Below, in pieces: positions 1 to 38,747 of a stretch of DNA of 38,747 nt (positions are counted from its first letter, which is position 1; each line of letters starts with the position of its first letter). Source of the stretch: a virus. The stretch covers positions 1-38,747 of IMG/VR virus record IMGVR_UViG_3300018429_000009; one strand, given 5' to 3'. The notes under the pieces were generated by a model. That model did no database searches, was not told the DNA's origin, and was given only the letters and a program-made list of their open reading frames with translations. The position numbers and the translations under genes are program-made.

Positions 1-116
1 AACTAGTGTAAACAGGAACGCCCCGCGCCTGAGTATCAAAGGCGGGGCACTTACAGGCGCGATGGGATGGTCATTCCTGGCCCCTCCGGCTGTCGCGCCT
101 AATCAGGAGACATTTC
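1..116 (+). other. Left-edge leader with a GC hairpin
   Basis: No gene is seen. GCCCCGC at 20-26 can pair with GCGGGGC at 42-48 across a 15-base loop, with no T-tract after it, so it is not a standard terminator. By P22-type gene order the coat gene should end just to the left. AGGAGA near 105-110 is the ribosome site of the next gene. Confidence 0.35.
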
Positions 117-998
117 ATGACCAATTTCAGCAATCTTTCCGTTGGAGGCTCGCCTGTCATGGGCAACACCGCCAACCCCTTCGGACGGACCTTGTTCGTT
201 GACGGCAATCGCGGTGCGGATGGCAACAGCGGCAAGGCCGCCGGACGTTCATACGGGACCATGGCCAAGGCGCTAGCCAACGCCAGCTCGGGAGATACGA
301 TCTACTTGCGCGGCAACGTGACGGAGAACGTCACCGCTCCGGCGGGCCTGTTCGACATCACGATCATTGGAGCAGGCAACCGTCCTCGCCATGCCGACGC
401 GCACACCGGCAACAACGGCTATTCGGCGGCTACGTGGAAGGCGTCTTCGCAGACCGACCCGCTTCTTGTCCTCAGGCAACAGGGCTGGACGATCAGGAAT
501 ATCCTGTTCGATTGCCCGACCTCGGATGCGGGAATCCAGCTTATCCGGGACGCGGCGAGCGGCGACAGCGAGCGCGATTCCTCGCACAGCCGCATTCTCG
601 ACTGTCGCTTCGCTTCGGGTGCGACAGGCATCCTCATTTCCGGGACGGAGAACATTTTCAATGTCGAGGTTGCGGGGTGCCAGTTCAACGACTTGACGGA
701 CGCCATCGACAGCCCCGGAGCCTACGCGCACAGGTGGGACATCCATGACAACATTTTCATGGCGAACACCAACCACATCGATTCCGGGTTCACCCAGGCG
801 ACGATCCGGAACAACAATTTCGGCAAGTTCACGACCATGAGCATCGACCTCACCGGAGGCGCTAACAATTGCCTGTACGGCAACCACTTCTCCGGAACGT
901 ACAGCATCTCCGGCGGCTACAAGGCCGGGACCGATGACGAGTGGAGCGGTAACTTTAATTCACTCAGTGGCGGCCAGACTGCGGCGGACCCGGCGTAA
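117..998 (+). CDS. Right-handed beta-helix structural protein
   Basis: A 293-residue protein of Asn/Gly/Asp-rich short strands. An opening such as LFVDGNRGADGNSG followed by YGTMAKALANASSGDTIYL is the usual entry of the pectate-lyase-like parallel beta-helix fold (residues about 25-270). There is no signal peptide and no recognisable catalytic triad. AGGAGA lies about 6 bases before the ATG. It sits between the expected coat gene and the neck genes, so a head decoration or capsid fibre role is likely, but this is inferred from fold and position. The stop overlaps the next start (TAATG). The true tailspike is elsewhere (9588-11600), so this is a second beta-helix virion protein. Confidence 0.75.
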   Translation: MTNFSNLSVGGSPVMGNTANPFGRTLFVDGNRGADGNSGKAAGRSYGTMAKALANASSGDTIYLRGNVTENVTAPAGLFDITIIGAGNRPRHADAHTGNNGYSAATWKASSQTDPLLVLRQQGWTIRNILFDCPTSDAGIQLIRDAASGDSERDSSHSRILDCRFASGATGILISGTENIFNVEVAGCQFNDLTDAIDSPGAYAHRWDIHDNIFMANTNHIDSGFTQATIRNNNFGKFTTMSIDLTGGANNCLYGNHFSGTYSISGGYKAGTDDEWSGNFNSLSGGQTAADPA

Positions 999-1405
999 TG
1001 TTGCCTGACCGCTTTTGGGCCAAGGTCGAAAAGACGGAGGGCTGCTGGCCTTGGCGAGCCGCCCTCCATCCCACGGGTTACGGTGCGTTCCGTCTTGACG
1101 GAAAGACGCGCGCCACCCACCGCCTTGCCTACGAAGAGATGATAGGGCCGATTCCAGAAGGGCTGACGCTCGATCATCTTTGCCGCAATCGTGCATGCTG
1201 CAACCCCGCCCATCTAGAGCCCGTAACTTTGGCGGAGAATTTGCTGCGGGGCATGAGCCCGCCCGCACAGAACGCCCGCAAGACTCACTGCCCGCACGGA
1301 CACGAATATGGCGGGGCCAATTTGGCGATGAAGGCCGGCGCTAGGCGCTGCCTTGCCTGCCACCGTGAAGAGGCGCGGCAGTATCGACTACGGAAGGCTG
1401 CGTAA
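998..1405 (+). CDS. HNH homing-type endonuclease
   Basis: 135 residues. An N-terminal CWPW...GYGAFRL segment and HRLAYE lead into the HNH core LDHLCRNRACCNPAHLEPVT (about residues 58-77), with His and Asn ligands and two Cys. A C-terminal zinc motif follows (CPHGH...CLAC). This is the HNH_3 class of free-standing phage nucleases, which nick DNA and spread by homing. It is slotted by one-base overlaps between two virion genes (TAATG before, TAATG after). The family is convincing; whether it is active or serves packaging is not visible. A second protein with the same layout lies at 16771-17277 on the other strand. Confidence 0.88.
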   Translation: MLPDRFWAKVEKTEGCWPWRAALHPTGYGAFRLDGKTRATHRLAYEEMIGPIPEGLTLDHLCRNRACCNPAHLEPVTLAENLLRGMSPPAQNARKTHCPHGHEYGGANLAMKAGARRCLACHREEARQYRLRKAA

Positions 1406-1656
1406 TGGCAGGCATTGCCACCTATGCTAGCGGCCCATACGGAACGTGCCAACGATGTGGCTTCAAGCGCCGCCTGAACAAGCTCTGCACAGAGTGGACG
1501 GGGCTGAAGGTATGCCGGGACAAGTGTCGTGATCCCAGGTCGCCAGACACCCGTCCACCCAAGGTCAAACCGGAAGGCGTGCCGGTCAAAGGCGCCTCTC
1601 CGGAACCGCCGATCATCTATCGGGCCGAAGGCGACAAGGGAGGCGGAGACCTATGA
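1405..1656 (+). CDS. Small zinc-knuckle head-neck region protein
   Basis: 83 residues. CQRCG at about residue 15 and CRDKC about 22 residues later form a likely zinc-binding pair. They are followed by the DPRSPDTRPP-type segment seen in small proteins next to head-tail joining genes of many phages. The C-terminus is Pro/Gly-rich. Its ATG overlaps the HNH stop and its end overlaps the next gene by 4 bases. Function is unknown; structural or assembly help is a guess from position. Confidence 0.7.
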   Translation: MAGIATYASGPYGTCQRCGFKRRLNKLCTEWTGLKVCRDKCRDPRSPDTRPPKVKPEGVPVKGASPEPPIIYRAEGDKGGGDL

Positions 1657-1889
1657 GCCACTTGACAGCAGTTGAGACGCTGTACGAAACAAATGCTTCT
1701 GACATCGCGGCGATGCTTCGCCAGTGCGCCGAAAGCATCGACGCTGGAGCGAACCCAAGGTCCATCGTCGCGATTGCTACCGAGGATGATGGCTCTCTGA
1801 CGCTCTACGGATGGGGGGCGACTGACAGCATGGACACCCTCGCCACGCTTCAACTGGCGGTGATTCAACATGGAAGCTCTCTGCTATGA
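1653..1889 (+). CDS. Small conserved phage protein of unknown function
   Basis: 78 residues, start ATG overlapping the previous stop (ATGA). The layout, with an N-terminal helix (SDIAAMLRQCAESIDAG) and then a strand with acidic turn (VAIATEDDGSLTLYGWG), resembles a common small phage protein near neck or packaging genes, but no function is known to me. The stop overlaps the start of the gp4-like gene (ATGA), so it is translationally coupled in the neck module. Confidence 0.65.
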   Translation: MSHLTAVETLYETNASDIAAMLRQCAESIDAGANPRSIVAIATEDDGSLTLYGWGATDSMDTLATLQLAVIQHGSSLL

Positions 1890-2575
1890 CGACTTCCGGC
1901 GAGACTGCATGGACCTTGACCGCCCGCGACATCGTGAAGCACGCGATGCAGGAGATCGGAGCCCTTAGTGTCGGTGAAGAGCCTGAATCCGCTGAATTGA
2001 CCGCTTGCCTTGTCCGCCTCAATGCGATGCTGAAAAGCTGGTCCACCAAGGCCAACCTGTTCCGCGAGGCGACGGGCGTAGTGACGGTGCCGGGGGGAGA
2101 CGGGTCCGGCGTCCTCCCTCCTGAAATCCGGGACATTTCCAGCGTTCGGTTGGTGGTTTCGGCAACTCAGGAGCGCATCCTGTACCCATGGCAGCGCACC
2201 GACTACTATTCGCTTCCGAACAAGGCTTCCGTGGGCAGTCCGACGATCTACTATCTGTCCCAACAGTCCGGTGGGGATGTGTTGTACCTCTGGCCGGTTT
2301 CGGCGACTGACGTAACCTTGAAGGTAGATTACTCGCGCACGGCCGAGACGGTGACGAATGGGGCCGAGACGCTGGATATCCCGCAGGAGTGGCACGAAGC
2401 GGTCTATCTGGGGCTGGCTTCGCGGATTGCGGGCATGTTCGGCGCTACCCGGATCGACCCCGGTACGGTGGCGGACGTGAAGCAGCGGGCGGAAGTGCTT
2501 TATCAGCAGTTTTTGGATAGCGACCGGCCCGACAGCTACACTTTCGGCCCCTCTGAATATTGCCAGTACGGCTGA
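1886..2575 (+). CDS. P22 gp4-like tail accessory (head-tail joining) protein
   Basis: 229 residues. The N-terminal segment TARDIVKHAMQEIGAL, followed by a helix ending LNAMLKSWSTKANLF, is typical of the P22 tail accessory factor gp4 family. That protein forms the ring attached below the portal and in some members carries muramidase activity. The C-terminal QEWHEAVYLGLASRIAGMFG block is also typical. It is directly followed by a gp10-like gene, the same order as in P22. It starts with an ATGA overlap and ends with TGATG into the next gene. P22 gp4 is shorter (about 166 residues); longer relatives exist in other podoviruses. Confidence 0.82.
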   Translation: MTTSGETAWTLTARDIVKHAMQEIGALSVGEEPESAELTACLVRLNAMLKSWSTKANLFREATGVVTVPGGDGSGVLPPEIRDISSVRLVVSATQERILYPWQRTDYYSLPNKASVGSPTIYYLSQQSGGDVLYLWPVSATDVTLKVDYSRTAETVTNGAETLDIPQEWHEAVYLGLASRIAGMFGATRIDPGTVADVKQRAEVLYQQFLDSDRPDSYTFGPSEYCQYG

Positions 2576-3948
2576 TGCCAGCAATTCGTTACGGAACCGG
2601 GGCGTATCTCCGAAATAACGGAAACCTCCCGGAATTCATCCTCCGGAATATGTACGTTGAGCAAGCTCCGTCTGCGGAGGCCGGGGTCACGCTCCTCTCC
2701 CGGCCGGGGCTGGAGGAAGTCGCCAATTGGGGGGCCGGGCCGGTCATTGACATTTTCTGCCAGGACGGGTCGTTCGGCGGCGACCTGTTCGCCGTGCTCA
2801 GCAACACGCTCTATCGCGAGGCCGTGCCGCTAGGGACGTTGACCGGCTCGGGGCCGGTATCATGGGCCATGTCCGCCGACGAGCTGCTGATTACGCGAGG
2901 TTCTACCTCGTACAGCTATGACGGGACGGACTTCGTAAATTCGGGCTTCACCGGCCTGTTCAGCAACGAGGTGACGGCGGTCGCATATTTGGCGGGCCTG
3001 TTCCTTGCCGTTGAGGCAGGTTCACATCGCTTCTTCTGGAGTGCAGTCCGCGACAGTCGGTCTTGGGACGTCTTGGACTTCGCGTCGGCGGAGAACGCGC
3101 CAGACGAGCTTCGCGACGTGAAAGCGGTTGGCGACAGCCTCTATCTCATGGGGCAGGCGAGTATCGAAGTCTGGGCGGCGACCGGAGCGGTGGAAATTCC
3201 GTTCACCCGCATCCAGCAGCGGCTTTACCGAAAGGGGGTAATCTCAACCGGCTGCGCGGTGGATCAGGACAACAGCCTCACCTTTTGCGGGCATGACGGC
3301 ATCGTTTACCGCATCGCGGAAGTGCCGGAGCGGATTTCCGATCATGGTATCGAGGAGAGGATAAAAGCCTCCTTGATCGTCTCCTGTTTCGGCTTCGTTT
3401 ACGAGGGCCACAGCTTCTTCTGCCTCCGCCTCGATCAAGGGACGTGGGCCTTCGACGCGGCGACCAGGCAATGGTGCGAGCTGGCCACCTACGGGCAGGA
3501 CAACTTCCGGGGCCGATGCGCCACGACGCAACGCCGCACCCTTATTTTCGGCGACGATCACACCGGGCAGCTTTGGACCTTCGGAGGATTTCTGGACGGG
3601 ACCAAGGAGCTTGTGCGAGAGTTCACGGCGGCCTTCCCGGTTCGCGGCGCGATTCATGTCGATAATCTGGAGGTGGAATCGAATAGCGGCTGGACCGACG
3701 AACTGGCAGGGCAAGGTGCCGACCCAATCCTTGAAATGCGCTCCTCGCGGGACAGCGGCGCAACTTGGGGGCATTACCGCTCCGCTTCCCTTGGAAGGCA
3801 GGGCGAATACCGCACCCGTACTCGCTACCGCGCCTTGGGTATGTTCGATGCTCCTGCGGCGGTTTTTGAGTTCAGATGCTCCGATCCGGCCCCGCTTAGA
3901 ATCAGCAGCGTCAAGGTCAACGAGCCGGGCGGGGGCAGGGCAAGGTGA
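2575..3948 (+). CDS. P22 gp10-like packaged-DNA stabilisation (neck) protein
   Basis: About 457 residues from the ATG at 2575, which overlaps the previous stop (TGATG). A TTG at 2560 would add five residues but is less likely. The sequence runs as repeated beta strands (for example ISDHGIEERIKASL, and Trp/Phe-rich hairpins), consistent with the beta-propeller-like gp10 ring protein that plugs the portal tunnel after packaging. Length matches P22 gp10 (about 470). It sits between the gp4-like and needle-position genes, as in P22. The end overlaps the next GTG start. Confidence 0.8.
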   Translation: MPAIRYGTGAYLRNNGNLPEFILRNMYVEQAPSAEAGVTLLSRPGLEEVANWGAGPVIDIFCQDGSFGGDLFAVLSNTLYREAVPLGTLTGSGPVSWAMSADELLITRGSTSYSYDGTDFVNSGFTGLFSNEVTAVAYLAGLFLAVEAGSHRFFWSAVRDSRSWDVLDFASAENAPDELRDVKAVGDSLYLMGQASIEVWAATGAVEIPFTRIQQRLYRKGVISTGCAVDQDNSLTFCGHDGIVYRIAEVPERISDHGIEERIKASLIVSCFGFVYEGHSFFCLRLDQGTWAFDAATRQWCELATYGQDNFRGRCATTQRRTLIFGDDHTGQLWTFGGFLDGTKELVREFTAAFPVRGAIHVDNLEVESNSGWTDELAGQGADPILEMRSSRDSGATWGHYRSASLGRQGEYRTRTRYRALGMFDAPAAVFEFRCSDPAPLRISSVKVNEPGGGRAR

Positions 3949-4544
3949 CGATCCAGCTCCCCCGGCTTCCGACGCGCCATACTACGGACGAGCTGCAATT
4001 TTGGTGGCAGCAGGTCGTTGAGGCGGTCGAGACGCACGAAACCACACAGGACGAATTGCTTGAGACGCTTGAAATCGCCACCGACGATCTCGCCGACCTT
4101 TTGGCGTCGATCATCTCCCTGAATGAGCTGTTGGTCGACGCTGAAGAGGCCATCGAAAACGTCAACGAGGCGGCAGAGGCTTTGACCGCCAGCAGCAGCC
4201 TCGCAACCAGCTTCGTTGAGAACTTCACGCCTCCAGTGGTAAGCGCCGACAACGCCGGGCTCGTAACGATAGCCAATCACGACCGGCATTACGGAAATGG
4301 AACAATCGTCGCAGTGACGGGCGACACGCTGGCGACCGGCGAGGCCTCGCCGACAAGGGTTCATGTCTACTATTCCGACGCGGCGAGGGCGGGGGGCGCA
4401 GTGACGTATCAATACTCCACCGCCGAAGCCGACGCGGCGCAAATCGGCGACGTGCACAGCGTCGGCGCGGTGGAAATCCCGGCGGCCGGTACGCAGAGCG
4501 GGGGCTATGCCCGGCCGCCGGGTTATGGGGGGTTCGAGCCTTGA
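3945..4544 (+). CDS. Coiled-coil neck/needle-position protein
   Basis: 199 residues from a GTG that overlaps the previous stop (GTGA). An amphipathic, Asp/Glu-rich region with heptad character runs from about residue 14 to 90 (for example HETTQDELLETLEIATDDL), followed by a compact beta-rich C-terminus (VHVYYSDAARAGGAVTY) ending PPGYGGFEP. In P22 this slot encodes the trimeric needle gp26, which closes the tail. Identity as the needle is an inference from position and coiled coil; the C-terminal domain is also met in fibre-type proteins. Confidence 0.6.
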   Translation: MTIQLPRLPTRHTTDELQFWWQQVVEAVETHETTQDELLETLEIATDDLADLLASIISLNELLVDAEEAIENVNEAAEALTASSSLATSFVENFTPPVVSADNAGLVTIANHDRHYGNGTIVAVTGDTLATGEASPTRVHVYYSDAARAGGAVTYQYSTAEADAAQIGDVHSVGAVEIPAAGTQSGGYARPPGYGGFEP

Positions 4545-4560
4545 TTCTGGAGTATCGTCT

Positions 4561-5454
4561 ATGATTGGAGCACTCATCGGTGCGGCGGCCACTATCGGCG
4601 GCTCTATTCTCGGCGCGTCCTCCAGCAAGAAGGCGGCGAAGAAGGCGGCTGCCATCGCCACCGACAACACGGCGGCGAACAACGCCCTGACCCGCGAGAT
4701 TTACGGCAAGAACACGGCCAATTTGTCACCGTTCATGAACAACGGGCTGGCGGCTTCCAATGCGCTGAACGGCCTTCTGTTGGGGCCACAGGCCAGTGCG
4801 CCCTCACAGCCCCCTCCTGGGGGCCAAGGAAGCGCGCTTTACGGCCTAGGCACGCCCGCGTCTTCCATGGGCGGGGCCATGCCGGACGGCTTCTATCCAT
4901 GGGATCAGCCTGGCAATTACGGCCGGACGGCGGAGGAAGTCTGGGCTCAACAGCAGTCCGCGATCCAGGCGCCGCAGATGGCTATGCAGCCGGGAACGGT
5001 GATGGCTCCTCCGGTGAACCCATGGGACCAGTTCCGCAACTCCACCAACTATCAGTTCCGCCTGAACGAGGGGATGGGAGCCCTGAACCGCAACTATGCC
5101 GCTCGCGGCCTTCTGGAAAGCGGGGCGGCGATGAAGGGGATCAACAACTACGCCCAGAACTTCGCTTCCAACGAACTCGGCAACTACATGGCGATGCTCT
5201 CCGGGCAACAGAACATGGGAATGTCCGGAGCCTCCGCTTTGGCCGGGGTCGGGCAGAACATGGTGAACAACGTCACCGCGAACAACAACAACGGTGCGAG
5301 CGCGGCGGCCAACGCTGCACTTCTTGCAGGGCAGGCCAACGGGCAGATGTACGGCGGAATCGCCGGGGCTCTAGGCAACCTGGCGGGCACCTTCGGCAGC
5401 AGCTACGGCGGCAACAATATCATGGCATCGCTCGGCAGAGGGACCGGCTACTGA
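4561..5454 (+). CDS. DNA-transfer/ejection protein, P22 gp7-like
   Basis: 297 residues from the ATG at 4561, preceded by CTGGAG at a good distance; an upstream in-frame ATG at 4507 would run into the previous gene. The N-terminus is a Gly/Ala-zipper hydrophobic helix (MIGALIGAAATIGGSILGA) followed by Lys/Ala repeats. The C-terminal half has the family signature YQFRLNEGMGALNRNYAARG and an SGAAMKGINNYAQNFASNE-type helix, then an Ala/Gly/Asn-rich tail. Proteins of this type are injected with the DNA and help build a channel across the cell envelope. It ends with TGATG into a tiny gene. Confidence 0.78.
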   Translation: MIGALIGAAATIGGSILGASSSKKAAKKAAAIATDNTAANNALTREIYGKNTANLSPFMNNGLAASNALNGLLLGPQASAPSQPPPGGQGSALYGLGTPASSMGGAMPDGFYPWDQPGNYGRTAEEVWAQQQSAIQAPQMAMQPGTVMAPPVNPWDQFRNSTNYQFRLNEGMGALNRNYAARGLLESGAAMKGINNYAQNFASNELGNYMAMLSGQQNMGMSGASALAGVGQNMVNNVTANNNNGASAAANAALLAGQANGQMYGGIAGALGNLAGTFGSSYGGNNIMASLGRGTGY

Positions 5455-5579
5455 TGGACCGAAACGAGGAAATCGCCGCCGTCAAGGCGAAGATCAGGGC
5501 GCGCGAGAGCAAGCCGGGCTTCGCTTCGAACGTCGCCATGTTGAAGGCGCGGCTCGCGAAGCTGGAGGGCGGGGAATGA
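5454..5579 (+). CDS. Tiny coiled helix protein between ejection genes
   Basis: 41 residues, start overlapping the previous stop (TGATG) and end overlapping the next ATG (ATGA). It is charged and helical (EEIAAVKAKIRAR, then MLKARLAKLEGGE). Similar tiny Lys/Arg/Glu-rich proteins often sit between ejection-protein genes in podoviruses. The tight overlaps on both sides are the main evidence that it is real. Function unknown. Confidence 0.65.
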   Translation: MDRNEEIAAVKAKIRARESKPGFASNVAMLKARLAKLEGGE

Positions 5580-6385
5580 ATATTCGGTGGGAGTTGTTAG
5601 GTCCTCCCGTCGATATCGGCGCACGCTTCAACGAAGGAATGGAGCGCGGCCGGGCCATGCGCATCCAGGGGACGCAGGATAGCGCTTTGGCGGCTTTGGC
5701 GGGTGACCCAACCAACCAAAGCGCCTTGGCCGGCCTCACCGCCGTCAACCCCGCGCTCGGGATGCAGGTGCAAAACATGGCGCTCCAGCGCGAGCAACTG
5801 ACGGCTCGGCGGGGTATCGGGCAACAGGCGGCTCGGGGTGATTTGTCCGGGGCTCGCAGCGCAGCGCTTGGGATTGGCGATTTCGACTCCGCCAAGCAGC
5901 TTGCGGCGATGTCAGAGGATCAGCGCAAGCAGTTGGGCGAAACCGCTACCGTCCTGACTCCGATCTATCGCCAGCTCGAGGAAATGCCATACGAGGAACG
6001 CAAGCCGTTCCTCGCCTCCATCGCGCCAAGGCTCGCGGCAAGGGGTATTCCGGCGGACGTGATTGCGGAGTACGATCCTTCCGACGCGAACTTGCAGGCA
6101 GACATAGCGCTCGGGAAGAAGGCTGGGGCTCGGGATATCGTTGTCATCGACGGCGTGGCGATGGACAAGGCGACCGGGGAAGCGTTGTTCGAATCGCCGT
6201 ACCCCCGCGTTGTTTCGGGTGCCGGCGGCATTCACGTTCAGGACCGCATAGGCATTGGGCGGGGCGGGGCGGGAGCGGCTCCCGCAGGGCGAGTGGTTCA
6301 AGGCACCTTGCCCGCTGGATGGGAAGTCATAGACGATGACGAAGGAGGTGCGGCCCCGGCAATGGGGACCGGCACCTTTCCCTGA
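5576..6385 (+). CDS. Internal virion/ejection protein candidate
   Basis: 269 residues, Ala/Gln-rich and largely helical (MQVQNMALQREQLTARRGIG; SAKQLAAMSEDQRKQLGE), with a short beta-rich C-terminus and a Gly/Ala linker. It occupies the P22 gp20 position between the gp7-like protein and the transglycosylase/large ejection protein. Role in the ejectosome is inferred from position and composition. The next gene starts 50 bases before its stop. Confidence 0.65.
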   Translation: MNIRWELLGPPVDIGARFNEGMERGRAMRIQGTQDSALAALAGDPTNQSALAGLTAVNPALGMQVQNMALQREQLTARRGIGQQAARGDLSGARSAALGIGDFDSAKQLAAMSEDQRKQLGETATVLTPIYRQLEEMPYEERKPFLASIAPRLAARGIPADVIAEYDPSDANLQADIALGKKAGARDIVVIDGVAMDKATGEALFESPYPRVVSGAGGIHVQDRIGIGRGGAGAAPAGRVVQGTLPAGWEVIDDDEGGAAPAMGTGTFP

Positions 6386-6740
6386 TCTCGCCGGGGCCGT
6401 GCTTCAACAGGAGAGCGGAGGAAGAGTAGGAGTAGCGGGTCCGGAAACGCCCTACGGCAAGGCTTTCGGGCTGATGCAGGTTCAGGACGGCACCGGTAAG
6501 GAAATGGCCCAAAAGCTCGGGATTCCGTGGCGTCCGGACCTGATGCGCGGTACTGACGAAGCGGCGGCAAGTTACCAAAGGGCAGTCGGCGAAGCGTACC
6601 TTCGCGAAGGCCTAGAGCGCCATGGCGGAGACGCCCGAAAGGCGCTGATGTATTACCACGGTGGTCCGGATCAGCGACTGTGGGGGCCGAAAACCCGCCG
6701 CTACGCCGACGAGGTTCTGTCCAGAATAAGGGGACGTTGA
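6336..6740 (+). CDS. Virion-associated lytic transglycosylase (SLT domain)
   Basis: 134 residues, essentially one SLT domain. The catalytic glutamate lies in QQESGG (about residue 26), followed by GLMQVQ (about residues 45-50), a YYHGGP motif near 106-111 and TRRYADEVL at the end. These are the ordered signatures of Slt70-type transglycosylases, which cleave peptidoglycan with 1,6-anhydro product. Located among ejection genes, it most likely drills the cell wall at infection. There is no signal peptide. It overlaps the upstream gene by 50 bases and is coupled to the next by TGATG. Confidence 0.88.
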   Translation: MTKEVRPRQWGPAPFPDLAGAVLQQESGGRVGVAGPETPYGKAFGLMQVQDGTGKEMAQKLGIPWRPDLMRGTDEAAASYQRAVGEAYLREGLERHGGDARKALMYYHGGPDQRLWGPKTRRYADEVLSRIRGR

Positions 6741-9319
6741 TGTTTCAAGAGCTTGAAGGCAAGCGCGTTCGCGGCCCCAACGGCGAAATCGGACGGATCG
6801 TGGGCGGACAGATTGTCGTTGATCCTCCTCAGACCGTGCCGCCTTTGCGGCAAGTGGTTGCGCCTCAGGCTCGCCAGCCAGCACCCGTACGCCCGGTTCA
6901 GGAAGCGCTTGATCAGCAGCAGCTTCTCAACGCCCAGTTGGAGGCCCAACGGAAGCAACAAGAAATCGCCGAAGCTGCGGCTAAGCAAAAGCCCGCAAAA
7001 GACATGGAGGACGCCCAATACGAGCTTCGAAATGTGATTGACGCTGCTCGGCGCGCTAAGGCTCTCTCAAAAGAAGGTTGGTTCACGACCGGCTTTGGCC
7101 GCTCTACGGCCAAGGACCTAGGCCACACACCTCCCGCCGATCTTGACGCCATCCTCAACACCATTGGTGCCAACACAGCGTTCTCTCGGCTTCAAAAGAT
7201 GCGCGAAGAGAGCCCAACCGGCGCGGCGCTCGGCAATGTAACCGAAATGGAATTAAAACTTCTAAGGGATGTAGTTGCCGGCCTCGATCCCAATCAAAGC
7301 GATGTGGCATTTCAAGGCCAGATGGATCGCATCATTGAGCACTACCGAAGGACCTATGAGAAGGCCGGTGGCGACATGGCGGCCATTGGAGATGCGCCCG
7401 GCTCAGGCCAGCCCGCCCTGCCGCACGAAAAACGCAATGAGCTTTTTCAGCAGAAGATTCGTAGCGGAGCTTCCTATGAGGAGGTGGCGGCTTACGGACG
7501 TGAACTAGGTCTAGAGTTCGATCAAGAAGAGTTGAAGCGCGCAGTCGGGAAAAAGAACGCTGTCGTCGGAAGTGGCCCCGGGCTGCTCAGTCAGCTCGGC
7601 GGCGCTACCGTCAACACCCTCGCCGGCATCGGGCAAGGCGTTGCGGCCATTCCAGACGCATTTGCGAACGCGCTTAGCGGAACCATGGCGCTCGGTGCGG
7701 AAGGCGTAGCAGGAGTGGCGAACGCGCTCGGCGCTACCGGAGTTGCCGACAATGCCAACTGGGCCGCCGACCAGTGGCGCAATCCCATAACGATAGGCGG
7801 GCTTATCGAAAAGGCCGCGCCCACACCGGAGAGCGGCGCGGGGCAGGCCGCCCGCTTTGCCTCTCAGTTCACAGGGGGCGCTTTGGGAGCTCCGCAAAGC
7901 GCCCTTACGGGATTGGCGGAGCGGGCGGTAGGCAAGGTTCCAATAGTGCCCCGTCCGGCCCTTCCGGCGGCAAGATCAGGAAAGCGCATCGCGGATGACG
8001 CTACCGCCCTGAACATCGACGTTATGCCGGTAGTGACGGGCGGCCCCACCACGCGGCTAGCGACGGCCGCCGCAGCGCAAACCCCCGGCGGGGCCTACTC
8101 CATCGCCAGAGGTGTGGAGCGCATGACCGAAGGCGGCTCTCGCGCACTCAGGAACATCGCGAGCGCGGAGGGTGCGATTGCGAACACGGAAGCCGCCGGC
8201 CAGACCGCCGTGCGTGGCGCGTTTAACTATCGCGCCGCCAGCCGCACCGTTATCGGACGGTTGTATGACCGCGCCGCCAACGTCGCGGCCGATGCGCGAG
8301 TTGTCCCGGCAAAGGCGATTCAGGCAATCGACGACAATCTAGCGGACCTGAACAACATTCCGGGCGGAACCGATGGCGCGAAGTATCTCCAAGGCCTGCG
8401 CGACGAGCTGACGACACGCTTCCCAGATGGGGTGACGGTCCAAGGCATTAGGGGGATGCGGACCCAACTTCGGGACAAGTTCTACAAGGACGGCCTGCGG
8501 GGATCGGATATCGAACGCCGGGTTGGGGAGATCGTCCAAAGCGCCAGCGACGATATCGCCGACTCTTTGACCGCCGCCGGCAAAAGCGAGGCCGCCGACA
8601 TCTATCGGCAGGCGGACGCGGCTTGGGCCGCTCGCGTGGACGTATTGGACAATTTTCTCATGCCGATCATTGGCAAAAAGGGAGAGAGGTCCGGAGAAGA
8701 GGTATTCAAGGCCCTGCAATCGGCCGCCAAGGGCAACGGAGTGCGGCTGAGAGGCTTCATTCAGGCGCTGCCCGAAGAAGAGGCAGGGACTGTCCGCGCA
8801 AGCCTCATCAGCGCACTCGGCAAGCCCTCCAGCGCGGCACAGGACGCCGAAGGGGCCGCTTTCACCTTCGACGGGTTCTTGACGAAGTGGAACGATATGG
8901 AACGTACGGCCCGCAATGCCCTGTTTACCGGAGAGGGCAGAGAGGCCATCGACAGGCTGGCGCGCATTTCAAGTGAGGTGAAGCGGGCTGGGCGGTACGC
9001 CAACAGGTCGAATACAGGGAGCGTTGGGATGACGGGGCTTACCGTCGCGTCGGGCTACGCTGGCTTCCTTCCTTTGGTGGCGGCGTTGGGAACTCAATAT
9101 GCGGCTGGGCGCTTGTTGGCATCCCCCTCGGTGGCAAGAGCACTCGCGCGGGTAGGAAGCTCAAAGACGCCTGCGGAGAGCAAGTCCGCCATCCGGTCGC
9201 TCAGCACGGTTGCGGCGCGCAACCCGGCCTTGGCGAGCGAAATTACGGCATTGCAAGCGCGTCTCGATAGCGCCTTCACGTCACCAGCCACCTCTGCCGC
9301 CGCTCAGGAGAACGAATAA
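6740..9319 (+). CDS. Large ejection/internal virion protein
   Basis: About 859 residues from the ATG at 6740, chosen because it overlaps the transglycosylase stop (TGATG). The N-terminus reads as a short beta unit (RVRGPNGEIGRIVGGQIVVD) followed by a Gln-rich coiled region. Around residues 275-360 lies a Gly/Ala-rich, weakly hydrophobic segment (LLSQLGGATVNTLAGIGQGV) that could enter membranes. The C-terminal half is helical, with a hydrophobic patch near the end (MTGLTVASGYAGFLPLVAAL). The position matches P22 gp16. Function in DNA delivery is inferred. It is the last gene of the ejection block. Confidence 0.72.
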   Translation: MFQELEGKRVRGPNGEIGRIVGGQIVVDPPQTVPPLRQVVAPQARQPAPVRPVQEALDQQQLLNAQLEAQRKQQEIAEAAAKQKPAKDMEDAQYELRNVIDAARRAKALSKEGWFTTGFGRSTAKDLGHTPPADLDAILNTIGANTAFSRLQKMREESPTGAALGNVTEMELKLLRDVVAGLDPNQSDVAFQGQMDRIIEHYRRTYEKAGGDMAAIGDAPGSGQPALPHEKRNELFQQKIRSGASYEEVAAYGRELGLEFDQEELKRAVGKKNAVVGSGPGLLSQLGGATVNTLAGIGQGVAAIPDAFANALSGTMALGAEGVAGVANALGATGVADNANWAADQWRNPITIGGLIEKAAPTPESGAGQAARFASQFTGGALGAPQSALTGLAERAVGKVPIVPRPALPAARSGKRIADDATALNIDVMPVVTGGPTTRLATAAAAQTPGGAYSIARGVERMTEGGSRALRNIASAEGAIANTEAAGQTAVRGAFNYRAASRTVIGRLYDRAANVAADARVVPAKAIQAIDDNLADLNNIPGGTDGAKYLQGLRDELTTRFPDGVTVQGIRGMRTQLRDKFYKDGLRGSDIERRVGEIVQSASDDIADSLTAAGKSEAADIYRQADAAWAARVDVLDNFLMPIIGKKGERSGEEVFKALQSAAKGNGVRLRGFIQALPEEEAGTVRASLISALGKPSSAAQDAEGAAFTFDGFLTKWNDMERTARNALFTGEGREAIDRLARISSEVKRAGRYANRSNTGSVGMTGLTVASGYAGFLPLVAALGTQYAAGRLLASPSVARALARVGSSKTPAESKSAIRSLSTVAARNPALASEITALQARLDSAFTSPATSAAAQENE

Positions 9320-9393
9320 ATTGGGCAGAAAATACCACCCCGCTGGCAGGAGCATCCAAAATATCGGCCGACGAAGCGGCGAAAGGAACGCTC

Positions 9394-9552
9394 TCACCTA
9401 AGCCAAATCCGCGCTATCATGTAGGCAAGAAGCATCCCGCCCACCGCGCCTCCGGTCAAAAGTCCGACATCAAAGGCCGCATCCCCTCGTAGCCTCAACG
9501 CAGCGACTGCTACGCCCGCTAATCCGCCCACCAGTAAAGCACGGTTTTTCAT
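9394..9552 (-). CDS. Small two-helix membrane protein on the opposite strand
   Basis: 52 residues in the only sizeable gap of the late operon (9320-9587). Two hydrophobic helices (LLVGGLAGVAVAALRL at about 5-20, and VGLLTGGAVGGMLLAYMIAR at about 29-48) have Gly/Ala zippers and Arg-rich ends, a composition too clean for chance. A GGGAAATG start context gives a weak ribosome site. It would be transcribed against the late operon. It could be a holin-like or superinfection-type membrane protein; no function is claimed. Confidence 0.42.
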   Translation of the reverse strand: MKNRALLVGGLAGVAVAALRLRGDAAFDVGLLTGGAVGGMLLAYMIARIWLR

Positions 9553-9587
9553 TTCCCGATCTTACCAACTCTACAACGGAGGCGCAA

Positions 9588-11600
9588 TTGAGCCTTTTCA
9601 TTCCAGCCCTTATGCCCGCGTTGGACAGCAACGGCAATCCGATCAGCGGGGCAACCTGGAGCTTCTACCGCACCGGCACATCGTCGCCGGAGACGGTATA
9701 TGCCGATTTCGAGCTTGAGACGGAGCTGGGGGCCGTTGTCACCTCCAACAGCAGCGGCAAATTCGTGCCGATCTACCTCGACGCGGCCGTCACCTACCGC
9801 GCCGTTCTGGAAGACGCGGACAGCGACACAATAGACGACATCGATCCCTACGATTCCAGCGCCGCCAGCGCGGGTCATGTCCTCGACATGACCGACTTCG
9901 GTATCGTCGCCGGGGATGACGACGCCCTGGCTGTTTCCAACAGCGTTGCGGTCGAGGAACTTCTCGCCTACCTCCTCGCCAACAACCCGACTCCCGATAC
10001 GCTCGGCACCGCCGCGATAAAGGTCATCTCCCCCGCAGGTCATTTCCGTTTCGCCGAACCTTGGGTCGTCAAATGCGCCCTATGGCTTGAGGGGCAGTCC
10101 AACGCCCTGTCGCACGGCTATGCCACGCATTTCGACTTCGACAAGGGCGGATTCGAGCTTCACGGAGCCGGCACCGATCATGACGGCGTCGTCAGTCCTC
10201 CCACTACCAGCGCGGCCGGGTTCAGGATCGAGAACCTGTTCTGCACAAGCCGGGCGGAAATCGGGTCCGGGCATCACGGCCTCCATGCAGTCACCCGAGG
10301 CGATGTCATTCGCTGCACTTTCGGCCTGTTTCCGGGTGACGGGATCAGGATTGAGAGCGAGACCGGCTTCGGGGCGGCGAACAACAACGCGAACAGCTCC
10401 CGGATACTCTTCTGTAAGGCGGAGGGCAACGGCGGCAACGGGGTTCATCTCCTCAACGGCGACGCGAACTGCATCGTCACCGATGGCGGCAGCTTCAACT
10501 ATAACGGCAGCTTTGGCTTGTTCGACAACGCCTTCCTGAGCAACAACCACCGGGGGCATCATACGGAGGGCAACGGGCTCGGTCTGGTCTTCCCAGGCCA
10601 CAAGATCAGCGCCGTGTCGTCGGCCTGCTACTACCCGGTCACGGCATGGGAGACGGGAGTCGCGATTGCGATCTCGGCGGACGGCAGGTTCCGGACCAAT
10701 GCCGCCAAGCTTTACCGGCTCCTGCTGGCGGGAGGGGGCAACACCGCGAACGCGCCGACACACACCAACACGGCGGGAGTCTTAGAGGCGGACGGCTATA
10801 ATTGGGCCTATGTTGGAACGCCGCAGTATCGCCGCTTCCACGTCGCCTTGGGACAGGAGGTCGCCGCCAGCACGACGCAGCCTGGAACCAATACGGCGGT
10901 TTGGGTCCCCTACGACTTCGCAGGCGGATCGACCGGAATCCCTCTATGGGTCACCGGCATGACGTGGAAAAGCGGTGGCAGCTATTGCGGCAATACCGCG
11001 TCCGGGGCAACGGTGTGGGAAGCTTGCTATGAGGAGCTCGGTCAGCCACCGGCACAGGTCAGGTCACCGGCGATATGGGTAGGCGGGCAGTCGTTGATCA
11101 GCGCCTGGAGCACCTGCGTGCAGGTCAAGGCCAGTGCCGGGGCGCTCGCCAATCCGCTTGGGTTCGTAGCCTCGCGCCCGTATCACGACGGCAATCCGTT
11201 GATCGTCAATTTGGGGACCAACGTCACCGCAGGCCGGGCCGTGACGATAGGCCACGCAACGCTTCACCCCCAAGCCTTCATTTTCGGTGCGGGCCGGGAC
11301 ACTTATTTCCTTCTGGACGGGCAGGCGTCGAGCTACGCGACATTCACCGGGCCTTTGACGACATTCACCGGAGGACGGGATGCGGCGCAACCGGGAGTTA
11401 CGAACATTCCCCGGCTTTACCTCGGTGCCGGGACCAACGCCCGCAGGATCGATTACCTCACCGCAGCCCCGACAACGGGCTATCACGCGGCCGGAGAAAT
11501 CGTGTACAATATCGCGCCCACGTCCGGGGGAAAGATTGGATGGGTCTGCACGGTGGCAGGAACCCCCGGAACATGGGTGACTTGGGGTCTTATCGATTAA
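9588..11600 (+). CDS. Tailspike: head-binding domain plus beta-helix
   Basis: 670 residues from a TTG start with CGGAGG at 9577-9582, five bases upstream. Residues 1-85 form the widespread spike/fibre N-terminal domain (LDSNGNPISGATWSFYRTGT ... VTYRAVLEDADSD) that attaches to the tail. Residues about 140-400 are a right-handed beta-helix with Asn/Gly turns, and the C-terminal part is another beta-rich region ending GTPGTWVTWGLID. Such spikes bind and often degrade surface polysaccharide; catalytic residues cannot be assigned by eye. It is separated from the ejection genes by 268 bases that hold a small reverse gene. Confidence 0.82.
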   Translation: MSLFIPALMPALDSNGNPISGATWSFYRTGTSSPETVYADFELETELGAVVTSNSSGKFVPIYLDAAVTYRAVLEDADSDTIDDIDPYDSSAASAGHVLDMTDFGIVAGDDDALAVSNSVAVEELLAYLLANNPTPDTLGTAAIKVISPAGHFRFAEPWVVKCALWLEGQSNALSHGYATHFDFDKGGFELHGAGTDHDGVVSPPTTSAAGFRIENLFCTSRAEIGSGHHGLHAVTRGDVIRCTFGLFPGDGIRIESETGFGAANNNANSSRILFCKAEGNGGNGVHLLNGDANCIVTDGGSFNYNGSFGLFDNAFLSNNHRGHHTEGNGLGLVFPGHKISAVSSACYYPVTAWETGVAIAISADGRFRTNAAKLYRLLLAGGGNTANAPTHTNTAGVLEADGYNWAYVGTPQYRRFHVALGQEVAASTTQPGTNTAVWVPYDFAGGSTGIPLWVTGMTWKSGGSYCGNTASGATVWEACYEELGQPPAQVRSPAIWVGGQSLISAWSTCVQVKASAGALANPLGFVASRPYHDGNPLIVNLGTNVTAGRAVTIGHATLHPQAFIFGAGRDTYFLLDGQASSYATFTGPLTTFTGGRDAAQPGVTNIPRLYLGAGTNARRIDYLTAAPTTGYHAAGEIVYNIAPTSGGKIGWVCTVAGTPGTWVTWGLID

Positions 11601-11617
11601 CCAGAAGGAGACTGACA

Positions 11618-11767
11618 ATGACCGACAAGAGATGGAAAGACGAGCTGGGGGACGAATACGAAAAGCAGTACAAGCGGCCCCTGCCCCAGGATTTTGGCGG
11701 CGGCAATGGACCCTCCCCACCTCCCCCTCCGCCAAGCCCGCCGACTCCGCCTGAACCCGATCTCTAA
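11618..11767 (+). CDS. Small acidic/basic protein with polyproline tail
   Basis: 49 residues, ATG preceded by AAGGAG. The N-terminal half is charged (RWKDELGDEYEKQYKRPLP). The C-terminal half is almost all Pro, Gly and Ser, with a run of six prolines. The stop directly abuts the next ATG (TAAATG). The low-complexity tail suggests a flexible linker or adaptor. Function unknown. Confidence 0.6.
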   Translation: MTDKRWKDELGDEYEKQYKRPLPQDFGGGNGPSPPPPPPSPPTPPEPDL

Positions 11768-12256
11768 ATGCCGACGGAAGAGCTGATCATCTGGACGGTC
11801 GTGGCGGGGATTGGGCTCCCCGCCGCGCTCGTCAACCGGACGGCGCTCGCACTGTGCGGAACGTGGGTGCTGGCGGAACTGGTTTGTCGAATAACTGAAA
11901 CCAACTTACCGATTCCCCTCTACTTCATGCTCGACTATCTAGTCCTGCTGATCATATTCACGAAACCCGAGGTTTGCGATCTATCGCCGTACCGCAGCTT
12001 TGCTGATCAGGCGAAGGCGCTGTGGCTGGAGCGCAGCCGAAGCGATGTGGTCGTCGCCGGCATCTTTCCCCTGATGTGGATCGTCTACGTGGTGGACGTC
12101 GGGGACTTCTATCGTTGGTGGGCGCTGTGGGGCCTCGTCCAGCTACAATTCTTTGCCGCTGGTTGGGAGGCGTTCGGCCTCTGGACGGCGCGCAGGAAAG
12201 TGAGCGACGTGCAACCTCCCGGCCTTTTCAAGCTGGGGCTGGCAGGACATGGGTAG
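11768..12256 (+). CDS. Multi-span inner-membrane protein of the lysis region
   Basis: 162 residues with about four hydrophobic segments: IIWTVVAGIGLPAALV (about 6-21), ALALCGTWVLAELVC (26-40), LYFMLDYLVLLIIF (51-64) and VVVAGIFPLMWIVYVVDV (94-111), with a further Trp/Phe-rich stretch near 118-133. It is a phage membrane protein next to lysis-type genes. A holin function is possible but it is larger than typical holins. It overlaps the next gene by 8 bases. Confidence 0.65.
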   Translation: MPTEELIIWTVVAGIGLPAALVNRTALALCGTWVLAELVCRITETNLPIPLYFMLDYLVLLIIFTKPEVCDLSPYRSFADQAKALWLERSRSDVVVAGIFPLMWIVYVVDVGDFYRWWALWGLVQLQFFAAGWEAFGLWTARRKVSDVQPPGLFKLGLAGHG

Positions 12257-12710
12257 TGAAATCGCGCTTTCCGACATCGGCTCTCCTGCCTCGCTGGCGT
12301 CTTTCTTTCTGCTTTTGGGCTGGGTCGTTAGGACGTGGCCTCACTGGAAATCTAAGATCAACGAGGCGCGCAAGATCCAGCTCGATGCAGACGGCGAACG
12401 GCTCAAGCAGGCGTTCGATCGCATTCGCGTCCTTGAAGAAGCGCAGAGCGCTGACCGTCGTGAATTCAACGACGCCAGTTCCAACAACCGCCGCGAATTC
12501 AACGAAGCAATGTCGGACGAGCGCAGGCGCTGCGATGCCGAGATTGAAGAGGTCCGCCGGGAGACGCGAGAACGCCTTACTGCCCTCGAAGAGGAAAACA
12601 AAGGCTTGAAAGCCTCGATCCGGCAAAACAGCAAGTCAACCGCACATATGTTCGGCCGCCCCGGAGATGTCGCGGACAGCACAACCCGGCGGGACAAGGG
12701 CGGTGACTGA
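12249..12710 (+). CDS. N-anchored coiled-coil protein, inner spanin-like
   Basis: 153 residues. One N-terminal transmembrane helix (LASFFLLLGWVVRTW, about 16-30) is followed by a long charged coiled coil (about 40-130), including two near-copies of the short block RREFN (DRREFNDA, NRREFNEA). This architecture (N-in anchor, periplasmic coiled coil) fits an inner-membrane spanin (Rz-like), and a lipoprotein gene follows 2 kb later. Other phage proteins share the layout, so the spanin role is an inference. Confidence 0.55.
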   Translation: MGSEIALSDIGSPASLASFFLLLGWVVRTWPHWKSKINEARKIQLDADGERLKQAFDRIRVLEEAQSADRREFNDASSNNRREFNEAMSDERRRCDAEIEEVRRETRERLTALEEENKGLKASIRQNSKSTAHMFGRPGDVADSTTRRDKGGD

Positions 12711-13125
12711 CAGCGTCTCCCTTCGCGAGCATTTCCAAGCCCTGCGAAAAGCGGATCGCCGCTTCGACCAGGAGCGTGACAGGCGCTATGCAGAGGTGGC
12801 TCTTGCTCGCGCCGAAGCCCTGCGAATCAAAGAGGCCGGCGACGCGAAGGCGTTGGTTCTGGCGGCGGAAATCCAGAGCTATCGCGACGAGCAGGACAAC
12901 AAGCTCCGCGAGCAGATCAACTCCGAACGCGGCCTCTACTCGACCAAGGAGGAAATGCGGGCCTCCGAAGACAAGTTCGCCGCGCTGATAAAGCCCCTGG
13001 CCGATTACGTGACAGCTCAGATGGGGCAGGCGAAAGGGATCGGGCAGAGCTGGGGAGTCCTGCTTGGTGTGGCGAGCGCCAGCGTGGTTGCGGTCGAAGT
13101 GTTCCGGGCTTTGAGCGGGGCTTGA
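12703..13125 (+). CDS. Coiled-coil protein with C-terminal membrane anchor
   Basis: About 140 residues from a GTG at 12703, overlapping the previous stop by 8 bases, with GGACAAGGG upstream; an ATG at 12667 would add 12 residues. It is mostly charged helix (VSLREHFQALRKADRRFDQE), then a C-terminal hydrophobic segment (SWGVLLGVASASVVAVEVF). This coiled-coil plus C-tail anchor layout recurs in phage lysis regions, often beside holins. Function is not established. Confidence 0.62.
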   Translation: MTDSVSLREHFQALRKADRRFDQERDRRYAEVALARAEALRIKEAGDAKALVLAAEIQSYRDEQDNKLREQINSERGLYSTKEEMRASEDKFAALIKPLADYVTAQMGQAKGIGQSWGVLLGVASASVVAVEVFRALSGA

Positions 13126-13349
13126 GGGCTTCTTTGCATTTCGTGCAAATAAGGTGGTTGAGGTTGCGGCGGATCGAACCTCGAAGCGTTTTCGATCCTG
13201 TACGCGCTCTCCGGCTTCACGGGGCCCCGTTATCCGGTTTCCTGGTATGGGGCGGGAGTCGCCCCGCCGCAACCTCGCACCGACCCTGCCACAATCCCCC
13301 GCCCTCGTAAAGCGCTATCGCTTGCCGTCCGAACATGGCATAAGAGGAC
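13126..13349 (+). other. Non-coding gap with three inverted repeats
   Basis: No convincing gene in 224 bases. Three dyads stand out. TTTGCA 13133-13138 pairs with TGCAAA 13144-13149 (5-base loop). GGATCGAA 13171-13178 pairs with TTCGATCC 13191-13198 (12-base loop). GGGGCG 13249-13254 pairs with CGCCCC 13260-13265 (5-base loop). None is followed by a T-tract. They may be RNA-processing or attenuation elements between spanin-like and holin genes. The ATG of the next gene is preceded by AGAGGA. Confidence 0.5.
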
Positions 13350-13631
13350 ATGACGCCGCAGATTCCGCATCTCCCTATCGTTGTAGGCGTATCGGCCTTC
13401 GTGCTGGCGGGCTTCGCTGCGGTAAGCGCCTACGTTCTCGGCTGGACTGCGGACGAAGTAACCAAGGGCAACATCATCGGGACGTGGCAGAACTTTTGTC
13501 TTTTGGTTGTCGGATTCTGGATCGGCTCCAGTTCCGGCGGAAAGGCGAAAGACGCGCCATCCGAAGGCCCTGTTGAAGTGGACGTAGTAAATCCCCCACA
13601 CAGGCCCGCCAACGTGCAGGAGACACCATGA
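13350..13631 (+). CDS. Putative holin
   Basis: 93 residues with two transmembrane helices: VVGVSAFVLAGFAAVSAYVL (about 11-30) and NFCLLVVGFWIGSSSGG (about 48-64). The second ends in the GSSSGGKAKD-type sequence found in many small two-span phage holins, followed by a charged, Pro-rich tail. Holins make the timed lesion in the inner membrane. AGAGGA precedes the ATG and the end overlaps the next ATG (ATGA). Topology and size suit a class II holin; the assignment is by architecture only. Confidence 0.65.
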   Translation: MTPQIPHLPIVVGVSAFVLAGFAAVSAYVLGWTADEVTKGNIIGTWQNFCLLVVGFWIGSSSGGKAKDAPSEGPVEVDVVNPPHRPANVQETP

Positions 13632-13960
13632 AGCCCTGCGTCCGATGCGGAGCGCCATCGCGCCACCAATGGCAGTCAGGGGCCGAATGGCTGCCCTTCT
13701 GCGCCGCGTGCGATGTCGAGCTTAACGAGGCCGCGCTGAGGTACATCAAGTCCACCGGCATTCCGGTGTGGGAGGCCATGGTCGCCAGCTTCATCATGAG
13801 CAAGCCTATGCCTGGTTCCGAACAGTGGCGCGCCATCCTGTGCAACGGCCCGACCGAGGACATTCCCGATGACGATCCGGGGCTGGCGCTGTTTCCCGAG
13901 GGCACGCTGGAGGACCGCAAGATCGCGCTGGCGATTGAGCGGGTGAACTCCTGTGACTAA
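13628..13960 (+). CDS. Zinc-ribbon protein of unknown function
   Basis: 110 residues. The N-terminus carries CVRCG (about residue 4) and CAACD (about residue 25), a likely zinc ribbon, followed by a helical region and an acidic loop (EDIPDDDPG). It starts with an ATGA overlap with the holin gene and ends 8 bases into the next gene. Not an endolysin by any motif I can see. Confidence 0.6.
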   Translation: MKPCVRCGAPSRHQWQSGAEWLPFCAACDVELNEAALRYIKSTGIPVWEAMVASFIMSKPMPGSEQWRAILCNGPTEDIPDDDPGLALFPEGTLEDRKIALAIERVNSCD

Positions 13961-14132
13961 AGTTGGCAGGCCCGCGCTAGGCGTGAAGGCGACGATGGTC
14001 CGCCTGTCTCCGGCTGTGCTTGCGCGGATCGACGCTCTGGAGGGGACGGGGAAGCGAGCGGCTTTCATCCGGCGGGCTGTTGATCGTGCGCTGGAGGAAC
14101 ATACCAGTTTCGGCGAAAGGCCGGAAGCGTAG
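13953..14132 (+). CDS. Ribbon-helix-helix (Arc/CopG-type) DNA-binding protein
   Basis: 59 residues from a GTG overlapping the previous stop. A basic GRPALGVK arm, a strand (ATMVRLSP) and two helices (AVLARIDALE; KRAAFIRRAVDRALEEH) are the complete RHH_1 fold. Such proteins bind DNA as dimers through the strand pair. Placed among lysis-type genes, it may regulate late or lysis expression; that is inference. Dyads at 14132-14150 and 14414-14436 lie just downstream and could be operators. Confidence 0.72.
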   Translation: MTKVGRPALGVKATMVRLSPAVLARIDALEGTGKRAAFIRRAVDRALEEHTSFGERPEA

Positions 14133-14150
14133 CCGCACGCTCTCTGCGGC
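14132..14150 (+). other. Short hairpin after RHH gene
   Basis: GCCGCA at 14132-14137 pairs with TGCGGC at 14145-14150 across a 7-base loop. No T-tract follows. It lies between the RHH gene and the next small gene. Confidence 0.35.
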
Positions 14151-14176
14151 ACAGAAGAAGACGAAGGAGAAATAGA

Positions 14177-14401
14177 ATGTTGACTGTCAAATACCTGCAA
14201 AGCGACTCGTGCGAAACCATCGGTGAGTATGAAGGCGTAACAGCCGAAATCATCGACGGCAGCCGTGTTGTTTACGCGCACAACCAAACATGTCAGACTC
14301 AGTTCGGCCCAATTCAGGCTAGTGACCACGCCAATCCGGCCGTCCCCACGGTCTATGTCATGAACCGCTTCGGCGCAACTGTCGCGACCTATCGCCTCTA
14401 G
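14177..14401 (+). CDS. Small beta-rich protein of unknown function
   Basis: 74 residues; ATG preceded by GAAGGAGAAATAGA, a strong ribosome site. It alternates strands (VKYLQSDSC, VTAEIIDGSRVVYA, TVYVMNRFGATVATYRL) with two Cys residues, and has no signal peptide. No family recognised. Confidence 0.55.
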   Translation: MLTVKYLQSDSCETIGEYEGVTAEIIDGSRVVYAHNQTCQTQFGPIQASDHANPAVPTVYVMNRFGATVATYRL

Positions 14402-14413
14402 GACTATGCCGGA

Positions 14414-14436
14414 GGGGCAGGATAGGCTCCTGCCCC
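14414..14436 (+). other. Perfect 9-bp hairpin before the lipoprotein gene
   Basis: GGGGCAGGA at 14414-14422 is perfectly complementary to TCCTGCCCC at 14428-14436 with a 5-base loop. No run of T follows, so it is not a canonical terminator. It is 21 bases before the lipoprotein start, so it could attenuate, process or protect the message. Confidence 0.55.
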
Positions 14437-14457
14437 AAAGGCCACAGGAGAACGCCC

Positions 14458-14799
14458 ATGAAAAGACTCCTATTCCTCGCGCCACTGCTGGCGCTCAATG
14501 CGTGCGCCGGGCTTCCCGGACTCGCGCCGCCCTCCGCTCAACATACCGCCGTTGACGAGCAGGCCCTGAAGCGCTGTGAGCAGACGTACAAGCTCACCCG
14601 CACCGCGACGGAGGCTATGGTCGATGCGAACCTTATCGTCGGGATACGCGCCGTTCAGGCAGCCAAGCTCGACACGGAAGCCTATGGGCTTCTGATCGGG
14701 TGCCGCACCGCGTACCGCCTCTTCAACACGGCTGAACTTATCCGCGCCGCCGACGAGATGGACAGCAAGTCCGACGAAGCTACGAAGGGAAATGAATGA
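14458..14799 (+). CDS. Lipoprotein, possible outer spanin component
   Basis: 113 residues. The lipoprotein signal peptide is MKRLLFLAPLLALNACAG with Cys at position 16. The mature part begins with a Pro-rich linker, then helices (ALKRCEQTYKLTRTATEAMV). Phage lipoproteins in lysis regions are commonly outer-membrane spanins, and an N-anchored coiled-coil partner is present at 12249-12710. However, the mature part is longer and more helical than classic Rz1, so the role is tentative. AGGAG precedes the start; the end overlaps the next gene (ATGATG). Confidence 0.6.
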   Translation: MKRLLFLAPLLALNACAGLPGLAPPSAQHTAVDEQALKRCEQTYKLTRTATEAMVDANLIVGIRAVQAAKLDTEAYGLLIGCRTAYRLFNTAELIRAADEMDSKSDEATKGNE

Positions 14800-15020
14800 T
14801 GCTTACGCTCGCAACCGTGCTCGGCGCTTTGCCGACCCTCATGCAATTCGTCGGACAGGGAAAGGGCATGTCCTCCCTGGTGGGCGAGATCGTCGGCGGG
14901 TTCAAGGATCGTCCCGAGGATCAGGCCCGCCTTCGCGCCGAGATCGAGAGGCTGGCGAATGAGAATGACGAAGGTCACTCTCGCCTCCAGCGTAAGTTGG
15001 CGGACGCTGCACGCAGGTAG
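14796..15020 (+). CDS. Small protein with N-terminal membrane helix
   Basis: 74 residues. A hydrophobic N-terminus (MLTLATVLGALPTLMQFVG) is followed by an amphipathic charged helix (DRPEDQARLRAEIERLANE). It is the last rightward gene before the convergent left arm. It could be a pinholin-like or lysis-accessory protein; function unknown. The last 119 bases overlap, antisense, the 3' end of the facing gene. Confidence 0.55.
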   Translation: MMLTLATVLGALPTLMQFVGQGKGMSSLVGEIVGGFKDRPEDQARLRAEIERLANENDEGHSRLQRKLADAARR

Positions 15021-15318
15021 CAGTTGAAGTCGCCGGCGAACTCCGATCTTCAGAGACTCCTTCGGACTGGAAACCGCTACAAACCCCATGCCGCCTAATT
15101 GTGAGGGGATCGAGGGCAAGTTCTACGGTCCCGATCCAGTGCTGTCGATACTCACGCAGGTCCTTTTCTCGTTCTCGCACACCTGGTTTTTTGAGCTCAG
15201 GCGCGAGATACACATAGACGGGCGGAGGAGGGCTGGGGCTAATCAGCCGCCATTCGTCGGGAGCCATGCCTGGGTCCAACCACACATCCATCCCGAAAAC
15301 CTTGCCGATTCTTCCCAT
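14902..15318 (-). CDS. Last gene of the leftward operon, unknown function
   Basis: 138 residues. ATG at 15318 follows AGGAGAAGGT, a strong site. The first about 90 residues look genuine (GKVFGMDVWLDPGMAPDEW; PPPPVYVYLAPELKKPG). The last about 40, which lie antisense to the 14796-15020 gene, have a Ser/Arg/Pro-rich shadow-like composition. Either the two operons truly end in a 119-base convergent overlap, or this gene has lost its original end. Confidence 0.5.
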   Translation of the reverse strand: MGRIGKVFGMDVWLDPGMAPDEWRLISPSPPPPVYVYLAPELKKPGVREREKDLREYRQHWIGTVELALDPLTIRRHGVCSGFQSEGVSEDRSSPATSTATCVQRPPTYAGGESDLRHSHSPASRSRREGGPDPRDDP

Positions 15319-15326
15319 ACCTTCTC

Positions 15327-15662
15327 CTATAGCACCTTATCTGAGGGAGGTGAAACGCGGAGGGCGGATCTCAGCCGGTCACGTGATTCCTCGACGTGTC
15401 TATCAATAGCGCCGCCGATGTTGCTCCTCGGCGTGAGAACGAAATCGACTCCAGCCCTCTTCAGCGCTTCCCTCAGCCTATCCTCATGATCGGGAACGCT
15501 GGGCCAAGGCGCATAGCACCAGGAGCGGTGGACGAGGGGGGCGCCTGATTTGCCGCAGGCGGGGCATACACGGACGTCTTCTGTCTCTTCGTGGAGGGGA
15601 TGGAGATCGAGCGACGATAAGCGATGATGTCGCCGGGGAAGCCCGTAAAGTTGTGTTGCCAT
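15327..15662 (-). CDS. Zinc-knuckle protein overlapping its neighbour
   Basis: 111 residues from ATG 15662 (a GTG at 15668 is also possible). CPACG near residue 33 and a later WCYAPW give a partial zinc motif, followed by a charged helical C-terminus (HEDRLREALKRAGVDFVLTP). The first about 63 codons are read out of frame with the end of the upstream gene (190-base same-strand overlap). Unknown function. Confidence 0.5.
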   Translation of the reverse strand: MATQLYGLPRRHHRLSSLDLHPLHEETEDVRVCPACGKSGAPLVHRSWCYAPWPSVPDHEDRLREALKRAGVDFVLTPRSNIGGAIDRHVEESRDRLRSALRVSPPSDKVL

Positions 15663-16183
15663 TCCCACCCGAACAGAGCGTCGATGCGCTCGGCTTTTAG
15701 CGTCGAGCCATCGTTAAGCTTGACCTCGCCATGCGTGTTCGGCCCGACAGGGCACGGATCCCCATGATGCTCAATCCAATCTCCATAAACCCGCTCTACC
15801 GCCTCCTCGTCCGGTAGAGATAGATGCGACGGGGCGCGTTCAATGAAGGCGATGGCTTCGGCCAACTCCTCCGCCCGGCGCTCGCGTAGATCGGCGAAGG
15901 CGTTGTGCCCCTCTTCTCGGTCGTCCTCGACCTCAGATCGAATGACAGCTTCGAAGCTCCGCAAGTTTTCCACCAGCGTCTCCCGCTCCTCCGGTAGAGC
16001 CGGGGTGGCGCGGGTGTTCCAGAGCGCGATGGCCGCTTCCTCGGTATCAGCACCAAAGGTCCGAACGCCGCACGCGCAAATAACCCTCCAGTGCTCGCTA
16101 CGGGTTGAAAAGCCTGGGAGCGGCATCGTCGTTGAACAGCACCATGGATTCGGACACGCCAGCAGTTCGGTCTCAGCGGGCAT
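15473..16183 (-). CDS. Lar-like zinc-ribbon domain protein
   Basis: 236 residues from ATG 16183, preceded by GAGGAGATT; it overlaps the upstream stop by 11 bases. The N-terminus (LLACPNPWC ... VICACGVRTFGADT ... AIALWNTRA) matches the layout of the restriction-alleviation Lar zinc ribbon widespread in phages. The middle is a charged helix (residues about 75-130). The later segment has EWQHNFTGFPGDIIAYRR, after which the sequence turns Ser/Pro-rich and may be a replaced or frame-shifted end. Lar family members modulate type I restriction; here that role is only suggested by the N-terminal motif. Confidence 0.58.
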   Translation of the reverse strand: MPAETELLACPNPWCCSTTMPLPGFSTRSEHWRVICACGVRTFGADTEEAAIALWNTRATPALPEERETLVENLRSFEAVIRSEVEDDREEGHNAFADLRERRAEELAEAIAFIERAPSHLSLPDEEAVERVYGDWIEHHGDPCPVGPNTHGEVKLNDGSTLKAERIDALFGWEWQHNFTGFPGDIIAYRRSISIPSTKRQKTSVYAPPAANQAPPSSTAPGAMRLGPAFPIMRIG

Positions 16184-16598
16184 TGGGAATCTCCTCGCGG
16201 GAGGGCTTCGCACAGGGCGGTAGGCCGAAATGCTGGGGCTGAGGCCAATCAACCTCAGGGTCGCCACGCTGCCAGGAACGGAACAGGCTGAGCTTCCACT
16301 CTTCGCGCCGACTCATATATTCGGTGCCGTCTGTCAGATGGAAGCCGTGCTCGGGACGTCCCTCGTTGAGCTCCGGATTCGCCTCCTCTAAGAAGGCGAG
16401 GGCGGCCCGCACGTGCGCGATCTCGTCCTGCATCATCCGTAAGAGGTCGCCGCTCCAGTGCTGACGAGCGCCATTGCTGCCCATGAGCTTGCCGAGTACG
16501 GTTGCAAGCTCGCTTTGCTCTTCGAGAACCTTGCCGACGCCGGGCCAGTGTTCCGCGCCGATTCCATAGGGACCGGGCTCGCTGAGATCGATCCTCAT
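16173..16598 (-). CDS. MazG-like helical protein (uncertain)
   Basis: 141 residues. VLEEQSELATVLGKLMGSNG, a following HW-S/D segment, and QDEIAHVRAALAFLEEAN resemble the acidic helix pairs (ExxE ... DExA) of phage MazG-like nucleotide pyrophosphohydrolase relatives. It later has a RREEWKLSLFRSWQRGD motif common to that phage family. The metal-binding glutamates are only partly conserved, so activity is uncertain. It starts ATGA-coupled to the small zinc protein upstream. Confidence 0.5.
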   Translation of the reverse strand: MRIDLSEPGPYGIGAEHWPGVGKVLEEQSELATVLGKLMGSNGARQHWSGDLLRMMQDEIAHVRAALAFLEEANPELNEGRPEHGFHLTDGTEYMSRREEWKLSLFRSWQRGDPEVDWPQPQHFGLPPCAKPSREEIPNAR

Positions 16599-16774
16599 TC
16601 CCCGCCTCCCCTCTTATCGGTGGACTCGTCTTGGCATTCGTCGCAGCGGGCCGTTTCAGTGGATCGAGTCCGCGTCACCCTGTGGCCACACTCCAATTCG
16701 AGTGCCCACGCTGACCGGTTGCTCAAGTTGAGTCGCGGGTGGGCCGAAACAACCTTGCGCACGATCCCGCTCAT
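16595..16774 (-). CDS. Small CGH-CxxC zinc protein
   Basis: 59 residues, joined at both ends by ATGA overlaps. ECGHRVTRTR then CDEC gives a zinc-binding set (Cys29, His31, Cys44, Cys47). Similar short proteins with a CGH motif are frequent in phage early regions. Function unknown. Confidence 0.62.
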   Translation of the reverse strand: MSGIVRKVVSAHPRLNLSNRSAWALELECGHRVTRTRSTETARCDECQDESTDKRGGGE

Positions 16775-17277
16775 TTCGCCCCCTTATCGGTGGGGAGAGA
16801 GGATGCCTTGAGCCTGTGGCGACTGTTCTTTTTATGAATCTGATGACACTTACGGCAAACACGCGACATCACCCCTTTGTAGATCGGCAGCGGATAAACG
16901 CGCGTGTTGACCTCGTCATAGGGATGACCGCGTATGCAGTGCGTCTTCGCTGCATGTATCGCCGTGACGGACTTGCTGTGGGGAGCCAGTGTGTTCTCGG
17001 TGATGGTGGTTACCCGTAGGTGCGCCGGGTTGACGCATGAACGGTTGCAACAGAGGTGATCGACCACCATTCCAGCGGGGATTTCCGCCCCATCTGCAAT
17101 GGCCTTGGAAATCCTGTGGACTGCCATCTGCTGACCCAAGATCGCGGCGCGACCGTAACCCCCGCTTTGCTTGTGTCCGAGCCATTCCCAGCAGTCGTCA
17201 GGGCCGCCGCAACGCACGCGGCCCCAGAACCGTGACAAGGCTGAGGGATCAGTCATAACTTGCGTGGCGCGGATCAC
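16771..17277 (-). CDS. HNH homing-type endonuclease in the left early arm
   Basis: 168 residues from a GTG overlapping the upstream stop (GTGA); ATG 17256 is an alternative. The layout parallels the HNH protein at 998-1405: FWGRV...CWEWLG, GYGRA, VHRIS, the core VVDHLCCNRSCVNPAHLRV, then CIRGH and CRKCHQIHK zinc motifs. It is a nicking/cleaving nuclease likely to be a selfish homing gene. It is inserted in a string of otherwise tiny genes. Confidence 0.86.
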   Translation of the reverse strand: MIRATQVMTDPSALSRFWGRVRCGGPDDCWEWLGHKQSGGYGRAAILGQQMAVHRISKAIADGAEIPAGMVVDHLCCNRSCVNPAHLRVTTITENTLAPHSKSVTAIHAAKTHCIRGHPYDEVNTRVYPLPIYKGVMSRVCRKCHQIHKKNSRHRLKASSLPTDKGAK

Positions 17278-17426
17278 GGCGCTTCCCCTTCCGGCTTATC
17301 GGATGCAGGGGTGGCGGCTAGGGCTTCATGGACCGCGTGAAGCTGGTCGAATGTGATCGACGCGAGAGCTTCGAACGCCACCTCTTTGGCCGTGTCCTCG
17401 CGGGTGAGCTTCGTGTCGTCGGTCAT
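17274..17426 (-). CDS. Small acidic protein, unknown
   Basis: 50 residues, ATGA overlap with the gene upstream and GTGA overlap with the HNH gene downstream. One amphipathic helix (REDTAKEVAFEALASITFDQ) and an acidic tail. It starts with MTD, as do several genes in this arm. Function unknown. Confidence 0.6.
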   Translation of the reverse strand: MTDDTKLTREDTAKEVAFEALASITFDQLHAVHEALAATPASDKPEGEAP

Positions 17427-17608
17427 GGCAACGGCATCCTCCATGTGATTTCACTGAGCATGTCGGCGCGGAGGCGCAGCTTATGCATCTCCTCCGCGCG
17501 GTTCGGCTGAACGTCGTTCGCATAACATGCGTAAAGTTGCTGGGCGAGGCTGTGCATCTCGCGCAAGGCAGCGACAAGATCGGCTTTTGTGGGCTGTTTT
17601 CCGCTCAT
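17423..17608 (-). CDS. Small helical protein, unknown
   Basis: 61 residues; helical (KADLVAALREMHSLAQQLYA; AEEMHKLRLRADML). ATGA overlaps at both ends. No recognisable family. Confidence 0.6.
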   Translation of the reverse strand: MSGKQPTKADLVAALREMHSLAQQLYACYANDVQPNRAEEMHKLRLRADMLSEITWRMPLP

Positions 17609-17802
17609 ACCACCTCCACTTTAGGCAAATCCTCGCCGGTCAAATCCTCTATGATGCCCCGAAGCCTTCTAGCCTGACGCGCTACCTCCGTGGGCTTCAA
17701 CACCAGCGTTTCCATGTCGCCAAGGATACGGGAGGCGCGTTTGCGGAGGGCTGCGCGGTCCCGTTTGTGGAGGCGGGGGGCGGGGTGAATGGGGTTGGTC
17801 AT
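17605..17802 (-). CDS. Small basic helical protein, unknown
   Basis: 65 residues, strongly basic in the first half (HKRDRAALRKRASRILGD) with a second helix (EVARQARRLRGIIEDL). It might bind nucleic acid by charge, but no motif is recognised. It overlaps both neighbours by 4 bases. Confidence 0.6.
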   Translation of the reverse strand: MTNPIHPAPRLHKRDRAALRKRASRILGDMETLVLKPTEVARQARRLRGIIEDLTGEDLPKVEVV

Positions 17803-17993
17803 TCCTCCACGCTTTCGATGAAAATGCAGGAGCGCTTCGTGATGATTTTGTGGATTTGGACATACCCGCGAAAGCGCTTGGCGGCCACTCTCGCGTCGGC
17901 GAGACTCGCAAACTCCTGAGAGGGATATGCGATCATCCCGCCGCGACGGGGAACGTGAAGCTCGTAGTGAGTTTTCGATGCTGGCTTGGACAT
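17799..17993 (-). CDS. Small alpha/beta protein, unknown
   Basis: 64 residues; GGGGAG lies 8 bases before the ATG. Strand-helix-strand layout (THYELHVPRRGGMIAYP; LADARVAAKRFRGYVQIHKI). Unknown function. Confidence 0.58.
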   Translation of the reverse strand: MSKPASKTHYELHVPRRGGMIAYPSQEFASLADARVAAKRFRGYVQIHKIITKRSCIFIESVEE

Positions 17994-18010
17994 TTTAACG
18001 GCTCCCCGTT

Positions 18011-18184
18011 TCAGTGGAAGGCCTTCCGGCCCGATGCGTCATGTATGCGCCTGATTTGCGATGTCGTCAACAGTTTCTGCGCCTCGTCGCGAGCGAGTTC
18101 GTCATTGATCCAATCGACCAGAACGCGGGCCCCTCGGCGGGGCAGACCGTGCTTAACGTCGCGAAGCCGAATGCGGTGTGTCAT
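18011..18184 (-). CDS. Small basic protein, unknown
   Basis: 57 residues from ATG 18184 with GGAGAGACGAC upstream, overlapping the upstream stop. Basic, helical (DWINDELARDEAQKLLTTSQ). A longer in-frame reading upstream exists but lies across the NinB-like gene in another frame and is a shadow. Confidence 0.55.
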   Translation of the reverse strand: MTHRIRLRDVKHGLPRRGARVLVDWINDELARDEAQKLLTTSQIRRIHDASGRKAFH

Positions 18185-18630
18185 GTCGTCTCTCCTTGCT
18201 CTCGCGCTTCCCGAACCAAGTCTGCTGCTGGAACGCCGGTCCAGTGGCTCAAGACGTTGCTGACGCGATCCAACCAGCGCGATCTCTCCGTTTCCGTCAT
18301 CCGTGCATCCGATGTCGAGCGAGGCTTGAAGCCGATCACCTCGCCCTTGTGGTTCTTCAAGTCCTCGCCAAGCCGGAGCTTTTGCTTTAGGACAAGGTGC
18401 AGGGATTCGGCGTCCCATGGGCTGTCGGTCCTGTCCTGCAACACGCGGCTGGCGACGTGGAGCAAAACCCAATAAAAAGCCCGCCGTTTCTGGTTTCGCG
18501 TGACCTTGCCGAGCTTTATCGTGACCGTCTCGCCTTCCTTCAGGTGCCCGATGGCCTCCTCGCAAAAGCGATTGGCGGGACGAAGGCTTCCGAGTACCTT
18601 GCGGGCGAAAAGGGGGGCGGCTTCTGTCAT
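18181..18630 (-). CDS. NinB/Orf-like recombination protein
   Basis: 149 residues from ATG 18630 with GGAGG ten bases upstream. The layout follows lambda NinB (Orf): a strand and loop with basic residues (TVTIKLGKVTRNQKRRAFYW), WDAESLHLVLKQKL, then RSTSDARMTETERSRWLDRV. Orf-type proteins load recombinases or annealing proteins on SSB-coated DNA. The ERF protein and a Ref-like nuclease lie just upstream in the same operon, which supports a recombination role. Motif match is by eye; a DUF1367-type relation is the main alternative. Confidence 0.55.
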   Translation of the reverse strand: MTEAAPLFARKVLGSLRPANRFCEEAIGHLKEGETVTIKLGKVTRNQKRRAFYWVLLHVASRVLQDRTDSPWDAESLHLVLKQKLRLGEDLKNHKGEVIGFKPRSTSDARMTETERSRWLDRVSNVLSHWTGVPAADLVREAREQGETT

Positions 18631-18632
18631 CT

Positions 18633-18734
18633 TCACATCGCCTCCGCAATGGCCAAGATCAGCACAATCAGCAGCCCGATAGCCATTCCACAACCGAATG
18701 TCGGATCGAAACCGGCTCCACGATCTTCACGCAT
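18633..18734 (-). CDS. Tiny single-span membrane protein
   Basis: 33 residues; ATG preceded by GAGGGGGGAAGG. A soluble head (MREDRGAGFDPTFG) is followed by a clear transmembrane helix (MAIGLLIVLILAIAEAM). It lies in the recombination block. Function unknown. Confidence 0.58.
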   Translation of the reverse strand: MREDRGAGFDPTFGCGMAIGLLIVLILAIAEAM

Positions 18735-18837
18735 CGCCTTCCCCCCTCTTTGGTATGAGGTAATCGTCGGCCATCTTCTTTCTCCCTCGCCGTGGCTTTT
18801 CGACCTTCGCCAAGAATTGCTCATTGTTGGTTGGCAT
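18727..18837 (-). CDS. Tiny basic protein, uncertain start
   Basis: 36 residues from ATG 18837 (TTGGAG 8 bases upstream), very basic in the middle (KVEKPRRGRKK). An internal ATG at 18774 has an even better ribosome site (GAGGGAGAAAGAAG) and would give only 15 residues. It overlaps both neighbours. Low certainty. Confidence 0.4.
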   Translation of the reverse strand: MPTNNEQFLAKVEKPRRGRKKMADDYLIPKRGEGDA

Positions 18838-19027
18838 TGACGGGCTCCAAGAGGGCGCGAATGTGGTGCGCAACGACACCTGCATTGAAGTTGTCGGCAA
18901 CAATGGCGCTCGCCTCCAGAGCCTCGCGCTGGGCTTGCTCGATTGCGGCGAGCGCCTCCGAAGTTGACGACCAGTAGTCGCGCTCCTCGGCCTCACTCAG
19001 AATATCCTCAGCCTTTCGTATCGGCAT
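18821..19027 (-). CDS. Small helical protein, unknown
   Basis: 68 residues; ATG preceded by GGAGGAAAGAT. One long amphipathic helix (ALAAIEQAQREALEASAIVA). Starts within the end of the Ref-like gene. Unknown function. Confidence 0.58.
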   Translation of the reverse strand: MPIRKAEDILSEAEERDYWSSTSEALAAIEQAQREALEASAIVADNFNAGVVAHHIRALLEPVNANQQ

Positions 19028-19346
19028 ATCTTTCCTCCCAAAGCCTGTCAGCCTCCGCCAACAAATCTATGTCATGCTCGCGGTAGAACCCCCTATGCCC
19101 GAGATCGTGAACCGAAACCCGTCCTGGACTGTCAACGCGATGGTGGATCGGGCAGAGTGGGGAAACCCGTTGATGCGACCGCGCGAGGATTCCGGCCTTA
19201 TTGGCGTAACCGCGCACATGGTGAATCTCCGCCGTCGCGCCGCAAACGAGACACGGCATTTGCGCCACCCTGTCCAGATGCGCTTTCTCCTCCGCTGTGG
19301 GCCGGGCGCGAGGCTTGACGCGGAATGGCGTTCGGCGGAGCATCAC
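19008..19346 (-). CDS. Ref-like HNH nuclease
   Basis: 112 residues. CLVCG (about residue 34), EIHHVRGYANKAG and SPLCPIHHRVDSPGRVS, ending with FYREHDIDLLAEADRLWEE, are the ordered signatures of the Ref / DUF968-like HNH group, where phage P1 Ref cuts at RecA-bound D-loops. It is coupled to the ERF gene by ATGA and to NinB-like downstream, so it probably serves phage recombination. The residues suit an active HNH fold. Confidence 0.75.
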   Translation of the reverse strand: MMLRRTPFRVKPRARPTAEEKAHLDRVAQMPCLVCGATAEIHHVRGYANKAGILARSHQRVSPLCPIHHRVDSPGRVSVHDLGHRGFYREHDIDLLAEADRLWEERYADTKG

Positions 19347-20014
19347 GCGTTTTCCAACTCGCTCCTGCGGGTGTCATATTCCTTCTTGAGGAAGTCGAAG
19401 GCGGTATCCGACGCGCCCTTGATCATTTCCAAATCTAGCTCGCTGTCGCTCCAGGTCAGCCCAAGCTCGACAAGGTCGTTGGCCGCACGAATGCGTTTGC
19501 GAAGCGCGCCGGCAAGTTTCTGGAGATCGGTCTGGTGTTCGCCCTTACTGGCGATTTCCACGCCCTTTTTGTCCGGATCGTCATTGTCGCCGGTCGGGAT
19601 CATGAATAGGCCCCTGAGAAGCTGCTTGAGCGCGTAGGACTGCGCTGAGCCCGCCGACTGCGCTCCGGTGGCCTGAACGGTCACGCCCTTGAAGATGGGG
19701 CCGTAAGCCTCTCCATCGGCGTGAACCAGGGTGAAGGCGAAGCGCGCGTTCCACATGACCGTGGATTTGCCGTCTTTTTTGGTGACCTCCTGTGTTTCGG
19801 CGTCACGCGCTTCATTCGGGATGATGAACAGCCCGGCGTCGGCGCAATGCCCGCGAACATGCTCAAGGAAATCGTCAATGGACGCGTAATCGTATCGCGC
19901 TCCGCTGTCGTTTCGCTTATGCTCTTTCCCGAGAGTTCCGAGCGCCTTCATTACCGTGATGACGGCGGTGGCGATTTTGGGCGGGAACAGATAGTCCTGA
20001 GGATCAGAAGCCAT
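19343..20014 (-). CDS. erf: ERF-family single-strand annealing protein
   Basis: 223 residues from ATG 20014, AAAGGA about 10 bases upstream. The family core is clear: YDYASIDDFLEHVRGHCAD (about 41-59) and GAQSAGSAQSYALKQLLRGL (about 118-136), followed by an acidic TGDNDDPD turn. ERF proteins form rings that anneal homologous single strands, as in P22 Erf, for genome circularisation and repair. The charged C-terminal part is helical. Upstream in-frame codons back to 20143 are Pro/Ser-rich and overlap another gene, so they are not used. Confidence 0.92.
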   Translation of the reverse strand: MASDPQDYLFPPKIATAVITVMKALGTLGKEHKRNDSGARYDYASIDDFLEHVRGHCADAGLFIIPNEARDAETQEVTKKDGKSTVMWNARFAFTLVHADGEAYGPIFKGVTVQATGAQSAGSAQSYALKQLLRGLFMIPTGDNDDPDKKGVEIASKGEHQTDLQKLAGALRKRIRAANDLVELGLTWSDSELDLEMIKGASDTAFDFLKKEYDTRRSELENA

Positions 20015-20250
20015 TGGAAATCGTCCTTTGAAATGGGGTGCAGGCGATTGAGGAAGCGCATGGGATTGAGGGGGTAAAGACGCGGGCTGTCGGTGCGTGG
20101 CGCCCATTCGCCGCGCCACCATTGATCGGACAGAAGCTCCCACGTATCCGGGTCGCGCTCGCCGTCTTCAAGCCATACGCGGACGGGAGCCCAAGGACCG
20201 AAGGCGCGAAGCTTGACCCGAAAATATCCCTCGGACAGTTCATCTATCAC
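19951..20250 (-). CDS. Conserved small phage protein, unknown
   Basis: 99 residues from a GTG at 20250 with GAGG about 7 bases upstream. It has the pattern FGPWAPVRVWLEDGERDPDT, a Trp-rich middle, then HPISKDDFQWLL, seen in a widespread small protein of alphaproteobacterial phages. It overlaps the ERF start by 64 bases. Unknown function. Confidence 0.6.
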   Translation of the reverse strand: MIDELSEGYFRVKLRAFGPWAPVRVWLEDGERDPDTWELLSDQWWRGEWAPRTDSPRLYPLNPMRFLNRLHPISKDDFQWLLILRTICSRPKSPPPSSR

Positions 20251-20455
20251 CTGCCGCCTCTTGAAGCTTGGCGACCTTGGCGCTAAGATGCTCGACCGCG
20301 TAGGCGAGTTCGGAAATCAGCCCTTCAGACCAGAGCCGTTGCGGTGCGACCTCGATAAAGCCGACGCGCTGAACGACATGGGTCACGTCATCGGTAAGCT
20401 GCTCGACCAAGCTAGCCTCCAGCGCCGTTTGATGCGACGAAATCACTGCGGTCAT
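20240..20455 (-). CDS. Small helical protein, unknown
   Basis: 71 residues, ATG preceded by GGAGCGAAACG. Helical (ALEASLVEQLTDDVTHVV; LAYAVEHLSAKVAKLQEAAG), with coiled-coil potential at the C-terminus. It overlaps the next gene by 11 bases. Confidence 0.58.
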   Translation of the reverse strand: MTAVISSHQTALEASLVEQLTDDVTHVVQRVGFIEVAPQRLWSEGLISELAYAVEHLSAKVAKLQEAAGDR

Positions 20456-20489
20456 CGTTTCGCTCCTGTCTGGCGATAGAGGGAAGGGG

Positions 20490-20783
20490 TCATGCGCGGT
20501 ATTCGAGAACGTATTTCTTCGCCTCTTCCTTGGTCATTTCCTTGCCGGACCAGTCGTTTGTGATCGACCCGTTCACGGCGTCGATAAGTTCGCACAGCGC
20601 CAACTTCTGCTCAGGGCTGTCTGCCTGCGCCATCGCATTCATTGACATGCCGCCCTCTGCGTATTTCCGGGCGGCGGCTTTGCTCGCTTCGCTCTTCAGG
20701 TCCCAGCCCTTGAGCGTTCCCCATTTCAGCGCAAGATATTCGGTGGTCTCCGGAGCTTTATCGGTATGGGATGGATCAGTCAT
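20490..20783 (-). CDS. Small acidic protein, unknown
   Basis: 97 residues from ATG 20783 with CGGAGAA upstream, ATGA-coupled to the previous gene. Mixed helix (KSEASKAAARKYAEGG; SPEQKLALCELIDAVNG), ending with a basic helix. It starts MTDPSHTD, matching the start sequence of other genes in this arm. Confidence 0.58.
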   Translation of the reverse strand: MTDPSHTDKAPETTEYLALKWGTLKGWDLKSEASKAAARKYAEGGMSMNAMAQADSPEQKLALCELIDAVNGSITNDWSGKEMTKEEAKKYVLEYRA

Positions 20784-21193
20784 CGGGGTTCTCCGGAGAC
20801 TCTTGCACGAAGACTCGCAGCGGTAAGCGCAAGGGCAGGGGTGGCGGCCGCCCCTTGGACAACAGGCAAAAGGAGCCAATCGTTCGGGTCGTAATCGGGG
20901 TGATAGAGATCAACCACTCCCGGCGACGCACGAAAGTCCATCAGCGCCTTCCATCCTTCCGGCACTAGCGTCATCGCAGCGTCGAGAGAGGAGGTGTAGG
21001 GGAACGCTTTCGGCCTCTCGGTCGGGGTAGCGTTAGGACCGAAGCCCCAACCGCGCCAATCGGCGGCATAGTCATTCGGCAGGTCAAGACAGTCTCGAAT
21101 GTCGGCGTCGAGTTGAACGTCCGGCCCAGCCGCACCTTCGACACGCTCAGCCAAGGCGTCTTCGGAAGTCTGGATATGGGGCTTGTCAGTCAT
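20780..21193 (-). CDS. Conserved phage protein, unknown function
   Basis: 137 residues; ATG preceded by AAGGAA. The segment PYTSSLDAAMTLVPEGWKA and a C-terminal GAAATPALALTAASLRARV are typical of a common phage early protein in which a short beta unit ends with a conserved ATPALAL helix. Function is not known. Confidence 0.62.
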   Translation of the reverse strand: MTDKPHIQTSEDALAERVEGAAGPDVQLDADIRDCLDLPNDYAADWRGWGFGPNATPTERPKAFPYTSSLDAAMTLVPEGWKALMDFRASPGVVDLYHPDYDPNDWLLLPVVQGAAATPALALTAASLRARVSGEPR

Positions 21194-21229
21194 GGCGTGG
21201 GTTCCTTGCGTTAACGGTCGGACGCGGGA

Positions 21230-21478
21230 TTATTCTTCCATCTCAGGCTGGTCGCAAAGCGGACAGCGGTCATGCGGAGGCGAGCGAAATGCCAGCTTGT
21301 CGGCTTTATTCGCTCTGCGGGCAAACGTGATGCGGTAAATGCCCCCAGCAAGGCGAGGCCCGCCGTCCTGATAGATGAAGGCGATAGTTCGGTTCGACAG
21401 ATGAGCCGAGAACGCCATCGCCTCGTAACTGTCTTCACTCGCGCCGGAAGTTTCGGTATCGGTGGTTTCAGCCATCAT
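21230..21478 (-). CDS. Small protein with C-terminal CxxC
   Basis: 82 residues from ATG 21478 (or 21475); TAGGAGAGCG upstream. Acidic N-terminus (AETTDTETSGASEDSYEAM), then beta strands, then RCPLCDQPEMEE, half of a zinc site. Unknown function. Confidence 0.55.
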   Translation of the reverse strand: MMAETTDTETSGASEDSYEAMAFSAHLSNRTIAFIYQDGGPRLAGGIYRITFARRANKADKLAFRSPPHDRCPLCDQPEMEE

Positions 21479-21485
21479 CGCTCTC

Positions 21486-21722
21486 CTAAGCGTTCGGTGG
21501 ACGAGACAGATACTCGGCGAGCGCGGTTGCCGTTTCCTCGTCAACAGCTTCGGTTAGGTCCGCGAAAGGGAAGCCGAGCGATATGCTCGTCCGCCCATCG
21601 GCCTTGTGGACAGGAAGGGGATCTACCCATATCCGCCGCCCTTCCGCTCGGAAGGTTCGTCCGCCAAAGCCACTAGGGGCTGGCGCATCGGGAACTGGGG
21701 CGGTATTGGCTTTCTCAGTCAT
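21486..21722 (-). CDS. Small protein, unknown
   Basis: 78 residues; GGAGCGAACG upstream of the ATG. A Pro/Ala-rich start, a strand segment (RTFRAEGRRIWVDPLPV) and an acidic helix (VDEETATALAEYLSRPP). No family recognised. Confidence 0.55.
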   Translation of the reverse strand: MTEKANTAPVPDAPAPSGFGGRTFRAEGRRIWVDPLPVHKADGRTSISLGFPFADLTEAVDEETATALAEYLSRPPNA

Positions 21723-21769
21723 CGTTCGCTCCTCAACAGCGTTCGGCGGTTAGGGTCGGTCGGGGGCGC

Positions 21770-21976
21770 TCATCCCTCCGTCCGGCCCGTATCTTCTAGC
21801 ACGGAAGGGGTGGGGGTGCTAGGAATAACGGCCAGGAGTTCAGCGCGCGCGCGCGCGTAAGCGTCGTCATCGCCATCAAGGGCTGCGTCAACCATCCGCC
21901 CATAGGCATCCCACCCGATGGCCAGCGCGTCGATCTTTGCCGCAAGCTCTGGCCACGGCTTGAAATGGTCATCCAT
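21770..21976 (-). CDS. Small helical protein, unknown
   Basis: 68 residues from ATG 21976 with GGAGGACA upstream. Helical and acidic (WPELAAKIDALAIGWDAYGR; GDDDAYARARAELLAVI). An alternating GC run at about 21841-21856 lies inside the coding part (Ala-Arg-Ala-Arg). It overlaps the MazG-like gene by 8 bases. Confidence 0.55.
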   Translation of the reverse strand: MDDHFKPWPELAAKIDALAIGWDAYGRMVDAALDGDDDAYARARAELLAVIPSTPTPSVLEDTGRTEG

Positions 21977-22271
21977 TAGGGGTGTCCTCCGATGAAGGTT
22001 GGGTGATATGGTAGCCAGTTCCATTTCCGGTCAGCCGCCACTTGCGAGCGCGGTTGACGGCCATTTTGCGCTGGAATGCTTCCGCGAAGCCCGGCATACG
22101 GCAGAGGATGATGACAACATCGACCGCTTCGATGGTGCGGCTGACATCATCTCGTGCGTCGAGCATTTCCTGCCACTCTTCCCACGCGCGGTCGATGATG
22201 CTATGCGGAGTGGCTGGGCCGAATGTTTCGTCGCACCACGCACGCACAGTCTCGAAAGTCTCGCGCTCCAT
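21969..22271 (-). CDS. MazG-like nucleotide pyrophosphohydrolase
   Basis: 100 residues from ATG 22271; GGGAGG five bases upstream. Metal-binding acidic motifs are visible: AWEEWQEMLDA (about 31-41) and TIEAVDVVIILCRM (about 47-60), then the family end RKMAVNRARKWRLTGNGTGY. Proteins of this DUF550/MazG type hydrolyse (d)NTPs, and in phages may trim nucleotide pools or alarmones. No PurZ gene is seen, so a link to Z-DNA synthesis is not supported. It is TGATG-coupled to the tiny membrane gene upstream. Confidence 0.72.
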   Translation of the reverse strand: MERETFETVRAWCDETFGPATPHSIIDRAWEEWQEMLDARDDVSRTIEAVDVVIILCRMPGFAEAFQRKMAVNRARKWRLTGNGTGYHITQPSSEDTPNG

Positions 22272-22357
22272 CACAACCTCCCCACAAAATAGAAGAATAC
22301 CCCAGCTATACACAGCATGGCCAGAGCGGCGAGGGGTTTATGCCAGCGGCGAATCAT
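22271..22357 (-). CDS. 28-residue membrane peptide
   Basis: A single predicted transmembrane helix (PLAALAMLCIAGVFFYFVG) with a basic N-terminus (MIRRWHK), ending TGATG into the MazG-like gene. GGGAAG lies 6 bases before the ATG. Its ATG overlaps the stop of the 36-residue membrane peptide upstream. Confidence 0.55.
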   Translation of the reverse strand: MIRRWHKPLAALAMLCIAGVFFYFVGRL

Positions 22358-22464
22358 GGCCACTTCCCGGTGGCAGCCCGAAAGCACGCATGTGCCCGGC
22401 CTGCGCAATAGCCCGAGGCCCACACAAAAATCACCACAACAGTAGTCATAGCAAGTCCGAGCAT
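22354..22464 (-). CDS. 36-residue membrane peptide
   Basis: One hydrophobic helix (MLGLAMTTVVVIFVWASGY) and a short basic, Cys-containing tail. AGGAGGAATAG precedes the ATG. The stop of the upstream zinc-finger gene directly abuts its start. With the 28-residue neighbour it forms a pair of coupled membrane peptides. Confidence 0.55.
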   Translation of the reverse strand: MLGLAMTTVVVIFVWASGYCAGRAHACFRAATGKWP

Positions 22465-22644
22465 CTATTCCTCCTCATCATCATGTCGAGTTGCAGTAGA
22501 AGGCCATCCGCCCTCGCCGCCGCACTCTTGACATTCCACGTGCGAGAATGTGCCCATCTCGGCAACTTCTCCTTCACCGCCGCACATGTCGCAAACGGTC
22601 CAATCCTCGCCCCATTCGGCGATGTTGTGAGCAAGGGGGGTCAT
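22465..22644 (-). CDS. DnaJ-type zinc-finger small protein
   Basis: 59 residues. Two CxxCGGEG repeats (CDMCGGEGEV at about 18, CQECGGEGGW at about 47) form the zinc-binding module seen in DnaJ central domains and in many small phage proteins. An acidic C-terminal tail follows. ATGA-coupled to the winged-helix gene. It may bind unfolded protein or nucleic acid; role unknown. Confidence 0.65.
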   Translation of the reverse strand: MTPLAHNIAEWGEDWTVCDMCGGEGEVAEMGTFSHVECQECGGEGGWPSTATRHDDEEE

Positions 22645-22877
22645 GGCAGCTTCGCGGCCACAATCCGCCATTCGATGGGGTTGCCTTCTCGTCCTGAGGC
22701 GCCGCCGTCGAACGCTTCGACCTCGCCCATCTCTTCAGCGGCCCATAAATGACGGCGGGCCGTTGCTAGCGAAAGCCCGGTCCAATCCGAGACTTCGCGG
22801 GTCGTGCGACACCCAATGCCTCCCTTCTCGGCATCGCGCTTGGCGGCGTGACGAAGACAGTCTAGCACAGCGCTCAT
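22641..22877 (-). CDS. Winged-helix DNA-binding protein
   Basis: 78 residues. RTTREVSDWTGLSLATARRH is a clear helix-turn-helix, followed by a helix (LWAAEEMGEVEAF) and a wing (GREGNPIEWRIV). A small transcription regulator of the left arm is likely. GGAAGG precedes the start, and it overlaps the upstream gene by 4 bases. Confidence 0.65.
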   Translation of the reverse strand: MSAVLDCLRHAAKRDAEKGGIGCRTTREVSDWTGLSLATARRHLWAAEEMGEVEAFDGGASGREGNPIEWRIVAAKLP

Positions 22878-23161
22878 CCCTTCCTCCTCGCTCTATATTC
22901 CTCATGGGCGACCTCGTTCAGGTCTATTGCCCGGCGGTCCAGAGGACGAAGGCGGGCGCTGTCGGCAATCAAAGGTTCAGCGGTTGACTTTGCCTCCGGA
23001 GACTCGACACCAACGAAGGTCATGCTCGCGAAACAGCAGAAGTAACCTTTCTCGGCGATGCCGGCCGGAACTTTCATTTTCGTTCCGCACGTCTCGCAGC
23101 GCCAACACGCAATGTTATCGGGACGGGCGCTGTCGGATACGATGGGCTGGCGATCAGTCAT
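22874..23161 (-). CDS. Zinc-ribbon protein, unknown
   Basis: 95 residues. CWRCETCGTKMKVPAG, with later FCC, gives a probable zinc ribbon. The rest is charged and helical (RPLDRRAIDLNEVAHEEYRA). It starts MTDRQP, sharing the ATGACTGATC start. Overlaps the upstream gene by 8 bases. Confidence 0.58.
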   Translation of the reverse strand: MTDRQPIVSDSARPDNIACWRCETCGTKMKVPAGIAEKGYFCCFASMTFVGVESPEAKSTAEPLIADSARLRPLDRRAIDLNEVAHEEYRARRKG

Positions 23162-23372
23162 TGAGCATATCCCGAATGTTGGTGACTGCTTGCCGATTGG
23201 CGCGGTCGATTACGCAGGTTCCGCCCTCGCCGGCAGAGCTCATGCGACACAGCGGGCAGGGCTTGTCGCCTGCCGGATATGGCGGCCGGAAGAAGGGGCA
23301 TGCCCTCTCGGCGTGCACTACGGGCTCAAGCGCCTCGACCAGTTCCGCGATCAGTGCAAAGGCGTCGGACAT
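23154..23372 (-). CDS. Small Cys-rich protein, unknown
   Basis: 72 residues; GGAGAGATGAG before the ATG. Cys positions in ERACPFF and KPCPLCRM suggest a zinc site, between two helices (FALIAELVEALEPVVHAE; RQAVTNIRDMLND). Confidence 0.55.
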   Translation of the reverse strand: MSDAFALIAELVEALEPVVHAERACPFFRPPYPAGDKPCPLCRMSSAGEGGTCVIDRANRQAVTNIRDMLND

Positions 23373-23387
23373 CTCATCTCTCCGTAG

Positions 23388-23576
23388 TTAAAGCTGGGCG
23401 GGTTCGCGTCGAAGCGCCGCAGCTTCTCGGCCGAGATCGACAACGCGATACATCGCAGCGGAGCGCTTACGTTCCAGCGCGGCGATTTGCGCGGTGACTT
23501 CCGCTATCCCCGCCTCCTCAAGGTCGATAAGCTTCGGGATTTCGGCCAAGCGTACCTTGCGTTCCAGATCGTCCAT
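23388..23576 (-). CDS. Coiled-coil small protein
   Basis: 62 residues from ATG 23576 with GGAGAGTGACG upstream. Almost wholly helical with heptad features (LIDLEEAGIAEVTAQIAALE; YRVVDLGREAAALRREPA). Function unknown. Confidence 0.58.
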   Translation of the reverse strand: MDDLERKVRLAEIPKLIDLEEAGIAEVTAQIAALERKRSAAMYRVVDLGREAAALRREPAQL

Positions 23577-23605
23577 CGTCACTCTCCATCTAAAGCTGGT
23601 GGGCG

Positions 23606-23779
23606 TCAGGATTGGACCTGCTCGGAAAGCTCGTTGCACTCAAACTCAACATCCCGCAAAGTGGAAATGATGTCGTCGGCGCGGCGGTCTTGGGTGTTGG
23701 TAAGGCGGTCGCAAAGCTCATCTATGCCGATAGCGACGTCGGTCAGTGTTTCCGCGAACGCGCGATCACGAGCAGTCAT
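23606..23779 (-). CDS. Small acidic helical protein
   Basis: 57 residues, ATGA-coupled to the first gene of the operon. Acidic helices (AFAETLTDVAIGIDELCDRL; ADDIISTLRDVEFECNELSE). No family recognised. Confidence 0.58.
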   Translation of the reverse strand: MTARDRAFAETLTDVAIGIDELCDRLTNTQDRRADDIISTLRDVEFECNELSEQVQS

Positions 23780-23925
23780 TGCGGCACCGCACGAAGCTCA
23801 GCGGCAAGCCTGTCAGCGCGGCGCGTCAAATCCTGCGCGCGCCTATTGCGCCCGTCGAGATAGGCATAGCGAGCATCCGACCGAAGACGGTCTATCTCGC
23901 GCTCTATATGGTGGGGGACGGGCAT
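23776..23925 (-). CDS. First gene of the leftward operon, small basic protein
   Basis: 49 residues; AAAGGAGCCGAACG precedes the ATG and a strong promoter lies about 26 bases upstream. Highly charged helix (HHIEREIDRLRSDARYAYLD; RRAQDLTRRADRLAAELRAV). Being first after the early promoter, it should be among the most strongly expressed early products. Unknown function. Confidence 0.6.
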   Translation of the reverse strand: MPVPHHIEREIDRLRSDARYAYLDGRNRRAQDLTRRADRLAAELRAVPQ

Positions 23926-23950
23926 CGTTCGGCTCCTTTGCTGTTGCCCC

Positions 23951-23978
23951 ATAATACACGCCGGGTTTATCCCGTCAA
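23951..23978 (-). promoter_or_regulatory. Leftward early promoter
   Basis: On the minus strand, TTGACG (23973-23978) and TATTAT (23951-23956) are separated by 16 bases. Each hexamer has one mismatch to the sigma-70 consensus. The predicted start lies near 23944, giving an about 18-base leader before the ATG at 23925. The spacer and the first half of the -10 carry one copy of the TAAACC-N3-CGTGTAT motif. Confidence 0.8.
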
Positions 23979-24023
23979 CCCCTCCCGAAAGAAATATGTT
24001 GCAGTCCTAAACCGCCCGTGTAT
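23954..24023. promoter_or_regulatory. Paired operator motif TAAACC-N3-CGTGTAT
   Basis: The 16-base motif occurs at 23954-23969 on the minus strand and at 24008-24023 on the plus strand. All 13 fixed positions are identical and only the central three bases differ. Each copy lies at the same place in its promoter (spacer into -10). A regulator bound there would shut both promoters; the Cro-like product of 24033-24236 is the obvious candidate. Confidence 0.65.
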
Positions 24024-24026
24024 ATA
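23999..24026 (+). promoter_or_regulatory. Rightward early promoter, probably leaderless
   Basis: TTGCAG (23999-24004) and TATATA (24021-24026) are 16 bases apart. The predicted transcription start (about 24032-24034) falls on the ATG at 24033, so the first message would be leaderless. The AGGAAG before the ATG is only one base away, too close to act as a normal ribosome site. Confidence 0.72.
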
Positions 24027-24032
24027 GGAAGC

Positions 24033-24236
24033 ATGTCCAAGGTTCATGCAGACTTGATCGAGGCCGTTGGCGCAGAGCTTGTCCGCCGCCAGTTCGGGCT
24101 AACTCCGCAGCGGCTGTACAACTGGAAACAGCGCGGAATACCGTTCACTCACCGCCCTGCCTTGGCGCAACTCGCAGCACTGTGCGGACAGCCTGTCCCG
24201 GCAGATTTCCTCACCCCACCCCCGAGGCCCGCATGA
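24033..24236 (+). CDS. Cro/YdaS-like DNA-binding protein
   Basis: 67 residues. AVGAELVRRQFGLTPQRLYN and WKQRGIPFTHRPALAQLA form the short helix-turn-helix and following helix typical of Cro/YdaS-type phage regulators. It sits at the divergent promoter pair and is the first rightward gene, so it likely represses one or both early promoters through the shared motif. The start ATG coincides with the predicted transcription start. It ends ATGA into the multi-HTH gene. Confidence 0.75.
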   Translation: MSKVHADLIEAVGAELVRRQFGLTPQRLYNWKQRGIPFTHRPALAQLAALCGQPVPADFLTPPPRPA

Positions 24237-25150
24237 CCCAAGACATGCCCCGAGCGGCGAAAGGCTCGTTCCCCTATCCTCCGGGATTGCGGCTTATTGC
24301 GGGTCCGGAATATTGGGACACCCGCGCTCGCCTCCTGCGGGAGATGTGGAAACGGGCTGATGAGGTCGTCTTTGAACGGCGAGGTCGGAAGCCCATCTCC
24401 ATCCCAAACGGCGCAATCGCCGCCTACCTAGCCGGGGATAGCGTGGCCGTCGTCGCCGAGGAACACGGCATCAATTGCGAAACCCTGCGCCGTCACTTGC
24501 GACAAAGAGGCATCGCCAGAGGCCAGAAACAAGTGCCGCTTTCGGTTGTCGAAGAATATCAGGCTGGCGCGACCATTACCAGCCTTGTGGCCAAGTACGG
24601 CCTTTATCCAGCGCTTATTTCGCAGGCGATCAAAGCCGCCGGCGTATCCGTGGCGCGTGGTCCGCGTTACGAATTGGAGCGCGAGCAAGACTTCGCCCGC
24701 CGCTACCTGGCAGGTGAAACCCTCAAGCAGATTGGCGACTCCTACGGCATATCCAGAGAGAGGGTGCGGCAGGTTCTGAAGAGGGCTGGCGTGAAGTCGC
24801 TCGGCTTTCGTCCCAAAAACCGCCAGAAGCCCCGCCCGCTAACCGATGCTGAGCAGGATGCTGTGAGGTTGTACAGCGAAGGCGTCCGCAAAAAGGAAAT
24901 CGTAGCGCGCACAGGGGTTGGCTATAATCGCATTACCACCATGATTACGAAACTCGGCATCAAGAAAGGTCACGGCTTTTGGCTAACGCGACCCGACGAC
25001 GAGGAACTTACCGCCACCATCGCCAAGCTTTACCTGTCGGGCATGGGCTCCGCTGAAATCGCCCGGCGTGTGCCACAGATCAACAAGTCGGAAACCGTCT
25101 ACTACTACCTCAAGAAGGCTGGCGTGCCGGCCCGAGGAAGGCGCAAATGA
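24233..25150 (+). CDS. Protein with five tandem helix-turn-helix units
   Basis: 305 residues from ATG 24233 (ATGA overlap). After a 50-residue head, five units of about 36-40 residues follow. They are at about 60-95 (SVAVVAEEHGINCETLRRHL), 104-140 (TITSLVAKYGLYPALISQAI), 153-188 (TLKQIGDSYGISRERVRQVL), 208-245 (KKEIVARTGVGYNRITTMIT) and 261-299 (SAEIARRVPQINKSETVYYY). Each begins with a YLAG- or YxxG-like helix and ends in a GV/GI turn and a basic linker. Unit 3 reads like sigma-70 region 4.2. A sequence-reading DNA-binding array is likely; targets and effect are unknown. It ends ATGA-coupled. Confidence 0.72.
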   Translation: MTQDMPRAAKGSFPYPPGLRLIAGPEYWDTRARLLREMWKRADEVVFERRGRKPISIPNGAIAAYLAGDSVAVVAEEHGINCETLRRHLRQRGIARGQKQVPLSVVEEYQAGATITSLVAKYGLYPALISQAIKAAGVSVARGPRYELEREQDFARRYLAGETLKQIGDSYGISRERVRQVLKRAGVKSLGFRPKNRQKPRPLTDAEQDAVRLYSEGVRKKEIVARTGVGYNRITTMITKLGIKKGHGFWLTRPDDEELTATIAKLYLSGMGSAEIARRVPQINKSETVYYYLKKAGVPARGRRK

Positions 25151-25437
25151 ATCCGAGCGGACTCCCCCAACCCCGCTCAGAGGGCGCTACTGCTGGCAGC
25201 GGCGCTTTGCCCCATAGAGATGCGAACGATTTTGACCTCGTAAAGGTCTCAGGCGCGGCGAAGCGGAGGGCTGGCGAGCAAAGGCACCCTACATTCGATC
25301 CTTGCTTCAACGAAGCGGTGAAGCGGCACTCACACCATGCAGTCCATCACCATTTGGCAATTGCTTGGTTTCGAGGTTTCGATATGCCTCACGAGGCTGA
25401 CTGGATTCGCAGCGTCGCAAAAGTCGATGCCGCATGA
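25147..25437 (+). CDS. His-rich small protein, unknown
   Basis: 96 residues, ATGA-coupled at both ends. The N-terminal half is Gly/Ala/Arg-rich and looks disordered. The second half contains a histidine cluster (KRHSHHAVHHHLAIAWFRG) that could bind metal. No family recognised. Confidence 0.55.
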   Translation: MNPSGLPQPRSEGATAGSGALPHRDANDFDLVKVSGAAKRRAGEQRHPTFDPCFNEAVKRHSHHAVHHHLAIAWFRGFDMPHEADWIRSVAKVDAA

Positions 25438-25625
25438 CTGGCCGCATTTCCCGCAATCCTGAGATGATGGGCGGCGCTTACTGCATTCGCGGTCAGCGCA
25501 TACCGGTCTGGACGATAAAGGGTTGCGTGCGCGGCGGATGGTCGAACGCGACGATCCTATCCGAATACCCCACTCTCACGCAAGCCGACATTGACGCGGC
25601 GCTAGCGTTTCGGAGGAGATCCTGA
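25434..25625 (+). CDS. DUF433 family protein
   Basis: 63 residues covering the whole DUF433 unit: RNPEMMGGAYCIRGQRIPVW, a helix ending GGWSNATILSEYPTLT, then QADIDAALAF. In cellular genomes DUF433 proteins often act as antitoxins or DNA-binding partners (VapB-like). Here no adjacent PIN toxin is visible, so a regulatory or anti-toxin role is open. The stop overlaps the next ATG (TGATG). Confidence 0.8.
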   Translation: MTGRISRNPEMMGGAYCIRGQRIPVWTIKGCVRGGWSNATILSEYPTLTQADIDAALAFRRRS

Positions 25626-25957
25626 TGGCCTATTTCCCCAACGGCACTTCCGGCATGATCTATGAGGAGGAATGGTGCGCCAACTGCATTCATAGCGGCC
25701 CGGGCGTCTCCTGCAACGTCATGCTCATACACAATCTTTTCAATTACGACCAGTGCGAGGATGACGAGCGTGGCAAGGCGGTGGAAGCAATCCTAGACCT
25801 TCTCATCCCGCGCACCAAGGATGATCTAGGCGCGGAGCAATGCAGCATGTTTCGCGCCAAGGTCGATGCGGAAGCCGAGGAAGCGGAACTCCGTCGTCTC
25901 GCCGAGCAGCCGCGAAAATATGCCGCCGCAACCAAGCTATGCGAGATCGAGGCATGA
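25625..25957 (+). CDS. Cys-containing conserved phage protein
   Basis: 110 residues. YEEEWCANCIHSGPGVSCNV and HNLFNYDQCEDDERGKAVEA, followed by LLIPRTKDDLGAEQCSMF, match a small protein frequent in phages in which four Cys probably hold a metal. The C-terminus is an acidic helix. Function unknown. Confidence 0.62.
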   Translation: MAYFPNGTSGMIYEEEWCANCIHSGPGVSCNVMLIHNLFNYDQCEDDERGKAVEAILDLLIPRTKDDLGAEQCSMFRAKVDAEAEEAELRRLAEQPRKYAAATKLCEIEA

Positions 25958-26211
25958 CCGCTCAATACGCCGCCCTCTCTGAAGCGGAATCGCGCATTGT
26001 CGCTCAAGTCATCGCCGACCGAAGGCAGAAATGCGTTGACGCCTTGTTGCGCGTGCTTCGCTCGATAGCCGAGGATTCGCCTGTAACCGAACCGAAAACC
26101 TACAGCGGAGACGATGCCTTGCTGAACTACGAGTCGGGTTACGCAGACGCGCAGTGGGAGGCTGGCGAGGCGGCGCGAATGGCGTTGGAGGAGTGGGAAG
26201 CCAATGAATAG
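25954..26211 (+). CDS. Small helical protein, unknown
   Basis: 85 residues, ATGA start. Helices (LSEAESRIVAQVIADRRQKC; WEAGEAARMALEEWEAN) and an acidic middle. Its start region (CTCAATACGCCGCC, 25961-25974) recurs in the next two genes. Confidence 0.6.
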   Translation: MTAQYAALSEAESRIVAQVIADRRQKCVDALLRVLRSIAEDSPVTEPKTYSGDDALLNYESGYADAQWEAGEAARMALEEWEANE

Positions 26212-26461
26212 CGGCCATCAATACGCCGCCGGTTGCCCAATATGCGGAGACCCTGAAGCATTCCCGATTTGGGTTGATGCGTGGGGGCCGCCATGGGGAT
26301 GTCCTAACGACCTTGAACGTAAGGATGGCATCTGTCCAGAGCAGATTGAACGCGCCCGCCGAGAAGCTGCATGGAGGCGAGATTATCCAGAGGCGTTTGA
26401 CGGCAACGGGGTCATTCTCCCCGGCGGCCTTGTTCACATTCTAGAGAGGATAGCTTCGTGA
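26204..26461 (+). CDS. Small zinc-knuckle protein, unknown
   Basis: 85 residues, overlapping the previous gene by 8 bases. CPICGDPE near residue 11 and a Trp-rich segment (IWVDAWGPPWGCPND) followed by a charged helix. The start region shares an 18/20 base match with the next gene (26218-26237 versus 26463-26482). Confidence 0.58.
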   Translation: MNSGHQYAAGCPICGDPEAFPIWVDAWGPPWGCPNDLERKDGICPEQIERARREAAWRRDYPEAFDGNGVILPGGLVHILERIAS

Positions 26462-26604
26462 TCCAATACACCGCCGGTTGCCGAATGCCTTCAGACGATG
26501 GAATCTCGCGCCGTGACAAGGAACAGAGAACCGAGGCTGAAATCGCCAACGAGCGCTTTGTAGAGGCTCTGTTGCGGTGTATCAGGAATGGAGGGGCGGG
26601 GTGA
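26458..26604 (+). CDS. Small charged protein, likely duplicated start
   Basis: 48 residues from a GTG that overlaps the previous stop (GTGA). The first residues (MIQYTAGCRMP) mirror the previous gene's HQYAAGCPICG, but the zinc knuckle is lost and the rest is a charged helix (RRDKEQRTEAEIANERFVEA). It ends GTGA into the next gene. Confidence 0.5.
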   Translation: MIQYTAGCRMPSDDGISRRDKEQRTEAEIANERFVEALLRCIRNGGAG

Positions 26605-26834
26605 GCGACGCAGACTTGATTCGCGACTACCTAGAATCGTTCAAGCGAGCTCCGTTTGACAGCCGCCCGGATGGATCGGGCTTGGACGATGGCCCCTATC
26701 TGCCCGGCTGCGCTCCTCGGAAGAAGCCGAAGGCGAAGGACCCATCCGAGATAGCCGATATCCGCGCCAGAGCATGGGCGACACGCCGAGCTAAGTATGG
26801 CCCGTGTGGGCATCGCGGGAGCTACGCACGGTGA
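26601..26834 (+). CDS. Small basic protein, unknown
   Basis: 77 residues from GTG 26601, GTGA overlap. A helix (DADLIRDYLESFKRAPF) and a basic Pro/Lys-rich middle (CAPRKKPKAKDPSE), ending ATRRAKYGPCGHRGSYAR. It is coupled to RusA downstream (GTGA). Confidence 0.55.
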   Translation: MSDADLIRDYLESFKRAPFDSRPDGSGLDDGPYLPGCAPRKKPKAKDPSEIADIRARAWATRRAKYGPCGHRGSYAR

Positions 26835-27196
26835 GCGACATCGTTTTGCCTTGGCCGCCTGCTGCGCTTTCGGGTCACAACAGCGGAAGCTGGCGGAAGC
26901 GAAGCGGCCTAGTTGCAGCTCATAGAACGTGGGCGAGAATGGCCACGTTGGCCGCCAAGCCCGCCGTTCCTGAGGTTGGCGACATTCGCCTTATCGTCGC
27001 CTTCTATCCTCCGAACCGGCGCGGCGACCGTCTGAATTATTCCAATCGCGCCAAGCCTTATTTCGATGGTATCGCCGACGCATTGAAAATCAATGACCGC
27101 CGCTTTGTCCCGAGCTACGTCTATGGCGAGCCGGAACGCGGGGGCAGGGTCGTCATAAGCGTAGAGCCGCCTATTGCACCCGTCCCCAACCTGTGA
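26831..27196 (+). CDS. rusA: RusA-family Holliday junction resolvase
   Basis: 121 residues from GTG 26831, the usual RusA length. It opens with the IVLPWPPAALSGHNS strand-loop and contains PNRRGDRLNYSNRAKPYFDG and IADALKINDRRFVPSYV, with acidic residues at Asp66, Asp79 and Asp89 in the positions of the RusA catalytic set. It resolves four-way junctions made during replication or recombination. It ends before a 74-base gap. Confidence 0.87.
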   Translation: MSDIVLPWPPAALSGHNSGSWRKRSGLVAAHRTWARMATLAAKPAVPEVGDIRLIVAFYPPNRRGDRLNYSNRAKPYFDGIADALKINDRRFVPSYVYGEPERGGRVVISVEPPIAPVPNL

Positions 27197-27202
27197 TTAA
27201 AA

Positions 27203-27245
27203 GGCGGACGGCGCGGATCGAAACGCAGAACGACCCGCCGCCGCC
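27203..27245 (+). other. Bulged GC hairpin after rusA
   Basis: GGCGG-A-CGGCG (27203-27213) pairs with CGCCGCCGCC (27236-27245) through ten base pairs with one bulged A and a 22-base loop. There is no T-tract, so a terminator is doubtful. It may pause transcription or protect the rusA message end. Confidence 0.4.
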
Positions 27246-27270
27246 CTAAACCTAGCGGAAAGGACCCGCC

Positions 27271-27453
27271 ATGTCTGATACCAGTTCTAGCCTCGATATA
27301 GCCACGGCTCAAGAGGGTATTGATCCGACGCGACTGAAGCGCGCCTGCGCGGTTCTTGATGAGGTCATGGATGAGCCAATTGATGGGCCGTGGGAAAACC
27401 ACCTAGAGCGCTGCGCTCTTGCTGTTCTGCAAGCCTATCGACGCGACCAATGA
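27271..27453 (+). CDS. Small protein upstream of the tRNA, unknown
   Basis: 60 residues; GGAAAGGACCCGCC precedes the ATG. N-terminus Ser/Thr-rich (MSDTSSSLDIATAQEG), then a helix (LKRACAVLDEVMDE) and a second helix (HLERCALAVLQAYRRD). The stop is four bases from the tRNA. Its start resembles that of the gene just after the tRNA. Confidence 0.6.
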   Translation: MSDTSSSLDIATAQEGIDPTRLKRACAVLDEVMDEPIDGPWENHLERCALAVLQAYRRDQ

Positions 27454-27456
27454 TTC

Positions 27457-27534
27457 GCCGCTCTAGCCCAATTGGCAGAGGCAAGGGGCTTAAAACCCCG
27501 ACCAGTCTCGGTTCAAATCCGAGGGGCGGCACCA
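27457..27534 (+). tRNA. tRNA with UAA anticodon (Leu-type anticodon, short variable loop)
   Basis: A full cloverleaf. Acceptor is GCCGCTC 27457-27463 with GGGCGGC 27524-27530 (one U-G pair). D arm lies at 27466-27482. Anticodon stem is AGGGG/CCCCG with loop CTTAAAA, anticodon TAA at 27491-27493. T arm is CTCGG-TTCAAAT-CCGAG 27507-27523. An encoded ACCA ends it at 27531-27534. The UAA anticodon reads UUA (Leu), but the variable region (27501-27506) is only six bases, whereas cellular tRNA-Leu has a long variable arm. The first base pair of the anticodon stem is A-G. Confidence 0.88.
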
Positions 27535-27551
27535 ACCAAAAAGGTTCGGCC

Positions 27552-27818
27552 ATGTCTGACGATGTTTCTAGTCAAGTTGCGCCTGCGGTTCAAGGGGGGA
27601 AGCTATACACCATCGCCCTAGATGGCTTTGAGCCACACAGTCGCATCGCCGACACCGCCGGTAAGGCGCGCTGGGCTGATTTCTGCTGTGCTAGGGAAGC
27701 TGGCTATTTCCAAGGCCGCGATGGTTTCCGCGAATATCTCAGTCGAGTAGTCACACTGCACCACGGCAATGCTCCATCTCCCACCTTGCAAGGGACAGGA
27801 GCCTCCCCCAATGCCTAA
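27552..27818 (+). CDS. Small protein downstream of the tRNA, unknown
   Basis: 88 residues; ATG 18 bases after the tRNA, AAAAAGG upstream. A beta-rich first half (GGKLYTIALDGFEPHSRIAD) and a helical middle (RWADFCCAREAGYFQGRDG). The first codons resemble those of the 27271 gene. It overlaps the next gene by 8 bases. Confidence 0.55.
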   Translation: MSDDVSSQVAPAVQGGKLYTIALDGFEPHSRIADTAGKARWADFCCAREAGYFQGRDGFREYLSRVVTLHHGNAPSPTLQGTGASPNA

Positions 27819-28020
27819 CGATACCTCCTACGAGCCCTGCCCGACATGCGGGCAATACAACCACTCGATAGGCGAGGACGCGTTGGCGGAAGCCTTCATG
27901 TATTTTCAGTCGATGTACGTCCACCCCGTTAGCGGACATCCGATGGGCCACAACTTTCATGAAAAGACGCGAGACGCGGCGCAGATTCTGATGGCCGCAG
28001 CGAGGAATGTCAATGGCTGA
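27811..28020 (+). CDS. Small CxxCG protein, unknown
   Basis: 69 residues from ATG 27811, AGGAG 9 bases upstream. [20 protein letters not shown], then His-rich [20 protein letters not shown], suggest metal binding. Overlaps the SLOG gene start by 8 bases. Confidence 0.55.
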
Positions 28021-28381
28021 CGATGCCTCCACAGACCGGCCAAGGCGTGTTTTGGTGTGCGGCGGGCGGAACTTCATTTGCGGTGATATCGTCGTGGAAA
28101 CGCTTAAGAGGCTCAACCCCTCTGTGGTGATCGAGGGAGGGTCGCGAGGTGCCGACACCTATGCGGGCTTATGGGCGAACTGCTGCGGTATTGAGCGTGT
28201 GACGTTTCGAGCCGATTGGGCAACCCATGGTAAGGCCGCCGGGCCAATTCGCAACCAAAAAATGCTCGACGAAGGGGTTCCCGATCTTGTGGTGGCCTTC
28301 CCAGGAGGGAGGGGTACGGCAGACATGGTGGCGCGGGCTACGAAGGCCGGTGTGCCCTGTCTCGATCTACGGACCTCCTAA
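28013..28381 (+). CDS. YspA/DUF2493 SLOG-family protein
   Basis: 122 residues from ATG 28013 (ATG 28007 sits too close to the GAGGA). The family pattern is plain: [10 protein letters not shown] (strand, loop), [18 protein letters not shown], then [20 protein letters not shown] and [23 protein letters not shown] proteins bind nucleotide-derived ligands in a Rossmannoid pocket (GGSRGAD). In bacteria they act in nucleotide signalling, and some serve defence. In phages the role is unknown. Ends TAATG into the DnaA-like gene. Confidence 0.85.
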
Positions 28382-28806
28382 TGCCCCCTCCCCAATCCAT
28401 AAACGACCGGTCCATGCTTCGGCTCGCAACGGTTACATTCTACGGCCAGGAGGAATGGCTGATCAGGAAGGGGCTGTTGCCGGGGCTGTTGATCTATAAG
28501 GACATAACCTGTGGGCGACTGGTTTCTGTTGGTGAGATACAAGCGGCCGTGGCGCTGTATTTCAAGCTTCCAGTCCGTGTGATGAGCGATGGCAGCCGCT
28601 ACCGTGAACACGCTCGCCCTCGGCAGGTCGCCATGTATCTGTCCAGACAGCTTACCCCTATGTCGCTTCCGGAGATTGGCCGGCGCTTCGGGCGCCGCGA
28701 CCACACCACCGTCATTCACGCCATCCGCCGGATCGAAAAGCTGATGGCCGAGGGTTCAGAGATCGCGCTGGCGGTGCTGACACTGAAGAAGGAACTGGAG
28801 GCGTGA
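28381..28806 (+). CDS. DnaA domain IV-like DNA-binding protein, no ATPase
   Basis: 141 residues. The second half ([20 protein letters not shown], then [20 protein letters not shown], 95-114) is the DnaA DNA-binding domain with its GRRDHTTV signature. The first about 50 residues are unique. There is no AAA+ domain. It could bind DnaA boxes of host or phage DNA, or act as a competitor of host DnaA; neither is shown. It ends GTGA-coupled to the next gene and lies about 1.5 kb before a possible origin. Confidence 0.85.
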
Positions 28807-29126
28807 CCGCCGGCATCAAGAGGATGCTTGCCGAACGCGAGCAGGTTAAGGTTGCGAAGGCACGCATCCCACCCGGTTCGCCGAGCCCTGAAATTCTGGC
28901 TATGATCGACCTGTCGGCGGAATTCATCGACGCCGGCTGTCCTCCGAATAAGTGGCCTTCCTCAGCAAAACTTAAGGTGGCCTACTTTGCCATGTGCAGC
29001 GGTCAGACAGGGCCTAATCGCGCCAAAGACTTCATCCTCAAGATGCTTGATCGCGCCAGAGCACGCTTCATCGCCGGCTTCCATCCCGACCCATGGCTGG
29101 GCGATGTGCCGAGGAAAGAGGCGTGA
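28803..29126 (+). CDS. Small protein after the DnaA-like gene, unknown
   Basis: 107 residues from GTG 28803 (GTGA overlap). A basic N-terminus (AGIKRMLAEREQVKVAKARI), a helix (PSPEILAMIDLSAEFIDAG) and a C-terminal amphipathic region (AKDFILKMLDRARARFIAGF). Possibly replication-associated by place; no motif recognised. Confidence 0.58.
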   Translation: MTAGIKRMLAEREQVKVAKARIPPGSPSPEILAMIDLSAEFIDAGCPPNKWPSSAKLKVAYFAMCSGQTGPNRAKDFILKMLDRARARFIAGFHPDPWLGDVPRKEA

Positions 29127-29203
29127 CTGCCTACGGCCCCACCGATCCAATATGGGCGCTACTGGCGGGCTTGCATTCTGGACATCGATGTGGCTTATAG
29201 AGC

Positions 29204-29250
29204 GGGCGGGCGAGCCGAGCGCGACTGACCGAAGCGCTACAGGCCCGCCC
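29204..29250 (+). ncRNA. Nested stem-loop in the leader of the PP-loop gene
   Basis: An outer stem GGGCGGGC (29204-29211) with GCCCGCCC (29243-29250) encloses an inner stem AGCGC (29218-29222) with GCGCT (29234-29238). It lies in a 150-195 base gap with no convincing gene (a 25-codon GTG frame from 29123 to 29200 is weak). A T-poor sequence follows, so it is not a classic terminator. A regulatory or structural RNA is plausible. Confidence 0.45.
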
Positions 29251-29277
29251 TGACTTTGGCTGAGAGGAGCCGCCGCT

Positions 29278-29325
29278 ATGACTGATATACGAGTCCCGCT
29301 GTCGGTGCGCAAGATAGCGCGGTGA
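29278..29325 (+). CDS. 15-codon leader peptide coupled to the PP-loop gene
   Basis: ATG with GAGAGGAG upstream encodes MTDIRVPLSVRKIAR and stops inside the GTGA of the following gene. This looks like a short translated leader delivering ribosomes to the GTG start at 29322. It begins MTD, as several genes of the left arm do. Could also be a remnant of a longer gene. Confidence 0.4.
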   Translation: MTDIRVPLSVRKIAR

Positions 29326-30146
29326 GTAATCCCTACCATATTGAAGGCCCAGCGCTCATCAGCTTCAGTGGTGGGCGCACGTCCGGCTATATGCTGTGGC
29401 ACGTCCTCGACGCGCACGACGGGAAGCTGCCTAGCGACGTGCATGTCGGCTTTGCCAATACGGGCAAAGAGCGTGAGGAAACGCTCCGGTTCGTCAACAA
29501 CTGCGCCACCCGTTGGGCGGTGGATGTGCGCTGGCTCGAATACAGAAGCGGTGAAGAGCGTTTTGCTGAGGTGGCGTTCAACTCGGCGTCCAGGTGCGGA
29601 GAGCCGTTCGCCGCTATGATTGAAAAGTACAGCCGCGTTCCGAATGCTTTCACCCGGTTTTGCACGGGCAAGCTCAAGGTCGGTGTGATGACCGACTTTA
29701 TGAAGACGGAGGGGTTTGGACGGTGGACAAGCGCCATCGGCTTACGCGCGGACGAGATGCGACGTGTGCTGAAGGCAGTCGAGCGCAATGAAAATAGATC
29801 AGAGCGGTGGACTGAGGCGATGCCGATGGTCGAGGCGCAAGCTCGTCTGCCGGATGTTGCAGCATTCTGGGACCGCCAGCCATTCGACCTTGAGCTTGAT
29901 CCGGGAGAAGGAAACTGCGACCTCTGCATGGTCAAGTCGATAGCTCGGCTGAAACAATCCATCCGGTCGCGGCCTGTTTGTGCAAAGTGGTGGATCGACC
30001 AAGAGCAAAAGGTAGGTGGGGAGTTCATCAACGGTCGTAGCTTCTCCAACCTCGTCCGCGAAGTTGGGACCCAACCACTTCTACCGTTGGACCCTGAGTA
30101 CGAGGCTGAGCATGACGCTGAGTGCGGCCTATGGTGCGCGAGATAA
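29322..30146 (+). CDS. PP-loop (PAPS-reductase-like) protein
   Basis: 274 residues from GTG 29322. The PP-loop ATP motif SFSGGRTSGY is at 14-23. It is followed by a VGFANTGKEREETLRFV segment (the family's substrate loop), a TRFCTGKLKV block and GLRADEMRRV. Near the end GNCDLCMVKS provides two Cys. This is the phage 3'-phosphoadenosine-phosphosulfate-reductase-like group of N-type ATP pyrophosphatases. Members activate substrates by adenylylation in sulfur, tRNA or DNA modification. No Dnd or queuosine partner gene is seen, so the substrate is open. Confidence 0.8.
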   Translation: MSNPYHIEGPALISFSGGRTSGYMLWHVLDAHDGKLPSDVHVGFANTGKEREETLRFVNNCATRWAVDVRWLEYRSGEERFAEVAFNSASRCGEPFAAMIEKYSRVPNAFTRFCTGKLKVGVMTDFMKTEGFGRWTSAIGLRADEMRRVLKAVERNENRSERWTEAMPMVEAQARLPDVAAFWDRQPFDLELDPGEGNCDLCMVKSIARLKQSIRSRPVCAKWWIDQEQKVGGEFINGRSFSNLVREVGTQPLLPLDPEYEAEHDAECGLWCAR

Positions 30147-30151
30147 CCGGC

Positions 30152-30889
30152 ATGATTGGCTCCTCCACCTTGGAAGCAATGATCGCCGCCGGGCTTACTG
30201 GCGAGCAGATGCTTGATATTGTGCGCGGAATAGAAGCCGACGCCAAGCCGAAGGACCGCACAGGCGCAGAGCGGCAAGCCCGCCACAGAGACAAGATGAG
30301 GGCAGAGCGTGACGCCGTAACGCGTGACATAACGCGTGGCACCGTAACGGCAGCACCTTCCCCCCTTGCCCCCCCCCTAAAAAGCCCCCCGGACCCCCAA
30401 AAAATAACCCCCCCTATATCCCCCCAACCCATTGTTGTTGAGACGCGCGATCCGTTCGACATTTTGCAGGACGTGATAGAGGTGATTGCCGACGATGTGA
30501 AGAAGAAACTCCCCGCTCCGGTTGGGGTTGATCGGGGCCAGTGGACGGCGTTTCGAAAGCAGCGGAAAAAGGCACTTACCGATAGAGCCTATCTGATGAT
30601 TTGTAAAAAACTCAGTACGTTGGCAGAGGACGGCTGGCCGCCCGGCGACATGATCGACCGTGCTATCGAACGGGGCTGGGAAACCGTTTTCGAACCGAAG
30701 GACAACCGAAATGGACTTTCACGACAACCCGCTACTCCGCCTGGCAACAATCTCCGGGGATCTCGACCGGACCCGTGCGTTGACATGCTCAGAGCTGCCA
30801 ACGCCGAACTCGCGGAGGAAGCCGCCGGCCGCCATTCAGGCGCTAGTGGCGAAGCTTGGCTTGCGCTACCGTCCATCGGTTCAGGCTGA
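30152..30889 (+). CDS. Phage replication initiator/helicase-loader-like protein
   Basis: About 245 residues from ATG 30152 (ATG 30131, overlapping the previous gene by 16 bases, is also possible). The N-terminus is helical (TLEAMIAAGLTGEQMLDIVR), then a basic region (ERQARHRDKMRAERDAVTRD), then a Pro-rich linker over a C-rich DNA tract (30361-30425). The C-terminal domain runs from RDPFDILQDVIEVIADDVKK to DRAYLMICKKLSTLAEDGWP and ERGWETVFEPKDNRNG, the WxxVF ending found in many phage initiator/loader proteins. A lambda-O-like role is inferred from architecture and the possible origin within the gene. Confidence 0.6.
   Translation: MIGSSTLEAMIAAGLTGEQMLDIVRGIEADAKPKDRTGAERQARHRDKMRAERDAVTRDITRGTVTAAPSPLAPPLKSPPDPQKITPPISPQPIVVETRDPFDILQDVIEVIADDVKKKLPAPVGVDRGQWTAFRKQRKKALTDRAYLMICKKLSTLAEDGWPPGDMIDRAIERGWETVFEPKDNRNGLSRQPATPPGNNLRGSRPDPCVDMLRAANAELAEEAAGRHSGASGEAWLALPSIGSG
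30318..30425 (+). promoter_or_regulatory. Possible replication origin inside the initiator gene
   Basis: TAACGCGTG occurs at 30318-30326 and again at 30330-30338, 12 bases apart, with a third partial copy TAACGG at 30345. Immediately downstream comes a strand-asymmetric tract (30357-30430) with runs of C9 (30369-30377), C6, C5, C7 and C6 separated by A-runs and TATAT, and only four G's. Iteron-like repeats beside a skewed, AT-interspersed tract within a replication gene mirror lambda-type origins. No functional proof. Confidence 0.5.
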
Positions 30890-31169
30890 CCTTGAGGCCC
30901 ACGCCGGGGCGATTGCGCTGCTTGCTCAGGACCTCGCCGACATCCCGCCGGATTTGCTTGATCGGGCGATCAATCAGCACGTCGCCCGAAGCCCCTACCT
31001 ACCGAAGGCGAGCGACCTGATCGCGCTGGCGCAGAGCTACGTCCCGAAAGCCGGAAAGATCGACCAGCAGGCGATTTGCGACCGAGGCAACGCGCATCTA
31101 CTGACGATTCCCCGGCACGATGTCTGTTGGCGCGTCGAGGACGGAAGGGCGAAGCTGGACTGGATTTGA
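30711..31169 (+). CDS. Conserved phage protein overlapping the replication gene
   Basis: 152 residues from ATG 30711, AAGGAC upstream. The first 179 bases are also read in another frame as the end of the replication gene. The segment GLRYRPSVQADLEAHAGAIA, then LADIPPDLLDRAINQHVARS and PYLPKASDLIALAQSYV, is a common helical phage protein of unknown function near replication genes. The C-terminus is WRVEDGRAKLDWI. Confidence 0.62.
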   Translation: MDFHDNPLLRLATISGDLDRTRALTCSELPTPNSRRKPPAAIQALVAKLGLRYRPSVQADLEAHAGAIALLAQDLADIPPDLLDRAINQHVARSPYLPKASDLIALAQSYVPKAGKIDQQAICDRGNAHLLTIPRHDVCWRVEDGRAKLDWI

Positions 31170-31207
31170 ATGACGCGCCGAACGAAATCTCACAAGGAGT
31201 TGAGTGG

Positions 31208-31471
31208 ATGAGGATCAATGTTTACAGTCAAGAGCTGACCGACGAAGTTCAGGTGGTCGAGAAGACGAGCAACACCGGCCTCGTTTACAGCGCCGTCATG
31301 CTGATGCTGCACAGCAGCGACCGGCTTCACCATCCTCCGCATGACGACGACCGCAGCGCGGTTACGTTCTGGCTTCCGAAGTCGAGCGAACGGCGCGAGT
31401 CCTTGGCTGGCGCATTCGAGGAGATGGCTCGCCGGGTTCGCGAGGCAAGGGTTGAAACAGGGTTGGACTGA
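31208..31471 (+). CDS. Conserved phage protein, unknown
   Basis: 87 residues; AAGGAGTTGAGTGG before the ATG. MRINVYSQELTDEVQVVEKT opens a small beta-rich domain, followed by a His/Asp-rich DRLHHPPHDDDRSAVTFWLP block typical of a frequent small phage protein. Ends in a charged helix. Function unknown. Confidence 0.65.
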   Translation: MRINVYSQELTDEVQVVEKTSNTGLVYSAVMLMLHSSDRLHHPPHDDDRSAVTFWLPKSSERRESLAGAFEEMARRVREARVETGLD

Positions 31472-31524
31472 TGATCCGATTGCCCCCGATTAACCTACAT
31501 GCTAATCTCAACAGGAGGTGACGG

Positions 31525-31776
31525 ATGAATATGCGGGACCGAATTGCTAAGCGCCTTTACGATCACTGGCGCGAAGAGGACGTCGGAAACGAGTATGTCG
31601 AATGGGAGATTTTGCCCGACAAGCAAACGTGGCGCGACCGCGCCGACGCCATCCTTGACGCTCTCTCCGGTCCGGATGAAGCGATGATGGAGGTTGGAAT
31701 CAAAGTCGGCGGAGTCACAAGCCTCGCCACATATCTTGCCATGATAGCCCAAGCAAAGGCGGAACGCGATGTTTGA
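31525..31776 (+). CDS. Small protein, unknown
   Basis: 83 residues; AGGAGGTGACGG precedes the ATG, one of the strongest ribosome sites in the window. Charged helix (RDRIAKRLYDHWREEDVGNE), then a second helix (WRDRADAILDALSGPDEAMM). Overlaps the next gene by 8 bases. Confidence 0.6.
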   Translation: MNMRDRIAKRLYDHWREEDVGNEYVEWEILPDKQTWRDRADAILDALSGPDEAMMEVGIKVGGVTSLATYLAMIAQAKAERDV

Positions 31777-32119
31777 ACCTATAGCTGAGAGCATCGGGCG
31801 AAGCATTGGCCGCGAGATCGTTGACGAATATATCGAATCTGGAAAGCTTGAGGCCCAGATTGACGAGGCTGTGCGGGCAGAACTCGCGAAAATCCCCTGG
31901 TTCCAGTTCGTCAAGCACATTCAAGCGGCGTTTCAAAAGGCCGACCCAACCTTTACCGACCGTGACGCCTTCTACCGCGCTCGCGACACCTGCCACGAAT
32001 ATCTGAGAGACGAGAAGATCGAGTTTGGTGACACTCGCTACGATTGGTCCATTGATGGCGCTCGCGAAGTTGCGCAAAGCTACGAGATGGATCATTGGGA
32101 AGTCAAGGCGGAACGATGA
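31769..32119 (+). CDS. Small charged helical protein, unknown
   Basis: 116 residues. Helical throughout (AESIGRSIGREIVDEYIESG; KLEAQIDEAVRAELAKIPWF) with an acidic/aromatic C-terminal part (EFGDTRYDWSIDGAREVAQS). It immediately precedes the Fic gene by 15 bases. Whether it is a Fic partner cannot be told from sequence. Confidence 0.58.
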   Translation: MFEPIAESIGRSIGREIVDEYIESGKLEAQIDEAVRAELAKIPWFQFVKHIQAAFQKADPTFTDRDAFYRARDTCHEYLRDEKIEFGDTRYDWSIDGAREVAQSYEMDHWEVKAER

Positions 32120-32134
32120 GCGAGGAGGCAGACG

Positions 32135-32656
32135 ATGAGAGGCGCTGACGAAAGAACTTTGGTGGATATGTCGAAGGTGGAGCGCCATTTCGAGGCGCAG
32201 GATCATTTGGAAGCATTCGTGCGCGAGAGCAACCGGATCGAGGGCATCCACTCAACCGCCGCTCGCCACATCAGCGCTCACATCGCCTTTCTGGGCGGCC
32301 CTGTTACCATACCAGCCTTGATCGAGCTTGTCGCCGCGCTACAGCCAGACGCCCGCTTTCGCAACTCGCCGGACATTCCGGGAGTGCGCGTCGGCAACCA
32401 CATTGCGCCGCCTTCAGGTCCGCAAATAGAAGCCGACTTGCGCAAAGTCCTCGCCATGCGCGATCCATGGAAACAGCATGTCGCCTATGAAACGCTTCAT
32501 CCGTTCACAGATGGCAACGGACGATCCGGACGGGCAGTGTGGCTTCATCGCTTCTGGCATGAGCCAGAACTCGACCCGTACGCCGTGCATCGAGGTTTCC
32601 TGCACTCGTTCTATTACCAAACGCTTGCAAGTTCTCGCCCTATGGAAGAGGTATAG
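32135..32656 (+). CDS. Fic-domain protein with built-in inhibitory motif
   Basis: 173 residues; GCGAGGAGGCAGACG before the ATG. The Fic motif HPFTDGNGRSGR (122-133) is complete: catalytic His122, anion hole and Arg133. A target-flap-like IPGVRVGNHIAPPSGPQIEA precedes it. In the N-terminal helix, SNRIEG (32-37) fits the (S/T)xxxE(G/N) inhibitory motif, whose Glu blocks the ATP site. Fic enzymes usually transfer AMP to Ser, Thr or Tyr of target proteins; the autoinhibited class is regulated by displacing that Glu. Targets are unknown. The next gene starts one base after its stop. Confidence 0.88.
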   Translation: MRGADERTLVDMSKVERHFEAQDHLEAFVRESNRIEGIHSTAARHISAHIAFLGGPVTIPALIELVAALQPDARFRNSPDIPGVRVGNHIAPPSGPQIEADLRKVLAMRDPWKQHVAYETLHPFTDGNGRSGRAVWLHRFWHEPELDPYAVHRGFLHSFYYQTLASSRPMEEV

Positions 32657-33049
32657 ATGATGGAAGAGGCAAGGCGCGTTCCTTCGGAACCGGGCCCTCG
32701 CAAGCCGAGCCCTGACGGTCTCGGCCCTTCGGGCTTCGATCCCTCGCGTGAGGTTTACGGCATTCCGGAACTGGAGGTGTGGCTCGCCAATCGAGCAGAG
32801 ATACTTCGCAACCTGCAGAGTGGCGAAAAGGGTGCTATAGGGCGCGGATTATACGCATACGCCGCCGACGTCGTGGAGGGGCTTGCCAAGAGCGCCTCAA
32901 CAGATCTCCTGATCGCACGGCTGAGAACCAAAATACCCGGATCTAAGCTCGCCAAAATCCGCGATAAATCCCAGCAGAAACCGCAGTTTTCCGCTGATCT
33001 TGGGGCGGATCTACAATGCGATGAAAGCCCGAAGGGAGACGGCAATTGA
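32657..33049 (+). CDS. Protein between Fic and NusG-like genes, unknown
   Basis: 130 residues from ATG 32657 (or ATG 32660). A Pro-rich disordered start (SEPGPRKPSPDGLGPSGFDP), then helices (LEVWLANRAEILRNLQSGEK; AIGRGLYAYAADVVEGLAKS), then a charged tail. No family recognised; a Fic-related role is possible only by neighbourhood. Confidence 0.55.
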   Translation: MMEEARRVPSEPGPRKPSPDGLGPSGFDPSREVYGIPELEVWLANRAEILRNLQSGEKGAIGRGLYAYAADVVEGLAKSASTDLLIARLRTKIPGSKLAKIRDKSQQKPQFSADLGADLQCDESPKGDGN

Positions 33050-33537
33050 CAGACGCATGGGTCGTCCTTCGCACAAGCTCCCGCGCCACTCTCCGCCTTG
33101 CCGCAAGCCTCTCCAGCGACGGAATCGATGCGTGGAGCCCGAAGCTGGTCATGCCCAAGCGCCCGATCCCGATCATCCCGCGCTACGTGTTCGCCCGTTC
33201 TGGCCACCTCGCCGAGCTTCACGCCCTTGTCGAGCGCCGGGGGAAGCATGACGCCTTCTCCATCGTCTACAGCTTCGGCCGGCCCGGCTTTATCGCGGAT
33301 GACGAGCTTGAGCCCTTCCGAAGCGCCGAGATCGGATGTGCGGCACAGGCGACGAAATGCGGGTTCGCGCTGGGCCGCGCCGTTCGGGTAGCAGAGGGCA
33401 TTGCTGCCGGCATGGAGGGGTTGGTCGAGCGGAGCAACTGGCGCTACACGGAGGTCGCTTTCAATGGCGGAAAGCCGATGGAAATTGCGACTTCCATATT
33501 GCGGGAGATTGTGCCACAAGGGCGCGAGGCCGCTTGA
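33046..33537 (+). CDS. NusG/RfaH-like protein, possible late antiterminator
   Basis: 163 residues from a TTG that overlaps the previous stop (TTGA), AAGGGAG upstream. The N-terminal half has the NGN-domain order: WVVLRTSSRATLRLAASLSS, DAWSPKLVMPKR, PIIPRYVFARSGH, then YSFGRPGFIADDELEPFRS. The C-terminal part (GRAVRVAEGIAAGMEGLVER) resembles a KOW unit. NusG-type proteins bind RNA polymerase and change pausing or termination. As the last early gene, directly before the late operon, it occupies the place of a lambda-Q-type antiterminator. Fold assignment is by pattern and role by position. Confidence 0.65.
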   Translation: MTDAWVVLRTSSRATLRLAASLSSDGIDAWSPKLVMPKRPIPIIPRYVFARSGHLAELHALVERRGKHDAFSIVYSFGRPGFIADDELEPFRSAEIGCAAQATKCGFALGRAVRVAEGIAAGMEGLVERSNWRYTEVAFNGGKPMEIATSILREIVPQGREAA

Positions 33538-33616
33538 TCGGCCAAGGATCGGTGCGCCGGTTCAGTCGAATTCTGGGCGCAAAACACCGCTTTAGAATTT
33601 TGAAAGGACATGGGAA

Positions 33617-33790
33617 ATGGTGATTCGGCTTGGACGTTTGTGCGGTTCTGTCGTCCGTAACTATCGCGGGCATGACAAGCGCGGGCTGAGCAGGTTCGGC
33701 AACGGCTATGGTTTTCGCCTATGGAACGTCATTTTTCGAGTCTGGCGACTAGGCGACAACGACTATTCTCCGTCTAGGCTAAGCAGGTAA
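33617..33790 (+). CDS. Small basic protein, unknown
   Basis: 57 residues, ATG with AAAGGA about 8 bases before. Very basic and aromatic (GSVVRNYRGHDKRGLSRFGN; YGFRLWNVIFRVWRLGDND). First gene after the NusG-like gene, with a 79-base gap containing the dyad AATTCT (33569-33574)/AGAATT (33594-33599). Unknown function. Confidence 0.5.
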   Translation: MVIRLGRLCGSVVRNYRGHDKRGLSRFGNGYGFRLWNVIFRVWRLGDNDYSPSRLSR

Positions 33791-33942
33791 AGGATTTAAG
33801 TGGAGGGCCACCATTCGGATTATAAACAACCGCTAGCCGTCCAGTGGTTGTGCAAGAAGCATCACTTGGAAGCCCATCGGGGTCGGTTTGGAAACTAAGC
33901 CGGGTATCAAGCCCCGGCCCGCGCAAAACAACAGGAGGTGTC
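33791..33942 (+). other. Gap before the late genes
   Basis: 152 bases without a gene. TATAAA at 33821 could be a -10 element but has no good -35 at standard spacing. GCCGGG (33899-33904) pairs with CCCGGC (33913-33918) across an 8-base loop. This is the natural place for a late promoter or terminator acted on by the NusG-like protein; evidence is weak. Confidence 0.3.
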
Positions 33943-34239
33943 ATGAAGTACGACAACGCAGCAAACAGCGCCGTTGGGGCCGCGGCGGCAAACTACGCCA
34001 GCAACCAGGCTGCCAACGTGCAGATGCCCGGCCAGACCAAGCCGCGCCCTCTCGAATCCATCGCCACCGCCACTCAGCGCGTCAACAACGCGATTGTGGG
34101 CGTTCAGGACTTCCTCAACCGCTGGCATGGCCCGCAGCCACTGGATGCGTCGGGTGAGGCCGTAGACATGCGCCAGCCCTACGCTGGCGAGCTTGAGCGC
34201 CTTGAGTCTCGCATCGGCGCGCTGAACGAGATCGGCTGA
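33943..34239 (+). CDS. Small Asn/Ala-rich protein, unknown
   Basis: 98 residues; AACAGGAGGTGTC before the ATG, a near-perfect site. The N-terminus is Ala/Asn-rich (NAANSAVGAAAANYASNQAA), then LESIATATQRVNNAIVGVQD and a helical end (ELERLESRIGALNEIG). TGATG-coupled to the next gene. Confidence 0.6.
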   Translation: MKYDNAANSAVGAAAANYASNQAANVQMPGQTKPRPLESIATATQRVNNAIVGVQDFLNRWHGPQPLDASGEAVDMRQPYAGELERLESRIGALNEIG

Positions 34240-34460
34240 TGACCCTATTTGCGGGCATTCGTGATGCATGGAGGCTTTCCAGCTCGAACCTCGGCATCTG
34301 GAACCGCAATTCATGGTGGCCGCACCTCAAGCGGCATCATTGGTGGCTCCGTCTCTTGCGCCGTCAGCCAAAGAAGCCGACATCCCACGCCCCATGGCTT
34401 AACGCAGAGGCCGTTGCCTATCGGAAATCCCTCTGTCGGGATGAGCCGTTCCTCGGATAG
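34239..34460 (+). CDS. Trp-rich basic small protein, unknown
   Basis: 73 residues from ATG 34239 (TGATG). Unusual composition: seven Trp, and His/Arg-rich (SWWPHLKRHHWWLRLLRRQP). It might associate with membranes or nucleic acid. No family recognised. Another frame here is open but lacks a ribosome site. Confidence 0.5.
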   Translation: MTLFAGIRDAWRLSSSNLGIWNRNSWWPHLKRHHWWLRLLRRQPKKPTSHAPWLNAEAVAYRKSLCRDEPFLG

Positions 34461-34478
34461 CGGACATTAAGGATCATC

Positions 34479-34616
34479 ATGACCCTCTCCACAATATTCC
34501 TGATCACAGCCCTGATCCTGTTTGTCGTTGATGCCATCGGCGTTGCGTCGAGGATCAACCTCCAGTCCGCCGGTCTCGCATTCCTCGCTGCGGCCATGAT
34601 TGTGCCGATGGTGTGA
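34479..34616 (+). CDS. Two-span small membrane protein
   Basis: 45 residues; TAAGGATCATC before the ATG. Two hydrophobic helices (LSTIFLITALILFVVDAIGV; AGLAFLAAAMIVPMV) joined by a short SRINLQS loop, a layout frequent just before terminase genes in related phages. Stop overlaps the next ATG (TGATG). Confidence 0.62.
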   Translation: MTLSTIFLITALILFVVDAIGVASRINLQSAGLAFLAAAMIVPMV

Positions 34617-34942
34617 TGGCAAATAAACAAAGGACAGTTATGCCGCGCTCCCCCGGCCGCCCCAAAGGTTCGGCGAACAAGGTGACGGCTGCGGTCAAGG
34701 ACATGATCGTTCACGCGCTCGACGAGGCCGGCGGCGTAGACTATCTGGTTCGGCAGTCGGCTGAGAACCCGGCCGCCTTCATGACTCTCGTCGGCAAGGT
34801 GATTCCCCTTCAGGTGAACAGCAATGTCGACATTGTGGATCGAACCGCCGCAGTACAGCGAGCTAGCGAAGAGGTACGAGCGCTATTTGGTGAGCGACCC
34901 CGCGATGGCTCGGGAGCTGATGGCCGAGGCCTGCCGCACTGA
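34616..34942 (+). CDS. terS: Terminase small subunit
   Basis: 108 residues from ATG 34616. A basic, GRPKGSANK-type opening (PRSPGRPKGSANKVTAAVKD) followed by a helical segment (MIVHALDEAGGVDYLVRQSA; NPAAFMTLVGKVIPLQV) is typical of a common small-terminase-like family before large terminases. It recognises the packaging site. The last 119 bases overlap the large subunit gene in another frame, so the two are coupled. The HTH itself is not obvious by eye. Confidence 0.7.
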   Translation: MANKQRTVMPRSPGRPKGSANKVTAAVKDMIVHALDEAGGVDYLVRQSAENPAAFMTLVGKVIPLQVNSNVDIVDRTAAVQRASEEVRALFGERPRDGSGADGRGLPH

Positions 34943-36347
34943 TCTTTATTTCCTTCTGCGGTACGGGCTGAAGCGCAAGGACTGCCACAACCGTTGGGTC
35001 TATGAGAGATGTCGGGAGGTTCAGGCAGCTCCGGACGGCTATCTCGACCTCTGGGCACGCGAGCATTATAAAAGTACAATCCTCACCTTCGCGCTCAACA
35101 TCCAGAACATCCTCCGCGATCAAGAAGTGACGATAGGCATATTCAGCCACACGCGCCCGATAGCCAAGGCATTCCTTCGCCAGATCAAGCAGGAGTTCGA
35201 GACCAACGAGACGCTGAAGGGATGGTTTCCGGATGTGCTTTGGGCGGACCCTCGCAAGGAAAGCCCCAAGTGGTCTGAGGACGAGGGGATAACGGTCAAG
35301 CGCAAGACCAACCCGAAAGAGGCCACTGTAGAGGCATGGGGGTTGGTGGACGGGCAACCTACGTCGAAGCACTTCAAGGTTTTGGATTACGACGATGTGG
35401 TTACGCGGGAATCCGTCTCGACGCCTGAGATGATGCTGAAGACCACCGATGCGCTCGCCCTTTCGTTCAATCTCGGTGCGCATGGTGGGCGTCGGCGCTT
35501 TGCTGGAACGCGCTATCACTACAACGATAGCTACCGGACGTTGATCGAGAGGGGTACTGTCATTCCTCGCATCTATCCGGCGACGAAGGACGGAAAGGTG
35601 GAGGGCGAGCCGGTATTCCTGACCCGAGAGGAGTTGGCCAAGAAGCGCGCCGATCAAGGTCCCTACGTCTACGCATGTCAAATGCTCCTCGACCCGAAGG
35701 CCGACGAGACGCAGGGCTTCAAGGAGGAGTGGCTGAGATACGCGTCCGTCGAGACAAGGGGTCAGAACCTCGTCATCCTGGTAGACCCTGCGAGCGCTAA
35801 GAAGAAGACGAGCGACTACACCTCTGCATGGTGCCTTGGGCTTGGACCGGACAGGAACGTCTACGTTCACGACATGGTGCGGGACAGGCTGTCGCTGACC
35901 CAGCGGGCGGACATGCTGATGAACTGGCACCGCCGCTGGCAGCCCATGGCGGTAGGCTATGAGCAGTACGGCATGATGGCGGATATCGAGCACATCAAGG
36001 ATCGGCAGGACAGGGAGAACTACCGCTTTCCAATTACGTCTGTCGGTGGGGCGATGCCGAAGTTGGACCGGATACGCCGGCTGATCCCTTGGTTCGAGAA
36101 GGGCCGCATATTCCTTCCGCCGAAGTTGGACAAGACGAACTATGAGGGCGTCACGGTCGATCTCGTCAAGGCATTCGTGAATGAGGAGTATCTGGCCTTC
36201 CCGGTCGCGGCGCATGACGACATGCTTGACGCGCTGGCGAGGTTCCTTGAGGAGGACTTGCCGATAGCGTGGCCTGCGGCGATGCCTTACGAGGATGAAG
36301 ACGAGGATTTCGAGACGAAGGGGCGCTCGGCTATCGCGGGGTATTGA
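34824..36347 (+). CDS. terL: Terminase large subunit
   Basis: 507 residues. ATPase: Walker A-like REHYKST (79-85, after LDLWA), Walker B KVLDYDD (185-191), and the coupling FAGTRYHYND (226-235). RNase-H-type nuclease acids: VILVDPASAKK (Asp321), TSDYTSAW (Asp331), GYEQYG (Glu380), and AAHDDMLDALARF (Asp465/466, Asp469). It cuts and translocates genome DNA into the prohead through the portal. Length and motifs match full-size headful-type terminases. The start is inside the small-subunit gene. Confidence 0.93.
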   Translation: MSTLWIEPPQYSELAKRYERYLVSDPAMARELMAEACRTDLYFLLRYGLKRKDCHNRWVYERCREVQAAPDGYLDLWAREHYKSTILTFALNIQNILRDQEVTIGIFSHTRPIAKAFLRQIKQEFETNETLKGWFPDVLWADPRKESPKWSEDEGITVKRKTNPKEATVEAWGLVDGQPTSKHFKVLDYDDVVTRESVSTPEMMLKTTDALALSFNLGAHGGRRRFAGTRYHYNDSYRTLIERGTVIPRIYPATKDGKVEGEPVFLTREELAKKRADQGPYVYACQMLLDPKADETQGFKEEWLRYASVETRGQNLVILVDPASAKKKTSDYTSAWCLGLGPDRNVYVHDMVRDRLSLTQRADMLMNWHRRWQPMAVGYEQYGMMADIEHIKDRQDRENYRFPITSVGGAMPKLDRIRRLIPWFEKGRIFLPPKLDKTNYEGVTVDLVKAFVNEEYLAFPVAAHDDMLDALARFLEEDLPIAWPAAMPYEDEDEDFETKGRSAIAGY

Positions 36348-36348
36348 T

Positions 36349-36645
36349 ATGGCACGTTTCCGAAAGCGCACAAATGACGCCGATGGCAACGGCGCGAAGG
36401 GCGGAAGTCTCAAGCGGGGCTCACGATTCGTCAAGGGCACGAACGATCCGGACAACGACGGCCGCAAGGGCGGTTCACTGAAGGGAGACAACATGGCGAA
36501 GGCACCGAAGAAAGCGAAGGCGGACAAACTCCCGGAAGCCCAGCCGAAGCTTGAGGACCGCAAGGCTGCGGCAGAGGAGATGTTCGCCGAGGCCGATGCG
36601 AAGGCGGCGGACGCTCGGATGCGGCTTGCGGTTAGAGGGTTCTAG
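36349..36645 (+). CDS. Two-repeat Asp/Gly/Lys protein with nested start
   Basis: 98 residues from ATG 36349. Two near-copies, TNDADGNGAKGGSLK and TNDPDNDGRKGGSLK, each contain a DxDxxG-type acidic loop. Then comes a Lys/Ala-rich helix (MAKAPKKAKADKLPEAQPKL; EEMFAEADAKAADARMRLAV). A second ATG at 36493 follows AAGGGAGACAAC, an excellent site, and would give a 50-residue helical product alone. It lies between terminase and portal. Function unknown; a scaffold or capsid-linking role is possible. Confidence 0.6.
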   Translation: MARFRKRTNDADGNGAKGGSLKRGSRFVKGTNDPDNDGRKGGSLKGDNMAKAPKKAKADKLPEAQPKLEDRKAAAEEMFAEADAKAADARMRLAVRGF

Positions 36646-36646
36646 C

Positions 36647-37051
36647 GTGTTTTCCGCCGAGAACAATTTGCAGGGCGTGTACGGCCCCAATCTCGCGAAC
36701 AATGCGTTCCTGCCTGAGGCCACGCCCAGCCGGCACGACGTGGAGGCGCTTGCCAAGGCCGTTGCCGGCCTGACGGCCTTTGTAATCGACTTCGACGGGC
36801 CACGGACGGCGTATATCGGCGTCGATCCCATGACGCAGTATGTCACCTTGTGTTCGGGCGGCATAAAAGCGTCGGGCGCCGCCTCGCCAAGCTTCCACGC
36901 GCAAGAGGCTGTCGAGTTATATGCCGAGCAGCTTCGGGCGATGATCGTTGAAAACAAAGGCAAGCAGCTCGCGTGGAGGTGTCGTCCCAAGCTTGAGTGT
37001 GATGGCCATCCCGCGAAGTGCCGCGTCTACTCGCGGCTGGCATTCCTCTAG
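36647..37051 (+). CDS. Protein between terminase and portal, unknown
   Basis: 134 residues from GTG 36647, AGAGGG upstream; the stop touches the portal GTG (TAGTG). Mixed alpha/beta with VYGPNLANNAFLPEATPSRH, TAFVIDFDGPRTAYIGVDPM and a Cys-containing tail. No family recognised. Confidence 0.55.
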   Translation: MFSAENNLQGVYGPNLANNAFLPEATPSRHDVEALAKAVAGLTAFVIDFDGPRTAYIGVDPMTQYVTLCSGGIKASGAASPSFHAQEAVELYAEQLRAMIVENKGKQLAWRCRPKLECDGHPAKCRVYSRLAFL

Positions 37052-38747
37052 TGGCCTCCATCGTCCCCTTCGAAGAAGTTCTTGAAGAGGAACTGAGCCC
37101 AGCCGACAAGCTGATGGCTCTGGCGAGCAAGACGGGCAACTTCGCCGACGCCATAGACGCGGACGATCTTGTGAAGCTCGGGCAGGAATGCGTCGAGGAT
37201 TACGAGCAGGACAAGAAGGACCGCACCGAGTGGGAGGATGTCGTCAAGGAGGCGCTCGACTCGGCGGCACAGAAGCCTGACGGCGAACCGAAGACTTTCC
37301 CATGGCGCGATCCTGCCAACGTCAAGTACCCGATCCTGACGACGGCAGCGCTTCAGTACAACGCCCGCATGTATCCCGCCCTTGTGAAGGGCGACGAGGC
37401 GGTTCTGTGCAAGGTCATCGGGCAGGACAAGGGCAAGCCGGAGATAGGGCCTGATGGCCAGCCCATGGCTGTTGCTCCGGATGGAGGGCCTATCACTGCC
37501 GGGCAGGCGATGCAGATGCCTCCCGAGATGCAAGCGCAGCTACAGCCGATGTGGCGGGTGCCGCCGGGTGCCAAGGCGAAGAGAGCTTTGAGGGTTGGCG
37601 AGTATCTCAACACGGTTATTTTCTACCGCATGGAGGATTGGGAAAGCGACACCGACAACATGCTTCTCCAGAAGCCGATTGTCGGATGCGTGTTTAGAAA
37701 GGTGTGGTGGGACAGCCGGGTCAACCAGCCCAGAGCCGCGATGGTCTCGGCTCTTCGCATATTCGTTCCGGAAGGGGCGAAGTCCTGTGAGACGACGCCC
37801 AGGCTTACCGAGGAAATCCCGGACATTTACCCGCATCAGATAAGCGAGAAGGTCAGAGCCGACCATTACAGCGCCGTCGAGTTGTTTCCTCTGAACGACA
37901 AGGGCGAGCGCGCCAAGGAGGACGATGGCCCGAGGCTTCTTCTGGAGCAGCATAGGCTGATCGACATTGACGAGGACGGAGTTGAGGAGCCCTACATCGT
38001 CACCATCGATCACAAGACGCACAAGGTTTTGCGGATCGAGGCGAACTTTGGCCCGGAGGACGTAAAGCTGAACGACGCGGGCGAGGTTGTTTCGATTGAG
38101 CGCGGACGGTTCTACATCAAGTACGACATGTTTCCCCATCCGGAGGGCAAGTTCTACGGAATCGGGCTGGGGCATTTGCTCAAGCAGTTGGGCGGGGTGA
38201 TCAACGGCGCGCTCAACCAGCTAATGGACGCCGGGACGGCACAGACTGCGGGCGGCGGGTTCATTGGGTCCGGAGTGAGGTTGCAGGCGAGGGGGGGCGG
38301 CTCCTCAATCCGGATGGAGCCGGGCGTCTACAGGACCGTTGATGTGCCGGGCGATGTTCTGAGGAACGCGATTGTCGAGCGCACCCTTCCGCGGGTGTCG
38401 CCGGTAACGTACCAGGTGCTTGACCTGATCCTCGGGGCCGCCAAGGAAGTGAGCGGAGCGACGGATGTCCTTACGGGCGACGCTTCGAACAACGGGCAGG
38501 TGGGGACCACTCTTGCGTTGATCGAACAGGGTTTGCAGGTTTTCAACGCGACGGCCAAGCGCACGTTCAGGTCGGCGAAGGACGAGTATAATCTGATCGC
38601 GGAGAAACTTCGCCGGCATGGTGGCGAAGCGGCGGCGAAGGATTATCTTGAGGTTCTGGACGATCCGGATGCGGATTTCGAGGCGGACTTCGCTTCGAAG
38701 GACATGGATATCCGCCCGGTGTCGGACCCTTCGACGGTCACGAAGAT
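37051..38747 (+). CDS. Portal protein (right end cut by the window)
   Basis: At least 565 codons from GTG 37051, open to the last base. Key segments: PKTFPWRDPANVKYPILTTA, FYRMEDWESDTDNMLLQKPI, then KFYGIGLGHLLKQLGGVING, ALNQLMDAGTAQTAGGGFIG, and GQVGTTLALIEQGLQVFNAT. These match the large P22-type portal family, the dodecameric ring through which DNA passes. Typical members are 650-750 residues, so the C-terminus is missing here. Confidence 0.88.
   Translation, partial: MASIVPFEEVLEEELSPADKLMALASKTGNFADAIDADDLVKLGQECVEDYEQDKKDRTEWEDVVKEALDSAAQKPDGEPKTFPWRDPANVKYPILTTAALQYNARMYPALVKGDEAVLCKVIGQDKGKPEIGPDGQPMAVAPDGGPITAGQAMQMPPEMQAQLQPMWRVPPGAKAKRALRVGEYLNTVIFYRMEDWESDTDNMLLQKPIVGCVFRKVWWDSRVNQPRAAMVSALRIFVPEGAKSCETTPRLTEEIPDIYPHQISEKVRADHYSAVELFPLNDKGERAKEDDGPRLLLEQHRLIDIDEDGVEEPYIVTIDHKTHKVLRIEANFGPEDVKLNDAGEVVSIERGRFYIKYDMFPHPEGKFYGIGLGHLLKQLGGVINGALNQLMDAGTAQTAGGGFIGSGVRLQARGGGSSIRMEPGVYRTVDVPGDVLRNAIVERTLPRVSPVTYQVLDLILGAAKEVSGATDVLTGDASNNGQVGTTLALIEQGLQVFNATAKRTFRSAKDEYNLIAEKLRRHGGEAAAKDYLEVLDDPDADFEADFASKDMDIRPVSDPSTVTK

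Follow-up and report, generated by a model that had tools for sequence, protein, structure and literature searches.

The second gene of the rightward early operon of this virus encodes a protein with five predicted helix-turn-helix (HTH) units in series, and it stands in a slot which in related phages is held by a GIY-YIG(-HTH) gene coupled to a Cro-like gene. The DNA analyzed (hereafter the window) is a whole IMG/VR virus record of 38,747 bases. The slot had been missed by a first-pass annotation of the same DNA, made from the sequence alone, and what is new here is this context: an array of five units, free of any nuclease domain, occupies the Cro-coupled GIY-YIG slot and has one unit type in common with the family otherwise found there.

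The organization of the locus is given in Table 1. The leftward early genes start at 23952 and are followed by the divergent intergenic region, the Cro-like gene and the array gene. The last two are translationally coupled through their ATGA overlap, and the array gene does directly follow the Cro-like regulator, as the first-pass annotation had stated. Lambdoid phages have cII as second gene following the divergent repressor (PMC5917428). The array gene has this CII-type position after cro, and the Pfam scan of its product listed no match to Phage_CII up to E 10. No CI-like repressor or integrase was recognized in the window, so that the context of the switch is only partly present. The record is possibly incomplete (it stops within the portal gene, and no capsid genes were recognized), and the slot after the Cro-like gene is intact.

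Table 1. Coordinates of the array gene, of its HTH units and of the GIY-YIG genes found in the same slot
Feature	Position	Strand	Comment
Divergent intergenic region, candidate operator place	23953..24017	.	65 bp; putative
Cro-like HTH gene	24018..24236	+	Upstream partner; alternative start ATG 24033
Ribosome site of array gene	GAGG 24224-24227	+	Five bases 5' of ATG 24233
ATGA stop/start overlap, Cro-like gene/array gene	24233..24236	+	Read from sequence; 4 bases
Array gene	24233..25150	+	ATG 24233, stop at 25150, 305 aa
N-terminal 58 residues	24233..24406	+	Low pLDDT in both models; possible helix 27-45
HTH unit 1, residues 59-92	24407..24508	+	AlphaFold2 helices 59-66, 71-78, 82-91; independent HMM 20.8 bits
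HTH unit 2, residues 103-135	24539..24637	+	AlphaFold2 helices 103-110, 115-122, 126-135; independent HMM 13.2 bits
HTH unit 3, residues 148-184, sigma-70 region 4.2-like	24674..24784	+	AlphaFold2 helices 148-159, 164-171, 175-184; Sigma70_r4 39 bits, HTH_28; HMM 17.6 bits
HTH unit 4, residues 205-241	24845..24955	+	AlphaFold2 helices 205-215, 220-227, 231-241; HTH_7, KORA; HMM 6.5 bits
HTH unit 5, residues 257-295	25001..25117	+	AlphaFold2 helices 257-268, 273-279, 286-295, pLDDT about 75-90; DUF433, Terminase_5 HTH matches
GIY-YIG slot gene loci	L029 14086-14813; L036 4941-5758; L037 3512-4305
GIY-YIG slot gene loci, continued	L039 3501-4216; L046 2280-3043; also L060-L063, L065, L066

Structural models and sequence profiles both confirm the prediction of five three-helix HTH units on flexible basic linkers. 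AlphaFold2, run on the single sequence without alignment, gave exactly five helix triplets with pLDDT mostly between 70 and 90. The linkers had pLDDT below 50 and the pTM was 0.23; the protein would thus resemble beads on a string, the relative placement of the units being undefined. The units fill about 240 of the 305 residues (span 59-299) and the protein is basic (57 K+R vs 31 D+E), as are its linkers, in agreement with the first description. The Pfam scan found HTH_28/HTH_23 in three stretches. A second line of evidence came from an independent HMM, built solely from the HTH units of two other proteins, gp458 of Caulobacter phage C1 and a GIY-YIG protein of phage BcepSauron. Unit 5 was the weakest with this HMM (two pieces, of 1.3 and 0.7 bits), and none of 2000 shuffled copies of the array protein had more than one segment scoring at least 0 bits. 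Three or more HTH folds in series are therefore predicted in both ways, five by AlphaFold2 and four to five by the independent HMM as judged against shuffles; fewer than three in the structure prediction was the outcome on which the first-pass annotation would have given up the array. The likeness between units is weak: pairs 1-3, 2-3 and 3-4 exceed all of 300 shuffles and the other pairs less, which suggests that the units are old or were shuffled in, and are not fresh tandem copies.

At the two ends of the protein, the Pfam matches on unit 5 (DUF433 and the Terminase_5 HTH) cover residues 261-295, and no fold was assigned to residues 1-50, for which a separate model of residues 1-105 was also of low confidence. 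For the 54 N-terminal residues the only matches were to unrelated genes, phage tail genes for the most part, at E near 1 or worse, and they were judged to be due to chance. A DUF433 gene is also present two genes downstream of the array gene (25434-25625, 74 bits).

The distribution of GIY-YIG genes with respect to Cro-like genes was then analyzed. A GIY-YIG gene of the MUG113/T5orf172 type immediately follows a small HTH (Cro/CI-like) gene, with an ATGA-type overlap, in 11 phages. These phages were reached from four starting points, i.e. the relatives of the terminase, of the Cro-like protein, of unit 3 and of the GIY-YIG proteins; those found through a GIY-YIG protein were not picked by neighbour, and those found through the terminase, Cro or unit 3 were not picked for a nuclease-Cro coupling. 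A scan with an alignment of HTH arrays gave three contigs (L037, L038 and L039, the first two carrying the same protein), in which a GIY-YIG domain of this type comes first and a single HTH last, directly after a Cro-like gene with the ATGA overlap. The window Cro-like protein led to L036, whose Cro-like protein is 50% identical to it over 58 residues and whose next gene is a GIY-YIG gene with the same overlap. When MUG113 was searched in the window and 14 terminase-related records, the single match, directly after a Cro-like gene, was in G003, a sister phage of the window by its terminase (72%). The pair is also found in an isolated phage, Rhizobium phage RHph_I1_23 (EVC28_052/053), which is annotated with an integrase and attachment sites, and two GIY-YIG scans added six further contigs, all with the pair (the upstream gene of L066 being less clearly Cro-like). 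No description of such a Cro-coupled GIY-YIG cassette was found in the literature searched.

The array gene has the slot and the ATGA coupling in common with these genes. It differs from them in that their products have an N-terminal nuclease-fold domain, which is absent from the array, and at most one recognized HTH. MUG113, T5orf172 and GIY-YIG had no match anywhere in the window record; in these same searches MUG113 matched in G003, GIY-YIG in BcepSauron, and T5orf172 in control genomes only. The link between the two builds lies in unit 3: its residues agree with those of the HTH in the Cro-coupled GIY-YIG proteins at 28 of 38 positions for L039 and 27 of 38 for L037 (71-74%), so that in at least one lineage of these proteins the HTH is a close relative of unit 3. 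Part of this likeness could be due to a sigma-4.2-like helix type common to both.

The association of GIY-YIG genes with cro does not extend to all such genes. Outside the group, six more distant genes of the MUG113 type in annotated phages have no preceding annotated Cro-like gene, and in RHph_I3_18 the MUG113-type gene does not follow a Cro-like gene; the linkage thus marks a subgroup. Other sister phages have unrelated genes after their Cro-like gene, which indicates that the slot tolerates many things. In one of them (G001; L027 8680-9771) the early operon after the Cro-like gene contains a 363-aa protein which by eye looks like ParB-N plus a DNA methyltransferase. Ala-Ala C-termini are seen in about 9 of the 11 slot GIY-YIG proteins and 9 of their 11 Cro-like partners, compared to 8.4% of the 334 ORFs of these loci (18 of the 97 with ATGA ends), counts which ignore kinship; these ends are possibly a degradation tag of the ClpXP type.

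Concerning the rest of the genome, the large terminase (34824-36347) has 22 relatives in IMG/VR, and those among GenBank phages are distant; no host was obtained by scanning genomes for the terminase. Shortly before it, a NusG-like protein matching a PHROG transcription antiterminator family is encoded (33046-33537, E 1.5e-12; 82% identical in L005 and L007). The window also encodes a small protein with the C-terminal DNA-binding domain of DnaA and no room for the ATPase part (28381-28806, 94 bits), and a Fic/DOC-family protein (32135-32656).

To relate the array to known proteins we examined proteins of similar build. Searches of IMG/VR, GTDB genomes and phage and plasmid collections, by short exact peptide patterns or BLAST, yielded no close full-length homologue; distant ones may escape such scans. 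BLAST matches at 25-29% identity were obtained with C1 gp458 and with the BcepSauron GIY-YIG protein. Proteins with three or more units, which the first-pass annotation had proposed to look for, do exist. C1 gp458 and WP_329204021.1, from a Streptomyces plasmid, are stand-alone proteins of five HTH units (the last one weak in the plasmid protein) without a nuclease domain. Both are less than 30% identical to the array, neither is Cro-coupled, and both are uncharacterized. The GIY-YIG endonuclease of the Burkholderia jumbo phages BcepSauron and BcepSaruman resembles the array in general type by its tandem HTHs (25.5% identity across residues 68-240) and differs by its N-terminal GIY-YIG domain followed by four units. 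Array architecture is therefore already known, and to rank the protein among the best candidates for something new, as was first done, was too strong. The first-pass annotation had recognized no described phage protein of this exact build; a five-unit phage protein exists in C1, and the stand-alone arrays are unnamed and unstudied.

These relatives raise the question of whether the array represents what is left of a free-standing homing-type endonuclease, or its DNA-targeting half, the GIY-YIG domain having been lost, and would be a selfish or decaying gene or a guide for a nuclease encoded elsewhere. The four-HTH tail of the BcepSauron enzyme is consistent with this, as is the surrounding of the stand-alone arrays: C1 gp458 adjoins a gene that looks HNH-containing, and the plasmid protein adjoins an endonuclease VII gene and an integrase. 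The window itself has two HNH-like genes, at 998-1405 (PHROG) and at 16771-17277 (by eye from the sequence), and the array gene is absent from 14 sister-phage records. However, both HNH genes are more than 6 kb away and no nuclease gene adjoins the array gene. Moreover the array gene is an undisrupted frame that has a start and a ribosome site of its own, and it is Cro-coupled like its nuclease counterparts. We consider this reading unlikely; it ranks second, behind the early regulator described below.

Precedents for how such a protein would work come from two other systems. The best PDB match by sequence is 2LVS, a CRISPR-repeat binding protein with tandem HTHs (E 3e-6, local over units 4-5); the PDB fold search gave nothing under E 0.001, with 2LVS again at the top. 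The archaeal proteins Cbp1 and Cbp2, the group represented by 2LVS, have, like the array, tandem HTHs, which in their case align along one DNA site; they differ by having two or three units and CRISPR repeats as target. In Cbp1 three HTHs are arranged sequentially along the CRISPR repeat (PMC10883916). A repeat scan of the window found no regularly spaced repeat array of the CRISPR type. In I-TevI, the DNA-binding part, which also extends along its site, is modular and of the beads-on-string kind, as modelled for the array; it consists of a Zn finger, a helix and one HTH fused to GIY-YIG, whereas the array has five HTHs. This part also acts as a transcriptional autorepressor of I-TevI, an activity that does not depend on cleavage (PMC2988022).

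Cbp1 also forms chromatin-like structures with Cren7 (PMC10883916), and the array could by analogy be an architecture or shielding protein which bridges or coats phage or host DNA with little sequence preference, in a chromatin-like or anti-restriction role. Several weakly similar HTHs, basic linkers and a net positive charge are in line with such a role. Yet Cbp1 itself is sequence-specific, and the recognition helices differ among the units of the array, a difference easier to reconcile with a specific composite site than with coating in general. An architecture or shielding role seems quite improbable.

Unit 3 was first described as similar to sigma-70 region 4.2, and this likeness is borne out: its Sigma70_r4 score is well above the Pfam cut-off of 24.1, and its model can be superposed on region 4 chains with an rmsd of 1.2-2.9 for about 40 residues and a Z near 7, a result equalled by many other HTHs. 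The rows of the structural alignment (VIA-align) are mostly single HTHs placed on unit 3. The identity to a phage sigma factor (18 of 25) covers a shorter stretch than the 38-residue match to L037 and L039. Only region 4.2-like sequence is present: the Pfam scan of the array protein gave no match to sigma region 2 or 3, with no Sigma70_r2 listed up to E 10, and the reading of the protein as a full sigma factor was rejected since region 2 is missing. A recruiter of RNA polymerase, with unit 3 binding the beta flap or the -35 element, is very improbable in view of these missing regions and of the region 4.2-like HTHs also present in GIY-YIG proteins of the slot, which make the likeness a sign of a DNA-reading helix and not of a sigma function.

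Given the Cbp1 and I-TevI precedents and the position second after cro, we take as most likely, with slightly better than even confidence, that the array protein is an early DNA-binding regulator with a composite site, in the slot of the Cro-coupled GIY-YIG partner. Predicted DNA binding is well supported; sequence-specific binding, a target and a regulatory effect are what we infer from it. The five different units on their flexible linkers would lie in series along one extended, non-repeated DNA site, of roughly 40-60 bp if all five are engaged. Reading of a long DNA site, one of the roles first suggested for the array, would thus be the best-supported mechanism by analogy with these two precedents. 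Its most likely binding place would be the divergent early promoter region or its vicinity, and it would repress or tune early transcription together with Cro. An operator would most likely lie in the divergent intergenic region, which a leftward -35/-10-like site overlaps. The operator search speaks against this reading: none was identified, the intergenic region being free of repeats of at least 7 bases and the window of long recurring DNA motifs, although a single non-repeated site is what the composite-site model predicts.

As to its origin, the array may have descended from, or been swapped for, a Cro-coupled GIY-YIG-HTH partner, the nuclease domain being absent here and the HTH units having presumably been multiplied or shuffled in. 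A broader proposal, which is tentative and which we find rather doubtful as a whole, is that the GIY-YIG nuclease partner and the nuclease-free HTH array are interchangeable in the Cro-coupled slot of this phage group, and that unit shuffling builds a regulator with a long composite DNA address; the five-unit array would then be a natural modular reader of about 50 bp of DNA, acting together with Cro in the early switch. The swap in the slot may be functional or just mosaic phage evolution. If the proposal is true, a phage switch would have gained a regulator, at a fixed position, through the exchange of a nuclease for an array of DNA-reading modules, and the array would offer a small natural system for how several HTHs share one long site.
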